Positions 1-58,188 of a stretch of DNA of 58,188 bases are shown here, piece after piece; positions within the stretch are counted from its first letter, which is position 1; the number at the start of each line of letters is the position of its first letter. The stretch spans positions 1-58,188 of the forward strand of contig PLTT01000015.1 in assembly GCA_003164595.1 (NCBI GenBank). Direction: 5' to 3'. This DNA is from Candidatus Saccharimonadota bacterium (GTDB lineage: Bacteria > Patescibacteriota > Saccharimonadia > Saccharimonadales > UBA4665). The translations under genes and the position numbers were made by a program. The notes under the pieces are model-generated. The model did no database searches, had not been told where the DNA came from, and saw only the letters and a program-made list of their open reading frames with translations.

Positions 1-7
1 AATGTTA

Positions 8-36
8 TTGACGGCGCTTGGATAATAGGGTACAAT
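8..36 (+). promoter_or_regulatory. sigma-70-type promoter of secE-nusG
   Basis: TTGACG at 8-13 and TACAAT at 31-36 are separated by 17 bases, a near-consensus housekeeping promoter. Transcription would start near 43, just before the hairpin at 49-72, leaving a leader of about 47 bases before secE. Confidence 0.7.
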
Positions 37-48
37 TTGACACATCAG

Positions 49-72
49 GCCTACCATCACAGTAGGCTTTTT
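49..72 (+). terminator. terminator-like hairpin in the secE leader
   Basis: GCCTAC (49-54) can pair with GTAGGC (62-67) around a 7-base loop and is followed by five T residues (68-72). This is the shape of a short intrinsic terminator. It lies between the promoter at 8-36 and the secE start at 90, so it may be an attenuator. It may also be the terminator of an upstream gene outside the window. Confidence 0.5.
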
Positions 73-89
73 AATTGGGAAAATATAAT

Positions 90-449
90 ATGGCTAAAGT
101 AAAACTTGGTAAGAAAGAGCAAAGCGTAACTGTTCGTGAGCAGAATCTCAGCAATGAGAAAGAACAGCTTAAGGCTTCGGTTAAGACTGAGAAAAAAAGT
201 AAGCCTGGATTTTTGAAAAAGTTTTTTAGGCCCATCGCCGTCCCATTCAAATGGATTAACCGCCATCTTGTCCCTAAATATATTCGAAACGCTTTTGGCG
301 AACTTCGCAATATTACCTGGCCGCAGCGCAAGTTATCTCGACAATTAACCACAGCAGTAATGTTATTTGCGATAGTTTTCGCAATAGTCGTTTCTGCTCT
401 AGATTACGGATTAGATAAAGTATTTAAAAAGGTATTTTTACATGAGTAA
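90..449 (+). CDS. secE: preprotein translocase subunit SecE
   Basis: Small membrane subunit of the SecYEG channel, which holds SecY in shape during protein export. The 119-residue reading begins at ATG 90 with a lysine-rich N-terminal arm of about 65 residues. It then has the conserved SecE cytoplasmic helix with an NITWPQRK core (about 75-82) and one transmembrane helix (about 93-112). An in-frame TTG at 75 would add five residues, but ATG 90 with GGGA upstream is preferred. The last 8 bases overlap nusG, so the two are probably translationally coupled. secE-nusG-rplK-rplA is the usual bacterial order. Confidence 0.93.
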   Translation: MAKVKLGKKEQSVTVREQNLSNEKEQLKASVKTEKKSKPGFLKKFFRPIAVPFKWINRHLVPKYIRNAFGELRNITWPQRKLSRQLTTAVMLFAIVFAIVVSALDYGLDKVFKKVFLHE

Positions 450-984
450 GCGATATGACACAACAAAACAGTGGTATGCCATTCATACATATAGTGGCTA
501 TGAAGAGAAGGTAGCGGAATCAATCCGTCAGCGTGCTGAGAGTTTAGATATGAAAGATAAAATCTTTCAGATACTAGTTCCTAAGGAAAAAATGATCGAA
601 GTCAAAAACGGTAAACGAAAAGTTGTTGAGAAGCGAATTTTCCAAGGCTATGTTTTGGTACAAATGAAAATGAGTGAAGATGCCTGGTACATTGTTCGTA
701 ATACCCCTAGCGTAACTGGCTTCGTCGGTTCTGGCAGCGAGCCAACTCCTGTCGAAGAGGATGAGATTGAAAAAATTATGAAGCGGATGGGTCGAGCCGA
801 GCCTAAGCACAAGATTGACTATAAGATCGGTGAAGTTGTTAACATCACTGATGGGCCATTCAAGGGCTTCGATGGCAGTATCAATGAAATTGACGTTGCC
901 AAAGGCAAGCTCAAAGTCCTTGTTAATATGTTCGGTCGAGAGACACCTGTTGAGCTAGACAGTTTGCAGGTTAAGCGAGTTTAG
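442..984 (+). CDS. nusG: transcription termination/antitermination factor NusG
   Basis: NusG binds RNA polymerase, raises processivity and links transcription to Rho or to the ribosome. The 180 residues comprise an NGN domain (about 10-115, beginning WYAIHTYSGYEEKV) and a C-terminal KOW domain (about 127-178, with TDGPFKGFDG). The length is typical. The start ATG lies inside the last codons of secE (8-base overlap). Nothing in the sequence is unusual. Confidence 0.97.
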   Translation: MSKRYDTTKQWYAIHTYSGYEEKVAESIRQRAESLDMKDKIFQILVPKEKMIEVKNGKRKVVEKRIFQGYVLVQMKMSEDAWYIVRNTPSVTGFVGSGSEPTPVEEDEIEKIMKRMGRAEPKHKIDYKIGEVVNITDGPFKGFDGSINEIDVAKGKLKVLVNMFGRETPVELDSLQVKRV

Positions 985-996
985 TATATTTGTCGC

Positions 997-1025
997 TAGA
1001 CAATCAGAGTAAAATCTAGTAGAAT
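997..1025 (+). promoter_or_regulatory. promoter of rplK-rplA
   Basis: TAGACA (997-1002) and TAGAAT (1020-1025) are spaced by 17 bases in the 147-base gap between nusG and rplK. Transcription would start near 1032, giving a leader of about 100 bases. That leader contains a short AGCC/GGCT hairpin (about 1097-1111) just before the ACGAAAG ribosome-binding sequence. It could be an autoregulatory site for L1, but no clear L1 target was recognised. Confidence 0.5.
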
Positions 1026-1131
1026 CAATCAAGTTACGTACTCTGTTAAAAATGTGAATGGGTTTAGATATTTTATTAGATAAATAGGACGTTATAGCCT
1101 CTAGTGGGCTTTACGAAAGAGTTAATTAATT

Positions 1132-1557
1132 ATGGCAAAGACAGTTAAAGCAAATCTAAAACTTAGAATCCGTGGCGGACAAGCCAGTGCAGCTCCTCCA
1201 GTTGGAAGTACTCTTGGTCAATACGGCGTTAACATGATGGAATTTATTGGGCCATTTAACGAGCAAACCAAAGACTTGATGGGAAAGAACCTAACTGTTC
1301 ATCTGACAGTTTATGACGACAGATCAATGATCTGGCGCGTCGTCGGCGAAGCAACTGATGATTTAATCAAAGCTGCGCTTAAGGTAGATAAAGGCTCAGG
1401 CCGACCAAACAGTGAGAAAGTTTCCAAAAAACTCTCTGATGCTCAGCTTACAGAGATAGCTGAAGCTAAAGCTAGTGACATGAATACCCCAGATATTGCC
1501 GCTGTAAAGAAGATGGTAGCCGGTACTGCTCGCAGTATGGGTGTTGAAATTGAGTAG
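1132..1557 (+). CDS. rplK: 50S ribosomal protein L11
   Basis: L11 (uL11) binds 23S rRNA at the GTPase centre and supports elongation-factor function. The 141-residue length is standard. The N-terminal domain has the conserved proline-rich PPVGSTLGQYGVNMMEF segment (about 21-37), and the C-terminal RNA-binding domain has KKLSDAQLTEIAE and the ending SMGVEIE. The start is ATG 1132 with ACGAAAGAG upstream. It is followed after 64 bases by rplA in the same transcription unit. Confidence 0.97.
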   Translation: MAKTVKANLKLRIRGGQASAAPPVGSTLGQYGVNMMEFIGPFNEQTKDLMGKNLTVHLTVYDDRSMIWRVVGEATDDLIKAALKVDKGSGRPNSEKVSKKLSDAQLTEIAEAKASDMNTPDIAAVKKMVAGTARSMGVEIE

Positions 1558-1621
1558 ATAATTATTAATTAATTTGTGGGAGGCGTTTAAGACTCGCCGA
1601 TCGTACCACGAAAGGAATAAC

Positions 1622-2590
1622 ATGGCAGAAGCCAAAAAAGTTGTAAAGAAAAAAACTGCTCCCAAAAAAGTAGCTGCTAAAAAGGTTGCGCCAAAAAAGG
1701 CAGCAGCCGTTGAAGTAATTCCAGCTGTTGAGCCAACTGAAGCTATAAGAGAAGTTGTGGTTGAAGACACCAAAGCTGTTGAACTAGCTAAAGCCGGCAA
1801 AAGAAGTGCCAAGGCCCTAAAAGAGGCTGAGGAAGTAGCCGCCAAAGAAGCTCGTAAGACTGCAAAAGCTGCTACCGAGACTGGTGAAGCACCCAAGAAA
1901 GCTGTTAAGCCAACCAAAACTCGTCTAGAGCGCCAGGGTAAGAAGATGCGCGAAGTATCCAAGTTGGTTGATAAGACCAAAGTTTATGATTTAAAAGAAG
2001 CCCTGGATCTGGCTAAGAAAACTAGCCCAACAAAGTTTGATGCTTCGGTAGAATTCCATGTCAGGCTTAACGTTGATCCTAAGCACGCCGATCACAACAT
2101 TCGTGATACGGTTATTTTGCCTGCCGGAACCGGTAAGACTCTAAAAGTTGCTGTATTCAGTGATGAGAAAATAGCTGGTGCTGATATTAGTGGCATCGAA
2201 ACGATTACTAAGCTTTTGGACAAACAACAGCTGACTTTTGATGTATTAATTGCTGAACCTACCAACATGGCTAAGCTTGGTAAATATGCCCGCGTACTTG
2301 GGCCTAGAGGGCTTATGCCTAACCCAAAGAGCGGAACGGTCACCACAAACCTAGCCGGTGCAGTTAGCGACGCTAAGAAGGGGCGAATTGAATACCGTGT
2401 TGACTCTACCGGAATCGTCCACGCAGCCATAGGGAAGGTTAGCTTTACAGCAGAACAGCTAAATGAAAACGCCGAAGCGTTTATGACCTCGCTTAGGTCT
2501 AATAAGCCTTCTTCGATCAAAGGCGCTTACATTCGAAGTTTCTTTATTACAACTTCAATGGGCCCAAGTATCGCGGTTAAGATTTCCTAA
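1622..2590 (+). CDS. rplA: 50S ribosomal protein L1 with long Lys/Ala-rich N-terminal extension
   Basis: L1 (uL1) forms the mobile stalk of the large subunit at the E site and often represses its own operon. ATG 1622 is chosen because GAAAGGAA lies 7-12 bases upstream; the upstream alternative at 1574 has no such site. The 322-residue product has a normal L1 domain from about residue 104 to the end, with the LGPRGLMPNPKSGTV signature. It is preceded by about 100 residues rich in lysine, alanine and glutamate (repeated KK and AAK runs) that are absent from ordinary L1 of about 230 residues. The extension resembles histone-H1-like tails and may add RNA contacts. Confidence 0.95.
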   Translation: MAEAKKVVKKKTAPKKVAAKKVAPKKAAAVEVIPAVEPTEAIREVVVEDTKAVELAKAGKRSAKALKEAEEVAAKEARKTAKAATETGEAPKKAVKPTKTRLERQGKKMREVSKLVDKTKVYDLKEALDLAKKTSPTKFDASVEFHVRLNVDPKHADHNIRDTVILPAGTGKTLKVAVFSDEKIAGADISGIETITKLLDKQQLTFDVLIAEPTNMAKLGKYARVLGPRGLMPNPKSGTVTTNLAGAVSDAKKGRIEYRVDSTGIVHAAIGKVSFTAEQLNENAEAFMTSLRSNKPSSIKGAYIRSFFITTSMGPSIAVKIS

Positions 2591-2604
2591 GTCCTAAATA
2601 AGAT

Positions 2605-4287
2605 CTATTGCTTCTTAACTTTCATGGCAACATTTAAGCCACGTAAAGTTTTAGTAAAACCACGTATGCCATTTTTATACGCCATATACCTGGGTGACCA
2701 GTCTGGTTCGTACTTAGACTTGAAACGGCGCAGCCCAGAGAAAGAATAGAGTCTGTCACCGTTAGAGTAGACAAAACTTAGTGCTGAATCGATCGTCTTG
2801 TGATCTGGCTCATCTGCGGTCAGACCGCTCAAAGGGCATAGTCCCATATTAAGTCGAACAAAACCATTTTCATGAAGCTTTTTAATAAAGTTAAGTAGTA
2901 GAAAATCGTTCATATTGCCGGGGCTATCACTACTGCTACGTAGCAAATCATAATTTGCCTCAAAGCTGTCTAATGGTGGTATTTGGTTAATAAACGACTG
3001 GATTGTACCGGCTGCATCGCGGGCTATCATGATATTGCATAGCTGCATGTATTCCGTACTGAAATAACCCATCATGTAACCTCTTTCTTCTCTGCCGGGA
3101 AGTTTAAGCCAGTCATCGGAGATCTTCCTTAGTTGATTGATAACGGCCTCGTTATGTGGTGGTTGCAATAACTCAGTGGTGTAATCTAGTTTAGTAAACT
3201 TCGTATTAATGTTCCGGAAGTATTTATTGTTAGCCACGTCATTCAAATATTTATTAATGTCTAGAATTGCTTCTTCGCCAATCTTTTGCAGGCTAAGCCC
3301 ATATTTCTCATATAAATCCCGGTACCGATTCTCAATGTGGATAAATGCAGGCAGCCAATCATTGATTCGACACTGTTGGGTAAAGTTTCCAAGCAGTTGG
3401 TCGAATTCGTTATTGTCTCCGATGGGGTCGCTAACAACTAAAGCAACTCCTCTGTGAACGGTATAGGCCAAAGCAGCGCGCCTAGATTTTGTAAAATAAT
3501 ATGATTTATCTTGAGGCCAGACTTTAAAGAAATCTTCGCTGGATTCAGCATAATGGTCAAGCAGTCCCGATATGGCCAGACGACTAATACTCTGATCGCT
3601 AAAACGGGCTCGCAAAGGCTGGAAAACAGAAATCAAAATATAGATTAGAGCGGCAATTGATATAGTTGACAAGGAATCCATGAATATCTTGGCTCGAAGC
3701 GAATAGGCCACTGGCGGTTTGGTGGTTAGCCCGAATTGGTCAATCGTATAATGAATAGCCCGGGAAAAGGTAATCTCTTGGTGAAAATCGTGCAGATCCA
3801 TAAGCATAAAACCAGCCACGCCGTAGACCAAAGTTATGACAACGATAGTTAGAATTATTGGTATGGTCTGACTGAAGCCTTGAATATCACTTTTTACGGT
3901 AAATTCGTCTTTATAGTAAGTAAGTCCAAATATTGCCACTAACGGTAAGACAATATCTCTAATCAATATTTCGGCCGATAGTCCGTGGGGATGAGTCTGA
4001 CTAAATATCATAAACAAATTAATCAGTAAGGCCACGCCATAGACGAATATGGCTATGACTAGGGCATTGCTTTTGCGCCTAGCAAGCAGCGAGCTAAGGT
4101 ATATCAGCGTTAAGCCGATAACCATATCAACGTTGATTGATGAACTGCTAAGACGGTAGATATGTTCTATATGCAGATGGATAAAATGGAGCAGCGGGTC
4201 AACGATATAAGCCACGCCGTTGATGGCGATAGATAGTATCACTAGATTCAGAACAATTTTGGAATGACGTGCATTCTTTTCCCGCAT
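2605..4287 (-). CDS. MprF-like phosphatidylglycerol lysyltransferase (DUF2156)
   Basis: Probably transfers an amino acid from aminoacyl-tRNA to phosphatidylglycerol, lowering the negative charge of the envelope. The 560 residues have about six N-terminal transmembrane helices (to about residue 225). A cytosolic DUF2156/LPG-synthase C-terminal domain follows, with ALAYTVHRGVALVVSDPIG, a YMMGYFS segment and a C-terminal NLFNFK-like region (SFSGLRRFKSKYEP). Full MprF has 14 helices including a flippase half. Here that half is missing, and a separate flippase-like protein occurs at 35156-36160. It is transcribed against the ribosomal genes and converges on rplA. The amino acid transferred cannot be read from the sequence. 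Confidence 0.82.
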   Translation of the reverse strand: MREKNARHSKIVLNLVILSIAINGVAYIVDPLLHFIHLHIEHIYRLSSSSINVDMVIGLTLIYLSSLLARRKSNALVIAIFVYGVALLINLFMIFSQTHPHGLSAEILIRDIVLPLVAIFGLTYYKDEFTVKSDIQGFSQTIPIILTIVVITLVYGVAGFMLMDLHDFHQEITFSRAIHYTIDQFGLTTKPPVAYSLRAKIFMDSLSTISIAALIYILISVFQPLRARFSDQSISRLAISGLLDHYAESSEDFFKVWPQDKSYYFTKSRRAALAYTVHRGVALVVSDPIGDNNEFDQLLGNFTQQCRINDWLPAFIHIENRYRDLYEKYGLSLQKIGEEAILDINKYLNDVANNKYFRNINTKFTKLDYTTELLQPPHNEAVINQLRKISDDWLKLPGREERGYMMGYFSTEYMQLCNIMIARDAAGTIQSFINQIPPLDSFEANYDLLRSSSDSPGNMNDFLLLNFIKKLHENGFVRLNMGLCPLSGLTADEPDHKTIDSALSFVYSNGDRLYSFSGLRRFKSKYEPDWSPRYMAYKNGIRGFTKTLRGLNVAMKVKKQ

Positions 4288-4294
4288 AGACCCT

Positions 4295-4300
4295 ATTGTA
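4295..4300 (-). promoter_or_regulatory. -10 box of the MprF-like gene, leaderless geometry
   Basis: On the minus strand TACAAT is followed by 7 bases and then the start codon at 4287, with no Shine-Dalgarno sequence. Transcription would begin at or next to the ATG. No convincing -35 box is seen. Confidence 0.5.
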
Positions 4301-4355
4301 GCAGTTTTTCAGCTACAGTTTTGGCAGGGTTATATTGTAATTTGTACGCTTATGC

Positions 4356-4385
4356 TTGCAACATTGATTTGACGGCACGTACAAT
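4356..4385 (+). promoter_or_regulatory. promoter of dcd and the TMK-ThyX gene
   Basis: TTGCAA (4356-4361) and TACAAT (4380-4385) are 18 bases apart. A GGAGG ribosome-binding site at 4398-4402 lies 4 bases before the dcd ATG, so this unit has a short leader of about 15 bases. The site is divergent from the promoter of the MprF-like gene. Confidence 0.5.
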
Positions 4386-4406
4386 ATAGTCAGATTTGGA
4401 GGATCG

Positions 4407-5120
4407 ATGGCCGTATACAGTAACATACAGATTCGAAAAGCAATTGAAGAGGAACACATTATATGCGTGCCTTTTAACCCCAAGCATGTTGCACATGCCA
4501 GCTTGGACGTAACTCTTGGTTATTATTACTACCGGATTGAGCCGAGCAACGAGCGGGTAATATACAACCCATTTGACCGTGAAGACGTTGAGAGATATTT
4601 TGACGGTCCCTACAAAGCTCAAACCCACAAAGAATACTGTGACCAAAACGGCTTTAAGCTAGCTGTTGGTATTCCTGAAGATCATCCGGTGATCGCTATT
4701 AAACCTGGCGAGCGCATACTGGCTCATACTCATGAATTTTTCGGTATTAAACCTCCTGGAGCCTATGATCTTAGGGCTAGGTCTAGTTGGGCTAGAAATG
4801 GCGTAGCTGTTTGTTTTGATGCCGGCTGGGTTGACCCAGGCTACATCAATCGTCTGACTTTGGAAATTTATAACCTTAATTCCCGCGAACTAGTTCTTCT
4901 GCCAGTAGGTGAGCGAATTGCTCAAGCTGTATTTCATGAGACTGGCGAAGTTGAAGGCAATTACGGCATGGGCCGCGATGAAGGATTTAGTGGCAAATAT
5001 TTAACCAGTACTGATCTTGAATCAACCATCAAATCATGGTCACCGAGTTGGATGTTACCTCAAGCATACCGCGACAAACGCAGCCTGCCCGTAAAAATAA
5101 GTGGCATGATGTATGACTAA
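4407..5120 (+). CDS. dcd: dCTP deaminase family protein
   Basis: Deaminates dCTP to dUTP, the first step toward dTMP. Bifunctional family members also hydrolyse dUTP to dUMP. The 237 residues carry the trimeric dUTPase-fold signatures: ARSSWAR (about 124-130), DAGWVDPGY (138-146), the catalytic-Glu segment LTLEIYN (E153) and PVGERIAQ. It is longer than E. coli Dcd (193) by an N-terminal insert and a C-terminal tail. The 8-base overlap with the TMK-ThyX gene couples two successive steps of dTTP synthesis. Whether it is monofunctional or bifunctional cannot be decided by eye. Confidence 0.9.
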   Translation: MAVYSNIQIRKAIEEEHIICVPFNPKHVAHASLDVTLGYYYYRIEPSNERVIYNPFDREDVERYFDGPYKAQTHKEYCDQNGFKLAVGIPEDHPVIAIKPGERILAHTHEFFGIKPPGAYDLRARSSWARNGVAVCFDAGWVDPGYINRLTLEIYNLNSRELVLLPVGERIAQAVFHETGEVEGNYGMGRDEGFSGKYLTSTDLESTIKSWSPSWMLPQAYRDKRSLPVKISGMMYD

Positions 5121-7443
5121 GGGTAAATATATTGTTATTGAGGGGCCCGAGGGCGTCGGTAAGACTACTCAGGCGCAATTAATAGCTGATGGGCTTCGAG
5201 CTGCCGGTCTGCCGGTCAAACTGATGAGGGAACCCGACAGTCAGAACGATCTTACAGCTCGGGCAATTAGGCACATTACCCAAGATCCTCGTTATCCGAT
5301 GAACACCAAGACTGAGGTGCTACTCTACAATGCTGCACGCAGTCAGTCGCTGGAACTGATCAGAGAAAGTATTAACACCGGCATCTGCTGTGTAGTTGAT
5401 AGAAATTATTTAACGACTTTGGCGATTCAATACTATGGCCGCGGTGATATCAAAGATTATGACAAGATAAATCAGATTATTGATTTTGCAGTTGGCGATA
5501 TGGAACCGGATTTGACTATCATTATGGACGCCGAGACCTCAACTCTTATGGAGCGACTTAAAGATAGGTTCCAAGGCGACCGATTTGATAATCTTCAACA
5601 AAGTTTTCTGGAGAGAGTAAGAGCTGGATACCTTTGGGAAGCCAAACAACGGGATTTACCGGTAATTTACGCCACTGGTACCAAGGAAGAAGTTTTTAAG
5701 GAAATTTGGAAGCATGTAGCCAACACCCTCGCTAACCGCGTGGTGGTGGCCGAATCGGCTCCGGCCCAATCATTGGCTACTATTCTGGCTGAAAAGTCGG
5801 AAGTTATGAAGCCCCTAGATCAGGATAATAAACTGGCCGTCCCGGCCAACGCTGAAGACAAAGTATTCCTTAAGAAAAAGGAAGACGGTAATTATGAGAT
5901 AACCAAAGACGGCAAAGAATATTTAACAAACGTTATTACCAATACTACTGGCAATGTTTATGCCTTTACCGGTGAACTTAGCCCGACGACCATCGCTGCC
6001 GCTATGGCTCGCCTTTCCCGCAGGGGAGATGACATGCGAATTACTCTACTAGATGAGTTTGCTAACCAACTTGGCAAGGATCAGAAACTGCTTAGCCGAG
6101 TTATAACAGCCTACGGCGATGACTCCGTTCAGCAACTAGTAGGACAACATTTGGTAGTTGAAAATGCCTCCAACCTGCTGACTAAGAAGTTGGAGTGGGG
6201 AAGATTAGCCGCCTACCTCGAGCAATCCACTCGCTATATTTATTATGATAAAAAAGACATTAACGGCAATTATCGCTACTTTGTTCCGAAAAATTTTAAA
6301 CCGGAAGTCACCAAGCGCTACAAAACGGATATGGATCAGATATTTAAGCTTTATTCCGAACTAGTTCATAACTTGGCAGCTCATCTCGAGCTAAGTTCTA
6401 AAACACCCAAGAAAGAACGTGACGGAGCCTGGAAGGCAGCCATTAGAGCACAGGCTTGTGACGCCGCTCGCCCCGTTTTACCAGTGGCTACAACCTCAAC
6501 CGTCGGTATTTTTGCCTCCGGTCAGGCACTAGAAAGCCTAATTCTTCATCTGCAGAGCGATCCAATTGAAGAAGCTAGAGAAACCGGCAACAGTATTCTG
6601 GAAGAATCACGCAAAGTATTAAGCACCTTCCTGGAAAGATCGGATAAACCAGACCGAGGTGGGGCAATTGTTGCCTATAGGGCTTCCAAAGAAGCTGCCA
6701 TAAGAGACATAACCCATAAATTGCTACCCGCACATCACTCATCCGACCAAGAAGCCGTGACATTAAGTGAATATTGGCCCCACAATGAGTTAGATATTGT
6801 CGCCGATATGCTATATGAGAATGCCACTCTATCTCTAAGTGAGATAAAGACAGAAGTTTCCAAGTGGCCATATCAACAAAAGGTTGATGTTATCAATGTC
6901 TACATGGGTGAGCGACTTAATCGCCGACACCGGCCGGGAAGAGCTTTAGAAAAGATCCATTATTCCTGGGATGTAGTGTGTGACTATGGGATATTCCGTG
7001 ACCTGCAGAGACATCGCATGGTTGATGATTTGCAATGGCAACAATTAACACCGCGTTATGGTTACGAAACGCCCGATCTAGTCGACGAAGCTGGTTGTAC
7101 CGACATATTCGAAGAATGTTTTAATATAAGTCTTGGTTTATACAGTTATTTACAAGACAAGAAGCATGGGTTGGAGGCTCAGTATGCTACGCTCCTTGGT
7201 CATAAAATGCGTTGGAAGATAACCTTTAATGCCAGGGAAGCATTCCACTTCATTGAACTACGTACTGCTCCCCAGGGGCATCCGGGTTACCGTAAATTAG
7301 TCCAGCAGATGTATGAACTATTATGCGAAGTCCATCCGCTGCTTGGTGAGGCTATGAAGTTTGTTAATAAAGACGAAGATCCAGAGCTAAGTCGCTTGGC
7401 CGCTGAACGCTATACCCAATTTAAACTAAAAAGTATTAAGTAA
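5113..7443 (+). CDS. thymidylate kinase fused to tandem ThyX-like domains
   Basis: A 776-residue fusion for dTMP synthesis and phosphorylation. Residues 1-205 are a dTMP kinase: P-loop GPEGVGKT at 11-18, substrate motif DRN at 96-98 and a lid-like DRFQGDRF at 151-158. A low-complexity linker runs to about 275. Two FAD-dependent thymidylate synthase (ThyX) repeats follow. The first contains GRLAAYLEQSTRY (363-375), matching the end of the ThyX motif. The second contains RHR (633-635) and PRYG (647-650), plus ELRTAPQGHPGYRK (715-728) near the C-terminus. Each repeat keeps a different part of RHRxxSxxxxSxRY. The start overlaps dcd by 8 bases. The kinase call is firm; activity of the ThyX pair is inferred. 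Confidence 0.88.
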   Translation: MTKGKYIVIEGPEGVGKTTQAQLIADGLRAAGLPVKLMREPDSQNDLTARAIRHITQDPRYPMNTKTEVLLYNAARSQSLELIRESINTGICCVVDRNYLTTLAIQYYGRGDIKDYDKINQIIDFAVGDMEPDLTIIMDAETSTLMERLKDRFQGDRFDNLQQSFLERVRAGYLWEAKQRDLPVIYATGTKEEVFKEIWKHVANTLANRVVVAESAPAQSLATILAEKSEVMKPLDQDNKLAVPANAEDKVFLKKKEDGNYEITKDGKEYLTNVITNTTGNVYAFTGELSPTTIAAAMARLSRRGDDMRITLLDEFANQLGKDQKLLSRVITAYGDDSVQQLVGQHLVVENASNLLTKKLEWGRLAAYLEQSTRYIYYDKKDINGNYRYFVPKNFKPEVTKRYKTDMDQIFKLYSELVHNLAAHLELSSKTPKKERDGAWKAAIRAQACDAARPVLPVATTSTVGIFASGQALESLILHLQSDPIEEARETGNSILEESRKVLSTFLERSDKPDRGGAIVAYRASKEAAIRDITHKLLPAHHSSDQEAVTLSEYWPHNELDIVADMLYENATLSLSEIKTEVSKWPYQQKVDVINVYMGERLNRRHRPGRALEKIHYSWDVVCDYGIFRDLQRHRMVDDLQWQQLTPRYGYETPDLVDEAGCTDIFEECFNISLGLYSYLQDKKHGLEAQYATLLGHKMRWKITFNAREAFHFIELRTAPQGHPGYRKLVQQMYELLCEVHPLLGEAMKFVNKDEDPELSRLAAERYTQFKLKSIK

Positions 7444-7473
7444 TAGTTAGCCTAATATTATATAGTAGTATTA

Positions 7474-7701
7474 ATGAGATTTTTGAGGCCAATCAGATCA
7501 AGAGGGTGCATATACATAGCTGCTATTTTATATGTCATATCTTTAGTTCTGGATAATATAAAGAGTACCAAGCAGCTCAGTGATTTGTTCTATGTGCTTT
7601 CTGTGGCTTTTTTGATTATTTCATTCATTCTCTGGAGCAGGGAAAGAAAAGCTACTAAAGAAGCCGCATCCAAGAATCCCAAAGTCTCTAAGAAGGATTG
7701 A
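7474..7701 (+). CDS. small membrane protein, unknown function
   Basis: Seventy-five residues with two predicted transmembrane helices (about 12-27 and 38-55) and a lysine-rich C-terminal tail. No family was recognised. TATAGT (7461-7466) ends 7 bases before the ATG and no Shine-Dalgarno site is present, which fits the leaderless pattern of this window. It lies between the ThyX fusion and the rplJ promoter, which overlaps its stop codon. Confidence 0.55.
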   Translation: MRFLRPIRSRGCIYIAAILYVISLVLDNIKSTKQLSDLFYVLSVAFLIISFILWSRERKATKEAASKNPKVSKKD

Positions 7702-7726
7702 CTTATTCGGTCGTTATCTGTAAAAT
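7698..7726 (+). promoter_or_regulatory. promoter of rplJ-rplL
   Basis: TTGACT (7698-7703) and TAAAAT (7721-7726) are separated by 17 bases. The -35 box overlaps the stop codon of the preceding small gene. Transcription should start near 7733, exactly where the L10 leader begins. Confidence 0.75.
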
Positions 7727-7732
7727 AGCAGT

Positions 7733-7793
7733 TAGGTTGCCCCAGACAGCGACGACGATTAGTAATAATTGTTTAATTATGTCGCCGAGGTAA
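7733..7793 (+). ncRNA. L10 ribosomal protein leader (autoregulatory RNA)
   Basis: The long rplJ leader contains GGTTGCCCCAGACAGCGAC (7735-7753) and GTCGCCGAGGT (7781-7791). These match the conserved CCxxAGACAGC and GCCGAGGT elements of L10 leaders that bind the L10-L12 complex. GCGAC (7749-7753) pairs with GTCGC (7781-7785). Downstream a hairpin, GTCTTTA (7807-7813) with TAAAGAC (7820-7826), lies between the leader and the rplJ ribosome-binding site. Binding of L10 here would limit translation of rplJ and rplL. Confidence 0.75.
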
Positions 7794-7922
7794 AAACTCT
7801 TTATACGTCTTTATTAATTTAAAGACATATCAATTGGCAACAGCAAAAATGTAGGACTAATTTTGGTCGATAAGCCCTACGAAAAGAATTTATGTATTTA
7901 AGAAATACTGAAAGGCTAAAAT

Positions 7923-8456
7923 ATGCCACTAAAGAAAGCTGAAAAAGATCAAATTGTTGCTGACGTTGCCAAGTTATTGGAAGCGTCTAAATTAACGGTT
8001 GTAGCTAGATATAAGGGTACCAACGTCAAGGCCATGCAGACCCTAAGGACTGACTCCAAGACTTCTGGAACCAACATCAAGGTTATTAAGAACCGTTTGT
8101 TTAAAAAGGCAGTTGAGGCGTCATCTAAGTTCAAAGACAGCGATACGAGTGCACTAGAAGGTATGCTCCTATATGCCTTTAACGCTGAAGATGAGGTTGC
8201 ACCGGCTCAAAATTTACACAATTTTGCCAAGACCAACCCCAACATTGAATTTGTTGGCGCTTTTACCGATGACGGACAATTTATAGGTGCTGAAGACGTT
8301 AAACACCTAGCAACCCTACCAAGTAAGGATCAGCTGCGCGGAATATTGGTTGGAACATTTGCAGCACCACTAAGTGGTTTTGTGAACGTTTTGGCAGGAA
8401 ATGTCCGTGGAGTATTAAACGTTTTATCAGCCAGAGCTGAAGCAATTAAAGAATAA
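7923..8456 (+). CDS. rplJ: 50S ribosomal protein L10
   Basis: L10 (uL10) anchors the L7/L12 stalk to the large subunit. The 177 residues show the usual opening (KAEKDQIVADVAKLLEASKLTVVARYKG), the TNIKVIKNRLFKKAVE segment (about 50-65) and a C-terminal helix that binds L12. GAAAGG precedes ATG 7923. It is followed after 18 bases by rplL. The pair is separated from rplK-rplA by 5.3 kb of dTTP and lipid genes, instead of following rplA directly as in most bacteria. Confidence 0.95.
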   Translation: MPLKKAEKDQIVADVAKLLEASKLTVVARYKGTNVKAMQTLRTDSKTSGTNIKVIKNRLFKKAVEASSKFKDSDTSALEGMLLYAFNAEDEVAPAQNLHNFAKTNPNIEFVGAFTDDGQFIGAEDVKHLATLPSKDQLRGILVGTFAAPLSGFVNVLAGNVRGVLNVLSARAEAIKE

Positions 8457-8474
8457 TAACGAAAGGGAATAATT

Positions 8475-8876
8475 ATGAGCGAAGATAAGAAAATCACCAC
8501 ACCAAAGGAATTTGAGAAATTAGTTAGTGAATTAGACAAGTTAAGCGCACTAGAAATTTCTAAGTTCGTTAAGTTTCTAGAAGAATATTGGGGCGTAAGT
8601 GCAGCTGCACCAGCCACTGTAATGGCTGCTGCTCCTGCAGACGCAGCTCCAGCAGCTGATGAGAAGAGCGAATATGACGTTACTCTTAAAGATGCCGGTG
8701 CCCAGAAGGTTGCTGTAATCAAGGCCGTAAAGGACTTAACACAGCTAGGACTAGGTGAAGCCAAGGCATTAGTTGACGGCGCGCCTAAAGTAATTTTGGA
8801 AAAAGCTAAGAAAGAAGATGCTGAAAGTGCCAAGAAGATCCTAGAAGAAGCTGGCGCTACAGTAGAGCTATCTTAA
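8475..8876 (+). CDS. rplL: 50S ribosomal protein L7/L12
   Basis: Multicopy stalk protein that recruits translation GTPases. It has 133 residues: a dimerising N-terminal domain ([22 protein letters not shown]), an alanine/proline-rich hinge (about 40-62) and a C-terminal domain with [27 protein letters not shown] (about 77-103). An ACGAAAGGG site precedes ATG 8475. A weak GGAAA/TTTCC hairpin followed by a T-rich stretch lies about 25 bases downstream (8902-8930) and may end the transcript. rpoB does not follow. Confidence 0.97.
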
Positions 8877-8940
8877 TAAAAACGACTACACTAACAATAG
8901 AGGAAACAGCATAGTTTTCCACAGTTTTTAATTGACCTCT

Positions 8941-8969
8941 TTGACTATTCAAACGAAAAATGATAGCTT
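8941..8969 (+). promoter_or_regulatory. possible promoter of the gene at 9015
   Basis: TTGACT (8941-8946) and TAGCTT (8964-8969) are 17 bases apart. The -35 is good and the -10 is weak. The downstream gene has a GAAGGAACGAA ribosome-binding region. Confidence 0.35.
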
Positions 8970-9014
8970 TGAGGTTAGAGTGTATCGAAATAAACACTTA
9001 TGTGAAGGAACGAA

Positions 9015-9524
9015 ATGGCAGAAGTAGCAGATAAACAAATCAAAAGACTAAAAGCCCTAATCCAGGAAGCTGAGACCAATTTGGCTGCAGCTAGCGAATT
9101 GCTGATTAGTTTAGTAGGTGAAGACACTCATGTAGCATCCAGCAACAAAGAAGAAGCGCTTGGTAAGATTATCGAGGGAGTATTTGATGGTCAAAGTATG
9201 GTTGGCTCTGATAGTAAAACCTACCCAGTTCCAGCCAACTACGCCTCAAAGTCTAAACTAGTTCAAGGTGATATCTTGAAACTAACTATCGCTAATGATG
9301 GCGCTTTCCTCTACAAGCAAATTGGTCCTGTAGCCCGTAAGCAAGTAGTTGGAACCCTCAAGCTTGAAAATGGACACTACTTTGTTGAAGTAAAAGACCG
9401 GAATTTCCGCGTACTTCTAGCGAGTGTTACATATTTCAAGGCCAAGCCTGGCGATCAGGTTAGTGTCAACGTACCCGAAGATGACTCCACTACCGAGTGG
9501 GCTGCATTAGAAGCTGCACTATAG
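9015..9524 (+). CDS. conserved CPR-type protein, unknown function
   Basis: The 169 residues have an N-terminal coiled-coil helix (about 5-35). A beta-rich domain follows (about 50-155) with YPVPANYASKSKLVQGD and FLYKQIGPVARKQVVGTL. I recognise this layout from hypothetical proteins of Patescibacteria but know no function. The acidic, aromatic C-terminus (EDDSTTEWAALEAAL) may be a docking tail. The ATG follows GAAGGAACGAA. The 3' end overlaps the convergent UbiB-like gene by 6 bases. Its place after rplL hints at, but does not prove, a translation-related role. Confidence 0.8.
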   Translation: MAEVADKQIKRLKALIQEAETNLAAASELLISLVGEDTHVASSNKEEALGKIIEGVFDGQSMVGSDSKTYPVPANYASKSKLVQGDILKLTIANDGAFLYKQIGPVARKQVVGTLKLENGHYFVEVKDRNFRVLLASVTYFKAKPGDQVSVNVPEDDSTTEWAALEAAL

Positions 9525-11012
9525 AGTCGTTGTTTCCGGAGTAGTTCTTCGGAGTGTTATATATATTTGCCTTAAATCTGAAGCCATAAACGGGTTTCTC
9601 ATTAAAACTTTCTCTAGCCATTCAAAGACAATCTCTTTAGCCTCGGTAGTCGACAAGGTATTCTTTGTTTTAGCGGTGGCTAGGTATGATTGTTGATCCA
9701 TCCATTTACTTATTGATCTGAGAGCTTCAAGCATTTCACTATCAAGTTTAAATAGCAGCATTGTTTGAATGATGGTGTGTATCGCCCTGGCATAGGATTG
9801 ATTTTGTAATGAGCTTTTAAGGGCAAATCGGTTATTGGGGTTTACCAGTCTATTTATGTTAGACAAGGCAAAGACATTGTTACTAAGGTTGGGCTGAGGC
9901 TCGGTTGAGGCTTTTACTCCGAGACTTAGTTCGGCAAATAGTGGGATGATTGGCGGCAAACCAAGAGCTTGCCTGGTTATCTCCAGGGCGCTATATAGCC
10001 TGGGAGCATAAGTCGCGAAGTATACGTCTAGGGCTTCTACCGGAGTCATTTGGCCGTCCATGGCTCGAACCACGGCCCTAAGCAGTTTACGGTAGATCTC
10101 AATATCTACTTTGGCCTCGTCAATCGCCCCGAAATCGACTAGAGCAATGTTGGTTGAACCGATAATCCTAATATTCCCAGGGTGTGGATCGGCATAGACT
10201 AGGCCAACTGTAAAGGGCAGCGATAAAATTAGTCGCATAACATTGTGCAGCGTTCGGGTTTCAGCCCGGTTGAGTGGAGTTTTACGGTAGAGAAGTTCCG
10301 CTAGAGATATGCCCCCGAGTCTGTCTTGGACGATGATTTTGGAAGTTGACAGATCGACGTAGGTTTTAGGAATAATGACATTATTGTGATGTTTGGAGAT
10401 TCGCTGCCTCATTAGCTCGGCCATCCTGGCCTCCCGTATATAATCTACTTCTGCTAGGGTTATTCTGGAAAAATCTGACGAAATAGTTGAAATATCGACG
10501 TCTATATTGGTAATTAGCGGCTGAGCTAGGCGCGCAAAGAATTTTAAAAGCCACATATCAGTTTGGATTGATGTTAGGATTGATTGACGCTGAACTTTAA
10601 CGATTATCGGCTGGAAAGAATCTAGTACCCCATAGTAGACCTGGGCAAATGTCCCGCTAGCGATAACTGTAGAATTGATAGTAATTCTTTCGGAATTACC
10701 TCCAAGTTCTTCGGCTACAATCCTTTCGGCGTCAAGAGTTTCTGTTGGAACGTTCTCAAAGAAATCAACGTGACTGCGCTCAACCCAGGATTGAACTTCC
10801 GGTACGGCCAGTAATACGCCTTGGAGAAATTTAGTATAAACTCCGCCGGCATTAAACATAAAATCGCAAAGTTTATCATAGGTTTTCTGTCGCTTTTGGG
10901 TATGGCTGGTTAGGCTAAGGGTCAGAAGTAATCTGGAAAGAGAAATAGCTCGCTTGAGTATATAAGACAGTTTTTTCCGTCTAGTCCACGCGGAGCTATT
11001 GTGTTTCGACAT
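9519..11012 (-). CDS. ABC1/AarF/UbiB-family atypical kinase
   Basis: Member of the ADCK/UbiB group, which assist quinone or other isoprenoid-lipid metabolism through an atypical kinase or ATPase fold. The 497-residue reading (from ATG 11012) shows a KxGQ-like segment replaced by GGVYTKFLQG (about 53-62), the ATP-binding lysine in VKVQR (about 138), the catalytic DPHPGN (from D275) and the metal-binding VDFG. No quinone-synthesis genes occur in the window, so the substrate is unknown. TATAAT ends 8 bases before the ATG, in leaderless geometry. Confidence 0.85.
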   Translation of the reverse strand: MSKHNSSAWTRRKKLSYILKRAISLSRLLLTLSLTSHTQKRQKTYDKLCDFMFNAGGVYTKFLQGVLLAVPEVQSWVERSHVDFFENVPTETLDAERIVAEELGGNSERITINSTVIASGTFAQVYYGVLDSFQPIIVKVQRQSILTSIQTDMWLLKFFARLAQPLITNIDVDISTISSDFSRITLAEVDYIREARMAELMRQRISKHHNNVIIPKTYVDLSTSKIIVQDRLGGISLAELLYRKTPLNRAETRTLHNVMRLILSLPFTVGLVYADPHPGNIRIIGSTNIALVDFGAIDEAKVDIEIYRKLLRAVVRAMDGQMTPVEALDVYFATYAPRLYSALEITRQALGLPPIIPLFAELSLGVKASTEPQPNLSNNVFALSNINRLVNPNNRFALKSSLQNQSYARAIHTIIQTMLLFKLDSEMLEALRSISKWMDQQSYLATAKTKNTLSTTEAKEIVFEWLEKVLMRNPFMASDLRQIYITLRRTTPETTTL

Positions 11013-11020
11013 CAATTATT

Positions 11021-11095
11021 ATTATATACTCTGTTACTCCAGTGTAAAGCATGTTAGTTTATACAACGTTACTAGCGGCTAATATCAGGTATAAT
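11021..11095. promoter_or_regulatory. divergent leaderless promoters of the UbiB-like gene and dnaX
   Basis: On the minus strand TATAAT (11026-11021) ends 8 bases before the ATG at 11012. On the plus strand TATAAT (11090-11095) ends 8 bases before the dnaX ATG at 11104. Neither gene has a Shine-Dalgarno sequence, so both mRNAs probably start at or within two bases of the start codon. Confidence 0.6.
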
Positions 11096-11103
11096 AGAAT
11101 GTA

Positions 11104-12582
11104 ATGGGGCAAGCTTTATACCGAAAGTATCGTTCGAAGTCTCTTGACGAGATTGTTGGCCAAGAGCATATTACTGATTCTTTGAAGCACGCCCTAGCTA
11201 GCAATAACATCTCTCACGCCTATTTATTCACCGGGCCTAGAGGCGTAGGCAAGACATCGGTTGCTAGAATACTGGCCTATGCCGTTAACAATATTCCCTA
11301 CGCCGATGAAAGCGAGCAGCAACTGGATATTATTGAGATCGATGCCGCTTCTCACAGACGCATAGATGAGATAAGGGATATCCGTGAAAAAGTAAATATT
11401 ACTCCTAGTAGCCTTAAGTACAAGGTGTACATTATCGACGAAGTCCACATGCTAACTAAGGAAGCTTTTAACGCTTTGCTCAAAACACTTGAGGAGCCGC
11501 CAGCCCACGTCATCTTTATTCTAGCGACTACTGAACTTAATAAAGTTCCCGAAACGATTATCAGCCGAACGCAGCGTTACAATTTTAGACCGGTACCCAA
11601 AGGCAAGGTTATCGAGCATTTAAAGACTATTGCCAAAGCCGAGAAGATCGAGATTGACGATGAGGCTCTTGAGCTGATTGCGGTTCATGGCAAAGGTAGT
11701 TTTAGGGATAGCATTAGTCTACTTGATCAAATTCGTAATCAGGAAGAGAAAATTACTGTCGACAGTGTGCTTGATACAATCGGACTAGCTCCACTGCAGG
11801 TCATTGATTCGGTCAAAGACGCAGTTGTTAGCGGCGATAAGCTAAAACTCCTACGCATACTAGCTGACATTGACAACAACGGCTATGATCCTTCGATTAT
11901 TGCCAGTCAACTGGCCCAGAGTATTCGTAGTACTATATTTGAAGACCACAACCTTATGGCTGAAAAGCAGGATCTAGCATTGCTTGGAGGGCTTCTTGAT
12001 GTGCCGGTTTCGTCTAACCCTGGTGTTGCTTTGGAACTTACGCTTCTAAGTAATCTAAATTCCAAGTCAGCTCCGGTTATTGCTAAGACTGAAAAAGTCA
12101 CGACTGCTACCGAAGTGGTCGCCCCAGTTACCAAAGAAACAGAAGCTCCCAAAGTAAAAGATGAGCCTAAGGTCGTTGAAGAGATAGTCGAAGTTGAGGT
12201 GGAGGCCGAAACAAAGCTCCCCGAGCCCGAGCACAACCCCATTGAATATGCTCCAGATGAAGCCTGGCACGCCGTGCTCGACATTATTCGCCCGACTCAT
12301 AACACACTCTATAGTATTTTGCGGGTCGCCAAACCGGTTTGGGAAGAAGATAAAATAACCATCGGCTTTCAATTCCCGTTTCATCAGAAGAAAATGATTG
12401 AAACTGGCAATAATGAAATCGTGTCACAGGCTATCAAGGACGTCATTCATAAAAGGCTAACAATCGTCTGCGTGGTCGATGACAGCATCGTCTCGGCGCC
12501 GAAAGAGGAAGATGTCCAGGACGAGTCGCCAATAGATAACATAAGCAATATTTTTGGCGGCGCCGAGCTGCTAGAATCATAA
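11104..12582 (+). CDS. dnaX: DNA polymerase III subunit gamma/tau, zinc module absent
   Basis: Clamp-loader ATPase. The 492 residues contain Walker A GPRGVGKT (44-51), Walker B YIIDEVH (109-115) and sensor ATTE (141-144). The four-cysteine zinc module that normally sits between ARILAKALNC and the EIDAAS motif is missing. Here ARILAYAVNN (55-64) leads almost directly to IIEIDAASH (76-84), and no cysteine lies in that stretch. The later SRC motif reads SRT. The C-terminal third (about 335-400) is a proline/glutamate/valine-rich linker, followed by a short tau-like domain. No second, gamma-length product was looked for. It heads the forward housekeeping run. Confidence 0.94.
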   Translation: MGQALYRKYRSKSLDEIVGQEHITDSLKHALASNNISHAYLFTGPRGVGKTSVARILAYAVNNIPYADESEQQLDIIEIDAASHRRIDEIRDIREKVNITPSSLKYKVYIIDEVHMLTKEAFNALLKTLEEPPAHVIFILATTELNKVPETIISRTQRYNFRPVPKGKVIEHLKTIAKAEKIEIDDEALELIAVHGKGSFRDSISLLDQIRNQEEKITVDSVLDTIGLAPLQVIDSVKDAVVSGDKLKLLRILADIDNNGYDPSIIASQLAQSIRSTIFEDHNLMAEKQDLALLGGLLDVPVSSNPGVALELTLLSNLNSKSAPVIAKTEKVTTATEVVAPVTKETEAPKVKDEPKVVEEIVEVEVEAETKLPEPEHNPIEYAPDEAWHAVLDIIRPTHNTLYSILRVAKPVWEEDKITIGFQFPFHQKKMIETGNNEIVSQAIKDVIHKRLTIVCVVDDSIVSAPKEEDVQDESPIDNISNIFGGAELLES

Positions 12583-12591
12583 GGAAACGAT

Positions 12592-13953
12592 ATGGACGGC
12601 AAAACTAGAACCGAATTACCACAGAACCTAGATGCAGAAGCAAGTTTGCTTGGCGCAGTATTGATTGACGGTGATGTAATTATTAAGATTGCTGACATTA
12701 TCTCGGCTGATGACTTTTTTGACACCAGGCACCGTCGCATATATGAGGCGATAACCGAACTATATCAGGATCATAGCCCGATTGATGTGTTGACTCTGTC
12801 AGACCGTCTTAAATCCAACGATAACCTAGATCTGGTTGGCGGGGCCAGTTATCTTACCGAGCTAACCAATTTCGTGCCAACCGCTTCACATGTTGAACAG
12901 TATGCCGAGATTGTCGCCCAAAAGGCCTTACGACGCCGTTTAATCGCTGTTTCGCAGGATATGGCAGAACTTGGCTTTGATGAGACAAAAGGTCTTCACG
13001 ACCTTATAGATGATGCTGAAACCAAGTTATTTGAAGTCAGCAATCGTCACGTTAAGCAATCAGTTGTCAGTCTGGAGACCATTTTAGCTGAGAGTTTTGA
13101 TAGGCTTGATGAATTACACAAAGATAAGAACAAGATGCGCGGCGTCCCAACCGGCTATAAAGATCTTGATGGCATATTGGCCGGTCTGCAACGATCTGAT
13201 TTATTTATCTTGGCTGCGCGCCCAAGTATGGGCAAAACTGCTTTGGCTCTTAACCTAGCTCATAATATCGCCGTTCAGTCCAAGCAACCTGTCTTGATTT
13301 TCAGCCTGGAAATGAGTAAAGAACAGCTGGTTGATCGTTTACTGGCTATTGAATCTGGGGTTGATGCCTGGGCTCTTAGAACCGGTAACCTAACAGATAA
13401 CGACTTTGAAAAATTAAGCCACGCCATGGGAACCTTAAGTGAAGCCCCAATCTATATTGATGACACGCCAAGCATTACGATCAATGATCTGCGTACCAAA
13501 GCCCGACGTGAGGCTCATCAACGAGACTTGGGTCTAATTATTGTCGACTACCTTCAGCTGATGAGCAGCGGCGGCCGTTATGGATCGGAGTCCAACCGCG
13601 TACAGGAAGTATCGGAAATCTCCAGAGGGCTTAAATCAATCGCTAGAGAGTTAAATTTGCCGGTTCTCGCTGCCAGTCAGCTATCTAGGTCTGTTGAATC
13701 TCGGAGCCCACAAATTCCGCAGCTTGCTGACCTGCGTGAATCGGGTTCAATCGAGCAAGATGCCGACGTTGTGGCCTTTATTTACCGAGAAGACTACTAC
13801 AATCCGGAATCTGACCGCAAAAACATCACCGATATTTTCATTAAGAAGCATCGAAACGGGCCAACCGGCAGCGTCGAGCTATTCTTCGATAGAGACAAAC
13901 AGCGATTTCGTTCGCTGGATACTAAGCATAAAAGTAGTGCTCCTCAGGAGTAG
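12592..13953 (+). CDS. dnaB: replicative DNA helicase DnaB
   Basis: Hexameric 5'-3' helicase that unwinds the fork and recruits primase. The 453 residues have the N-terminal primase-binding domain (about 10-110), a linker, and a RecA-like ATPase. The ATPase carries Walker A ARPSMGKTAL (near 207), the FSLEMS motif, Walker B LIIVDYLQLM and an arginine-finger region with SRSVESR. No intein is present. AAGGAAACG precedes the ATG. The gap from dnaX is 9 bases, so the clamp loader and helicase are co-transcribed. Confidence 0.97.
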   Translation: MDGKTRTELPQNLDAEASLLGAVLIDGDVIIKIADIISADDFFDTRHRRIYEAITELYQDHSPIDVLTLSDRLKSNDNLDLVGGASYLTELTNFVPTASHVEQYAEIVAQKALRRRLIAVSQDMAELGFDETKGLHDLIDDAETKLFEVSNRHVKQSVVSLETILAESFDRLDELHKDKNKMRGVPTGYKDLDGILAGLQRSDLFILAARPSMGKTALALNLAHNIAVQSKQPVLIFSLEMSKEQLVDRLLAIESGVDAWALRTGNLTDNDFEKLSHAMGTLSEAPIYIDDTPSITINDLRTKARREAHQRDLGLIIVDYLQLMSSGGRYGSESNRVQEVSEISRGLKSIARELNLPVLAASQLSRSVESRSPQIPQLADLRESGSIEQDADVVAFIYREDYYNPESDRKNITDIFIKKHRNGPTGSVELFFDRDKQRFRSLDTKHKSSAPQE

Positions 13954-14005
13954 ATTATAGCCTTCTTTAGGGGCTATCTAGGGTGGTATACTAATTGCAA
14001 CGCTT

Positions 14006-15238
14006 ATGAATAAGATCTGGTATTTTTTTACAGGTTATTGGGATGAAATAATTATTAGTCTTGGGGCAATAGTTGTCTTTGGTCTGCTGCTTATATTCAA
14101 TCTCTCCAAACAGCCGCATTTACTATCCGGCGCAGAAGTGAACTCGGTCACTGCTGCTCACAATCTCGACTTTAGCAATTTGCATCCGATAAACCTGCTA
14201 TATAACTTACCGCTACATTTTGCCCTCAGGCTACATAGTAGTACCGGCAGTTTACGGGTAGTATCGGTGATATACGGCTTGGCGTTGCTGATATTGCTCT
14301 ACGCCGTGCTTTCCTATTGGTTTAATGGCATGGCTTCAGCTGCAGGTGTGGCTTTGCTGGCAACATCCAGCTGGTTTTTGAATCTGGCCAGAGTTGGTAC
14401 GCCGGACATTTTATTCGCCTTTGGCTCGGTTGTTTTAATAGCCAGTTGCATGCTATTTCTGCATACCCGGCTGCGGAATACGACTTTTATACTATTCTTA
14501 GGCTGTCTCGCAGCACTGGTCTATATTCCTGGCTTTGTCTGGCTGGTCGTTGGTGTGTTGCTATGGAGTCGGAAGAAAATTTTCATTTGTTTCAAACGGG
14601 TGAGCAATTACGAGAAAGTTATTGGGCTGCTGTTTGGCTTGGCGATACTGCTGCCGCTTGTCTGGTCATTATCTCTTCACCCTGATCTGCTTAAACCATT
14701 TCTTGGTTTACCCAATAGCTTCGATAAGCCACTAAACCTAGTAAAGAATCTATACAACATTCCGCTGACGATATTTTTCCGCTCGACGGCTAACCCTCAG
14801 TATTGGCTGGGTAATTTACCGCTACTCGATGTTGTTGAAACGGTTTTATTTATTTTCGGAGTCTATAGAATCGTTAAAAACCATAAAAAAGCTGAGCCAA
14901 GGAATGTCTTCCTGTACGGCATACTAGCCTGTGTCATATTGGTGGCCCTCGGCGGCCCGGTATCCATCGCCATTTTGTTGCCGGTTGTCTTCATTATTAT
15001 TCTCCAAGGGCTGCTGTACCTCTGGGGACTATGGATTTCGGTCTTTCCAAAAAACCCAATTGCCATGATCCTAGGGCTGACACTTGTAGCCATGGTTCTG
15101 GGTGTTAGCTGTAATTATCAGCTGCGCCGTTACTTTGTTGCTTGGCAAGGTTCGCCGACAACCAGCCAAGTTTTCTCCCATAGTTTCCCTCATTTTGATA
15201 CAATAACTACATCTAAAGAAGGAGTTTTAGTAAGATGA
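14006..15238 (+). CDS. polytopic membrane protein, probable GT-C glycosyltransferase
   Basis: The 410 residues have about ten transmembrane helices. A hydrophilic first loop after helix 1 (LLSGAEVNSVTAAHNLDF, about 45-62) is the position where ArnT/PMT-family transferases keep an acidic catalytic residue (E49 here). These enzymes move sugars from polyprenyl-phosphate carriers outside the membrane. A further large external loop lies around 235-275. The family call rests on topology and is tentative. TATACT (13987-13992) lies upstream. The stop overlaps the ybaB start (ATGA), so ybaB is coupled to it. Confidence 0.6.
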   Translation: MNKIWYFFTGYWDEIIISLGAIVVFGLLLIFNLSKQPHLLSGAEVNSVTAAHNLDFSNLHPINLLYNLPLHFALRLHSSTGSLRVVSVIYGLALLILLYAVLSYWFNGMASAAGVALLATSSWFLNLARVGTPDILFAFGSVVLIASCMLFLHTRLRNTTFILFLGCLAALVYIPGFVWLVVGVLLWSRKKIFICFKRVSNYEKVIGLLFGLAILLPLVWSLSLHPDLLKPFLGLPNSFDKPLNLVKNLYNIPLTIFFRSTANPQYWLGNLPLLDVVETVLFIFGVYRIVKNHKKAEPRNVFLYGILACVILVALGGPVSIAILLPVVFIIILQGLLYLWGLWISVFPKNPIAMILGLTLVAMVLGVSCNYQLRRYFVAWQGSPTTSQVFSHSFPHFDTITTSKEGVLVR

Positions 15239-15528
15239 GCCGATTAGACCAAGCCAAGATGCTAATGAAAGTTAAGAAGATTCAGAAGGAACTGCAAAAC
15301 CATATCATTGAAGTTGAGAAAGGTGACGGTGCCGTTAAGGTTGAGATCAACGGAGAGCAGAAGATCAAGAAGATCCACATTGACCCGGAGTATGTTGACC
15401 TTGAAGACATAGGCCAGTTAGAACGCTGGGTGGAAGACGCTGTCAAAGAAGCTGTTGCAGAGAGTCAGAAGATGGCCGCTGAGAAAATGCAGCCAATGAT
15501 GGGCGCGCTTGGCGACTTGGGTCTCTAG
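15235..15528 (+). CDS. ybaB: YbaB/EbfC nucleoid-associated protein
   Basis: Small dimeric DNA-binding protein of the YbaB/EbfC family, typically encoded between dnaX and recR. The 97 residues have an N-terminal basic helix (QAKMLMKVKKIQKEL), a central beta-hairpin (VKVEINGEQKIKKIHIDPE) and a C-terminal helix ending MQPMMGALGDLGL. An AAGGAG site (15219-15224) lies 10 bases before ATG 15235, which overlaps the stop of the preceding gene by 4 bases. recR follows after 34 bases, matching the usual dnaX-ybaB-recR association with two genes inserted. Confidence 0.92.
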   Translation: MSRLDQAKMLMKVKKIQKELQNHIIEVEKGDGAVKVEINGEQKIKKIHIDPEYVDLEDIGQLERWVEDAVKEAVAESQKMAAEKMQPMMGALGDLGL

Positions 15529-15562
15529 TAACTGATAATAACCAAAGAAATAAATATACTTC

Positions 15563-16168
15563 ATGCAAATTTTGCCACCAGCCTTAAGTGAACTTATTGA
15601 AGCACTGGGTAAACTCCCGGGTGTTGGGCCACGTAGTGCTGAGCGTTATGCCTATTCAATTTTAAAGAATAATCCAGAGCAGGCTCGGGTGTTAGCCAAA
15701 ACAGTAGCCAATCTACACAGCAGTATTACATACTGCCAAAAAACCTTTGCCCTAATCCCGGCTGGCAAACAATATTCAGATCTCTACACCGACCCAAGGC
15801 GAGATAAGACGATCGTGGCCGTTGTCGCCGAGCCTTTCGATATTATGGCCCTGGAAAAAACTGGTCACTTTTCCGGTACTTACCACGTACTAGGCGGACT
15901 GGTTTCGCCAATTGATGGCATTGACCCAGATAAACTGCATATTGCTGAACTAGTAAGCCGCATCGACGACGATAAGGTGCAGGAAATTATTCTAGCTACC
16001 AATGCTAGCGTAGAGGGCGAATCCACGGCCCTGTATATTCAGCAACAAATAGGGAAGCGCAAAGTTAAAATTACCAGACTGGCCCGTGGCTTACCGATTG
16101 GCGTTGATCTTGAATACGCCGATCAAATAACTCTAAGCAGGGCTTTGGAAGGTCGCACGGCATTATGA
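15563..16168 (+). CDS. recR: recombination mediator RecR without zinc-finger cysteines
   Basis: RecR works with RecO (and RecF) to load RecA on gapped DNA. The 201 residues contain the helix-hairpin-helix (LGKLPGVGPRSAERYAYSIL, about 15-34), a Toprim domain (about 82-175) with VAEPFDIMALEKTG, and the C-terminal RGLPIGVDLEYAD (about 175-188) that is typical of RecR. The normal four-cysteine zinc finger (residues 55-80) keeps only Cys58. The other positions read Lys or Tyr, although the PRRD that follows the finger is intact. The last 4 bases overlap the DHH gene. Confidence 0.93.
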   Translation: MQILPPALSELIEALGKLPGVGPRSAERYAYSILKNNPEQARVLAKTVANLHSSITYCQKTFALIPAGKQYSDLYTDPRRDKTIVAVVAEPFDIMALEKTGHFSGTYHVLGGLVSPIDGIDPDKLHIAELVSRIDDDKVQEIILATNASVEGESTALYIQQQIGKRKVKITRLARGLPIGVDLEYADQITLSRALEGRTAL

Positions 16169-17160
16169 AGCCCGAATATGACAAGATAGCCAGTATTATT
16201 AACGAGGCCAAGACAATTGTAATATTGCAAGCTGATAATCCTGATGCCGATAGTCTCGGCAGTGCGCTTGCTTTGGAACAAATTCTTCATGATATGGGTA
16301 AGGACCCGCTTCTATACTGTGCTATCGATATGCCTTCCTACCTTCGCTATTTATCAGGCTGGGATAGAGTATCAAGTAGTTTGCCCAGTCACTTTGACGC
16401 ATCGATCATAGTTGACTGCTCAACTCCAGTACTACTGGAGCGACTATTTTCTAGTGGTCGCCAACAACAGCTTATTTCTAAACCGTGTATCGTGCTTGAT
16501 CATCACGGTTCTGTTGCTGAGCCAATCAGCTTCGCTAGCATTGTATTAAATGATGTAGGCGCTTCCTCAACAGGTGAGCTTATCTATTCGCTGTGTCAGG
16601 CGAAGAACTGGCAGATGTCGGTCGGCGCTCTCGGCTTCTTAATGACTGCCATTCTGGGTGACACTCAAGGATTAAGTAATAGCCTAACCGTAGCCAATAC
16701 TTATAGGGTGCTGGCTGATATGATTGATGCCGGCGTTGATCGACCTTCAATAGAAGAAGCCCGGCGTAAAGCTTCGAAAATGCCCGAAGTAATTCTAAGG
16801 TATAAAGCCAGATTAATTGAGCGTAGTGAGTTTTATATTGATGGCAGACTTGCAGTTGTAACCATTCCACAGAATGAGATTAACGAATTTAGCCCTCTAT
16901 ATAATCCAGGGCCACTAATCCAAAACGATTTACTGATGACCGAGAACGTTGGAATCTCGGTAGTTATCAAGTCCTATGATGGTGGCCGAATAACGGCGGC
17001 GATTCGAGGCAATGCCCCTAACACTGTCTGCGACAAGTTGGCTGAACATTTTGGTGGCGGCGGGCACAAACTCTCTTCCGGCTTTAAAGTCCAAGACGGA
17101 CGCTCTTTGCAGCAAGTAAAAAGCGAATGTATTAAGATTGCCACGGAGCTACTAGCTTAG
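16165..17160 (+). CDS. DHH/DHHA1 phosphoesterase (NrnA-like)
   Basis: Probably degrades oligoribonucleotides (nanoRNase), pAp or cyclic-dinucleotide products. The 331 residues show the N-terminal DNPDADSLGSALAL motif (24-37), a central metal-binding LDHHG (about 112-116) and a C-terminal DHHA1 domain with GGGGHKLSSGF (about 297-307). The length matches stand-alone NrnA rather than RecJ or a membrane-bound GdpP. It is translationally coupled to recR (ATGA overlap) and its stop codon lies inside the -10-like box of cysS. Confidence 0.87.
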   Translation: MKPEYDKIASIINEAKTIVILQADNPDADSLGSALALEQILHDMGKDPLLYCAIDMPSYLRYLSGWDRVSSSLPSHFDASIIVDCSTPVLLERLFSSGRQQQLISKPCIVLDHHGSVAEPISFASIVLNDVGASSTGELIYSLCQAKNWQMSVGALGFLMTAILGDTQGLSNSLTVANTYRVLADMIDAGVDRPSIEEARRKASKMPEVILRYKARLIERSEFYIDGRLAVVTIPQNEINEFSPLYNPGPLIQNDLLMTENVGISVVIKSYDGGRITAAIRGNAPNTVCDKLAEHFGGGGHKLSSGFKVQDGRSLQQVKSECIKIATELLA

Positions 17161-17169
17161 AATATAACT

Positions 17170-18579
17170 ATGAAGATATATAACTCTTTAACGAGTACAG
17201 TTGATGACTTCAAGCCCATTAAAGAGGGCGAAATATCTATTTATAGCTGTGGTCCAACGGTTTACGATAATGCCCATATCGGTAATATTTCCAGTTTTAT
17301 CTATGCCGATACGCTGAAGCGCGCTCTGTCTCACGAATTTCCAGGCTGGCAAATCAAACATGTTATGAACATTACCGACATTGATGATAAGACCATCAAA
17401 AAAAGTATTGAGCTCTATCCTGACCTTGAACCTCACGAACGACTCAGTAAAGTCACCCGCGCCTACGAAAAACAATTCAAAGATGATCTGGAAAGTGTCG
17501 GCATTGACACTGACGCCATCACTTTTGTCAGGGCAACCGACTATATCCCTCAGATGCAGGCGCTAATCAAACAACTGGTTGCCAGCAAGTTCGCCTATCT
17601 TACTGATGATGGCATTTATTTCTCGATTGCCACCTACAAAGCAGCTGGGAAAAAATATGGCCAACTAGTTCCGATAACCGCCGAAAGCACTGGAGCGGCC
17701 AGAGTTAATAACGATGAGTACGACAAAGACTCTGTTCACGACTTTGCACTTTGGAAAATAAGGAAGCCCGATGAACCGGCTTGGGACTTTGAGATTGACG
17801 GCAAACAACTCAGTGGCCGACCAGGTTGGCACATAGAGTGTTCGGCGATGAGCGCCTCGACTCTTGGCATTCCGTTTGATGTTCATACCGGTGGAGTCGA
17901 CCTTAAATTCCCGCATCACGAAAACGAAATTGCGCAGAGCACCGCCGTCGGAGATAACAATGTCCTAGCTGATATCTTTTTTCACTCAGAACACATGTTA
18001 GTGGATAACCAAAAGATGGCCAAATCGACTGAGAATTTCTTTACTTTGCAGGATATAATCGACAAGAATATCGACCCCCTGGCTTTTAGGTTATTCGTCC
18101 TGCAATCACACTATCGAAGCCAGGCACATTTTAGCTGGGTAAATTTGCAGGCTGCTCAAAATAGGCTTGACCGAATCCGGCGAGTCGTTAGCTTGCAGCC
18201 AGTTACCGCCTCAACTGCGCCAGCACAGACCAGTAGCCCTGAGATTAAACCTAGAGAGCAATTTATTGAACTAAGTAATGATCTGAATGTTGCAAGAGTA
18301 CTGGAAACCATTGAAGCTGAGTTGACTAGCTATGAGCAGGACAGCGATCGAACCCAGCTGACTGGCTTTATTGGGACTACCGATGATCTACTGGGCTTAA
18401 ATCTTTCTACATCACTTCAGTCAAACCTAACTGATGCACAGCTGCAGTTAATTGCCCAGCGCGAAGCAGCCAGGGTTGTTGGCGAGTGGGCCCAAAGTGA
18501 TAAATTACGAGAAGAGCTAAGAAATCAGGGAGTTGGACTCAGAGATACAGTTGAGGGAACTATTTGGTTTCAGCTTTAA
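17170..18579 (+). CDS. cysS: cysteinyl-tRNA synthetase
   Basis: Charges tRNA-Cys. The 469-residue class I synthetase has SCGPTVYDNAHIGN (25-38, containing the zinc Cys and a HIGH-type motif), GWHIECSAMS and HTGGVDLKFPHHENEIAQS (remaining zinc ligands Cys, His and Glu), and KMAKST (the KMSKS motif). All four zinc ligands are therefore kept, unlike in the local dnaX and recR. TAGAAT (17158-17163), overlapping the stop of the DHH gene, ends 6 bases before ATG 17170, so an internal leaderless promoter is likely. It converges with the AI-2E gene with a 20-base overlap. Confidence 0.97.
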   Translation: MKIYNSLTSTVDDFKPIKEGEISIYSCGPTVYDNAHIGNISSFIYADTLKRALSHEFPGWQIKHVMNITDIDDKTIKKSIELYPDLEPHERLSKVTRAYEKQFKDDLESVGIDTDAITFVRATDYIPQMQALIKQLVASKFAYLTDDGIYFSIATYKAAGKKYGQLVPITAESTGAARVNNDEYDKDSVHDFALWKIRKPDEPAWDFEIDGKQLSGRPGWHIECSAMSASTLGIPFDVHTGGVDLKFPHHENEIAQSTAVGDNNVLADIFFHSEHMLVDNQKMAKSTENFFTLQDIIDKNIDPLAFRLFVLQSHYRSQAHFSWVNLQAAQNRLDRIRRVVSLQPVTASTAPAQTSSPEIKPREQFIELSNDLNVARVLETIEAELTSYEQDSDRTQLTGFIGTTDDLLGLNLSTSLQSNLTDAQLQLIAQREAARVVGEWAQSDKLREELRNQGVGLRDTVEGTIWFQL

Positions 18580-19681
18580 GCTCTTTGGTTGGGTCAATGC
18601 TTTTAAGAACGCCACGAGTCTGCAAATAATCTACTACAAGAACTCTAAAGCAGCCCATGGTTGGGATGGCTACTAGTGCGCCGAGCAGTCCGCCGAAACT
18701 CACGCCAATGACTACGGCTATGAAAACCAGTAGGGGTGAAAGGTTAGTAGTATTAGCCTGCAGTTTAGGCTGGATTATGTAGTTTTCGATATTGATGTAG
18801 ACAATGTAGTAAACCAGAATTACGACGGCTGCCCAAGGTGAGTGAAACAGGGCAACGATAGTGATGATGCTAGCACCAATCCAATGACCAATCAGAGGGA
18901 TGAGACCGCACAGGAAAATGATAACCATTAGAGCTAAGGGATTGCTTAGATGCAGTATCAGTACAGCTGGCATTATAAGCACTGCAGCGATAGCGGCTAG
19001 TATCACCTGACCATTAACATAGCCACGGATAACTTTGTACATATCGTCGGTTAGGTCCTTGAGCTTAAGATTCTGATTACGCGGTACTAGATTGTGTACT
19101 GTGTTAACCCAGTGTGGGCCCTCGATCAGCATCATAAATGTTAGTACCAGGATAATTATGACAGACACGACGCTTTTGGCTATGCCAGTGACTGTTGAAA
19201 CGGCCGGCCCGGCGAAGTTATGCAGTCTTGAAGTAAGCTGGTTTACGAGGGAATTCTCTTGTCCCTGGAGGTTATATCTAATGACGAAGCGGTTCAGGGC
19301 GCCATTCTTTGCCCTGGCTTCGTTAATCAGGTGGGGGACATTATCGATAAAGCTGTGGGTATTTCGAACAATTGATGGGGAAACTAAGGCAATAAAGCCA
19401 CCTAAGACAATAACAACTATTAGGAATGATAGTAGCGTTCCTAGGGTGCGGCTGCCCCGCCTTTTACCGGGGAATATTTGCGATAGCCAGTGTACTGGAG
19501 CATTTAAGGCTAGGGCTAAGAAAAATGCAGTGAAAATTAGTACAAGAGCATGAGTTGATTTCCTAACGGCAATAAATAAAATGTAGGCTACTACGATCAG
19601 GATAATGGTGCGCACGACAGTTCGGGTTGAGATATTTACGTAAACTTCGTTCTCAGCATCTTTGTTTTTAGAGTCTTCCAT
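18560..19681 (-). CDS. AI-2E family (PerM/YdiK-like) permease
   Basis: The 373-residue polytopic protein has an N-terminal pair of helices (about 22-60), a helix near 75-97, an extramembrane domain (about 105-155) and a C-terminal block of helices. The block includes LALMVIIFLCGLIPLIGHWIG and the family segment NYIIQPKLQANTTNLSPLLVFIAVVIG. Members export diverse small molecules or ions, and the substrate is not predictable here. On the minus strand CATAAT ends 8 bases before the ATG with no Shine-Dalgarno site. Confidence 0.85.
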   Translation of the reverse strand: MEDSKNKDAENEVYVNISTRTVVRTIILIVVAYILFIAVRKSTHALVLIFTAFFLALALNAPVHWLSQIFPGKRRGSRTLGTLLSFLIVVIVLGGFIALVSPSIVRNTHSFIDNVPHLINEARAKNGALNRFVIRYNLQGQENSLVNQLTSRLHNFAGPAVSTVTGIAKSVVSVIIILVLTFMMLIEGPHWVNTVHNLVPRNQNLKLKDLTDDMYKVIRGYVNGQVILAAIAAVLIMPAVLILHLSNPLALMVIIFLCGLIPLIGHWIGASIITIVALFHSPWAAVVILVYYIVYINIENYIIQPKLQANTTNLSPLLVFIAVVIGVSFGGLLGALVAIPTMGCFRVLVVDYLQTRGVLKSIDPTKELKAETK

Positions 19682-19709
19682 ATAGTCCTATTATGTCACG
19701 ATTATAAAT

Positions 19710-20630
19710 CTATTCAATGGGAGCGGATTTTGCAGTCTTAATTAGTAGCTTCTGTAACTGCTTCGGTAGTGCAATCGAATACATAACTCGAAGTGAGTCG
19801 GCCCGTTTGGATATCTTTTGCTCGGAGGTGATAAGTTCAAAATCATCGTATATTACCTGAAGGTGCTGGTCTGTTACCTCGCGGTCTAAGCAGGTGAGTG
19901 TTCCGCTCCAGACCTGGGTGAACTTAACTTTAACGGCTTTATTACAATTATCTAGTCTCAAAAGTTCGGACATTGTTCGCATATAGGTTCTAAAATCATG
20001 GATCCGCCAGTCCATTAGCTGCTGTTTGTTTGCATTCGTTCTATGAGATTTTGGCCGTAGACAATAAATTCTCCCCATAATTACGTCTGGAATATTGGTT
20101 TTCTTAACTATCAGCGAGGATAATTTATGGCTAAAAATACTCAGAATCCATGAATAGAACTTGCGCTGGGCTGAACTTAGGTTATTTAGATCGTCGTGAT
20201 GCGCCATGCCGTCAATACTGATCACTATATTAACTTTGCGCACCAGAGATGGCTGATGCTGCAGCATTCGCGTCACAATGACAGTTCCGAAGCCGATGCC
20301 GATAATAGTTAGCTTCTTCTTCCTAAACCGGTAGTTAACAATTGTCGCCAGGTACTCAGCTAACTCGTCAATTGTAGGTTTCTCGTGGATCTTATATAAA
20401 CTACTAAGATTATTGAATCCTGGCAGATCGGCCATGGTAACGTTGCCGTATTTGGATAGATCGCTGGCTAGGTCAAAATAGTTGGTAAGCGTTCCGAAGT
20501 GTCCATATACTAGCAGTATATTATGATTTTTGTGATACTTAGCCGGCAGATATAGGATTTGGTTATCTAGACCGCCTAAATTGACGGTTATAGAATTTGC
20601 AGCCAGTAGTTCTGATTTATGTTTAGTCAT
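19710..20630 (-). CDS. alpha/beta-hydrolase-fold protein with Ser-to-Gly at nucleophile elbow
   Basis: The 306 residues follow the alpha/beta-hydrolase layout. An oxyanion-type segment (LLVYGHFGTLTNYFDL, about 34-49) is followed by VTMADLPGFNN and a nucleophile elbow, IGIGFGTVIVTRML (about 109-122). The expected GxSxG reads GIGFG, so the catalytic serine is missing at the canonical place. The C-terminal half is basic. The protein may be a non-catalytic binder or use another residue. It lies upstream of the AI-2E gene with a 28-base gap on the same strand. No promoter stands out. Confidence 0.65.
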   Translation of the reverse strand: MTKHKSELLAANSITVNLGGLDNQILYLPAKYHKNHNILLVYGHFGTLTNYFDLASDLSKYGNVTMADLPGFNNLSSLYKIHEKPTIDELAEYLATIVNYRFRKKKLTIIGIGFGTVIVTRMLQHQPSLVRKVNIVISIDGMAHHDDLNNLSSAQRKFYSWILSIFSHKLSSLIVKKTNIPDVIMGRIYCLRPKSHRTNANKQQLMDWRIHDFRTYMRTMSELLRLDNCNKAVKVKFTQVWSGTLTCLDREVTDQHLQVIYDDFELITSEQKISKRADSLRVMYSIALPKQLQKLLIKTAKSAPIE

Positions 20631-20739
20631 ACGGTTAATAAACTCTACCCCAGATACAGTCTAGCGACAAGCCTAAACATTGGATTAAACGCATAAACGT
20701 AAATATTGTTGCCAGTAGATTGAGTTGATAATTTAGTAG

Positions 20740-20745
20740 TATAGT
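20740..20745 (+). promoter_or_regulatory. -10 box with leaderless geometry for the gene at 20752
   Basis: TATAGT ends 6 bases before ATG 20752. No Shine-Dalgarno site is present. A TTGATA at 20725-20730 lies too close to serve as a normal -35. Confidence 0.45.
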
Positions 20746-20751
20746 AAAGGC

Positions 20752-20994
20752 ATGCAGAACAACAATTTAAATCTAACTTATAATAAGCCAATAGTCGCGA
20801 TTGATGGGCAGTCAATCTTTATAACTGATCAAGGACCCGTTAACCTTGTATTCTTTCAAATTCGGGAGCAGGGGCCACAAGGTGTCAATGCCGACGTTGT
20901 CGCCGCTGTTAGGCTTCATACCCTCGAGGAATTAAAAGGTCTACAAAAGTTAATAGCAGATTCCATAAAGAAACACGAAACTCGCGAACCATAG
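20752..20994 (+). CDS. small conserved-looking protein, DUF3467-like
   Basis: Eighty residues: two beta-strands (NLTYNKPIVAIDGQSIFI), a DQGPVNLVFFQIREQG core, then VAAVRLHTLEELKGLQKLIADSIKKH, a helix like that in DUF3467 proteins. The resemblance is by eye and the function is unknown. It starts with a leaderless-type promoter and ends 85 bases before tRNA-Gln. It is codon-rich and short, but the strand order and helix periodicity support a real protein. Confidence 0.6.
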   Translation: MQNNNLNLTYNKPIVAIDGQSIFITDQGPVNLVFFQIREQGPQGVNADVVAAVRLHTLEELKGLQKLIADSIKKHETREP

Positions 20995-21079
20995 TTTCAA
21001 TTTTTTGGGCAACCTATTCTGATAATGTATATATCTTTTGTGTCTGGGTAGTAAATAAGGTAAAATCTATCTGTTATAT

Positions 21080-21154
21080 TGGGACGTGGCCAAGTGGTAA
21101 GGCACCAGGTTTTGGTCCTGGCATTCGGGGGTTCGAATCCCTCCGTCCCAGCCA
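21080..21154 (+). tRNA. tRNA-Gln (anticodon TTG)
   Basis: A complete 75-base cloverleaf. The acceptor stem TGGGACG (21080-21086) pairs with CGTCCCA, the anticodon stem CCAGG/CCTGG encloses the loop TTTTGGT with anticodon TTG, and the T-arm has GGTTCGAATCC. The discriminator is G and CCA is encoded (21152-21154). The gene marks the left edge of the accessory islet that begins at 21.2 kb. Confidence 0.96.
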
Positions 21155-21338
21155 AGACATTGTTCGAACTTTTTACAGATGAGAAGCGTTCCAGAAAGTA
21201 TTCTCGCAAAAACTATTTATTATTTCATCTCTGTTATTTGGGTTCGAGACCCACCTAGCGGTAATGCTTCCTATCTCTATCGAGATAGTGCATTAGTGGA
21301 TGGTTTCCGCTCAAGCTTTGTTTGCTTAACAATGAGAG

Positions 21339-21344
21339 TACAAT
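21339..21344 (+). promoter_or_regulatory. -10 box with leaderless geometry for the gene at 21351
   Basis: TACAAT ends 6 bases before ATG 21351. CTTTGT at 21316-21321 sits 17 bases upstream but is a poor -35. The same TACAAT-N6/7-ATG layout precedes two other genes in the window (starts at 4287 and 55934, minus strand). Confidence 0.45.
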
Positions 21345-21350
21345 CACCAT

Positions 21351-21512
21351 ATGATTGATTTAGGTATTTCTTCTCTTGATCTGAATACAGAAGAAGGTAA
21401 AGACCAACTCATAGCAAAAGCTATGACTCTATTAGACTATCCTGATTTAGCAGATATAATGGCAAGAATGATCGAGCCTTATTTAACGAATCGACATACT
21501 TCGGAGCAGTAG
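21351..21512 (+). CDS. small protein of 53 residues, unknown function
   Basis: Opens with MIDLGISSLDLNTEEGKDQ and continues as an amphipathic helical segment (LIAKAMTLLDYPDLADIMARMIEPY), ending TSEQ. It is acidic and probably helical. A TACAAT box ends 6 bases before the ATG, and the reading frame ends 4 bases before the stop of the convergent 50-residue gene at 21517. The helical, acidic nature and the neighbouring zeta-like toxin make an antitoxin role conceivable, but this is speculation. It could also be a chance frame. Confidence 0.45.
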   Translation: MIDLGISSLDLNTEEGKDQLIAKAMTLLDYPDLADIMARMIEPYLTNRHTSEQ

Positions 21513-21516
21513 CTCA

Positions 21517-21669
21517 CTATTTTTGTGTTTGTAGTTTTAGGTAGTGGCTTTCGAGATCTTTTTGTTGTTTATTCGCACCTTTAGCAGCTTTTAGTAGAAG
21601 CTCTTTTTGTTTCTTTTCAGAGAGTTCGTAGAAATTATTAGTTTTTTTCTTCAAATTCAGTAGTTTCAT
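21517..21669 (-). CDS. 50-residue basic protein coupled to the zeta-like kinase
   Basis: The ATG at 21669 overlaps the stop of the upstream zeta-like gene in an ATGA arrangement, which strongly suggests translation from the same mRNA. The product is very lysine- and glutamine-rich and helical (MKLLNLKKKT..., then LSEKKQKELLLKAAK, then KQQKDLESHYLKLQ). No family was recognised. In epsilon/zeta and PezAT systems the antitoxin precedes the toxin and is larger. A small downstream basic partner would be a different organisation. It might be an antitoxin, a regulator or an RNA-binding protein. Confidence 0.55.
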   Translation of the reverse strand: MKLLNLKKKTNNFYELSEKKQKELLLKAAKGANKQQKDLESHYLKLQTQK

Positions 21670-22406
21670 TGGATAATCCTTTTGAGTTCATTCTTAGTAT
21701 AATTAACTTTGAAGCATTGATCAATACTCATTACGTTGGTATACACCTTTGCCACAGCCTTATTATTTTCGGCATCTTTGTAGTCCTTTAGTATTACATT
21801 CAAGATTAGCTTATCGCCGAATTCCGCTTTGATTTTATCGGCTGTTTGTTTTGAGCCTAGAAATTTCTCTATAAAATCATTCTTTTGAATATTTCGTCCT
21901 TCGACCTTTTCACGAAGCTGTGTGAAATGCCATGCAATCGATGGATGTTGGAATACAAAACATATCATCGCTAAACCATACTCATCGATGACTTTTGATA
22001 TATTCTGATAGGCTCGATTATAATCAGACAAAGTACCATCAATAAACGCACTTTGCTTATTCTTGATTACTGATCTGAATAGGTCATCAACGGCTATTGA
22101 AACTGCTCGTTGGAAGAGAAATGAATTGCTTCCTGTGTAGCCTGGGAGTAATTCACGTATGACGTCTGGATTAATACTAGCTACTTTTGTTTCAAGTACT
22201 TGGCCAATGGACTGACTAAAGCTTTTAATAAATTCTGTTTTACCGGCACCGGGTGATCCGGCAGTAAAGATAATCAAAGGATGTTTTGATGGAGGATATG
22301 ATTCTATTGAACTGTACTTGTCTAATATAAGTCTCTTATTACCGTCTCGCCTAACCCACCTAACTGCTTCTTTTTCAATTTCTGTTTCTTCCTGATCCAT
22401 ATTCAT
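21666..22406 (-). CDS. zeta-toxin-like P-loop kinase
   Basis: Zeta/PezT toxins phosphorylate UDP-N-acetylglucosamine and block wall synthesis; relatives phosphorylate other small molecules. The 246 residues show a P-loop GSPGAGKT (50-57), an INPDVIRELLPGY segment (79-90) like the zeta DxxR motif, and FIDGTLS (121-127) like the zeta (E/D)GT substrate motif. The N-terminal 45 residues look like a separate lead-in region. AGGAAG lies 9 bases before ATG 22406. Coupling to a 50-residue downstream gene is noted separately. It may instead be a housekeeping AAA/zeta-family kinase. Confidence 0.78.
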   Translation of the reverse strand: MNMDQEETEIEKEAVRWVRRDGNKRLILDKYSSIESYPPSKHPLIIFTAGSPGAGKTEFIKSFSQSIGQVLETKVASINPDVIRELLPGYTGSNSFLFQRAVSIAVDDLFRSVIKNKQSAFIDGTLSDYNRAYQNISKVIDEYGLAMICFVFQHPSIAWHFTQLREKVEGRNIQKNDFIEKFLGSKQTADKIKAEFGDKLILNVILKDYKDAENNKAVAKVYTNVMSIDQCFKVNYTKNELKRIIQ

Positions 22407-22440
22407 ATTTTATCACTTCCTAAATTTATAAACATACTTC

Positions 22441-22470
22441 CAAGGGGTTCGAGTCCCTTGTGGTCAGCCA
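22441..22470 (+). tRNA. 3'-end tRNA remnant (T-arm, acceptor strand and CCA only)
   Basis: AGGGG (22443-22447), loop TTCGAGT (22448-22454) and CCCTT (22455-22459) form a T-arm with one G-T pair. They are followed by a seven-base acceptor strand GTGGTCA, discriminator G (22467) and CCA (22468-22470). No D-arm, anticodon arm or 5' acceptor strand (it should begin TGACCAC) is present upstream. Such pieces are typical of attachment sites left by elements integrated into tRNA genes. It does not derive from the tRNA-Gln at 21080. Confidence 0.6.
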
Positions 22471-22518
22471 AAGATGACGAAACTTGCTGCATAGATCAGT
22501 ATAATAAAATAGCAGCTT

Positions 22519-23631
22519 CTAAGCATGTTCTGACAGGTATACAGCACACTGTCCCGCAATTTTCGCAGTTGATCTAACTGTAGATAGTTTCTCGTTACCC
22601 GTTACGTATTCTTGGGTATAACGGAGCAAACGACTAATAATCTCTCGGTGTGAAGCTTTTAAGACAATTTGTTCATCAGTAATACCTGACTCAATAGTGT
22701 TGACACTGAAATCAAATTGTGACCCCATCGAGGATATATAGCCTGCACTATCAGGCATTTGATGAATCAATTGGGAGAGTAACCTAAAGTTTTCATCGTC
22801 TTTATCATAATTAGTACCTTGCTCAAGATTTACTAGCCTATTGCCAAGATCAGCCGTGGCGGCTATAAAAGCCAAGTTAATAGGGTGATCTGGTGCTAAT
22901 CTAAAAACGGGGAATGTCTCGAATTTTGCGAATCCGACAGGATGCCCTAATGACAATTTCTTATAAATTTCAGACATTGCGACCCCAAACTTTCCACTAC
23001 CACCCCCCGGGCTTAATAAAACTAAATTTCGGTCTGGTTCGACAATGGTATCGTTATCGTTGAATGCATCAAAAATTATAGCGTCCGACAGGCAATCAAT
23101 GTCCGGATAGCCAGGTATCTCGTAACAGACTTTAGGCTCAGTATGTAGTTGGGAATATACTTCTTCAGAAAAATAATTAATCACATTTTTGTTAAAACGA
23201 CTCATTGAACGTGGCATCACAGCAATAACCACGTCATCGACATTTATACCATGTATTTCCCGTGCTTCCTTGATAAGCCTCATAGTCTCAAGTTCATATC
23301 TTAGCCCAGAATCACCCCGGACTCTGCCTTGTAAAGTACGGCCATCAGGAGGGTTAAATATATCTCTTGCATTAACGACCATTGCGATTTTACTATTACA
23401 TTCATCCTGGAGCCTGCGTATAATAGTTGCTTTATTATCGATATTATATCCAGGGAGAACACGTGCTGCATGATGGTCGCCAAAAGGCTTGCCGCCGAAT
23501 TCTATTACTATATCTGCATCTGGCATGCTATCGAGACGCTCATGGAATACGCTAAGCTGCGTTTCAAGGTAAAGATCGTTATCAAATCCTATACCTTCAT
23601 TTGCTTGATTAACCACTGACTCTGGGCTCAT
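22519..23631 (-). CDS. DUF1846 family protein, shortened
   Basis: The 370 residues match the DUF1846 family in several blocks: EFGGKPFGDHHAARVLPGY (about 45-63), VVNARDIF, a glycine-rich LSPGGGSGKFGVAMSEIYKK (about 208-227), then GFAKFETFPVFRLAPDHPINLAFIAATADLGN and a YDKDDENFRLL segment. Family members are usually about 500 residues, so the C-terminal part is missing. The GGGSGK stretch suggests nucleotide or phosphate binding. The biochemical function of the family is unknown to me. The ATG overlaps the stop of the upstream kinase (ATGA). Confidence 0.8.
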   Translation of the reverse strand: MSPESVVNQANEGIGFDNDLYLETQLSVFHERLDSMPDADIVIEFGGKPFGDHHAARVLPGYNIDNKATIIRRLQDECNSKIAMVVNARDIFNPPDGRTLQGRVRGDSGLRYELETMRLIKEAREIHGINVDDVVIAVMPRSMSRFNKNVINYFSEEVYSQLHTEPKVCYEIPGYPDIDCLSDAIIFDAFNDNDTIVEPDRNLVLLSPGGGSGKFGVAMSEIYKKLSLGHPVGFAKFETFPVFRLAPDHPINLAFIAATADLGNRLVNLEQGTNYDKDDENFRLLSQLIHQMPDSAGYISSMGSQFDFSVNTIESGITDEQIVLKASHREIISRLLRYTQEYVTGNEKLSTVRSTAKIAGQCAVYLSEHA

Positions 23632-24248
23632 AATATTTTGAGGATTTCATTAGAAATCTCATCCACGACTTCACGAATCGACAGATTATCAGTGGATAAT
23701 ATCAGCTGACTTTCGGGAGGCCTGTTCTCAAGTTGATCAAGAATAGATTGATTCATATCATACATTCGGTTTCCAGGAAGGTTTGGTTCATAATCTTGAG
23801 GTTGTATATCATTTTTCGTATTTAAGCGTCTATGCCGAACTTCTTCTGAAACAGTTAGTAAAACTGCAAGATCCGGCTCGCGCATAAGTGGGCCACGAAG
23901 CTCAGACGGATCAAGCCCTCGGTAAATTAGATCAGCTCTTACATCAATAACGCCCCTGTCTTTTACTATAGTAATACCAGAAGTTGTTAATTCATTTATC
24001 ACAAGACTATCTAAGGCAGTTTTAGCAGCTTGTAGAGCGATCACTGATAGATCCGTTCCAAATTCTGCGTTTAACTTAGTAAGAGAGTAGGGGTTGACCC
24101 AACCATTGCGCTCACGCCAATCATCAAAAAACTCAGTAGCATAACCTCGATTTACTAACTTAGTAGCAACGCCGCGCCCAACAGTTGTTTTACCTACACC
24201 ATCTGGGCCGTGTATTGTAATATAGGGTGATTGGTCAATAGTTCGCAT
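23628..24248 (-). CDS. dTMP-kinase-like P-loop nucleoside-monophosphate kinase
   Basis: The 206 residues have P-loop HGPDGVGKTT (13-22), a substrate DRG motif (about 96-98, IVKDRGVIDVRADL) and a TMK-like C-terminal region. A second dTMP kinase domain exists at 5113-7443, so this copy probably serves another nucleotide or a specialised pathway. The unusual lid (RRLNTKNDIQPQDYEPNLPG) lacks the arginine-rich TMK lid. It lies 15 bases after the NUDIX gene and overlaps the DUF1846 start by 4 bases. Confidence 0.75.
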   Translation of the reverse strand: MRTIDQSPYITIHGPDGVGKTTVGRGVATKLVNRGYATEFFDDWRERNGWVNPYSLTKLNAEFGTDLSVIALQAAKTALDSLVINELTTSGITIVKDRGVIDVRADLIYRGLDPSELRGPLMREPDLAVLLTVSEEVRHRRLNTKNDIQPQDYEPNLPGNRMYDMNQSILDQLENRPPESQLILSTDNLSIREVVDEISNEILKIL

Positions 24249-24263
24249 ATAAAGTACTAGTCA

Positions 24264-24695
24264 TTAATTGATTACTTGTAAGAATGGCTCAAGAATTGAG
24301 TGGTTAATAGCAGCTTCCAGCAATCTGAGGATCTCATCGCCACGGATTAACCCTTTACCATTCAGAACGCGCACATCATCAATAGATAGAAATTTAGATT
24401 CATGCTCTGCGGTAGAAGCCTGAGTACTTGATATACGGCACGAATAGAAGAACCTAATTACAGTGTTCCCCTCATGTGTAGCTGTCTTGTTGATAATTCC
24501 TAGTAAATTTTCGGATGTGACATGGTACCCAGTTTCTTCCATTACTTCACGACGAACACAGTCAGTAATACTCTCACCTTCTTCAAGTTTACCGCCGGGT
24601 AATCCCCATTTTCCAACTGCACTAGGCTTAGTCTCTTTAACAAACAGAAATTTGTCATCTTTTTCAATAATGGCTGTACTTACAACAGATATCAT
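24264..24695 (-). CDS. NUDIX hydrolase
   Basis: Hydrolyses a nucleoside diphosphate linked to another group, often a damaged or non-canonical nucleotide. The 143-residue reading has a complete Nudix box: G35, E41, R49, E50, E53, E54 and G56 in [24 protein letters not shown] (quoted here only as residues 34-57). ATG 24695 is preferred to the in-frame ATG 24707, because GGAG within the latter codons lies 6 bases before it. It is the first gene of the NUDIX-kinase-DUF1846 operon. Confidence 0.87.
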
Positions 24696-24725
24696 TAAGC
24701 TCTCCATTCGTCTTAGCTTTAAAGG

Positions 24726-24754
24726 ATTGTATCATTATTAAGTATTCATTACAA
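24726..24754 (-). promoter_or_regulatory. promoter of the NUDIX-kinase-DUF1846 operon
   Basis: On the minus strand TTGTAA (24754-24749) and TACAAT (24731-24726) are 17 bases apart. Transcription would begin near 24719, giving a leader that holds the GGAG site for the NUDIX start at 24695. Confidence 0.6.
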
Positions 24755-24819
24755 CATACTGGCTATTTTAGCAAGAAGGAAAATTTATTCTCTGTATTCA
24801 ATAGTATAAATTTAAGGAT

Positions 24820-25047
24820 CTAATCAATAGTGGTAATTCTAGCTGTAAATTCACAGTCTATGCATGCATAGTTATCAGGAGCGTCATTAGTCATTTTGCA
24901 CCTTTCTGGTTTTGTTAGAAAAGCTTCCTCTGCTTCTATTAGATCTGCGGCTAGTATTCGTGCATGCTCGTCACATTGTTCGTCAAGAGGATCAAGGTAG
25001 AAATCATTGTTATTAAAATCATCGATCGCTTCTTTAGTGACCTCCTT
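24820..25047 (-). other. open frame with Cys/His pattern but no canonical start
   Basis: From 25047 down to a TAG at 24820 one minus-strand frame is open for about 75 codons and reads like a protein. It has an acidic helical part (TKEAIDDFNNNDFYLDPLD), then DEQCDEHARILAADLIEAEEAF and a C-terminal YACIDCEF with a CxxC. A strong GGAGG (25044-25040) sits at its beginning, yet no ATG, GTG or TTG follows until ATG 24894, which would give only 24 residues. It may use an unusual start, be joined to the 25034-25186 gene by a +1 shift, or be a decayed gene. Confidence 0.4.
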
Positions 25048-25186
25048 CTATTTCATTATCATCTAAGACACTGTCGCTAAAATCACTTCGATTAAAATGG
25101 ATAGCGGCATCGCCGATAGTTCTCCGTACGTATAGACAAGCTCGTGGACTAAATTCCCGTTGCTCGGCAGTATATCGCTCTGGCAT
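25034..25186 (-). CDS. small protein of 50 residues, unknown function
   Basis: Begins MPERYTAEQREFSPRACLYV and ends in an acidic SVLDDNEIEGGH. It starts 20 bases after the stop of the membrane protein gene at 25207-25713, with AGGA about 10 bases before the ATG, so it is probably the second gene of that unit. Its last codons contain the GGAGG that precedes the open frame 24820-25047. No family was recognised. Confidence 0.45.
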   Translation of the reverse strand: MPERYTAEQREFSPRACLYVRRTIGDAAIHFNRSDFSDSVLDDNEIEGGH

Positions 25187-25206
25187 TATCTATAAATCCT
25201 ATTGCC

Positions 25207-25713
25207 TTAATTGTCTGAACTATCAGATTCAACCGAGTGATCTGGATATAACTCTTCTTGATTCTTCAGGATAGTTTTGAGAATAGCCAATCTGCCGACA
25301 GCTCTTCTTGTAAGTGGTATGTTTTTTCTAATGTCTAGACGCCGGTGTGCCTCAGTAAACGCTGTTGTACCCAAAAAAGCAGCAGTGGCAGCAATCGCCC
25401 CAGGTGCTGGGCCGTGTTCGCTAGCTACCCAAGCACCAACACCTGCATCTACTATAGTCAGAAAACCCCAAACGGCTCCCCAGCCACGTGGAGATATCTT
25501 CATATACTCAATGTTATCTTCTTCTTCAGCTATCTCTGTCCTCAAGACATCCTGGTCGAATATGCTCTGGTCGTTTTCAAATACTTCTGGCATACCAGTC
25601 TGTAATTCAGTCACTTCCGCAAACAAAGGTTCGCCGTCAGCAAAGATTTGCCTAGTAACAATTTGATCAGTATTGGTCATTGATGTTATGTTTGGCTGGC
25701 GTTCGGTGCTCAT
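25207..25713 (-). CDS. membrane protein with long acidic N-terminus, unknown function
   Basis: The 168 residues have an acidic cytoplasmic-type N-terminal region (about 1-72) and two predicted membrane helices (WGAVWGFLTIVDAGVGAWVA and PGAIAATAAFLGTTAF, about 78-118). A basic segment with RR and RRAVGRL and an acidic tail (ESDSSDN) follow. No recognised domain. It heads a minus-strand unit with the small gene at 25034. An AATAAT box ends 8 bases before the start, which may be another leaderless promoter, though this is weak. Confidence 0.6.
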   Translation of the reverse strand: MSTERQPNITSMTNTDQIVTRQIFADGEPLFAEVTELQTGMPEVFENDQSIFDQDVLRTEIAEEEDNIEYMKISPRGWGAVWGFLTIVDAGVGAWVASEHGPAPGAIAATAAFLGTTAFTEAHRRLDIRKNIPLTRRAVGRLAILKTILKNQEELYPDHSVESDSSDN

Positions 25714-25838
25714 ATCAACTAATTATTAGTTATATATCGTTAGGTTGCAAGCATTAGCTAGTTGCTAGATACAGAGTAGATAGTCGTACTTTCGGGTTGA
25801 AAAAGCGATCCAGTGAAGGTTGTTATAAATAGAAATGA

Positions 25839-25867
25839 TTGCAGAAATTTAACATTACTAATATATT
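25839..25867 (+). promoter_or_regulatory. promoter with leaderless geometry for the gene at 25875
   Basis: TTGCAG (25839-25844) and TATATT (25862-25867) are spaced by exactly 17 bases, and the -10 ends 7 bases before ATG 25875. This is one of the clearest two-box examples of the leaderless layout in the window. Confidence 0.65.
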
Positions 25868-25874
25868 AAAGTTA

Positions 25875-26597
25875 ATGAAAGCGTTTGGAGAAGAATTCAA
25901 AGAATCACCGCCCGAACTACACAAAGTCACGGAAGAAGACAGGCGTAGGAATGACGAGGAACTTCTTCGCTTCGCCGGTAGCTTGATAGCAGGCAAGGCC
26001 AGGGGCGAACTCCAACTAGTAGTTGCCGACAGAATGCGACAATATGCCAGGTTAGCTGTGAAGGAAATACCTGATCATATTGTCCCGACGACACTTGTTA
26101 TAACCGAATCCCATCTTGTACCGGACGGAGGTAGCTTTACTAGCGGCGGACAATCAACCAGTAGGCCACTCAAAACATCAACTGTGACCAAGCCCAAAAA
26201 CGAATTTAGTGCTTGGTTAGTAACCGACAGATTTCAAAAAATAGTTGACAGTGATACCAAGCACAGTAAAGAGGGGCAGACTTTAATTTTTGCACCAATT
26301 TTTGTAGCGAAAGATGGAGAACTTTGGATTTTTTCCGATCATCGACAGATAGAACCGAGCGCTAACCTAGATCTCTCATCTCCAGAAGTTATTGATGGGC
26401 TAAAAGCTGGCTACCGAGCATCATTAAGTGGCGTAAAACTCTCATGTGACCCCGCAGTATATCCAGACTGTATTGTTAGCCATAACCCTAGGCTGGCACA
26501 GGATGCTGATTTATTTCCAATTGATGGGAAAATTATCTCCCCACAAGAGGGATTATCTCGCTGGCGTCAAGACCTAATGGAAATGTCTAATCAATAA
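25875..26597 (+). CDS. protein of unknown function
   Basis: The 240-residue reading starts at ATG 25875; the in-frame TTG at 25839 falls inside the -35 box and is rejected. The N-terminal part is helical and charged (KVTEEDRRRNDEELLRFAGSL). The middle has a Ser/Gly-rich turn (about 95-110) and a beta-rich core with GQTLIFAPIFVAKDGELWIFSD (about 142-163). The end contains QEGLSRWRQDLMEM. There is no signal peptide and there are no membrane helices. No family was recognised. Confidence 0.65.
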   Translation: MKAFGEEFKESPPELHKVTEEDRRRNDEELLRFAGSLIAGKARGELQLVVADRMRQYARLAVKEIPDHIVPTTLVITESHLVPDGGSFTSGGQSTSRPLKTSTVTKPKNEFSAWLVTDRFQKIVDSDTKHSKEGQTLIFAPIFVAKDGELWIFSDHRQIEPSANLDLSSPEVIDGLKAGYRASLSGVKLSCDPAVYPDCIVSHNPRLAQDADLFPIDGKIISPQEGLSRWRQDLMEMSNQ

Positions 26598-26652
26598 ATA
26601 AGCTAAAAATTGTGGTTTATGTTTGGTTTGAAACAATTCAACGCTTACTTCT

Positions 26653-26672
26653 TTAGTCACTGGGGTGACTAA
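26653..26672. repeat. perfect 8-bp inverted repeat
   Basis: TTAGTCAC and GTGACTAA flank a four-base loop (TGGG) in the 136-base space between the ends of two convergent genes. It could form a stable hairpin and act as a bidirectional transcription end, although no T-run follows on either strand. Confidence 0.45.
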
Positions 26673-26733
26673 TAGCGCAACGGTCATTGATATTGGCCTC
26701 AATAATCTTACGGCAGATTAAAATTCACACATG

Positions 26734-27357
26734 CTAGAAAAGCTGGTCATATCCGTCCCTGGCAGGTTCTTGTGCCGGACTATGCTCGGCCATATCAGGA
26801 ACAAAACGAGATAAGATTTCTTGATAAGTCATTCCTGGTTTAATCATCATTGGCCGTTCAATATCCCCGTGTCTAATCAGTGCGTCATAACTATCATTAG
26901 TAAGATCGGCAAGAAGTACCATACCCTTAATAAAGCTATTCTTCTCAGTGTCTGTATTTGCGCCTGGGCAACTAAGGAATTTTTGCACATACTGTTTACT
27001 TGGCTGATCGGGATGCTGCTGGTTATAAAGTTTGGCTGCATGTAGTTCATCAATTGCCGGCGATGCCGCACAGCTAAAATCAATAAACTCCTCAACACTA
27101 CTTAAGCCCAGTTCATGGGCAGTTACTAGCTGGAGTTCTTGTTGTTTAACCAAGATTTTAATGGACGTCATTTCATGCGCTCTCTGGTCACTATAATCAG
27201 TAGGTTGTGATCCGACATCTCTGGTAAATATTCTAAAGTGCGAAGTAGCATTGGATTTATAAGTTAGGCGGATATTGTCTTGCTGATACCGAAACATTAC
27301 TTCATCGATCTGTTCTAGTGAAATTGAGGGGAATTCGCTGATTTCATGATTCGTCAT
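26734..27357 (-). CDS. protein of unknown function
   Basis: The 207-residue reading starts at ATG 27357. Upstream in-frame TTG codons (to 27378) fall within the promoter and are rejected. The protein is soluble and mixed alpha/beta. A central segment (QELQLVTAHELGLSSVEEFIDFSCAASPAIDELHAAKLY) and PMMIKPGMTYQEILSRFVPDM near the end are distinctive, but I recognise no family. It is divergent from the gene at 27487, and the two promoters lie close together. Confidence 0.6.
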   Translation of the reverse strand: MTNHEISEFPSISLEQIDEVMFRYQQDNIRLTYKSNATSHFRIFTRDVGSQPTDYSDQRAHEMTSIKILVKQQELQLVTAHELGLSSVEEFIDFSCAASPAIDELHAAKLYNQQHPDQPSKQYVQKFLSCPGANTDTEKNSFIKGMVLLADLTNDSYDALIRHGDIERPMMIKPGMTYQEILSRFVPDMAEHSPAQEPARDGYDQLF

Positions 27358-27363
27358 CAAGAT

Positions 27364-27392
27364 ATTGTCTGCTAGCAAAGTTAATTATGCAA
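27364..27392 (-). promoter_or_regulatory. promoter with leaderless geometry for the gene ending 27357
   Basis: On the minus strand TTGCAT (27392-27387) and GACAAT (27369-27364) are 17 bases apart. The -10 ends 6 bases before the ATG and there is no Shine-Dalgarno site. Confidence 0.55.
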
Positions 27393-27410
27393 GCACTAAC
27401 GTTTTAGATA

Positions 27411-27439
27411 TTGACAGAAGAGACACAAGATAGTATTAT
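27411..27439 (+). promoter_or_regulatory. promoter of the gene at 27487
   Basis: A consensus TTGACA (27411-27416) is 17 bases from TATTAT (27434-27439). Transcription near 27446 gives a leader of about 40 bases with AGGAG (27471-27475) 11 bases before the ATG, a conventional leadered unit. Confidence 0.75.
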
Positions 27440-27486
27440 AAGTCTGAATTTACACAAATTAAACTAAGCTAGGAGATATCATTACG

Positions 27487-28389
27487 ATGGAAGGCAACCT
27501 CGGCGGAATATACGACCACAATCAACTACTGAGGGAATCAGATGATATCCTAGCTGATCGTGCTCAGATATTGGCTGGCATACTTCACGAGCGCGGTCTA
27601 GTGTACTCCTTTTTACCTGGTTCTGAAGCTGTTATGTCGGCAGCTGAGACTTCAGCCCAAGATATTGCCGAGACAGATGAGCCATCTGCCGAACAGCAGC
27701 CATTTTTCTTCAAAGGCTATTTAGACACACTCGATGCTATAAATGACGGGAGACTCTCAGAAGCTACTATTCCAGCCGCTGGAATTGAAGAGTTAACTAG
27801 TGAGTTTAAGGTTTGGTTCACTAACGATAAACAATCTTACCTACAAGAATTACAATCTAACGACCCAGGACTAATGTTTACATTAAGCGCAGCGCCAAAT
27901 GTATTGGTTGAGCCGCTTAATTTAACTTATCTTGCTGAGAGTTTTGGCAAAGATCAACCATACGATACCAAAGTATTCGTTCAGCTACTACGCCAATTCA
28001 CGGCCGAAGAGTTATGCAAGACTGATCCGTCAAATGGTAACAAAGTACTATTTGGACTATTTTCCAATAAGCCTATTCCTGGCTTAGAAGGCTCGGTTTA
28101 TGAACAACGCGAGAAGTTAGCTGAGCTGCAAGTATCTAAACCATTTATGCGCGCGCCAAGTCAATTAGAGGGGCTAGCCTATATGTATACGCTACGGGCC
28201 CATGGACTAAACCTAAGTCGCGGGGGAAAGCTAGATATTCCGTCCTACATCCGTCACTTTGATTTAGCTGAGAAGGATTTAGGATCAGGCTTGTACGTAC
28301 CTACTACTTACTTACGTAGCCATGGCGGAGCTGAACTAGGCGTCTCGCCAACTAGTGAATCCAAGAATAGTCTTGTCGTTATCGGCTAG
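27487..28389 (+). CDS. protein of unknown function
   Basis: The 300 residues form a soluble, mildly acidic protein without a signal peptide. Helical stretches (HNQLLRESDDILADRAQILAGILHERG) are followed by an acidic linker (about 55-75) and a larger domain with FKVWFTNDKQSYLQEL, LLRQFTAEELCKTDPSNGNKVLFGLFSN and LAYMYTLRAHGLNLSRGGKLDIPSYI. No catalytic motif was recognised. The strong promoter and good ribosome-binding site suggest it is well expressed. It converges with the acetyltransferase gene with a 2-base gap. Confidence 0.65.
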   Translation: MEGNLGGIYDHNQLLRESDDILADRAQILAGILHERGLVYSFLPGSEAVMSAAETSAQDIAETDEPSAEQQPFFFKGYLDTLDAINDGRLSEATIPAAGIEELTSEFKVWFTNDKQSYLQELQSNDPGLMFTLSAAPNVLVEPLNLTYLAESFGKDQPYDTKVFVQLLRQFTAEELCKTDPSNGNKVLFGLFSNKPIPGLEGSVYEQREKLAELQVSKPFMRAPSQLEGLAYMYTLRAHGLNLSRGGKLDIPSYIRHFDLAEKDLGSGLYVPTTYLRSHGGAELGVSPTSESKNSLVVIG

Positions 28390-28391
28390 AA

Positions 28392-29261
28392 CTATTTTGC
28401 ATTCATAGAAATCACTTCATCGGTACCCTCATCGAATACCCGACCAAGCATACTAGACCTAGCGCCCTCGGCCAACCATGGGTGAGCGGCTGTCATTTTC
28501 TCTCTGACTAACCCGACGCTGTCTGCTTCGTATCGGACAAAAGGGACAATTATTTGACTAGCCTCAATGCTCAGAAGTTTAGCATCTTCGTATTCTTCGG
28601 TAGGTTTGTAGCCATACTTTTCAGCCCAGGCCCTGGCTGGATAGTTGTTAGCTGACACGTAAAGTGAGGATTTAATGTGTTGTGGTTGATCGGATAGACC
28701 AACATAGGCGAGGGCTGTTCCTAGACCTTTACCTTGTTTACTCGGGTCAACGTTTAAATCATGAATACAGGCATATATTCCTAGTCCAGAAGCTCTTTGA
28801 GCGAGTCGTAGACCTGGAATCTTAGTTATCCCATCTTGCTCTATCTTGGCGAAGCCGTCTGGATAACCTGATGGCATATAATCAAATATACTTTTAGCAC
28901 CAGGTTCACGGTTTTTAACATCTTGGGGTATTGGTTCTAAGGCTTCACCAAACCAATAGACTACCCTACGGCCTAACCCGGCAGATTTATTAATCCTTGC
29001 ATATTGTTTATCGACTTTGACTTTGCTATTGGGGTTAAATGCTCGTGAGGCAAGCTCGCCGGCATCTATCTGATACTCAGAAGCGAGCGTGGCCATCCAT
29101 TCGCTCTGTGACCAGGCCTCATAACCAATTGACTGAACGGAGGCTGCTGCCTGGCGATCTGACATAGCATGTTTAAGCTCACCATGTGAGGGGCGCTCTA
29201 TCGACAGCGCTCCACCTTCTGGCATAACTGAATGGCTATATTGTACTTTGGCTGTACGCAT
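28392..29261 (-). CDS. GNAT-family N-acetyltransferase
   Basis: Transfers an acetyl group from acetyl-CoA to an unknown amine. ATG 29261 is chosen because GAGGAC lies 6 bases upstream; a longer frame to 29369 runs through the promoter. The 289 residues place the acetyl-CoA loop in the C-terminal half (DLNVDPSKQGKGLGTALAY, Q/R-x-x-G-x-G/A type), followed by the beta-bulge region YVSANNYPARAWAEKYGYKPTEEY, typical of GNAT motif B. The N-terminal 130 residues are not recognised. A TATAAT box with a preceding TGG lies just upstream (about 29289-29297 region). Confidence 0.78.
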   Translation of the reverse strand: MRTAKVQYSHSVMPEGGALSIERPSHGELKHAMSDRQAAASVQSIGYEAWSQSEWMATLASEYQIDAGELASRAFNPNSKVKVDKQYARINKSAGLGRRVVYWFGEALEPIPQDVKNREPGAKSIFDYMPSGYPDGFAKIEQDGITKIPGLRLAQRASGLGIYACIHDLNVDPSKQGKGLGTALAYVGLSDQPQHIKSSLYVSANNYPARAWAEKYGYKPTEEYEDAKLLSIEASQIIVPFVRYEADSVGLVREKMTAAHPWLAEGARSSMLGRVFDEGTDEVISMNAK

Positions 29262-29520
29262 CATGTGTCCTCTATAATATATGTATATTATACCATACTC
29301 CGACAATAAAGCTAGATTCATTAAACGACATCGACTAATAATATTACAGTATCGGCCATGAAAGAACATGAGTTAAGAGCTGATGGTAAGAGGCTAATAC
29401 CCGAATAGTGCGATAAATGTGTAGTCGGCATAAAGACAACCTAAATAAAATAGCGCAATTATTTTAAATGTTTATACTAAAATAAAGACAGTAGATAGAT
29501 ATTTGCTAAAGGAGCAACAA

Positions 29521-30129
29521 GTGCCCATTGATTCGATAAATACCATCAATTACACCAAACGTCTCGATAGTGCGATTCGTATAGCTGCTTGGGCTCACGA
29601 ACAACAAAAACAACATCGCAAGGGCGGTGATATCCCCTTTATAATCCATCCGTTTTCGGTGATGCTTATCGCCTCCAGCGTTACCAACGACGAGGATGTC
29701 CTTATAGCCTGCTTATTTCATGATATTTTAGAGGACGTTGACAGCAAAATATATAACGAACAAAAAATGCAAAACGAATTTGGCAGTAGGGTCGTTGCAA
29801 TCGTCAAAGATGTAACCAACGATCTAGAACTTAAAGACTGGTATGAACGTAACAGGGCATATCTGTTTCATCTAGAGCATCAAGCCTCTGATGAATCGGT
29901 TATCGTAAGTGCTTCGGATAAGATTCAGAACTTATTATCTGTTTTAATAGACTATGAAACACACGGAAACGAGCTATGGCAGCTATTTACAACTAAAAGC
30001 AGCAAAGATCAGCTATGGTGGTATCAGGCAGTCCTGGACGTTATACGAAGGCGCAATGGGCCAAAACCGCTCATCGATAAGCTCGCCAATGAAGTCGAAG
30101 CTCTAAAACAAATTATAAATATCAATTAA
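29521..30129 (+). CDS. HD-domain protein (SpoT/RelA hydrolase-like)
   Basis: The 202-residue protein has the HD phosphohydrolase pattern of the (p)ppGpp hydrolase half of RSH enzymes: AAWAHEQQKQHRKGGDIPFIIHPFSV (about 19-44), the metal-binding LFHDILEDV (about 65-73), and a later ASDKIQNLLSVLIDY. No synthetase or TGS domain is present, so it would be a small alarmone hydrolase or a related HD enzyme. GTG 29521 is chosen because AAAGGAG (29508-29514) lies 6 bases upstream; a TTG at 29503 is rejected. Confidence 0.8.
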   Translation: MPIDSINTINYTKRLDSAIRIAAWAHEQQKQHRKGGDIPFIIHPFSVMLIASSVTNDEDVLIACLFHDILEDVDSKIYNEQKMQNEFGSRVVAIVKDVTNDLELKDWYERNRAYLFHLEHQASDESVIVSASDKIQNLLSVLIDYETHGNELWQLFTTKSSKDQLWWYQAVLDVIRRRNGPKPLIDKLANEVEALKQIININ

Positions 30130-30269
30130 TTAGCTGATCTAAGTGAACAACCGTTCAGCCTCGCCAAAGATGTTGTTGGAGATATCTTAAGTACAGAACT
30201 CGGCAGTTGTTTCTGGTAAATATTCAACATCTAGTATTGGGTTTGCACGTCAATCGTTGCTATTAATTG

Positions 30270-31787
30270 TTAATTATAGCCGTAGGATGCTACCCAGTAT
30301 ACGGTTGTTGATTCAGAGCTAGTACTAGATTCGGTGGTGTCTTGCATCTGTATAGACAATTGGTGGGCAGTTGTTGGAGTAGTAACCGCTCCACCAACCG
30401 GTGCAGTTGCGACTAATGTTCCATCTAAGTAAAAGCGATATCCATTAATTGGATCCCACCTTGATGAAATAACATGGGTACCTGAAGACAAAGCTGATGG
30501 CCAACTACCTTGCCAAACATTGGTGGCTGGGCTAGAGCCTATCTCATGAACATTTATCCCCATGCCCTGTGGGTTGCCTTCAAAGAAATCATTTTCACCC
30601 TCATTCCAGTTGTTATCTACAGGCCAGGAAATAATAACTAGGTGAACATTTTGCCAACTACCGGCAGACATTGAGAAACAGACATCATAGCCGCCAGAAC
30701 TTGCCACAGGAATACTTACATCGCCACTTGCTGCAGTAACGCCGCCGACACTACCACTAATAGAGTCGGGGTATCCCTTTAGTTCTAAACCAGTTCCAGG
30801 GACAAAAACCGCGTGAGAGGCAGCTACATAACCTGCTGGCTGTTGTACCTCATTGCCATAGTCATCCCACTGAGAGGGTAGAGTACTCCCCGTAAAACTA
30901 ACTACCTGGGATAGAGGATATGATGAGTTTGATGAAACTGTTGGGGGCGACGTGGCGCATGTGCCGCTGGCCGTCGTGGGCGTTGCCGTACTTACTACCT
31001 TGGGTGTTACTGCACTTACCGTTACCGTAGCTGTAGAGGATTTGGTTCCACCAGCTCCCGTGCAACTTAGTGTATATGTAGGAGCGGTAGTTAGGGCTGG
31101 AGTCGTATAGGTGCCAGCTGTTAGTTGTGAGCCACTCCAGGAACCTGAAGCACTACATTTAGTAGCATTGGTGGTCTTCCAGCTAAGAGTGGAGGTACTG
31201 CCAGAAGTTACGGTAGTTGGTGTAGCTACTAGGGTAACGGTTGGAGCTACAGCTGCTGCTACTGGAGGGTTACATAGACTAATAGTGCTAATAGCTTGAG
31301 TTGATCCAGCCGTCTTGGTGGTTGATCCGGGCGTGCCTTCTACGCCTAGAGTAAAGTTGGCAGTGGCAGCCGATGGCGGTAAGTCAAATGAAATACTGGA
31401 GGTTGTACCACTTATCCAGTTACTTTCAGTTATTTGCTTAGCCCTATTGACTGAGTAGTAGGCTAGGGGGTTATAGCTGGTAGCCCTATGGTGTCTACTC
31501 TTGGAAGTGATTGTTCCTGTTTTGGTATTAACTGAGATTAGAGCAGCAATGATGTCGGTATAGTTGGGGCTAGTACCGCTTTGAGCGGTTATACAGGCTT
31601 GTTCAGTAAAGGTATGACCATCGGCTGAAATGGAAGCTAGAGTTGTATAGGTATTGCCGGCACGGGACGTAGAGTTTTTGTAGACATAATAGCCGACTGA
31701 GGATATACCTATTACTACAATTAGCAGCAGACCCACCTCAATATGGCTAAAGCCAGATTGGTTTAGTTTTCTTTTAAAGAGTTTCAT
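30270..31787 (-). CDS. type IV pilin-like protein with Ig-like and GH16-like domains
   Basis: The N-terminus is a class III prepilin signal: a basic lead (MKLFKRKLNQSG), cleavage after Gly12, then FSHIEVGLLLIVVIG with Glu at mature position 5 and a hydrophobic helix to about residue 38. A Thr/Ser-rich stalk holds an Ig-like repeat (about 195-265) with paired cysteines. The C-terminal 210 residues resemble a GH16 beta-jelly roll. ENDFFE (398-403) fits the catalytic ExDxxE motif, and RWDPINGYRFYLDG resembles the GH16 W-Y-DG strand. This suggests a pilus- or membrane-anchored glucanase or glycan-binding protein facing the exterior. AAAGG precedes the ATG. Confidence 0.75.
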   Translation of the reverse strand: MKLFKRKLNQSGFSHIEVGLLLIVVIGISSVGYYVYKNSTSRAGNTYTTLASISADGHTFTEQACITAQSGTSPNYTDIIAALISVNTKTGTITSKSRHHRATSYNPLAYYSVNRAKQITESNWISGTTSSISFDLPPSAATANFTLGVEGTPGSTTKTAGSTQAISTISLCNPPVAAAVAPTVTLVATPTTVTSGSTSTLSWKTTNATKCSASGSWSGSQLTAGTYTTPALTTAPTYTLSCTGAGGTKSSTATVTVSAVTPKVVSTATPTTASGTCATSPPTVSSNSSYPLSQVVSFTGSTLPSQWDDYGNEVQQPAGYVAASHAVFVPGTGLELKGYPDSISGSVGGVTAASGDVSIPVASSGGYDVCFSMSAGSWQNVHLVIISWPVDNNWNEGENDFFEGNPQGMGINVHEIGSSPATNVWQGSWPSALSSGTHVISSRWDPINGYRFYLDGTLVATAPVGGAVTTPTTAHQLSIQMQDTTESSTSSESTTVYWVASYGYN

Positions 31788-31956
31788 TGTTTGTTTTTAC
31801 CTTTTATATTTTTAGGTTAATTTATATGGTCAGTTAACACTAATGGTTTACGGTTGTCAAGAAGGGCATTGTTATAAGAAACTTGGCGATGAAATGGCTA
31901 GAATATATTTTTGACGCTATAATAGCAATATATAGATAAAAAAGGAGTAAGAACAT

Positions 31957-32295
31957 ATGGAAAATAATATGCTAGTAGTAACCACCAACGATATACCAGG
32001 CTACGAAGTTGTTGCCGTATACGGCGAAGTGTTTGGCTTAATTGTCCGCAGTCGTAATGCCTTTAGTAACTTTGGAGCCAGTCTGCGTACTATTTTCGGC
32101 GGGGAAGTTAAGGGTTATACCAAACTACTGTCAAACACCAGAGAACAAGCCATGCAGCGTTTACGAGATGAAGCAACAGCTAAGGGAGCTAACGCTATAC
32201 TAATGATGCGTTTTGACTCAGGCAACATTGCCAACCAAATGAATGAAGTTGTGGCCTATGGCACTGCTGTGAAGATCCAACCAAAACAACAATAA
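31957..32295 (+). CDS. ybjQ: YbjQ/UPF0145 family protein
   Basis: The 112 residues match the YbjQ family in length and order: [28 protein letters not shown] at the start, then [40 protein letters not shown] (about 50-88) and [10 protein letters not shown] at the end. Members form a pentamer; a heavy-metal-binding role has been suggested from structure only. The ATG follows AAAGGAG. TATAAT (31918-31923) lies upstream. Confidence 0.88.
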
Positions 32296-32361
32296 TCTAA
32301 TATCGACAATCATAAGACGTCAGCAGATTAATAATTGATATCTTACAATAGACAAAAGCTG

Positions 32362-32367
32362 TAAAAT
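32362..32367 (+). promoter_or_regulatory. -10 box with leaderless geometry for acpS
   Basis: TAAAAT ends 7 bases before ATG 32375. Because it contains part of an earlier in-frame ATG (32366), it also argues for the later start. Confidence 0.5.
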
Positions 32368-32374
32368 GGTAGGT

Positions 32375-32689
32375 ATGATTGGCGTGGACATGGTCTATAT
32401 CCCTGAATTCGCTCTGCAAGCTGAACTGGGTGGCGATACTCTTCTAAACAAGACCTTTAACCCAGAAGAGCTAGCTAACCGGGGAATTAATCACCTTGCT
32501 GGGCTATGGGCCGCCAAAGAAGCTGTCTATAAAGCAGCCGAAAAGTCGCCCAAGACTCTTAAAGACATCATTATCTCCCATGATAACCTAGGCAAACCGT
32601 CCGCCAGAATCGCTAAACAATCATTTGATATCTCCATTTCACACCACGGCGATTACGCTATTGCTGTAGCCCTGAGGTTATCAAAATGA
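32375..32689 (+). CDS. acpS: holo-[acyl-carrier-protein] synthase
   Basis: Transfers 4'-phosphopantetheine from CoA to a carrier-protein serine. The 104 residues start MIGVDMVYIPEF, with the metal-binding Asp in the usual AcpS N-terminal position. They contain HLAGLWAAKEAVYKAAE (about 42-58), the signature (W/F)xxKEAxxKA, and end with ISISHHGDYAIAVALRL. ATG 32375 is preferred to 32366 (see the promoter). It overlaps the next gene by 4 bases. The acyl-carrier domain in that gene is its obvious substrate, since no separate acpP is seen nearby. Confidence 0.92.
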   Translation: MIGVDMVYIPEFALQAELGGDTLLNKTFNPEELANRGINHLAGLWAAKEAVYKAAEKSPKTLKDIIISHDNLGKPSARIAKQSFDISISHHGDYAIAVALRLSK

Positions 32690-35154
32690 AATATAAAGAC
32701 TTTGGCAAGTATGTAGCTAGTTTTAATAAATTTCCAGACCGACTAGCAATGACAACTCGGCCCTATCTAAAAATTGAGCGGCTAACCTATAAACAGTTGC
32801 AAACTCGGGCATATCAGACAGCTCGTTACTTATTGGATAACGGGGTAGTGAAGGGCGATAGAGTTATGGTCGCTGCCATTAACTCACCGCAGTGGATTGA
32901 GCTAATGCTCGGTTGCCAACTAATTGGAGCCATCCTAGTTAGCGTTGACGTCACCAACTCGACTACAATCATCCTGCGCTACCAAAAACAAACTACGCCC
33001 AAACTAATATTCAAAAACTCTAGTTTGCATACCGAGATGGATAAACTATCTGGAGTGATATCTCTCGATGATCTTGATAGCTATATAGATAAGTATCCAG
33101 CTACATCGCCCATAATAAAACTTCAGGGGGGTCTTAGTGCCGTTATAGTGTTTACCTCCGGCACTACCGCCGATCCCAAGGGCGTGGTTTTAACCCAAGA
33201 GAATATCTTAACTAATATTGTAGGTATCCAGGATAGAATTGATGTCGACCCAAACTGGCGAGTATTATCGGTACTGCCGCTGTCCCATATGTATGAATTA
33301 ACTGGAGTTCTGACACTTATGTCAAGGGGCGTTAGTATCTTCAATATTAGTCATGTGACACCCGCCAATATCGCTAAAGCCATGGTGGATTATCAGATCA
33401 CCATGATACTGGGCATCCCCCAGCTTCTGAGTTTAGTTCTTGAACAAATCAATCAAACGGCTAGGGAAGAAGGCAAAACAAACCTTCTGGCGGTTGCTTC
33501 AAAAGCTGCTGCCGTTATACCTTTTTCTCTAAGGCGATATCTATTCCATAGCGTCCACTCGCGCCTTGGCGGACACCTTAGGATAGTGGTAACCGGCGGA
33601 GCACCAATACCAATTGATGTCGCCCGAGCTTGGGAGAATATGGGTGTTAAGACGGTACAGGGATATGGTCTAACTGAAACCTCACCACTCATAAGCGTTA
33701 ACAGCCTAGATGAACGGCAACTTGATTCTCCAGGACGCCCTATAGACAATGTCCAGGTGCGAATAGCCGGTAGTGGAGAAATTCAAGTTAAAGGCGATAG
33801 TGTTTTTAGAGGCTATTGGCAAAATGATGCAGCCACCAAAGAGTCATTCACCAAGAATGGTTGGTTTAAAACCGGTGATGTTGGACGCATCAAAAATGGC
33901 TGGCTGTACATCAGAGGGAGGATCAAATTTATAATTGTTAGAAGTAGCGGACTGAAGGTTTTCCCAGAAGACATTGAATCGGTCGCTGAGGGTAACAAAG
34001 CATTTAGCGATCTATGTATTGTCGGACTTGTCGGTGAACAAGGCGAAAGCGTACTAGCGGTAATCACTTCAGACAAATCAGATAGAACAATCGAAAAAGC
34101 GATATCAACTATCAACGGCACGCTTGAGTCCTTCCAACATATTGATGAGTGGCGGCGCTGGCGCGATAAAGACTTTCCTAGAACTAGATTGGGTAAAGTC
34201 GACCGAAAACAAGTTGAGAATTGGGCTAATAACACTGTCATACTAATGCCCAGCAAAGAGCCGGACGTCGCAGTCAAGGAAGATCAACTTACCCAAATCA
34301 TCAGGTTAATCTCAGGTCACCCGAAGTTACAAATCAGAGCTTCTGATCACCTCGCCGATCTTGGCCTAGATTCACTGAGGCGCCTAACCCTAGTATCACT
34401 CATCGAAACCCGGCTGGGGATTACCATCGCTGAAGAAAATATAAATCAGGAAACGACCATAGCGACACTACGAAAACTTCTAAACAAGGGCAGTCACGTC
34501 GAAGCTATCGATAAACGCCCAAAATGGACGTATTACAAGTGGGTTAGACTTATTGGAAACGCAGTAAGGGAAGTTGTAATACGAGGGTTACTGAGAATCT
34601 GGGTCAAACTTAGGGTTGAGGGAAGAAATAATCTAGATAATCTAGATACTCCGGCAATATTCATCTTCAACCACACCGATGATTTTGATGCGCCGGTTAT
34701 ATATAATTCATTGCCTCATTATATTCGCAAGAGACTGGCTGTCGCTTCAGCTAGTGATGTCTTGGATGATCACAAATTCCTAGCCTTCATTGACCGTCTG
34801 TTTTACGCCGGATTTAATCTAAATCGTTTCGAACCTTATATGCCAAGTCTGATGTATACCAGTGAACTAATAGACAAGGGGTGGAATATAGTCCTATCAC
34901 CAGAAGGTCGTCTCAGCCCATCGGGCAGACTACTACCATTTAAGTTAGGAGTCGGCCTACTAGCGGTTAATCTAGGAGTACCAGTTGTTCCGCTCAAAAC
35001 AATTGGACTAACTGGAACAGTGCCGCTCCATTCTAAATGGCCAAAGAAACGCAGTAAGGTTACAGTGCGCATCGGTAAACCTATTGTTTTTGATGCAAAG
35101 TCTGACTACACTCATGCGACAATTGAACTGCAGCATATCATGCAAGACCTATAA
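32686..35154 (+). CDS. acyl-ACP ligase / ACP / PlsC acyltransferase fusion
   Basis: An 822-residue three-part protein. Residues 1-520 are an AMP-forming acyl ligase with TSGTTADPKG (157-166), a QGYGLTETSP core motif, TGDVG and a late lysine in RTRLGKVDRKQ. Residues about 530-605 are a carrier domain with GLDSL and pantetheine-accepting Ser563. Residues about 640-822 are a PlsC-type acyltransferase with the HX4D motif (H663-D668) and SPEGRLS. It could activate a scavenged fatty acid, hold it on its own ACP and pass it to a glycerol or lysophosphatidate acceptor. This resembles a soluble-looking Aas with a built-in ACP. ATGA overlap with acpS. Confidence 0.88.
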   Translation: MKYKDFGKYVASFNKFPDRLAMTTRPYLKIERLTYKQLQTRAYQTARYLLDNGVVKGDRVMVAAINSPQWIELMLGCQLIGAILVSVDVTNSTTIILRYQKQTTPKLIFKNSSLHTEMDKLSGVISLDDLDSYIDKYPATSPIIKLQGGLSAVIVFTSGTTADPKGVVLTQENILTNIVGIQDRIDVDPNWRVLSVLPLSHMYELTGVLTLMSRGVSIFNISHVTPANIAKAMVDYQITMILGIPQLLSLVLEQINQTAREEGKTNLLAVASKAAAVIPFSLRRYLFHSVHSRLGGHLRIVVTGGAPIPIDVARAWENMGVKTVQGYGLTETSPLISVNSLDERQLDSPGRPIDNVQVRIAGSGEIQVKGDSVFRGYWQNDAATKESFTKNGWFKTGDVGRIKNGWLYIRGRIKFIIVRSSGLKVFPEDIESVAEGNKAFSDLCIVGLVGEQGESVLAVITSDKSDRTIEKAISTINGTLESFQHIDEWRRWRDKDFPRTRLGKVDRKQVENWANNTVILMPSKEPDVAVKEDQLTQIIRLISGHPKLQIRASDHLADLGLDSLRRLTLVSLIETRLGITIAEENINQETTIATLRKLLNKGSHVEAIDKRPKWTYYKWVRLIGNAVREVVIRGLLRIWVKLRVEGRNNLDNLDTPAIFIFNHTDDFDAPVIYNSLPHYIRKRLAVASASDVLDDHKFLAFIDRLFYAGFNLNRFEPYMPSLMYTSELIDKGWNIVLSPEGRLSPSGRLLPFKLGVGLLAVNLGVPVVPLKTIGLTGTVPLHSKWPKKRSKVTVRIGKPIVFDAKSDYTHATIELQHIMQDL

Positions 35155-35155
35155 T

Positions 35156-36160
35156 ATGGCAAAAAAAACTAGCAAGACCAAATTAAGTTTTAAAAATATT
35201 TTTGCATTACTTGGAATCATTGGGCTAGCTATTGTAGTTATCCTCGACCGGCATGATTTTTCGCAGTTTTGGCATTTGTTAGGCAGCCTAAGATACTACA
35301 TCATGGTGATAGTGGTGTTTATCCAGCTGGCTAGTTACTGGGTAAATGGTCTGTATTACCGTTCAATCCTAAGAATATTTAACTATGATGTTGGCGTAGC
35401 GCGGCTATTTGAAGGCGCCCTTGCAACCAATTTCGTTAACTACGTGGTTCCGTCAGTTGGCTTGGCCGGTGCGGGCTACTTGTCTCAAGTTCTATCGCCA
35501 GAAGTTCCAAGGGGGGAAAGCGTTTTAACCCAACTGATGCGCTACGCACTGAGTGCTCTAGCGGTACTGATCATGTTGCCGGTTGGTTTTATAATTATCT
35601 ACCTGACTGGTTATTCCGGTCACGCTATCGTCCGCGTAACTCTATATTCGGCAGTTGGCATAATAGTTTTGGCATTTGCTCTTGTTGCCCTGGTACAGCA
35701 CGAACAATTAGCCAGGAGAGTTGTCAAGTGGCTGGTCGGTGCCATTAAAAGGCTGAGGAAATCATTCCATTCCGGTAACAATATTGAACATTTTGTAGAT
35801 GAATTCTACGTCGGATGGAACTCTATGCTTTCTCAAAAGAAACAGATGTGGGTACCATTTGGCTATTCGATTGTTTACATCATAATCGAGATCTTCACCT
35901 TTTATATGGCGTTCTTGGCCTTCGGCCGCCTAGAGAATCTAGGTATTGTTATTATGGCTTACCTATTCGCCAATATTGCCAGTATATTCGGCGGCGTTTT
36001 CTTCTCAACCGGTACATTTGAAGTAGGCATGGCCGGGACACTGGTTGCTCTTGGGACGCCGCTAGTTATTGCCGTTTCAGTTACCGTCGTCTATAGAGTT
36101 CTGAATCTGATAGTCGGCCTTCCGCCGGGCTATATTTACTACCGAAAGTATCTACCGTAG
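35156..36160 (+). CDS. flippase-like membrane protein (LPG_synthase_TM/UPF0104)
   Basis: The 334 residues have about eight transmembrane helices and the family features of the MprF flippase half: GALATNFVNYVVPSVGLAGAGYLSQVL (about 84-110), a long basic loop (ARRVVKWLVGAIKRLRK), and FANIASIFGGVFFSTGTFEVGMAGTLVALG (about 272-301). It may move a lipid or lipid-linked molecule across the membrane. ATG 35156 begins one base after the stop of the acyl-ligase fusion. A longer frame to 35084 lies within that gene and is rejected. Products of the two genes probably act in sequence. Confidence 0.82.
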   Translation: MAKKTSKTKLSFKNIFALLGIIGLAIVVILDRHDFSQFWHLLGSLRYYIMVIVVFIQLASYWVNGLYYRSILRIFNYDVGVARLFEGALATNFVNYVVPSVGLAGAGYLSQVLSPEVPRGESVLTQLMRYALSALAVLIMLPVGFIIIYLTGYSGHAIVRVTLYSAVGIIVLAFALVALVQHEQLARRVVKWLVGAIKRLRKSFHSGNNIEHFVDEFYVGWNSMLSQKKQMWVPFGYSIVYIIIEIFTFYMAFLAFGRLENLGIVIMAYLFANIASIFGGVFFSTGTFEVGMAGTLVALGTPLVIAVSVTVVYRVLNLIVGLPPGYIYYRKYLP

Positions 36161-36204
36161 ATGGCCGTTAAGCTCAAGCAATTTCCCCAACCAACATTTA
36201 GGGT

Positions 36205-36210
36205 TATTAT
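36205..36210 (+). promoter_or_regulatory. -10 box with leaderless geometry for the gene at 36218
   Basis: TATTAT ends 7 bases before ATG 36218 with no Shine-Dalgarno sequence. This separates the gene from the preceding lipid operon as its own unit. Confidence 0.45.
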
Positions 36211-36217
36211 CTAGATA

Positions 36218-37273
36218 ATGAATAGCGAGTTAGTCCCCCTTAGGATTCAGGAAAGAAAGGCAACACTGGGTCATTTATTTGAAGCCGGTCGTCTAGCACT
36301 GGAACTATCTAACGAAACAACACCAAGAATTGATGAGCAGTTCCTATCAATAGCGGGCCGAGTTGCCAGGCAAGATGGAGCCTTGTTTAGCGTTATGCAA
36401 CCAGACTTATTGATTGGCGATGCTAGACCTGATTCAATAAGACACAACCGAACTTTGCTACAACCAAATCCTCTGTCAACCGAGGAAGTAAACAGCACCC
36501 TGGGGCTAATTGATCTAATGCTAGGTGATCAAGTACCGGAACTTCAGTCGATATTTACTAAGGCGGCCTTGGACGTCCAAATGTTTGAGAAATTAAAGCC
36601 TACCCCCGAAGCTCCGGGAACAAAGTTTTTGGTCGTTAGCAACCACCTGCAACTGGCTGACCAGGGTTTTACGATGGGGTTATTTCATAAAGTAGCCAAT
36701 GAACAGGGAATTGATCGATTGGAAAACCATGTAACGGCTGTAATTGGCCGCGCAATCGGTTATTTTCAATTTGGGGACATGAATGTCGTAGACGATATCC
36801 TCAGAAAAGTAGGTAGTGTGCTCAAAACTTTCCCAGCTGGTGGCAGTGAAGCATTATCGGACGAAGAACAGGCGCTCCTAATATATCGAGGTATCTGTAA
36901 TCATCATACCAAACAAGCATTTGGGGAATTGATTAACTCTAGGGATGGAAGAATCATTTTTATGGCTCCTAGTGGCGAACAAGATAAGTTTGATGACAAG
37001 CGGCATGTTGTCACAATGTCAGCGTTCGGTAAAGCCACTAATCAGATGATGATAGACGCCTGCAAAGAAGGAGCGCTGGTTGTTCCGGCATTTGTCGATT
37101 ATGGCAACGATGTAAGTATTGTTAAGTTCCTAGATCCCCGTCAGGTAAGTTCGATCGAGGAATGTCATGAAATAGGTAAAGACATCGCTATGACCGGTAC
37201 TAGTCTCAGGGGCGCGGCGAGTTCAACGTACCCCGATATTAAACGGTTCAACATCCCTATCAGGTATAGATAG
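36218..37273 (+). CDS. PlsC/PlsB-like acyltransferase-fold protein
   Basis: The 351 residues carry LVVSNHLQLADQGF (about 140-153), which fits the NHX4D catalytic motif of glycerolipid acyltransferases. About 110 residues later IIFMAPSGEQDKFD fits the position of the phosphate-binding (F/P)PEGT motif, in altered form. The spacing resembles glycerol-3-phosphate acyltransferases of the soluble plastid type more than PlsC. No membrane helices are evident. With the neighbouring ligase/ACP/PlsC fusion it could complete phosphatidate synthesis. The acyltransferase call rests on two motifs. Confidence 0.68.
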   Translation: MNSELVPLRIQERKATLGHLFEAGRLALELSNETTPRIDEQFLSIAGRVARQDGALFSVMQPDLLIGDARPDSIRHNRTLLQPNPLSTEEVNSTLGLIDLMLGDQVPELQSIFTKAALDVQMFEKLKPTPEAPGTKFLVVSNHLQLADQGFTMGLFHKVANEQGIDRLENHVTAVIGRAIGYFQFGDMNVVDDILRKVGSVLKTFPAGGSEALSDEEQALLIYRGICNHHTKQAFGELINSRDGRIIFMAPSGEQDKFDDKRHVVTMSAFGKATNQMMIDACKEGALVVPAFVDYGNDVSIVKFLDPRQVSSIEECHEIGKDIAMTGTSLRGAASSTYPDIKRFNIPIRYR

Positions 37274-37342
37274 ACAGGTATTACTTAATCTCAAATGATG
37301 AATTTAATGTCTTTAAGATAGATTTTGAGGGTAGCGTAGCAA

Positions 37343-38089
37343 CTAGGTAGTAGTCTGCTGGACAGGTGATGGCTCAGTAATAGTTACTGCAGGATAGCTA
37401 AATGTCAGGTTAACCGATATTCCGGTAGTAGTGTTGGTAGAAGTCCACTGTCTTAACAGGTAGGCATTCGTATCGAAATAGACGTAAGCTGTGCCACCAG
37501 GAATCGTAGAATCAATAACTTTATATTTGTAACAGGTTAGACTTCCGCAAGCAGCTGTACCTTCTTTGGTAACACTAACCCCGGCTGCCGTGGCTTGATT
37601 GAAGTTAAATGTAAACCCAAGTGTCGGGTCTGCTGCTGTAAAGGAAGACCCGCCAGTCGTATACTCATACCAAGTGCCTCCGGCGCTCTCTTGTACGTAG
37701 GTAATGCCATCAAGGATAACCGCGGAGATCTGTTCGCTGCCAGACATATATGTTATATCTTTGTCACCCTTACCATCACTTTTTACAGTAAATGATGTAG
37801 ACGTTCCAGCTGCATTAGTGGCCGTACCTACAGCGACGTACTGCATTGTACTTAGCGCCGTGTGCTCAGCAAATGCGCAAAGCTTAGAATCGCTAAAGTC
37901 TTTCAAGCAGGCTGCGTTAACAGTCACGGTTTTAGTAGTAGAAGTACTAGCAGTACTAGAAGCAGTGGTGGAAGGGCTTTTCTTGGTTACTTGCCAAACA
38001 ACGACCCCGATCACCGCCACCACTACTACAATTATTAATACGAGAATGGCCGTTGCCAGACCCTTATCATTTTTAGTTAATCTAGGCAT
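37343..38089 (-). CDS. membrane-anchored extracellular protein, unknown function
   Basis: The 248 residues have one N-terminal helix (about 10-32, rich in Val/Ile) followed by a Ser/Thr linker. An extracytoplasmic beta-rich domain has two cysteine pairs (Cys at ACLKDFSDSKLCAF and ACGSLTCYKY). The GTAYVYFDTNAYLLRQWTS segment recalls LolA/LppX-fold lipoproteins, but without a lipobox. GGAGGAAG precedes the ATG. It is probably a surface protein. Confidence 0.65.
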   Translation of the reverse strand: MPRLTKNDKGLATAILVLIIVVVVAVIGVVVWQVTKKSPSTTASSTASTSTTKTVTVNAACLKDFSDSKLCAFAEHTALSTMQYVAVGTATNAAGTSTSFTVKSDGKGDKDITYMSGSEQISAVILDGITYVQESAGGTWYEYTTGGSSFTAADPTLGFTFNFNQATAAGVSVTKEGTAACGSLTCYKYKVIDSTIPGGTAYVYFDTNAYLLRQWTSTNTTTGISVNLTFSYPAVTITEPSPVQQTTT

Positions 38090-38191
38090 AGAACTTCCTC
38101 CATAGACATTATTTATATATTAGTCCTATGCAGCCGGTTGTCAACTAGGGCGACCACTAAAGATACCTAGGCGAAGTTATTAACTAAATAG

Positions 38192-38851
38192 TTATTGAGG
38201 CAGCTTGTATTGGCTATGGATGTGTGGATTTAGCTGTGGATCCCTAGCGGCCAGTATTTGCATTAATAAGTTTTTGTGAGACCCGTCTACTTTAGAATAT
38301 TCTCCTGCAAGGTCATGACGGTACACGGATTCATTGAAGAATGGTGAACTTGATTGGTCTGCAAAAAATTCACCAATCCTAGAAATATATCCCAGAGGTA
38401 ACATAACATCCTCTTTTGTGACCTTAGGCTCGTAATGTAAACCTTTAAATGGGTAGCCCTTGGCGCTGCGCACTTGATCCAGGTCATTTTTCCTAACAAG
38501 AGCGAAGCTAAATACGGCTTCACCGCTGCCGTCTTCTGAGTGCATAACTTGTTCCGAAGGAGTCGTGTAGGTCATTAGGCAAGTTACTATTGGCTCATCC
38601 CATGGGCCAGGTCTGAGGGCATTAGGATCAGTTACAATCAATAGTCCTTTAGTAATTTGTTCGGGAGAATCTGGATCGCTCTTCCAAATATTACCTGTTT
38701 TTATTGTTTTTCTAAAACCTTCACGTATAAGATTATTATGTTTTTCTATAATCTCAAAAGTACTGATAATTTCAGCTTGTTTAGCAGTCTGCGAGTCAGC
38801 CAAGGTTTCTTGAAATGTACGGCCAATATTCGGGTAGCGGTCTTTAGTCAT
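38192..38851 (-). CDS. protein of unknown function
   Basis: The 219 residues are soluble. There is a helical N-terminus (QAEIISTFEIIEKHNNLIREGFRKTI), then a mixed region with LLIVTDPNALRPGPWDEPIVTCLMTY and a C-terminal part with MLPLGYISRIGEFFA. No family was recognised. TGGAGAT precedes the ATG by about 6 bases. The promoter-proximal sequence ATGTCTATGGAG also occurs before the gene at 37343-38089, suggesting related leaders. Confidence 0.6.
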   Translation of the reverse strand: MTKDRYPNIGRTFQETLADSQTAKQAEIISTFEIIEKHNNLIREGFRKTIKTGNIWKSDPDSPEQITKGLLIVTDPNALRPGPWDEPIVTCLMTYTTPSEQVMHSEDGSGEAVFSFALVRKNDLDQVRSAKGYPFKGLHYEPKVTKEDVMLPLGYISRIGEFFADQSSSPFFNESVYRHDLAGEYSKVDGSHKNLLMQILAARDPQLNPHIHSQYKLPQ

Positions 38852-38948
38852 TTTTAATCTCCATAGACATATACTATAGCATTGTATGAGCTATTGGTCA
38901 AGAACTAAAATATCTAAAAGGATCTTGAGCGGCTTGTTATTGCTCTAT

Positions 38949-39716
38949 TTATTTAATATCTGCGGCAACTTTCTTGGAAGTCAGCAATATGTCATTTAAC
39001 GGGATGTTTAGTTCACTGACAAATGTCGCGGCAACCTTATCTTGAAATGCTTTTGGCAATGATTTGGTAACTTTGTTTACCATTTCAGCATGGCCACCGA
39101 TCAAAACGAAGTTAACATCAGCTGGGTTAACAAACCTAGCTACGTTCTTAGATACCAGTTCAATATGATGCTTAAGTAAGCCCTCGGCATAACGATCATG
39201 TATGTCGGTATCACCTCGGTTGATTGATCTACCTGTGGTTCTAACTTTTTGCGGCACAAAACCCGTCAGGAACTCCTCGTGTTCGGCGATCTCATCCTGG
39301 GATACCGTGAACATCCGGGCCTTTTCGCGGTCTACTAGCAGTACGAAGTATTTGACGTCCTCATCCAAAACTTTTTTCAGAGGCCCAACCAGTGGAGTCT
39401 TACCGATACTTAAGTCATCCGGCAGGACAACTTCAAGCTCAACCACCTCCCAGAAGTGTTTACCTCCGGAAAAGATAACTAATGTTCGGGCCAGTGGCGT
39501 ATAATCTGACAAAAACTCTTCAATTTTAGCAATGTCAGTAGCATATTTCTCTCTTTCGGCCTTATCGAGATTCTTATGCAGCAGTGAATGAAATTGTTTA
39601 ACAAAGAATTCACTGGACGGTGATTTAACACCTTCGGCACTTAGATATACAGATAAAACGGGGCTAGCAGAGTCGGCATAGGCCGCTAGTTTATTAACCA
39701 CACTTCGACTAATCAT
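38949..39716 (-). CDS. baeRF-family (eRF1/Vms1-like) protein
   Basis: The 255 residues resemble the bacterial relatives of archaeo-eukaryotic release factor domains (baeRF). There is an N-terminal VLSVYLS strand, a middle domain with DVKYFVLLVDREKARMFTVSQDEI (about 119-142), and a C-terminal NFVLIGGHAEMVNKVTKSLP with a final LTSKKVAADI. The family is linked by homology to ribosome rescue or tRNA hydrolysis on stalled chains (Vms1/eRF1), and its bacterial role is unclear. No GGQ motif was seen. GGGAG precedes the ATG. Confidence 0.75.
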   Translation of the reverse strand: MISRSVVNKLAAYADSASPVLSVYLSAEGVKSPSSEFFVKQFHSLLHKNLDKAEREKYATDIAKIEEFLSDYTPLARTLVIFSGGKHFWEVVELEVVLPDDLSIGKTPLVGPLKKVLDEDVKYFVLLVDREKARMFTVSQDEIAEHEEFLTGFVPQKVRTTGRSINRGDTDIHDRYAEGLLKHHIELVSKNVARFVNPADVNFVLIGGHAEMVNKVTKSLPKAFQDKVAATFVSELNIPLNDILLTSKKVAADIK

Positions 39717-39949
39717 AATTGGCTCCCTTCGTTAAGTTGTACGTACTTATTACCTATATATTATAGGCTTTTAATGCAAACCGGGCGAGCGGCTAGTAGT
39801 ATCCGGTAATTTGACTTAGACTCCTCACCACGTAGTGCCAGGGCTTACATATGCTAGTCTATCTGAATATGGATTGAATCACTAGATTATATCTTGGTGA
39901 GCTCACGCTTATGGTTGCAAACCAAACCTGATTACTGTTAGATATCAGC

Positions 39950-40411
39950 ATGAATCTACCGGGTGAATCAATAAATTTCGGGTCTCAACCCGAGTCTGAC
40001 GCAGTTCAGACTTTAAGAGACGGGGTTGATCAGTTTTTTCTAGATCAAGGTCTCGAAATAGGCATTCTCTATGATACGGTCGACACAAGCCGCCCGATCA
40101 TCCGAGTAATGGGTGGCAAAATGCCATCTGCTGCATATCGGGCTTTTGTAAATGTTTACGTTGTTAGCTTGAGTATCCCGGAGCAGGAACAAAGCACCAC
40201 TATCTCCATCGACCAGCAGCAATTTGTGCTAGATAAATCTGGAGTCAGGCGCATTGATGCTCATCGTCAGGAGGTAGATGAAGAAGCGGTTATTGTAGAA
40301 AAAATGCAAGAGTGTATTACCCCTGGACTCGTGCTATGGGCTGAACTAATGACTAGGCTAAGAACAAAGGAAGTGCTTGAATTACATAGGGTGTGGGATC
40401 GTAAGGCCTAA
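39950..40411 (+). CDS. protein of unknown function
   Basis: The 153 residues form a small soluble acidic protein with alternating strand and helix patterns (GVDQFFLDQGLEIGILYDTV; STTISIDQQQFVLDKSGV). A TTAGAT box ends 6 bases before the ATG and no ribosome-binding site is seen. No family was recognised. The 233 bases upstream hold no other gene. Confidence 0.55.
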   Translation: MNLPGESINFGSQPESDAVQTLRDGVDQFFLDQGLEIGILYDTVDTSRPIIRVMGGKMPSAAYRAFVNVYVVSLSIPEQEQSTTISIDQQQFVLDKSGVRRIDAHRQEVDEEAVIVEKMQECITPGLVLWAELMTRLRTKEVLELHRVWDRKA

Positions 40412-40583
40412 AGATAGAGTTTCACTACTGACTTATGTATTTCTAGCCATCGTTAACGAAACTAGAACAATCTACTAAGGGCTATGACAGTAATTAATAT
40501 GGACGCGTGCGAAAGATAGATGAATGGTAACTCATATAATTTTTCGTGGACTGCCGGACGGGTAATTGACTTGGCGTATAGAT

Positions 40584-41294
40584 CTAGTGTTTAGCGCTAT
40601 CTATTCGTTTCTTGGATACAAGCTCTTGGACTCTTCCCAAACGAACTATCTCTTGTCCTGAACGAGCCGCCTCTTTATGTATAACGCGGTGAATATGGCC
40701 TTTTTCTCGATCGCCAACATTCTTGCTGCTAGCTTTAGGATAGACGATTTCACCCATCATGATCCCATTTCGCGTGTCACGGTATGATTCTGCCATACCC
40801 CTGCCGAGTCCGATAACTTGCCTTATTCCACGCTTTTCTTCATAGAGAATTCTACTAAAGGGATCCTGTTCCAGTGTAAAATCTTTCAAGTTTATTCCAA
40901 TATTACTTTTATGCACTTCTGGGTCACTTGGGTCGACTATTTCTACACGACTAGAACTAACTAGCAACAGCCCGACATACAGGTATCGTTTAGCGATGTC
41001 TTTGTTTATAAGATCATTATTAACGATCAAACCTAGTAATTCACGGCTGTCTTTAACTGCTTCTAAGAGAGGTGTATCTTGAGCCATGTAAGCCTCTTTA
41101 ATTCTGCTACCGTTGGCATATCTTAAGGCTGGTGATTGTACTGGTGTATAGTCAAACCCATACTCTTTACCAAGCTCTGCTACGACCTCGTTGAATACAG
41201 CAATAAGACCGGGCTCTTCAAGCGGTCTCCCGATATCATAAAAATAGGCGCGATGATTGGGTTTGTCAGGATATAATGCCTCGGGGTAAGTCAT
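40584..41294 (-). CDS. protein of unknown function
   Basis: The 236 residues start MTYPEALYPDKPNHRAYFYD. The protein is soluble and rich in charged residues; the central part has YLYVGLLLVSSSRVEIVDPSDPE and the C-terminal part a basic HIHRVIHKEAARSGQEIVRLGRV. The last region could bind nucleic acid, but no known domain was recognised. TATAAT ends 7 bases before the ATG (leaderless geometry). Confidence 0.6.
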   Translation of the reverse strand: MTYPEALYPDKPNHRAYFYDIGRPLEEPGLIAVFNEVVAELGKEYGFDYTPVQSPALRYANGSRIKEAYMAQDTPLLEAVKDSRELLGLIVNNDLINKDIAKRYLYVGLLLVSSSRVEIVDPSDPEVHKSNIGINLKDFTLEQDPFSRILYEEKRGIRQVIGLGRGMAESYRDTRNGIMMGEIVYPKASSKNVGDREKGHIHRVIHKEAARSGQEIVRLGRVQELVSKKRIDSAKH

Positions 41295-41301
41295 AAACTA
41301 T

Positions 41302-41307
41302 ATTATA
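41302..41307 (-). promoter_or_regulatory. -10 box with leaderless geometry for the gene at 40584-41294
   Basis: A consensus TATAAT on the minus strand ends 7 bases before the start codon at 41294, and no Shine-Dalgarno sequence lies between them. Confidence 0.55.
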
Positions 41308-41383
41308 CACTAAAACCTAACAACATTCAAGTTTTGTGATCGGGCATACAGCCGAGTCCTCAACAATTCTGCATTAATTACTT

Positions 41384-41668
41384 CTATCTTCCAAGACTAT
41401 GCCATACACGAATAACAACTACCGTATCTTTATCTTTCCGCATATATCTAAGTACGTATGCGCCTGCTCCAAAAGGAATAAATAATTCACGTCTGCCTGT
41501 TTCATCTGGCATAGGGCGTCCTATGTGCGGTCTGGATTTGAGTAAAACAGCACCTTTTAGTATAGTTGTTGCGGCTCTAGAAGCAGCTTCAGGACTTTGT
41601 ACTTTCAAAAAGCCGTGGAGTCGTTCTATGTCGGCAACCGCCTCCGGCAGCCATTTCACTGTTGTCAC
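41384..41668 (-). CDS. RelE/ParE-family toxin
   Basis: The 94 residues show the ParE pattern: VKWLPEAVADIERLHGFL (N-terminal helices), PHIGRPMPDETGRRELFIPFGAGAYVLRY and a final VVVIRVWHSLGR. The last segment is the typical beta-strand plus basic C-terminus (IxRVxHxxR) of ParE, which poisons gyrase, while RelE relatives cut mRNA. It starts 2 bases after the antitoxin gene. The length is normal and no key residue appears lost. Confidence 0.87.
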   Translation of the reverse strand: MTTVKWLPEAVADIERLHGFLKVQSPEAASRAATTILKGAVLLKSRPHIGRPMPDETGRRELFIPFGAGAYVLRYMRKDKDTVVVIRVWHSLGR

Positions 41669-41670
41669 GG

Positions 41671-41925
41671 CTATCCCATATTCTCAGATAATTTGTCTAG
41701 TAATTTCTCGACAGATTCTTGATCAACCGATTTACCCATAAGCTGATACTGTTCCCAACGCTCCATATCTTCACTTTTCTCACGCTCATAATTTTCTTCG
41801 CGTTCTAAATAACCCTCAATAGCAGTCTTCATTATCCAGTGAGGTGAACGATTACGTTTTTCAGCTAAAGCCTTCAGTCTATTACGAGTTTTATCATCTA
41901 ATTTAATGCCTTGTGTTGTTGCCAT
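41671..41925 (-). CDS. ribbon-helix-helix antitoxin partner of the ParE-like toxin
   Basis: The 84 residues begin with a short beta-strand (GIKLDDKTRNRLKALAEKRNRSPHWIMKTAIEGYL) that fits a ribbon-helix-helix DNA-binding domain (about 4-45). A charged helical C-terminal part that would wrap the toxin follows. It comes first in the operon, as in ParD-ParE. AGAAAAGAT lies before the ATG and an inverted repeat lies over the promoter (41931-41953). Confidence 0.85.
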   Translation of the reverse strand: MATTQGIKLDDKTRNRLKALAEKRNRSPHWIMKTAIEGYLEREENYEREKSEDMERWEQYQLMGKSVDQESVEKLLDKLSENMG

Positions 41926-41930
41926 ATCTT

Positions 41931-41953
41931 TTCTACTTGTACTTATAGTAGAA
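41931..41953. promoter_or_regulatory. inverted repeat, likely operator of the ParDE-like operon
   Basis: TTCTAC (41931-41936) and GTAGAA (41948-41953) are perfect inverted repeats spaced by 11 bases. They surround a TATAAG-like -10 on the minus strand just upstream of the antitoxin start. Autorepression by the RHH antitoxin is the usual control of such operons. Confidence 0.45.
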
Positions 41954-42026
41954 CTAGGTGCAACCTATAGCTACTGGGATGTTTGTGTTTTTGCATGTTA
42001 ATTAAAATCTCTGACTTATAGAGATG

Positions 42027-42311
42027 TTATTTAGTTTTTAGAAGCTTACGTTCTTGGCTAACTCTTTCACTTAGGTATACCTTCATTAGTGACTGATACG
42101 GAACATCTTTCTCATTAGCTAGTACTTTTATTCGCGCCAATAGGGAGCCTGGTAGTCTCAATGAAATTGATTTGGTTGATAATTTTAAATTTGGGAAGAT
42201 TGTTTCTTTTGAGTCTGCCCAATCTACGTATTCAGTAGAATCGTTATTGTCCCAAAATTTAGCTTCTTCATCTAAATTTTTAAAATTAGGAATTGGCTTC
42301 AAGTTTTTCAT
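42027..42311 (-). CDS. brnA: BrnA-like antitoxin
   Basis: The 94 residues have an N-terminal toxin-binding part (FKNLDEEAKFWDNNDSTEYVDW) and a C-terminal ribbon-helix-helix domain (SISLRLPGSLLARIKVLANEKDVPYQSLMKVYLSERV). This is the CopG/BrnA layout, including the characteristic FW-x-x-x-D/S start. It overlaps the toxin gene by 26 bases and has its own AAAGGA site. In BrnTA systems the toxin gene comes first, as here. Confidence 0.87.
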   Translation of the reverse strand: MKNLKPIPNFKNLDEEAKFWDNNDSTEYVDWADSKETIFPNLKLSTKSISLRLPGSLLARIKVLANEKDVPYQSLMKVYLSERVSQERKLLKTK

Positions 42312-42594
42312 ATTCTATCCTTTCTTTATTACTCATGTCTCTTATCGATATAATTCCTATTTTATTGTGCCTTATTGTAAATGCGGTAAATAGTCTTCGG
42401 CCGTTCATTGTTCTTCCAAGAACAAGAAATCTTTGCTCGTTATCATTAGAATGTTTTGCGTCAATTGCCAATGTAATTGGTTCATTGACAAATATTTCTT
42501 CTGCTTCCTGAATAGATACGTTGTGTTTGACAAGATTCTTAATGAGGTTACCTTCATCCCATATAAATGAAATTGGGTTTGGGAGTATTCTCAT
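42286..42594 (-). CDS. brnT: BrnT-like ribonuclease toxin
   Basis: BrnT toxins are RelE-fold RNases. The 102 residues contain FIWDEGNLIKNLVKHNVSIQEAEEIF (about 10-35), RFLVLGRTMNGRRLFTAFTIRH (about 55-76) and IGIISIRDMSNKERIEYEKL. These match the family's WDxxKxxxNxxKHxVSFEEA, GRxLFVVFTxR and RIISARxAxxxER blocks. It is the first gene of the pair. TATACT ends 6 bases before the ATG (leaderless geometry). Confidence 0.88.
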   Translation of the reverse strand: MRILPNPISFIWDEGNLIKNLVKHNVSIQEAEEIFVNEPITLAIDAKHSNDNEQRFLVLGRTMNGRRLFTAFTIRHNKIGIISIRDMSNKERIEYEKLEANS

Positions 42595-42600
42595 AGTTAA

Positions 42601-42606
42601 AGTATA
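42601..42606 (-). promoter_or_regulatory. -10 box with leaderless geometry for brnTA
   Basis: On the minus strand TATACT ends 6 bases before the brnT ATG. The remaining interval up to 42765 contains no gene that could be supported. A TATAAT at 42766-42771 belongs to the ABC transporter unit on the plus strand. Confidence 0.5.
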
Positions 42607-42795
42607 CGACCATAATATACATTATGCCAATACCTATTTCATAGCTTGGCTGAGCATGCCGGCCTAGAACCTTCTCGGTCTTTATTCGAACTAATGCTGG
42701 AGACTAAGACTCTGCTTATTATTTAGCGTTAATACAACTGCAATACGAAGTTCTCTTTATTTAGGTATAATGGAAGGCGGAAGGTTAGGCAATAA

Positions 42796-43728
42796 ATGGT
42801 GCGTAGTTCTGTTATAAGCGTAAAAAAGCTGACCAAGTTGTACGGTAGTGCTATCGCTATCTCAGATATTAGTTTTGAAGTGAAAAGCGGAGAAATATTG
42901 GCTATTCTAGGTCCTAATGGTGCCGGGAAAACATCTACCATAGAAATACTTGAAGGCTATCGAAAGCGTACTAGCGGTAAAGTTAGTGTGCTCGGTACTG
43001 ATCCAGAGAAGGGCGATCGAGTCTGGAAGTCTCGTCTTGGCGTAGTACTCCAATCTACCAGCTTAGACTCTCGTTTAAAAGTGGGTGAGGCCCTTGAACT
43101 CTATGCCCGTTTATATCCGAATCCACGCAATATTGAAAGCGTGCTTGAACTATTAGATCTCACAGATGTTGTATTAGAACCTATCGGTAACTTATCTGGT
43201 GGCCAACAGAGGCGTGTTGATCTAGCACTAGGGATAATAGGCGATCCAGAACTTTTATTTTTGGATGAACCTACAACCGGCTTTGACCCAGCAGCTCGTC
43301 GTAGCTCTTGGCAAATTATTAAAAATTTATGCGCAGAAGGGTTAACGGTCGTTCTGACTACGCACTATATGGAAGAAGCTAGGGTATTAGCTGACAAACT
43401 AATTATAGTAGCTGATGGTAAAATAATTGCCAATGACGCACCGACTGAAATAGGCAAGTCGCTCAAGCATATAACTACGATCTCATTCTCTCTGAACCGC
43501 GAATTCATAACAAAATTACCTAAATATATGTTTAGACAATCGACTATAAACGGCAAACACGTTAGCATTATGACAAGATCTCCGGTTTCGACTCTTGAGA
43601 AACTAATAATTTGGAGCAAACAAAATCATACCGAGCTAAGTGATATTTTAGTTTCCCGGCCAACTTTGGAAGATATATATCTACAACTTGTTCATAAATC
43701 TAGGAACGGTGATGATTGGGATGAATAA
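42796..43728 (+). CDS. ABC transporter ATP-binding protein (ABC-2/DrrA type)
   Basis: The 310-residue ATPase has Walker A GPNGAGKTST (about 39-48), signature LSGGQQRR (about 134-141) and Walker B LLFLDEPTTGFDP (about 154-166), with the switch histidine in TTHYMEEA. The C-terminal 90 residues form the extra domain seen in DrrA/CcmA-type exporters. TATAAT (42766-42771) and GGAAGG lie upstream. It overlaps the permease gene by 17 bases, so the two form an exporter for an unknown drug, lipid or peptide. Confidence 0.92.
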   Translation: MVRSSVISVKKLTKLYGSAIAISDISFEVKSGEILAILGPNGAGKTSTIEILEGYRKRTSGKVSVLGTDPEKGDRVWKSRLGVVLQSTSLDSRLKVGEALELYARLYPNPRNIESVLELLDLTDVVLEPIGNLSGGQQRRVDLALGIIGDPELLFLDEPTTGFDPAARRSSWQIIKNLCAEGLTVVLTTHYMEEARVLADKLIIVADGKIIANDAPTEIGKSLKHITTISFSLNREFITKLPKYMFRQSTINGKHVSIMTRSPVSTLEKLIIWSKQNHTELSDILVSRPTLEDIYLQLVHKSRNGDDWDE

Positions 43729-44476
43729 GAAACTTCCTTCGACGCGGCGCGTCTTAAAAGATCAGATTATTTATCATACAAAACAATTTGTAAGGATGCC
43801 GAGAGGTATATTATCAGCCATTTTAGTGCCAATTCTTGTTCTTCTAGCGCTCTATTTTGCCGGCGGTCGTTCGACCAGTAGTAACAACTTATATATCGTT
43901 GCCGGGGCAATAACGCTCGGTATTACTTTGACTGCTTATGAAGCATACTCAATAGGCTTATTGTCGGTTCGTGACAAAGGAGTCTTAAAAAGATTACATG
44001 GCACACCATTGCCCCTATGGTGTTACTTTGTTGGTAGGATAATTGCCACTATTTTTATATCTACACTAAGTTCTGTTCTCGCAATTATTATTGCCCGTTT
44101 ACTTTATTCCTTTAACCTAACGCCTACGTCCATAATTCTCTTGTTTATATCTATAGTTTTAGGTTCATTGACTTGGACCTTACTAGGCACTGCAATTACT
44201 GGCTTTATAAAAGATACTGGGGCAGGACAGTCTATTCTTACAGCAACTTATTTACCAATAGTACTTTTATCTGGAATATTTTTCCCAATATCGAGTGAGC
44301 CGCCTTGGATGCAAACCATCGCTAAATTACTACCCGCCCAACCACTCGCACATGCTATAGAACTATCAATAAGTCATGGAGATAGTTTGAGTGGTATTTG
44401 GATGAATTTTAGCGTACTTATAATTTGGGCCGTCATCGGATTTGTCATTGCAATTAAATCGTTTCGCTGGGAATAA
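43712..44476 (+). CDS. ABC-2 type permease
   Basis: The 254-residue reading has about six transmembrane helices and the ABC-2 features: a cytoplasmic N-terminal helix (RVLKDQIIYHTKQFVRMPRG), a first helix ILSAILVPILVLLALYFAGG, and near the end YLPIVLLSGIFFPISSEPPWMQTIAKLLPAQPLAHAI. ATG 43712 is chosen for AGGA at 7-8 bases upstream; ATG 43721 is an alternative and a longer frame to 43688 is less likely. It works with the preceding ATPase. Confidence 0.9.
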   Translation: MIGMNKKLPSTRRVLKDQIIYHTKQFVRMPRGILSAILVPILVLLALYFAGGRSTSSNNLYIVAGAITLGITLTAYEAYSIGLLSVRDKGVLKRLHGTPLPLWCYFVGRIIATIFISTLSSVLAIIIARLLYSFNLTPTSIILLFISIVLGSLTWTLLGTAITGFIKDTGAGQSILTATYLPIVLLSGIFFPISSEPPWMQTIAKLLPAQPLAHAIELSISHGDSLSGIWMNFSVLIIWAVIGFVIAIKSFRWE

Positions 44477-44497
44477 ATACAGAGGATTGTTATCCAA

Positions 44498-46330
44498 TTA
44501 AGAGACAAGATCCTTAACTTTTTGATAGAGTTGTTGCAGGGGCATTTCTTCTGGTATATAAATGTTGTCAATATCCACTAATCCGTACTTAGCTAGCTGC
44601 GCGAAAGTTTGTAACTTCATGCCGCCGACAAATAATAATCGACGTTGATCATCATTTAAACTCTCATAAATTAGATGTTGCTCAAGATAGGCTAGGGGCT
44701 GAGTGTTGGTTAGCAAGTTTAGATCTTGGGCATACTCAAATCCTCCAGACCTAAAAATCCGTCTTGCGCGGTTAATTGCCACGGCTGCGGAATGTTCTGC
44801 TGATTCGTGAGGCTCACTGTCTAGTAAGTAGTTGTAGTATGCTTCCACACACTCGCCATAAGTGCCACCGCGAGCCTTGACTTCTAGCATATCAAAATAT
44901 CCAACGGCAACATCCGTATCGGTGTCTTTCTTACCCGTCAATGTTTCCCGCGCTATCCTCTCTTGCCACATCCCACCGGATTCAGTTTGCTCTGACGCCT
45001 GATCTAAGCCAATACTCTGTAAAATGGCCAGGTCACCCAAAGCCCGCTTGTTGTCGTTCTGGTATACATGGACACTTTCATGGTTTAAGTCTTCTATTGC
45101 ATTAAGAACTGAAATTGGTTTATCGGGGACTTTGGCGACTCCCTGTCTATCGTTAATCGCAAGATTCTTGAATTTCTTATTAACGATAACTTGCCACTTT
45201 CCGTCCGGAGCACGTCCCTCACGGTCACTGTCCCATTCTTCATACTCGCTAAGTCGATCATGTTGCTTTAGATATTCCTTGAACCATTCGCCGAAAGTTA
45301 CCCCTTCTATCATTGTAGACTCGAGCAGTGACAGATCGATATCGCTATAAACACCTCTATCAACGGTCTCATCAGTCTCAGATTTATTCGTTGTTTTTGT
45401 AGCCAAAGCCTCCGCTTCAGGGCTCATCCAGGTAAATTTATCATTTTCATCAACACTAACACCGTATCTGTACCTATCCATTCTTTGCAAAAAGTTAGAA
45501 ATACGGGGATTGTCGCCCTGACTAAAGAAAGCAGGTAGCGTACTTTCTATCTTAGACACAAGATCAGTGTGACTGCCCGAGCCGCTCCTGCGATATTGAT
45601 GAAGAAATTTGTAAGCTTCTACATACACACCGGCCAGGAATATATTAATTCTTTTTCGGTACAACTCGGCAATCAGTATCTCGGCATTTACTTTATTAGA
45701 ATCTTCTTCAGTTTGTGAAAATTTTAGATCACTTAATGCCAAATTAGCATATTTCTTTATTCTTTGTAGGCCGCGAGCCTTTTCTATGATCATAGCTGGG
45801 TTTTTATAAACTGATACAATCTCGGGAGACGGCAGGTCTTTACCGTGGTATCCATCATTAATAAACGCTTGGGTAAGTTTGTCCTCTTCATAGCCGATGC
45901 TATCACCCTCTAGCGCATCAAGATCTTTTGAGCTAATCCCCGACGTTTCTAAACTAGATAGTTCGCGCGTACATTCTTCTATTGATCGAGCTTCAATATT
46001 TACGCCAGTTGTTGCCAGCAAGGCTGCTCTACCACTATCTTCTAGAAAGTAATTAACGCCTAGGTCACTTGAAATGATCTTTTTCAACCAGGTAGTAACA
46101 AATGGCTTAAGTGGAGTGGTTTTTTCATCCAGATCCTGACGGTATTGTTCAGCACTCGGGAATAAGTTCGGATCAAGTGCGGCATTATATAACTGATGTT
46201 CGAACTCGTATACTTCCTGCTCTGCCTCGAGAGTTAGCATAGAGCTGTCGTCCTTATCGAAAGATAAGTCAGCAACCTCAGCCCCAGAACCGTGTCGAGC
46301 GGGATAGGGAAAGAAATTGGTACGTTCCAT
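44498..46330 (-). CDS. large protein with HExxH motif, possible metalloprotease
   Basis: The 610 residues have no signal peptide and no membrane helix. The N-terminal half is helical and charged. The C-terminal part has IEDLNHESVHVYQN with HESVH at 417-421, a zinc-protease-type HExxH motif. The downstream region TESGGMWQERIARE may supply the third ligand. The order recalls DUF1704-like proteins, but the match is weak. A TAAAGT box ends 6 bases before the ATG. The target, if any, is unknown. Confidence 0.55.
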   Translation of the reverse strand: MERTNFFPYPARHGSGAEVADLSFDKDDSSMLTLEAEQEVYEFEHQLYNAALDPNLFPSAEQYRQDLDEKTTPLKPFVTTWLKKIISSDLGVNYFLEDSGRAALLATTGVNIEARSIEECTRELSSLETSGISSKDLDALEGDSIGYEEDKLTQAFINDGYHGKDLPSPEIVSVYKNPAMIIEKARGLQRIKKYANLALSDLKFSQTEEDSNKVNAEILIAELYRKRINIFLAGVYVEAYKFLHQYRRSGSGSHTDLVSKIESTLPAFFSQGDNPRISNFLQRMDRYRYGVSVDENDKFTWMSPEAEALATKTTNKSETDETVDRGVYSDIDLSLLESTMIEGVTFGEWFKEYLKQHDRLSEYEEWDSDREGRAPDGKWQVIVNKKFKNLAINDRQGVAKVPDKPISVLNAIEDLNHESVHVYQNDNKRALGDLAILQSIGLDQASEQTESGGMWQERIARETLTGKKDTDTDVAVGYFDMLEVKARGGTYGECVEAYYNYLLDSEPHESAEHSAAVAINRARRIFRSGGFEYAQDLNLLTNTQPLAYLEQHLIYESLNDDQRRLLFVGGMKLQTFAQLAKYGLVDIDNIYIPEEMPLQQLYQKVKDLVS

Positions 46331-46461
46331 AATACTACTTTAACATGGTTACCACTAATTCGCAATAGGTTTAGCTTAGAAACACTTAAATTCATTTTCT
46401 AGGAGCAACTTAGTTATTCCATGGTTTTTTGGTTTATTAAATACTCGATAATTTAGTCTTT

Positions 46462-47373
46462 TTAACGCAGTATTTTATCAGTACTAATAATCGAACTTGC
46501 GATGAATAATTCGAGTGGTTTGTAGTTTTCATTCATTTGAGCAACTTCTAGGTATTTATAATAAGCATGCTTACGCTCTTTTAGGATAATTGGTGGAACT
46601 ATCTGAGCCTGCAAGGCCATAACGAGTAGGATTAGTCTTCCTGTTCTGCCATTGCCATCACTAAACGGATGTATCTTTTCAAAATCAGCATGAAACTTAG
46701 CGAGAATTGAAATAATATCATTCGAACTCTTATCAATATTAGTATGGATATTCTTAATAAGATCTGGAATTTTCATCCAATTTGAAACAGTAGTTCTGGA
46801 GCCTTGAATTCTAACTGAATGATTTCTAAATTGTCCAGCGTCGCTCACTATGCCGTTCATTAACCTAAGGTGAATATTTTTAATAAATGTTTCATCAATA
46901 ACTAAATTATTGTTGGCACTGATTTGATCAAGTAACCAATTAAGTACTGCTTGGTGGTTTCTAACTTCAGTTTGTTCTATGGCAGTTCTGTTAGATAGAA
47001 TTTTATTATCAAATAGTACCTCTCCAACATCAGAAAGAGTCATGGTACTACCTTCAATTGTGTTGGTATGATATGTGAGCTGAAGTGTTAACGTATCAAG
47101 AAGCTTTTTGTTTGAAACTATCTCGTTGGCAGTAATATGAAATCTTATAGCTTTAAGTTTCTCAGCCTCAAGCTCGTCGTTACTGACTTTTATATTTCCA
47201 GCTAAACTAAAGAATAAAAGTTCAATTCTCTTTTGAGCTTTTATTCTAGGAACGGATCTATCTCTAACCCAGGAATTAAGCGTAGCAAATGAGACACCTA
47301 ACTCCTGAGCTAACCTTTCCTGGCTCCATTCACTAACATTTAGTATTTCTTTAAGATATCTTTTATAGTTCAC
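46462..47373 (-). CDS. HTH-Fic protein with inhibitory helix
   Basis: Fic enzymes AMPylate proteins. The 303-residue reading starts at GTG 47373. It has an N-terminal XRE-type helix-turn-helix (WSQERLAQELGVSFATLNSWVRDRSVP, about 12-38), a class II inhibitory helix motif TNTIEGS (S/TxxxEG type, about 110-116), and the Fic core HPFSDGNGRTGR from His235. All catalytic residues of the core are present. An upstream frame to 47394 lies within the promoter palindrome and is rejected. The fused HTH and the inverted repeat over its promoter suggest autoregulation. Confidence 0.85.
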   Translation of the reverse strand: MNYKRYLKEILNVSEWSQERLAQELGVSFATLNSWVRDRSVPRIKAQKRIELLFFSLAGNIKVSNDELEAEKLKAIRFHITANEIVSNKKLLDTLTLQLTYHTNTIEGSTMTLSDVGEVLFDNKILSNRTAIEQTEVRNHQAVLNWLLDQISANNNLVIDETFIKNIHLRLMNGIVSDAGQFRNHSVRIQGSRTTVSNWMKIPDLIKNIHTNIDKSSNDIISILAKFHADFEKIHPFSDGNGRTGRLILLVMALQAQIVPPIILKERKHAYYKYLEVAQMNENYKPLELFIASSIISTDKILR

Positions 47374-47407
47374 AACTTTATAATGAGAACACAAACACTA
47401 TAAAGTT
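47374..47407. promoter_or_regulatory. 9-bp inverted repeat and -10 box of the HTH-Fic gene
   Basis: AACTTTATA (47374-47382) and TATAAAGTT (47399-47407) are perfect inverted repeats with a 16-base spacer. The proximal arm overlaps a minus-strand CATTAT (47385-47380) that ends 6 bases before GTG 47373. The N-terminal HTH of the Fic protein is the natural candidate to bind it. Confidence 0.55.
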
Positions 47408-47463
47408 ACAATATGGTTGTGCTTGTATAAAATTAATTTGGACAACAGATTACGGAGCCAATA

Positions 47464-47484
47464 TTGGGGAGAAGGGACTCGAAC
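47464..47484 (-). tRNA. 3'-end tRNA remnant without CCA
   Basis: On the minus strand the sequence reads G, TTCGAGT, CCCTT, CTCCCCA, A, which is the 3' strand of a T-arm, a seven-base acceptor strand and a discriminator. The 5' part of the tRNA is absent and no CCA follows. The 13-base core GTTCGAGTCCCTT is shared with the remnant at 22441-22470. It may be an attachment-site scar. It lies in a 230-base stretch (47408-47646) that holds no supported gene. Confidence 0.4.
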
Positions 47485-47646
47485 TTTTTTAGACATATTT
47501 CGATTAGGCTCAAGGTATTAAAGTTTGGTTTATTAGTTAAAAAAACATCCTGGCTGGCCATTGAGTCTAGTATTCGAACTTCATCGGTCTTATTGATCGA
47601 TAGTGCTCATGTTTATTGACTGTTGCTATTGTAGAATAGATAAAAT

Positions 47647-48549
47647 ATGACGTATTCCAATACTCCTGAAGGTTGGTCTGTTAATGGCGAGACTGCTAGC
47701 AAAGATGAAATAGCCTTCATGGAGGGTTTAGCAACAGGCCTGCTAGACGGCTTTCCGGCCGAGTACTATAGGCAATACGGGTATGCTACGGAAAACGACT
47801 CGTTTGCCCTATTATCGACTCACGTCTATGAAGAAGACTCTATGATGGGTTCGATCGCCTCAGTCATTGTATCCAGTGGTCATCCTGGAAACGTAAAATT
47901 ATCACTAACTTTTGGGTATGACAACCAGCCAAGTCATTTATTCTTTACTTCAGAAAAAGAGCTTGGTGAAATATCCAGTATTTTACAGGATTTACTTGAA
48001 GACGATGATGTTCAATCTAGAGATGTAGCTATCCTAAGACATTTACAAGCTATTGTTTTTTGCATGATGAATGCAATCACTCCAGAGCACATCGGTCTAT
48101 TGCCCGATCCTGATACAGCCGAGGATCTTCAGTATGTTGGTGACGTAATAAGATCCCAAGTCGAAGAGAATACTAACTGCGCCATTAGAACTAAAGTATG
48201 GGGGTTGCCCTTTGACGATGATCATATATTAACGGTATCGTCTAACGAAATTATTGGAGATCTATCAGTAAATGACGACACTTCGGAAATACCATGTCTA
48301 CAAGTTGAGTATGAAGATCGAGCTGAACATATTACCTATACATATTCAAAAGAACAAAATGGCGATACAGTGCTCGATACTTCAGTCGGCATAGCGGATG
48401 ACTATATCGAACAAGTCGACGGGCAGGGTGAGACTATTGAAGAAGAGATTGCATTATTTATTAAGGAAATAGGTGGGAATATCCCAAGTAGAAAAGATGT
48501 CGAGTTGATAACACGAATGTTATCCCAGGCAGTACTTATCGATACTTAA
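47647..48549 (+). CDS. acidic protein of unknown function
   Basis: The 300 residues are strikingly acidic, with Asp/Glu-rich runs (LLEDDDVQSRD; DGQGETIEEEIALF). The protein looks alpha/beta with two similar-length halves, without signal peptide or membrane helices. No family was recognised. TAGAAT (47632-47637) ends 9 bases before the ATG and no ribosome-binding site is present. Confidence 0.6.
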   Translation: MTYSNTPEGWSVNGETASKDEIAFMEGLATGLLDGFPAEYYRQYGYATENDSFALLSTHVYEEDSMMGSIASVIVSSGHPGNVKLSLTFGYDNQPSHLFFTSEKELGEISSILQDLLEDDDVQSRDVAILRHLQAIVFCMMNAITPEHIGLLPDPDTAEDLQYVGDVIRSQVEENTNCAIRTKVWGLPFDDDHILTVSSNEIIGDLSVNDDTSEIPCLQVEYEDRAEHITYTYSKEQNGDTVLDTSVGIADDYIEQVDGQGETIEEEIALFIKEIGGNIPSRKDVELITRMLSQAVLIDT

Positions 48550-48660
48550 GGCAACCGATTTTCGCGACTCGCCCCATACTGGTCTGAGATGAAGAGGATA
48601 ATAATTAAAACGAATTTAGTGTAGAAATTTACATGCTTTAACCAGTTAATATTAAGTCTT

Positions 48661-49359
48661 ATGGAATATAATACATTTGTGGTATATATACGCAGCACCA
48701 AAATCAAAGTTACTAATGATATAGTAAAAAAAATAGCAAAACAGTTAGCTAAGAATAGAACTGTCCTTTGGCTAGTCTCAGGAGGCTCTAACATCGATAT
48801 CGAAGTCTCGGTGTTGAAGATGCTTGAACTTGGTAATTTGGATACAGGAAACCTGACAATTATCGCTATTGATGAGCGTTACGGAAAATATGATCATAAA
48901 GACTCAAATAGTTTTCAGTTAAGAAAAGCCGGTTTTCGCCCCAAACATGCTAAGTATGTTGATGTTTTGGATAATGATCTATCTTTCGAAGACACGATTA
49001 AAGGTTATGAGGATATTATAAGAAAACTGTTTTCTGAATCCGACTATATTGTTGGGCAATTTGGGTTGGGCGTAGACGGGCACATAGCTGGGGTAAAACC
49101 CTCTTCACCGGCTAGTGATATTAAGACTAAAGATTTTGTTATTGGTTACAGATGGTCAGATTTTGAGAGACTGACGCTTAGCGCAACAGCTTTTAGCCAG
49201 GTAAATGAAGGCTATTTGGTTGCTCTTGGTGCAAATAAAAAAACAGTTGTTGAGAGGTTAATGAAGGGAAATGAATCTGATGAGAAATTACCGGCGTCAT
49301 TACTTAATAAAATATCAGACGTATACGTCTATAATAGTTATATAGAAAGCGAGGCATAA
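48661..49359 (+). CDS. pgl: 6-phosphogluconolactonase
   Basis: Hydrolyses 6-phosphogluconolactone in the oxidative pentose-phosphate path. The 232-residue protein has the NagB/Pgl fold motifs: TVLWLVSGGSNIDIEV (about 37-52), LTIIAIDERYGKYDHKDSN (about 66-84) and FGLGVDGHIAGVKPSS (about 135-150). It is the first gene of pgl-gnd-zwf and its stop directly precedes gnd. TAATAT ends 8 bases before the ATG and there is no clear ribosome-binding site. Confidence 0.88.
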   Translation: MEYNTFVVYIRSTKIKVTNDIVKKIAKQLAKNRTVLWLVSGGSNIDIEVSVLKMLELGNLDTGNLTIIAIDERYGKYDHKDSNSFQLRKAGFRPKHAKYVDVLDNDLSFEDTIKGYEDIIRKLFSESDYIVGQFGLGVDGHIAGVKPSSPASDIKTKDFVIGYRWSDFERLTLSATAFSQVNEGYLVALGANKKTVVERLMKGNESDEKLPASLLNKISDVYVYNSYIESEA

Positions 49360-50283
49360 ATGAAGATAGCTATTCAAGGTTTAGGTCGGATGGGAATGCA
49401 AATTTCTAAGAAATTGAGCGAAGGAGGCCATGAAGTTATAGCCTTAGATCTCGTTGCAGATAATGTTAATCAGGCTGTCACCCTTGGAGCAAAGCCGGCA
49501 AACAACAAACAAGAGGTAGTTGAATTATTCGGCGCCGATAAAGTCATCATTTGGTTAATGCTACCAGCACAATTAGTCAATGAGCAAGTTGATGAGTGGT
49601 TAGCGATATTGCCCAATGATAGTATTATTATTGACGGCGGCAATTCAGACTTTAGAAATACCAAGGGACTAAACAGCAAGGTATCTCTTTCGGGAAAGCA
49701 TCTCATAGATATAGGAGTTAGTGGTGGCGTATGGGGATATAAAAATGGCTTTCCACTAATGTGTGGTTCAGATAGCACGTCGGCATATGAAACTATCAAA
49801 CCGGTACTAGAAACTCTAGTTAACCCCGAAGGAGCGTACTACCTATTTGGGGCAAGTGGGGCGGGTCACTATGTAAAAATGGTTCATAACGCAATTGAGT
49901 ATGGAATGATGGAATCATTAGGTGAAGGCTTTCAGATGTTACATGATGGTCCTTATCAGGTTAATCTCGCTGAGGCCGCTAAGCTATGGCAGCGTCATAG
50001 TGTAATTACTTCATGGTTGAACGATTTGACTTATCAAGTACTGGCTGAGAATCCAGAACTTCATGGTGTTAGTGGCTATGTTACTGAAAGCGGAGAAGCT
50101 AGATGGGCTCTTGAGATAGCAAACCAAACTGGAATCAAGTTGCCCGTGATAAAAGCGGCTTATGACGTACGCATTGCGTCACAAAAAGGTGAAACAAATT
50201 TTGCAACAAAAATTGTTGCTGCGCAAAGGAATAAATTTGGTAATCATAATTTAAACGGGGAAGGTTCAGCAAGGAAAATTTAG
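49360..50283 (+). CDS. gnd: 6-phosphogluconate dehydrogenase, short form (GntZ/YqeC type)
   Basis: Oxidatively decarboxylates 6-phosphogluconate to ribulose 5-phosphate. The 307 residues are the short class, with a GLGRMG dinucleotide-binding loop (8-13). Further motifs are DGGNSDFRNT (about 92-101), DIGVSGGVWGYKNGFPLMCGSD (about 118-139) and the substrate and catalytic GHYVKMVHNAIEYGMMESLGEG (about 168-189). The coenzyme (NAD or NADP) is not decided by eye; after strand 2 it reads ALDL, where an acidic residue often favours NAD. The gene abuts pgl and overlaps zwf by one base. Confidence 0.92.
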   Translation: MKIAIQGLGRMGMQISKKLSEGGHEVIALDLVADNVNQAVTLGAKPANNKQEVVELFGADKVIIWLMLPAQLVNEQVDEWLAILPNDSIIIDGGNSDFRNTKGLNSKVSLSGKHLIDIGVSGGVWGYKNGFPLMCGSDSTSAYETIKPVLETLVNPEGAYYLFGASGAGHYVKMVHNAIEYGMMESLGEGFQMLHDGPYQVNLAEAAKLWQRHSVITSWLNDLTYQVLAENPELHGVSGYVTESGEARWALEIANQTGIKLPVIKAAYDVRIASQKGETNFATKIVAAQRNKFGNHNLNGEGSARKI

Positions 50284-51647
50284 TGAATGACTCTTTAATC
50301 TTAGTAATATTTGGAATTACTGGAGATTTATCCCAAAGAAAATTGTTACCAGCAATATATAACCTAATAAAAAGTGGTGACCTAAAGTGTGATTTGACGA
50401 TAGTAGGTATTTCTAGAAGAGATGTATCAGCCGATCAAGTATATGATAGGCTTGAAAAATTCATTCCTAAGGATGAATTTAACGATACCATCAAATCTGA
50501 AATGCTAAATCGTACAAAAATAGTCCAGATGGGCTTGGACGATCGAGCTGCGTATTTCAATTTATTGAAATTATTACAAGGAATTGAAATCGAAAAGAAT
50601 AAATCATCAACCCGACTTTACTATTTATCTATTCCAACAGAAGCATTTGTTTCAGTTATTAATAATTTAGGCTCAACCGGTCACAACAAATCTATTGAGG
50701 ATGTGATCGATGCGCCAAGATTACTAATTGAAAAACCATTTGGCCGCGATCTTAGGAGCGCAAAAAACCTAATTGATTTAGTCGATAAAAACTTTACTGA
50801 AGATCAGATATATCGAATAGATCACTACCTTGCCAAAGAAACGGTTCAAAATATTTTAACATTTCGGTTTGAGAACCCGTTGTTTGAAGACGTTTGGAAC
50901 AATAGGTATGTCGCAGATATCGCTATTAAAGCTCACGAAAAGATTGGAATAGAGGGAAGGGCGAATTTTTATGAACATACAGGTGCACTTAGAGACTTAG
51001 TGCAAAGCCATCTATTGCAACTACTAGCAATAACAACCATTTCAAAGCCAAGACAAATGAATAGCGACTCAATTCATGAAGAGAAGCTCAAGATTTTAAA
51101 AAGCATAACGCCAATAAGGCTAAATCAAGTCGGCAGTCTTACGACTCGAGGTCAATATCGGGGTTACCGTGAAGAAGTTAATAATCCCAGTTCGTTCGTT
51201 GAAACTTTCGCCAGAGTAAATATTTCAATTAACAATGATCAATGGAGGGGCGTACCGATAGTTTTGGAAACTGGCAAAGCATTGGCGAACAAAAGAACCG
51301 AGATTACAGTATGTTTTCAAAGAGACAAGGAAAATCATTCTAATAAATTGGTTTTCAGAATCCAGCCTGATGAAGGAATTACTTTGATGTTACATGTTAA
51401 ACGACCCGGAGTCGATAATTTCGTAGATGTGGCAAACATGGACTTTAGCTATAACTCTGAATTCAACTTGAGGCAAGCCGAAGCATATGAACGGGTATTG
51501 GTGGATGCAATCAAGGGTGATCAGACTCTATTTGCCACGGCAGAGGAAGTTATTACGACATGGGAGATTGTTGAAGACATACTGACAAAATGGTCAAAGG
51601 ACGACGAAGAACTAATTCGCTACGATAAAGGCAGTGAGGATGTTTAA
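50283..51647 (+). CDS. zwf: glucose-6-phosphate 1-dehydrogenase
   Basis: Oxidises glucose 6-phosphate to 6-phosphogluconolactone. The 454 residues have the GITGDLSQRKLLPAIYNL dinucleotide motif (about 10-27) and the active-site RIDHYLAKE (about 178-186) with the catalytic His. The C-terminal half has the family's ETGKALANKRTEI. The GTG start at 50283 overlaps the gnd stop by one base, with AAGGAAAA just upstream. The gene order pgl-gnd-zwf yields a full oxidative branch in one mRNA, uncommon in reduced CPR genomes. Confidence 0.94.
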   Translation: MNDSLILVIFGITGDLSQRKLLPAIYNLIKSGDLKCDLTIVGISRRDVSADQVYDRLEKFIPKDEFNDTIKSEMLNRTKIVQMGLDDRAAYFNLLKLLQGIEIEKNKSSTRLYYLSIPTEAFVSVINNLGSTGHNKSIEDVIDAPRLLIEKPFGRDLRSAKNLIDLVDKNFTEDQIYRIDHYLAKETVQNILTFRFENPLFEDVWNNRYVADIAIKAHEKIGIEGRANFYEHTGALRDLVQSHLLQLLAITTISKPRQMNSDSIHEEKLKILKSITPIRLNQVGSLTTRGQYRGYREEVNNPSSFVETFARVNISINNDQWRGVPIVLETGKALANKRTEITVCFQRDKENHSNKLVFRIQPDEGITLMLHVKRPGVDNFVDVANMDFSYNSEFNLRQAEAYERVLVDAIKGDQTLFATAEEVITTWEIVEDILTKWSKDDEELIRYDKGSEDV

Positions 51648-51670
51648 TTAAAGTTGCAGCCAAATAGATA

Positions 51671-52546
51671 CTAAAGTTTATTTATTTCCTTAATTGTTTC
51701 AGCTATTGCACCATATGACGCAGGATCTGCATCTCTGTTTGCCATAATCATAATATGACTTATCCCAACTTTACTCAGTTTAGTAGCTTCTTCGATCAGT
51801 GGTTCCGGGTTAGCAGCTATATCAGTACTGCTAAGTCTTAACAGCGACGTTTTTTCTATATCGTCATAATCCCTGTTAGCTTCTTTGCAGTATTTTTTTA
51901 GAATATCTAATTTATGCTTAAGGACATCCATATCAGCGGAAAATAAGTTACAAGCATCTCCATATTTAGCGACATATCGTAGTGTTTTCTCCTCACCCCC
52001 GCCTCCAATTAATATTGGTGGATGTGGTCTTGAGACTGGTTGAGGGGCTAGATGGGGCTCGGGTAGGTTATAGATTTTTCCTATAAAAGGCGTTGAATCA
52101 TTCTTCCACATTTGAAGAGTAAGCTTTAAGGTATCCTCAAGCCTATCAAATCGTTGAGAGTGTAATGGGTCAGTCAGCCCCAAAGCTATCGCTTCTTGAT
52201 CATTCCAGCCTGCGCCAATTCCAAAATACGCTCTTCCGCCAGAGAGTACATCCACAGTCGTAACGGCATTAATTAATACAGCTGGATCTCTATAGATAAC
52301 ACCTGTGACTAGAGTTCCAAGCTTTACTCTTTCGGTAATACCGGCAATATAACCAAGCGTCGTATATGCCTCCATCATAGGATCTTTATAATCACCTATA
52401 CCGGGTAATTGAAAGAAATGGTCCATCACCCAAATGCTATATATGCCTGCTTTTTCCGCTGCCTGAACAATGGTCTTTAACTGGCTTCCGATGTTTTCCT
52501 CACCACCCGGATAATCAAATCTATTAATTTGTAGGCCAACTTTCAT
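51671..52546 (-). CDS. LLM-class flavin/F420-dependent oxidoreductase
   Basis: A 291-residue luciferase-like TIM-barrel enzyme. It has MKVGLQINRFDYPGG, VMDHFFQLPGIGDYKDPMMEAYTTLGYIAG (about 41-70), VKLGTLVTGVIYRDPAVLINAVTTVDVLSGGRAYFGIGAGWN (about 77-118) and APQPVSRPHPPILIGGGGEE. The pattern fits the F420-dependent subgroup, but FMN cannot be excluded. It lies 4 bases after the FGD-like gene with its own AAAGGA site. It converges with zwf, leaving a gap of 23 bases. Confidence 0.87.
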   Translation of the reverse strand: MKVGLQINRFDYPGGEENIGSQLKTIVQAAEKAGIYSIWVMDHFFQLPGIGDYKDPMMEAYTTLGYIAGITERVKLGTLVTGVIYRDPAVLINAVTTVDVLSGGRAYFGIGAGWNDQEAIALGLTDPLHSQRFDRLEDTLKLTLQMWKNDSTPFIGKIYNLPEPHLAPQPVSRPHPPILIGGGGEEKTLRYVAKYGDACNLFSADMDVLKHKLDILKKYCKEANRDYDDIEKTSLLRLSSTDIAANPEPLIEEATKLSKVGISHIMIMANRDADPASYGAIAETIKEINKL

Positions 52547-52550
52547 ATAT

Positions 52551-53531
52551 TTATCCTTTCTTTATATTATGTAAAATCGGTAAAACTTCTTTACCGATCA
52601 GTTTAATAGTCTTCATTTGATCTGTAGAAGTAATTTGGAAGCAAACTGTATCAGCATTTAAATCTTTAACTAAAACCCCATAGCAGGATAATATATCGCG
52701 AACAGACCTTAACTGATTATACTGTTTCATAATAACTTCTCTAGGTAATTGATCTGCCTCATTTTGAAGGTCAATTGGCCTAGTCAGGCTATCTCGACTG
52801 GGAGCTCTTAAGCCACGCCATGATTGAAGTGCTTTCCAAGCCTCAGAATCATTATTTGCATAAACTGACCACCTACTGGCTATTAGTCTAAAGTCATTGG
52901 TCTTGGCAATACTAATCGGGTCAATTACATTTTTCTTTGTATCCTGAATATTTTTTACGCTGGTTATAACACCGTCACACAATGTCGCGGCTAGGGTTGC
53001 TGATTTGGGGCCACTAGCTGCCAAGTAAATAGGAACTCGAGAATGTGGTGGACTATAAAGTTTTAAATTATCAACTTGATAATATTTACCCTTAAAATCT
53101 ACAGTTTTTTTATCTAATAAATCGCGCATTATAACAATAGCCTCGGCTAGTCGGCCGTTACGCTCTTTATAACTAGGCAATACTTGACCAAGCGGTGCCT
53201 CATTAATGTTTTCACCAGAACCTATACCTAGTTCAAATCTTCCTTTACTTAAACGGTCAATTGTTGCCGCAGCTTGAGCAATTATCGCTGGGTGATATCG
53301 AAAAAGGGGAGTCACTACACCAGTCATTAATTTAATCTTTGACGTTGCTTCAGCTATTGCTCCTAATGTACTTAGAGCGAACCCGCCAGCTCCTACATCA
53401 TCAACCCAAGGTTGCAGGTGTTCCGAAACGATAACTCCGTCAAACCCCATTGCCTCAACAAGTTTTGCATGAGAAACTAAATCTTCAGGCTGGAATTGTT
53501 CGTGGCCCAAAAACCAATAAAATTTTGTCAT
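52551..53531 (-). CDS. FGD-like F420-dependent glucose-6-phosphate dehydrogenase homologue
   Basis: The 326 residues resemble mycobacterial FGD across the barrel: EQFQPEDLVSHAKLVEAMGFD, SEHLQPW (H38 and W42 at the places of FGD His40 and Trp44), TPLFRYHPAIIAQAAAT (74-90), GSGENINE (E107 at the place of Glu109), FKGKYYQV and VPIYLAASGP. The phosphate site is partly kept (T190 and K193 match Thr195 and Lys198). By my alignment the later Lys and Arg read Arg and Gln, so the substrate may differ. AGGGGA precedes the ATG. F420 use is an inference. Confidence 0.8.
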   Translation of the reverse strand: MTKFYWFLGHEQFQPEDLVSHAKLVEAMGFDGVIVSEHLQPWVDDVGAGGFALSTLGAIAEATSKIKLMTGVVTPLFRYHPAIIAQAAATIDRLSKGRFELGIGSGENINEAPLGQVLPSYKERNGRLAEAIVIMRDLLDKKTVDFKGKYYQVDNLKLYSPPHSRVPIYLAASGPKSATLAATLCDGVITSVKNIQDTKKNVIDPISIAKTNDFRLIASRWSVYANNDSEAWKALQSWRGLRAPSRDSLTRPIDLQNEADQLPREVIMKQYNQLRSVRDILSCYGVLVKDLNADTVCFQITSTDQMKTIKLIGKEVLPILHNIKKG

Positions 53532-53683
53532 TACTTAAATCCCCTAACTGTATGTAATTATAGAACTTAATAGTTTCTAATGGTATATAAAATGCAATAG
53601 CAATTTGATAATAAGCATGCTGTACATTTGAATTAAGCAGCGCTATATCGATGATTAGACTATTTGAATCCTATGAATTTGTT

Positions 53684-55156
53684 TTATGTTTTAGATTTCA
53701 ATTTTGGCCAAATCAGTCTGGTCCTGGATGCAGATAATATGGCTGCTATTAACATAAAGCCCATTGAAACATAAAAGGCACCATGCAAGCTATTGGTAAA
53801 AACACCAGCCAAATGGCCATGCAAATTTGTAGTTCCAACAAAGATTGCAAAAGTTAGGTGTTTTGAGATAGATCGAGAGGCTACGAGGATTGCTACTGAA
53901 AAAGAGAATACCATGCCGATATTCGCAAATGTACGCAACATACCAGAAGAGATTCCAAACATGGCCGGAGGAGAAGCTTTCATAACAGCTGAGCTATTTG
54001 CTGGGAAGAAACAGCTTGAGCCAATACCGTTTATTACACTTGCTACGACCACAATCCACAAAGATGTGTCGGTCTGTAGATGCGCGTAAATAAATAACGC
54101 AATTACCTGAATAGCAAGACCTAAGGTTGCCGGTATTATTGGACCAACTTTGTCAGCTAAGCGTCCAGCAAACGGACCGATTACCGAACCGATTATGTAA
54201 CCCGGTACTAATAACAGAGAGGCGTGAATTGGGCTAAGCTGACGAGGCCCCTGTAGGTACATCAACACTAGAAATAGTACTGCGAAATTTGCAATTGCTT
54301 GAAAAAATGCGGCAAGCAGCGAAGGGACCATGGTCGGTATTTTAAATATTGAGAGTTTGATCATTGGTTCATCTTGTCTTTTTTCAATAAAAACAAATAT
54401 AAATAGTAAAATTATGCCTCCGATAAGAAAACTTAACACCGAAGTATCTAAAGACGATGTTGCTAATTTTGTCATTGCCCAGAGAATACCGAACAGACTA
54501 AGTCCTAGAGTAGCCATTCCTGTGATATCGAGTCTATGTCTCTGTCTCTCAGTTTTATCATGCAATATTCTTACAGCCAATATAATGGCTGCTAGTCCAA
54601 TTGGTACATTAATCCAAAATATCCAACGCCAAGATATATAAGTTACTATTATGCCCCCAACTATAATTCCTAGAACAGCTCCTAGGCTCCAGCCAATTGA
54701 ATTGTATCCATATGCCTTACCCCGTTGTTCGGGTGGATAAAGACCGGCAATAATTGCACCGCTATTGGCCGTTACAAAAGCAGCACCGATCCCTTGGATT
54801 ATTCTAAAAACAAGTATTGAGGGTTCATTCCAAGAAAGCGCACAAGCAAGTGATCCGAGCACAAATATTAGAAACCCAGCTTCATACATTCTTATTCTTC
54901 CAAACATATCGCCTAAACGTCCGACCTGAGTTGCTAGAAGTGTTATGGTTAGTAAGTAGCCTATGATTACCCAGATTACTGAGGCCAATCCGACTCTCAA
55001 ACCTTTTTCGATTTCTGGCAAAGCTAAAACAACTATGGTTGTGTCGATGGCTGTTATTAACACTCCGGTCATAACTACAATCATCGCTAAGGTTCTATTT
55101 GTAGTTAGTTTACTGTAATAAGGCTCTTCTTGATTTGGGTGCTCTGTCTTTGTCAT
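53684..55156 (-). CDS. EmrB/QacA-type (DHA2) MFS transporter
   Basis: A proton-driven drug or metabolite exporter. The 490 residues have about 14 transmembrane helices and the DHA2 signatures: LITAIDTTIVVLALPEI (about 33-49, motif D1), VGRLGDMFGRIRMY (motif A, about 77-90), and SLGAVLGIIVGGII (motif C, about 157-170), which marks antiporters. There is no fused domain and no adjacent EmrA-type adaptor. It is the most upstream gene on this strand before the LLM pair (152-base gap), so it is probably separate. Confidence 0.92.
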   Translation of the reverse strand: MTKTEHPNQEEPYYSKLTTNRTLAMIVVMTGVLITAIDTTIVVLALPEIEKGLRVGLASVIWVIIGYLLTITLLATQVGRLGDMFGRIRMYEAGFLIFVLGSLACALSWNEPSILVFRIIQGIGAAFVTANSGAIIAGLYPPEQRGKAYGYNSIGWSLGAVLGIIVGGIIVTYISWRWIFWINVPIGLAAIILAVRILHDKTERQRHRLDITGMATLGLSLFGILWAMTKLATSSLDTSVLSFLIGGIILLFIFVFIEKRQDEPMIKLSIFKIPTMVPSLLAAFFQAIANFAVLFLVLMYLQGPRQLSPIHASLLLVPGYIIGSVIGPFAGRLADKVGPIIPATLGLAIQVIALFIYAHLQTDTSLWIVVVASVINGIGSSCFFPANSSAVMKASPPAMFGISSGMLRTFANIGMVFSFSVAILVASRSISKHLTFAIFVGTTNLHGHLAGVFTNSLHGAFYVSMGFMLIAAILSASRTRLIWPKLKSKT

Positions 55157-55295
55157 ATTGGTACCTATATCTTACTGGAAATAATAATTTTTGGCACACA
55201 GCGAAAAACCCAAGGGTGATTTCTTGAATAATTGAGTTGGCTGGGGAAACGGTTTTTGAACCGACTATCTATTCATTCGAGCTGGTATTACGTTG

Positions 55296-55934
55296 TTAAG
55301 CTCCCGAACCGTAGGTATCAATTTCTAGCTTGTTATAATGGATCCTGCTAAATGAATCAATGAACTTGGACAAAGTTGCTTGAGAATAAACTTGATTCAG
55401 CGAATTGATCTCAAATGATGCTGAAATTGAAGTTCCGCTTTGAACCCACGTGACAATCTGTGATGTAGGGTTACTTGAGATTGTTTGGCCGTTTTGGTCC
55501 ACAGCGTAATCTATTTCAATATCATAACGAATCCCGGTTGATGTTGTGGCTATAGAACACGTAGTGTTACCACCCTCTGCTAATCGATTATAATTGCACA
55601 GTGAGAATAATACCGTAAAGTTGGGGTTATTATTATTTGCTTCGAAGATCTGACCTTTATTTAAACTTATACTTAATGATTTGTCGTAGGCTAGAGGTGA
55701 AATCCCACCCGCAGCATCACTGCCGGTCATAACGTTAATGGTACTTCCGGTAACCTTAACGTCGGTAGGTAAGTAGTGCGGTGAGTATTCAGCAAAGTCA
55801 ACTGATGAGCTATGTATAGAATAAAAGTAGATAATTATCAAAACAAAAATGACACAAAATACCAAAATTATGGGTAGAAGTATTAATCCCATAACGCGCA
55901 TCCATTTTTTCGTTGGGCGATGAAAATTCACCAT
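55296..55934 (-). CDS. membrane-anchored protein, unknown function
   Basis: The 212 residues have one N-terminal transmembrane helix (about 13-36, MGLILLPIILVFCVIFVLIII) and an extracytoplasmic domain with two cysteines (LCNYNRLAEGGNTTCS) and beta-rich character. It resembles pseudopilin-free surface proteins of CPR but no family was recognised. TACAAT ends 6 bases before the ATG (leaderless geometry). Confidence 0.6.
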   Translation of the reverse strand: MVNFHRPTKKWMRVMGLILLPIILVFCVIFVLIIIYFYSIHSSSVDFAEYSPHYLPTDVKVTGSTINVMTGSDAAGGISPLAYDKSLSISLNKGQIFEANNNNPNFTVLFSLCNYNRLAEGGNTTCSIATTSTGIRYDIEIDYAVDQNGQTISSNPTSQIVTWVQSGTSISASFEINSLNQVYSQATLSKFIDSFSRIHYNKLEIDTYGSGA

Positions 55935-56038
55935 TTAGTTATTGTAGCATTTAGCTATTAAGACCGCAGCTAGCAGTTGCGACAGAGTTTAAAGGTCGTC
56001 TGAACATTACAGTCTAGAACCTAAGTACATAGAATATA

Positions 56039-56069
56039 TTGACAAACATTATAATAACGTTATAATGTT
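56039..56069 (+). promoter_or_regulatory. promoter and palindromic operator of the AbrB-Doc operon
   Basis: TTGACA (56039-56044) and TATAAT (56061-56066) are 16 bases apart. A 10-bp inverted repeat, AACATTATAA (56045-56054) and TTATAATGTT (56060-56069) with a 5-base centre, fills the spacer and covers the -10. The antitoxin start ATG 56074 is 7 bases after the -10, again leaderless. Binding of the AbrB-type antitoxin would block the promoter. Confidence 0.75.
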
Positions 56070-56073
56070 ATCC

Positions 56074-56295
56074 ATGATACAAAGTACTCAGAAAATAATT
56101 AAAATCGGATCAAGCGTAGGTGTGACAATCCCAGCTAAAGAATTAAAACGTCAAAACATCAAATTAGGTGATGAGATAGAAATTATTGTTAGACCAATAC
56201 GTCCTTCTAGCGTAGAAGATCAGGACGTCATTAATGCAGCTAAGTCTATTTTAGACAAGTACAGAACTGATTTTAATAATCTTGCAAAGAGATGA
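56074..56295 (+). CDS. AbrB/MazE-type antitoxin (swapped-hairpin)
   Basis: A 73-residue reading starts at ATG 56074; an in-frame ATG at 56065 lies inside the -10 box and is rejected. The N-terminal half is an AbrB domain (QKIIKIGSSVGVTIPAKELKRQNIKLGDEIEIIVRPI, about 6-42), which dimerises and binds palindromic DNA. The C-terminal helix (INAAKSILDKYRTDFNNLAKR) is the likely toxin-binding part. It overlaps the Doc gene by 4 bases. Confidence 0.88.
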   Translation: MIQSTQKIIKIGSSVGVTIPAKELKRQNIKLGDEIEIIVRPIRPSSVEDQDVINAAKSILDKYRTDFNNLAKR

Positions 56296-56669
56296 AAGTA
56301 ATAAATCTGGAACAACTCCTTGAAATTCACGCTTTGCTTATTCGTGACACTGGGGGAGCTAATGGACTTAGAGATTTAGGTAGGCTAGAATCTTCGCTGG
56401 CCACACAAACCCAGAACGTGTTCGGACAAGAACTTTACGAATCCGAAATTGATAAATCTGCTGCTTTGATAAGATCAATAATCGCCGATCATCCGTTCGT
56501 GGATGGTAATAAACGCGCAGCAATGTTAGTTGGGCTGACTTTTTTGGATATTAACAATATTAAGGTTGAAATTTCTAGAGGTGAGATTGAAGACTTTGCC
56601 GTAAAAATAGCCATAGATAAACTTGATATTACCGCAATAAGTATCTGGTTATCAACTAAAGTAATCTGA
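56292..56669 (+). CDS. doc: Doc-family toxin (Fic fold)
   Basis: Doc phosphorylates and inactivates EF-Tu. The 125 residues match Doc: VINLEQLLEIHALLIRDTGGANGLRDLGRLESSLATQTQNVFGQELY (N-terminal part) and the altered Fic motif HPFVDGNKRAA from His67 to residue 77, with Lys in place of the Fic Gly as expected for Doc. The length is typical. It is translationally coupled to an AbrB-type antitoxin rather than the classical Phd. Confidence 0.92.
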   Translation: MKVINLEQLLEIHALLIRDTGGANGLRDLGRLESSLATQTQNVFGQELYESEIDKSAALIRSIIADHPFVDGNKRAAMLVGLTFLDINNIKVEISRGEIEDFAVKIAIDKLDITAISIWLSTKVI

Positions 56670-56682
56670 AATAATATTGACT

Positions 56683-56707
56683 GTTCCTGCCAGTCAGGAA
56701 CCTTTAT
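56683..56707 (+). terminator. terminator-like hairpin after doc
   Basis: GTTCCTG (56683-56689) and CAGGAAC (56695-56701) form a perfect seven-pair stem with a CCAGT loop, followed by CTTTAT. The T-run is short, so termination may be partial. It lies 14 bases after the doc stop. Confidence 0.5.
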
Positions 56708-56744
56708 GCCTGTTTTACGGACTTTTTGGCAGGTATGTGCCGTA

Positions 56745-57479
56745 TTAACTAAATTGAGCCATACTCCAAGTCATCCAGACAGAAGTCCTGATGCGTCGTG
56801 GCTGTTGAAGGGCAGTAACGATCTGGAAAGCTACATCCGTGGGACTCATGTAGTCGTTCAATGCTGGATCACCTTCCGTACGACCTGCCCCAATAGCGAA
56901 TTCAGTATTGGTACCTGCAGGACATATAGCCGTAACCCGTATTCCTTCAGGAGTTAGTTCGCGATCGAGAGAGCCTGCAAGACCTATTTGAGCGAACTTA
57001 GTTCCCGCATAAACAGCTTCATTGGCTCCGCCACGAAAACCAGCAACACTGGATACGATAACTATATCACCAGACCCGGCTTTACGGAATTCCGGAACCG
57101 CAGCTCTAATCGTCCAAATCGTACCGGAATAATTTACGGCAATCATGTTTGTCAGTTCATCATCTGAGATATCAGTTATCCCTCCATAATTTCCGATGCC
57201 GGCGTTAGCAACTACGCTGTCTAGGCGGCCAAATTTCTCGATTGTCTTCGTAATAAATTTATTATTTTCGCTAGCGCTTGCTACGTCCATTTGGATAGCG
57301 AGGGCATTATCTTTTCCAAGCTCTTTAACTAGCTCATCAAGTCTATCTAGCCGGCGAGCTCCAAGTGCTACTTTCGCGCCCGCTTCAACCAACAGCCTGG
57401 CGGTCTCCCGTCCAATACCCGAACTCGCACCGGTAATGGCAATGACATTTCCTTTAAGGTTACGGCTCTCTGCTGGCAT
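56745..57479 (-). CDS. SDR-family NAD(P)-dependent oxidoreductase
   Basis: The 244-residue short-chain dehydrogenase has TGASSGIG (16-23), the NAGIG segment (about 91-95), the catalytic serine in VSSVAGFRGG and the YAGTK active site (about 155-159), with a PAGTNTEF region after it. ALGARR after strand 2 has arginines that favour NADP. It resembles the general 3-oxoacyl reductase / YdfG type; the substrate is unknown. AGAGGATC precedes the ATG. The promoter carries an 18-bp palindrome. Confidence 0.92.
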   Translation of the reverse strand: MPAESRNLKGNVIAITGASSGIGRETARLLVEAGAKVALGARRLDRLDELVKELGKDNALAIQMDVASASENNKFITKTIEKFGRLDSVVANAGIGNYGGITDISDDELTNMIAVNYSGTIWTIRAAVPEFRKAGSGDIVIVSSVAGFRGGANEAVYAGTKFAQIGLAGSLDRELTPEGIRVTAICPAGTNTEFAIGAGRTEGDPALNDYMSPTDVAFQIVTALQQPRRIRTSVWMTWSMAQFS

Positions 57480-57510
57480 CTTGATCCTCTCTTGCTACTT
57501 TGTTTATATG

Positions 57511-57539
57511 ATTATAATAAGGTAGTACTACCTTAAAGT
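57511..57539 (-). promoter_or_regulatory. SDR promoter with 18-bp perfect palindrome
   Basis: TAAGGTAGTACTACCTTA (57518-57535) is a perfect 18-bp palindrome. On the minus strand a TATAAT (57516-57511) lies directly after it. A weak ACTTTA (57539-57534) is 17 bases further upstream, so the palindrome fills the spacer of the SDR promoter. This is the usual place for a dimeric repressor of TetR, HxlR or MarR type, but none is encoded within the window next to it. Confidence 0.65.
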
Positions 57540-57660
57540 CTATTACGGATGGCCTTGGTTAACTAATTTCCGACTAAACTTGAACGAGGCTACATTCAGC
57601 TCAATATTGGCGAGCAACACTACTAAATGTGTAAAATCTCCCTGAAATTAACAGACAATG

Positions 57661-57957
57661 TCACTTATTATATTCTGGCTGCTTTGACCAGACATTGGCA
57701 TTGAACAAGCTCATAAGTAGTCCGCCTACAGCCAACATTGCAAATGCTCTATACTCGTGAGCGCGCACATGACCGAAGTGAAGGAAAATAACTGCGACAA
57801 CTAAATTAATCCAACCCCAGCATACATTAACAACTGCAGACGAAGATTTACCGAATGGGGTTTGATGCTTCTGTCCTATTACGCCCTTAATAAAATGAGG
57901 GATTCCATTTGCTGCAAACAAACCTGCTAAAAAGCTAAATACATATAATTGCCACAT
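57661..57957 (-). CDS. small membrane protein with three helices, unknown function
   Basis: The 98 residues form three predicted transmembrane helices: WQLYVFSFLAGLFAANGIPHFI, VVNVCWGWINLVVAVIFL and AFAMLAVGGLLMSLFN. A conserved-looking loop (GQKHQTPFGKSSS) lies between the first two. I recognise similar hypothetical proteins in diverse bacteria but no function. TAGGAGT precedes the ATG by 6 bases. It may share regulation with the SDR gene, from which it is separated by 181 bases. Confidence 0.72.
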   Translation of the reverse strand: MWQLYVFSFLAGLFAANGIPHFIKGVIGQKHQTPFGKSSSAVVNVCWGWINLVVAVIFLHFGHVRAHEYRAFAMLAVGGLLMSLFNANVWSKQPEYNK

Positions 57958-58046
57958 ATTAACTCCTATTTATATTTCAGATTATGATCCTTAAAGTAAG
58001 TCATCGCAACAATATTTGTCGATGACTGTAAATATAAATAGAGCTT

Positions 58047-58154
58047 ATGGTTTGGCTGAGCGATAAGAACCTATTCCAAACTTTTAGTGACCCTTTAGAT
58101 TGTGATGTTCAAGAGATCCGTGAGCTACTAGACACTGATTCATCCGTTTTATAG
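58047..58154 (+). CDS. possible 35-residue protein
   Basis: Reads MVWLSDKNLFQTFSDP and then an acidic helical stretch to a TAG at 58152-58154. A TATAAA ends about 8 bases before the ATG, matching the leaderless geometry. It is short and unsupported by any family, so it may be chance. Confidence 0.3.
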   Translation: MVWLSDKNLFQTFSDPLDCDVQEIRELLDTDSSVL

Positions 58155-58188
58155 TTTTCAGATACTAAAATTGACGTACATTACGATT

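Follow-up and report, generated by a model that had tools for sequence, protein, structure and literature searches.

The window analysed here, a 58,188-nucleotide stretch of DNA from a Candidatus Saccharimonadota bacterium, contains a two-gene cassette in which a gene for an AcpS-type 4′-phosphopantetheinyl transferase lies directly upstream of a gene for a single protein with acyl-AMP ligase, acyl carrier protein (ACP) and PlsC-type acyltransferase domains. Six further genomes have the pair, at 31-53% identity, which makes seven searched genomes in at least five families and a recurrence far beyond chance. Judged from its sequence, the cassette probably encodes a salvage enzyme of the Aas kind, with a dedicated ACP in its chain and its own AcpS, that re-acylates scavenged lysolipids.

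The AcpS gene (104 aa, 32375..32689, forward strand) overlaps the fusion gene (822 aa, a single ORF at 32686-35154, forward strand) by 4 bases. After a gap of 1 base an ATG at 35156 opens a gene for a flippase-like membrane protein of the LPG_synthase_TM family (35156..36160, forward strand; PF03706 4.1e-31; TIGR00374), for which a simple hydropathy count gives about seven hydrophobic spans. ORF and Pfam analysis thus bear out the three genes, the overlap and the gap of the original prediction. The AcpS ORF has candidate ATGs at 32366 and 32375, and the start is probably 32375 because relatives start at the equivalent position. The spacing suggests an operon of the three genes, and co-transcription of the flippase-like gene with the pair is likely here; a scan of the locus for promoters and terminators gave no excess over shuffled sequences.

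The AcpS protein scores 51.4 bits with Pfam ACPS (PF01648, 1.3e-13; cut-off 25) and 61.9 bits with TIGR00556 (cut-off 45.35). It shares with the PF01648 family the fold, the catalytic residues and a position beside its ACP substrate, but it is shortened (about 104 aa) and falls below the cut-off of the AcpS equivalog TIGR00516 (30.1 versus 59.8 bits). The catalytic D, E and K and the SxSHxxDY columns are conserved across the seven CPR copies. The genome has no second PF01648 match. The original prediction paired it with the ACP of its neighbour, and the comparison of genomes agrees: AcpS is directly upstream of the fusion in 7/7 genomes that have the fusion and absent from 19/19 compared genomes without it (Fisher p 1.5e-6, the genomes being phylogenetically non-independent). 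Trees of the two proteins did not show tight co-evolution, AcpS being too short and three branches very long. Because of this adjacency, the absence of AcpS where the fusion is absent and the invariance of catalytic residues, the real unit is the two-gene cassette.

Three Pfam domains lie in the one chain of the fusion. The ligase (ANL) domain (residues 1-515, 32686..34230; PF00501 2.9e-66) has the motifs TSGTT, GYG, TGD and GR and Lys504, which vary little or not at all across seven homologues (Lys504 not at all), and its best match among solved structures is FadD13 (3r44). The ACP domain (about residues 528-600, 34267..34485; PF00550, PP-binding, 2.1e-9) carries the DSL serine, Ser563, and D562-S563 is invariant in the seven. 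The PlsC-type domain (residues 612-822, 34519..35154; PF01553 1.7e-15, 57.4 bits against a gathering cut-off of 23) has the motifs NHx4D (His663, Asp668) and PEG (Glu740). Its profile scores 48.9 bits with E. coli Aas-T and 29.5 with E. coli PlsC, its PEGR.S..G.L resembles PEGRITTTGSL of Aas, and the isolated domain has the PRK06814/PRK08633 family as its best NCBIfam match.

Named genome contigs gave no match to a single sequence as query; a search based on an alignment then retrieved the wider family. Near relatives are carried by two actinobacterial-looking contigs, which suggests horizontal transfer. Actinobacteria are the phylum of known hosts of episymbiotic CPR bacteria. Full-length ligase-ACP-PlsC proteins of the same domain order, at 25-33% identity, occur in genomes assigned to Bacteroidales, Acidobacteria, Myxococcota, Verrucomicrobia, Ignavibacteria and Omnitrophota, and the architecture is thus already found in other phyla. 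These bacteria normally have a fatty-acid synthase (FAS) and free ACP; the one such bin tested, a Verrucomicrobiia bin with the fusion, contains ketosynthases. No description of a ligase-ACP-PlsC fusion was found in the literature searched.

The study genome (0.87 Mb, 95%-complete) was searched, one family at a time, for ACP, AcpS, ketosynthase, PlsC-family, CdsA and CDP-alcohol phosphotransferase domains. No ACP domain other than the fused one was found in it, and of 40 genomes searched only two, this one and a relative, have any ACP. Ketosynthase (PF00109) is absent from 7/7 carrier genomes while the control genomes are positive (14/14), and free ACP was not found in six of the seven carriers, the study genome among them; G638 is the only carrier with one. 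The part of the original prediction that had the cassette working without a FAS is supported: the check that it asked for, on fab genes and free acpP, gave neither a ketosynthase nor a free ACP in the study genome. Its other part, the assembly of lipids, is weakened. The fused PlsC domain is the only PF01553 domain of the study genome, and neither CdsA (PF01148) nor CDP-alcohol phosphotransferase (PF01066) is detectable there. Both families are absent in five of the seven carriers; G018 and G146 have CdsA-like and CDP-alcohol transferase matches. Further PlsC-family genes, apart from the fusion, number two in G636 and one in G146.

The flippase had been predicted as a core part of the module, and this did not hold: a PF03706 gene adjoins the pair in the study genome but in none of the six further CPR loci, so that it was rejected as a conserved cassette member. 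G018 alone has such a gene nearby, about 1.1 kb upstream of AcpS. A bifunc_MprF score of 42 bits for 35156-36157 (cut-off 600) indicates that it is not flippase plus synthase in one chain. The window also has an MprF synthase-like gene, separate from the cassette, at 2605-4287, and an equally good reading of the flippase-like gene is as the flippase half, otherwise missing, of a split MprF. Only L050 and L051 have an MFS gene after the fusion, and among the families scanned it gave no match to LplT.

Beginning 57 bases past the flippase gene on the same strand is a gene that the original prediction did not list, tentatively called a soluble acyltransferase-like protein (36218..37273). It has HX4D (in SNHLQLAD) and APSG-type (MAPSGEQDK) acyltransferase motifs, conserved in three homologues, and matches no known family. 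A low-confidence model (pLDDT 48) gave weak Foldseek matches (E 3e-3 to 4e-2) that include PatA (prob 0.54-0.84) and the squash glycerol-3-phosphate acyltransferase (GPAT) 1k30 (prob 0.91), and a profile search of the PDB gave no GPAT match; the protein is possibly GPAT-like. It was rejected as part of a conserved module because the genomes that have its homologues lack the fusion; in two of them the homologue adjoins an HD-domain gene.

In the salvage model AcpS would first move the phosphopantetheine arm of CoA onto Ser563 of its neighbour's ACP, a step that we infer from the AcpS family and the tight linkage. The ligase domain, by its conserved motifs, would then adenylate an imported fatty acid with ATP and load the ACP arm in cis, and the PlsC domain would hand the acyl group on to an acceptor glycerolipid. 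In E. coli Aas the chemistry has the same two steps, with the ACP in trans (PMC11416262). The acceptor is most likely a lysophospholipid or other lysolipid from the host or neighbouring cells: re-acylation of a lysolipid fits better than assembly from glycerol-3-phosphate because of the lone PlsC-family domain and the lack of detectable CdsA and CDP-alcohol phosphotransferase, absences that are those of a 95%-complete genome and of the families searched. The ACP would be built in, and supplied with its own AcpS, because the cell has neither free ACP nor FAS. Here the flippase-like neighbour would be an accessory, which may provide lipid or shift it across the membrane. The bacterium is probably host-dependent. 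Lysolipids are abundant in CPR-enriched samples, which favours salvage, and those reported for CPR have betaine head groups (PMC7242380); such lipids are not obviously a substrate of an Aas-like enzyme, which counts against the salvage model. The role of the cassette may differ among carriers, given the CdsA-like and CDP-alcohol transferase matches of G018 and G146.

These two carriers also lend something to another reading, de novo synthesis of phosphatidate from scavenged fatty acids, which we regard as unlikely. In this extended form of the original prediction, the protein encoded at 36218, or else an unseen PlsY, would make lysophosphatidate from glycerol-3-phosphate, the fused PlsC domain would make phosphatidate and the flippase would distribute it. 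The PlsC-type domain is compatible with a 1-acyl-glycerol-3-phosphate acyltransferase (TIGR00530, 34.4 bits, 1.6e-8, below the cut-off of 102.95), and the 36218 gene, with its motifs and weak GPAT and PatA fold matches, is near the flippase gene. However, the study genome has neither a detectable CdsA or CDP-alcohol phosphotransferase nor another PlsC-family enzyme, and the 36218 family is in 4 of 295 genomes, the other three not being fusion carriers.

Less likely again is a specialised acylation, in the manner of PatA- or amino-lipid acyltransferase-type enzymes, of a non-phospholipid acceptor such as a glycolipid, lipoprotein, envelope sugar or amino lipid. PF01553 spans many acceptors, and the sporadic distribution of the fusion (4/393 genomes in the class, 5/380 in the phylum) resembles that of an accessory function. 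The homologues do give weak matches to the GlsA and OlsF models, but Aas-type acyl-[ACP]-phospholipid acyltransferases outscore both, and neither a glycosyltransferase nor an amino-lipid synthase is a conserved neighbour of the pair. That the ligase serves chiefly to make acyl-CoA or to detoxify free fatty acids, with the ACP and PlsC parts as relics, would suit its best scores, against long-chain fatty acid-CoA ligases, but is very improbable, since S563 of the ACP and H663, D668 and E740 of the PlsC domain are all invariant across 31-53% identity and AcpS is kept only where the fusion is.

The supply of membrane lipids in CPR bacteria is an open question, and a published survey of such bacteria found no ACP-using enzymes; the cassette puts an enzyme that depends on ACP, together with the enzyme that arms it, in at least seven such genomes, none with a detectable ketosynthase. 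Under lysolipid salvage it predicts uptake of free fatty acids and lysolipids rather than of intact phospholipids alone, and the salvage step is directly testable through loading of Ser563 and the lysolipid acceptor. The cassette would be a natural minimal acyl-carrier system, one ACP with one job. We tentatively extend this to a wider picture, plausible though short of probable, in which the whole ACP system of several CPR lineages is one domain that never meets a FAS, owes its arm to a private AcpS and serves only to re-acylate stolen lipids, the cassette moving between episymbionts and Actinobacteria and AcpS decaying in cells that have their own.

The nearest known system is E. coli Aas (PRK08043; 2-acylglycerophosphoethanolamine acyltransferase/acyl-ACP synthetase). 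Both join an acyl-AMP ligase and a PlsC-type transferase in one chain and would carry the acyl group on ACP, and the cassette PlsC domain is nearer to Aas-T than to PlsC. The order is ligase-ACP-PlsC in the cassette, whereas Aas is PlsC-ligase with no ACP between; the cassette has its ACP within the chain and a dedicated AcpS encoded in the same operon, in a cell without detectable FAS or free ACP. All NCBIfam Aas cut-offs are far above the fusion (151 bits versus 1349 for PRK06814). As with Aas/LplT, the neighbour can be a membrane protein that translocates lipid, but here it is PF03706, not LplT-like and not the MFS LplT. Compared with the MFS-PlsC-ligase fusions (PRK06814/PRK08633, acyl-[ACP]--phospholipid O-acyltransferase), the cassette PlsC domain scores about 40 bits against cut-offs of 1221-1349; we know of no ACP domain or AcpS pairing in those fusions. 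The ligase-ACP-PlsC proteins of other phyla match the fusion in all three domains and in their order, but by the cassette AcpS profile none has AcpS beside it. What is new in the cassette is the coupling to a private AcpS and the role as sole ACP of a FAS-less cell.

Open reading frame calls confirmed the three originally predicted genes at their positions. The AcpS gene (32375-32689; Pfam ACPS, 1.3e-13) has two candidate ATGs, at 32366 and 32375, and its homologues begin at the equivalent of 32375. Its stop overlaps by 4 bases the start of the gene (32686-35154) for an 822-aa fusion with Pfam AMP-binding (2.9e-66), PP-binding (2.1e-9) and Acyltransferase (1.7e-15) domains; the ATG of a flippase-like gene (35156-36160; Pfam LPG_synthase_TM, 4.1e-31) comes one base after the fusion stop. 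The predicted fold of the fusion (AlphaFold, pLDDT 75.7, pTM 0.70) resembles those of acyl-CoA ligases, an acyl-ACP synthetase and ligase-carrier didomains.

Of 393 genomes searched in the class, four encode the fusion at full length (window genome included; the others at 48-53% identity), as do three genomes from other families elsewhere in the phylum (32-35%). All seven of these carriers have an AcpS reading frame of ~100-114 aa directly upstream on the same strand, with the 4-base overlap in five and a gap of 1-4 bases in two. A PF01648 search of 26 genomes found AcpS in 7/7 carriers, always directly upstream of the fusion, and in 0/19 others (Fisher p 1.5e-6, for genomes that are neither independent nor randomly chosen). 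Fusion residues K504, S563, H663, D668 and E740 are invariant across homologues, as are the AcpS catalytic residues. AcpS and the ligase-ACP-PlsC protein therefore form a genuine unit of two genes, kept by selection.

An assembly of 868 kb, 95% complete, contains the window as its contig 9; its size, gene losses and relatives suggest a CPR bacterium of the Saccharibacteria kind. The main check set for the original prediction, a search for fab genes and a free acpP, is answered by two results: the fused domain is the sole ACP-family match in this genome, and PF00109 ketosynthase, found in 14/14 control genomes, was detected in none of the seven carriers. By these ketosynthase and ACP searches, ACP-based fatty-acid synthesis is not possible with the detectable gene set. 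Any ACP at all was found in 2 of 40 genomes searched (the window genome and one relative). Among the carriers, G638 has a free ACP gene (L049:5576-5833, + strand) between nusB-like and rnc-like genes, and no detectable ketosynthase.

The fused PF01553 domain is the only one in the window genome, where neither PF01066 CDP-alcohol phosphotransferase nor PF01148 CdsA was found. Both are missing in 5/7 carriers, against 4/19 compared genomes without PF01066 (p 0.03) and 6/19 without PF01148 (p 0.09), a difference that is only suggestive, the groups being unmatched by phylogeny. Because no route adding a head group to phosphatidate is visible, the simplest acceptor would be a molecule already bearing one, e.g. 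a lysophospholipid. Taken by itself, the PlsC domain has its strongest match in acyl-[ACP]-phospholipid acyltransferases (1.5e-10), with the 1-acyl-G3P acyltransferase model next (1.6e-8). Under a profile built from all seven PlsC domains, the acyltransferase part of E. coli Aas scores 48.9 bits and PlsC 29.5 bits. Lysolipids are unusually plentiful in CPR-rich samples, and uptake from other bacteria has been proposed (PMC7242380); in the CPR genomes of that study neither ACP-producing nor ACP-requiring enzymes were found.

A de novo reading would be revived for the window genome if the protein at 36218-37273 (+ strand) were an acyltransferase, which it may be on thin evidence. It carries SNHLQLAD (HX4D) and MAPSGEQDK motifs that three homologues retain, the most distant as NH....D and ASG..DK, and a weak structural model weakly resembles PatA and squash GPAT; profile searches returned no family match. 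In G104 and G144 the gene after its homologue encodes an HD-domain protein and is a relative of window 29503-30129.

The flippase, originally counted as part of the module, adjoins the pair in none of the six other carrier loci; the only partial counterpart is a PF03706 gene ~1.1 kb upstream of AcpS in G018. Another role that we infer as possible for it in the window genome is as part of a split MprF: the protein at 2605-4287 (- strand) resembles the MprF (phosphatidylglycerol lysyltransferase) C-terminus (304 bits, positions 325-827 of 841) and lacks the N-terminal flippase part, while the flippase aligns to positions 5-182. The MprF-like protein is present though phosphatidylglycerol synthesis is not detectable in the genome, and a split MprF may act on borrowed lipid. 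Elsewhere in the window, one reading frame (5113-7443, + strand) joins a thymidylate kinase domain to two ThyX (Thy1)-matching stretches and adjoins a dCTP deaminase-like gene. In the Uhrbacteria locus another lipid-related neighbour, a diacylglycerol-kinase-like gene (L053:8531-9520, - strand), is convergent to the cassette.

By domain order the ligase-ACP-PlsC architecture is not new, since it is shared by genomes assigned to Bacteroidales, Acidobacteria, Myxococcota, Verrucomicrobia, Ignavibacteria and Omnitrophota, where the AcpS profile detected no AcpS adjoining the fusion. Fusobacterium and Ilyobacter records also hold long sequence matches, some annotated 'AMP-binding protein'. Two nearer relatives (54-56% identity) lie on Acidimicrobiia-like, actinobacterial-looking contigs of 62-66% GC, L050 (named Acidimicrobiaceae) and L051 (named Saccharibacteria). 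The latter name looks wrong, because the two are collinear over ~14 kb (LepA-like proteins 93% identical) and come from assemblies of 2.0-2.7 Mb with ketosynthases. In a tree their fusions join the window protein (100/99), all within the Saccharibacteria-like clade (100/100). The simplest reading is that a CPR lineage passed the cassette to an actinobacterium with its own AcpS, a direction that we infer; transfer the opposite way is possible, as are binning errors. Beside the L050 fusion the AcpS motif SxSHxxDY is replaced by SLSRTAEY, and L051 has no AcpS there, suggesting that a redundant AcpS decayed after transfer.

The pair is thus a well-supported, conserved cassette in bacteria without fatty-acid synthesis; the analysis shows its sequence, conservation and co-occurrence and, within the limits of the searches, the absences around it. 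Its catalytic steps and acceptor are predicted, and most likely it re-acylates scavenged lysolipids. In E. coli, lysophospholipids are flipped inward by LplT and re-acylated by Aas using acyl-ACP (PMC11416262). The cassette would work like Aas at each predicted catalytic step, although the fusion itself falls outside the Aas families as curated.
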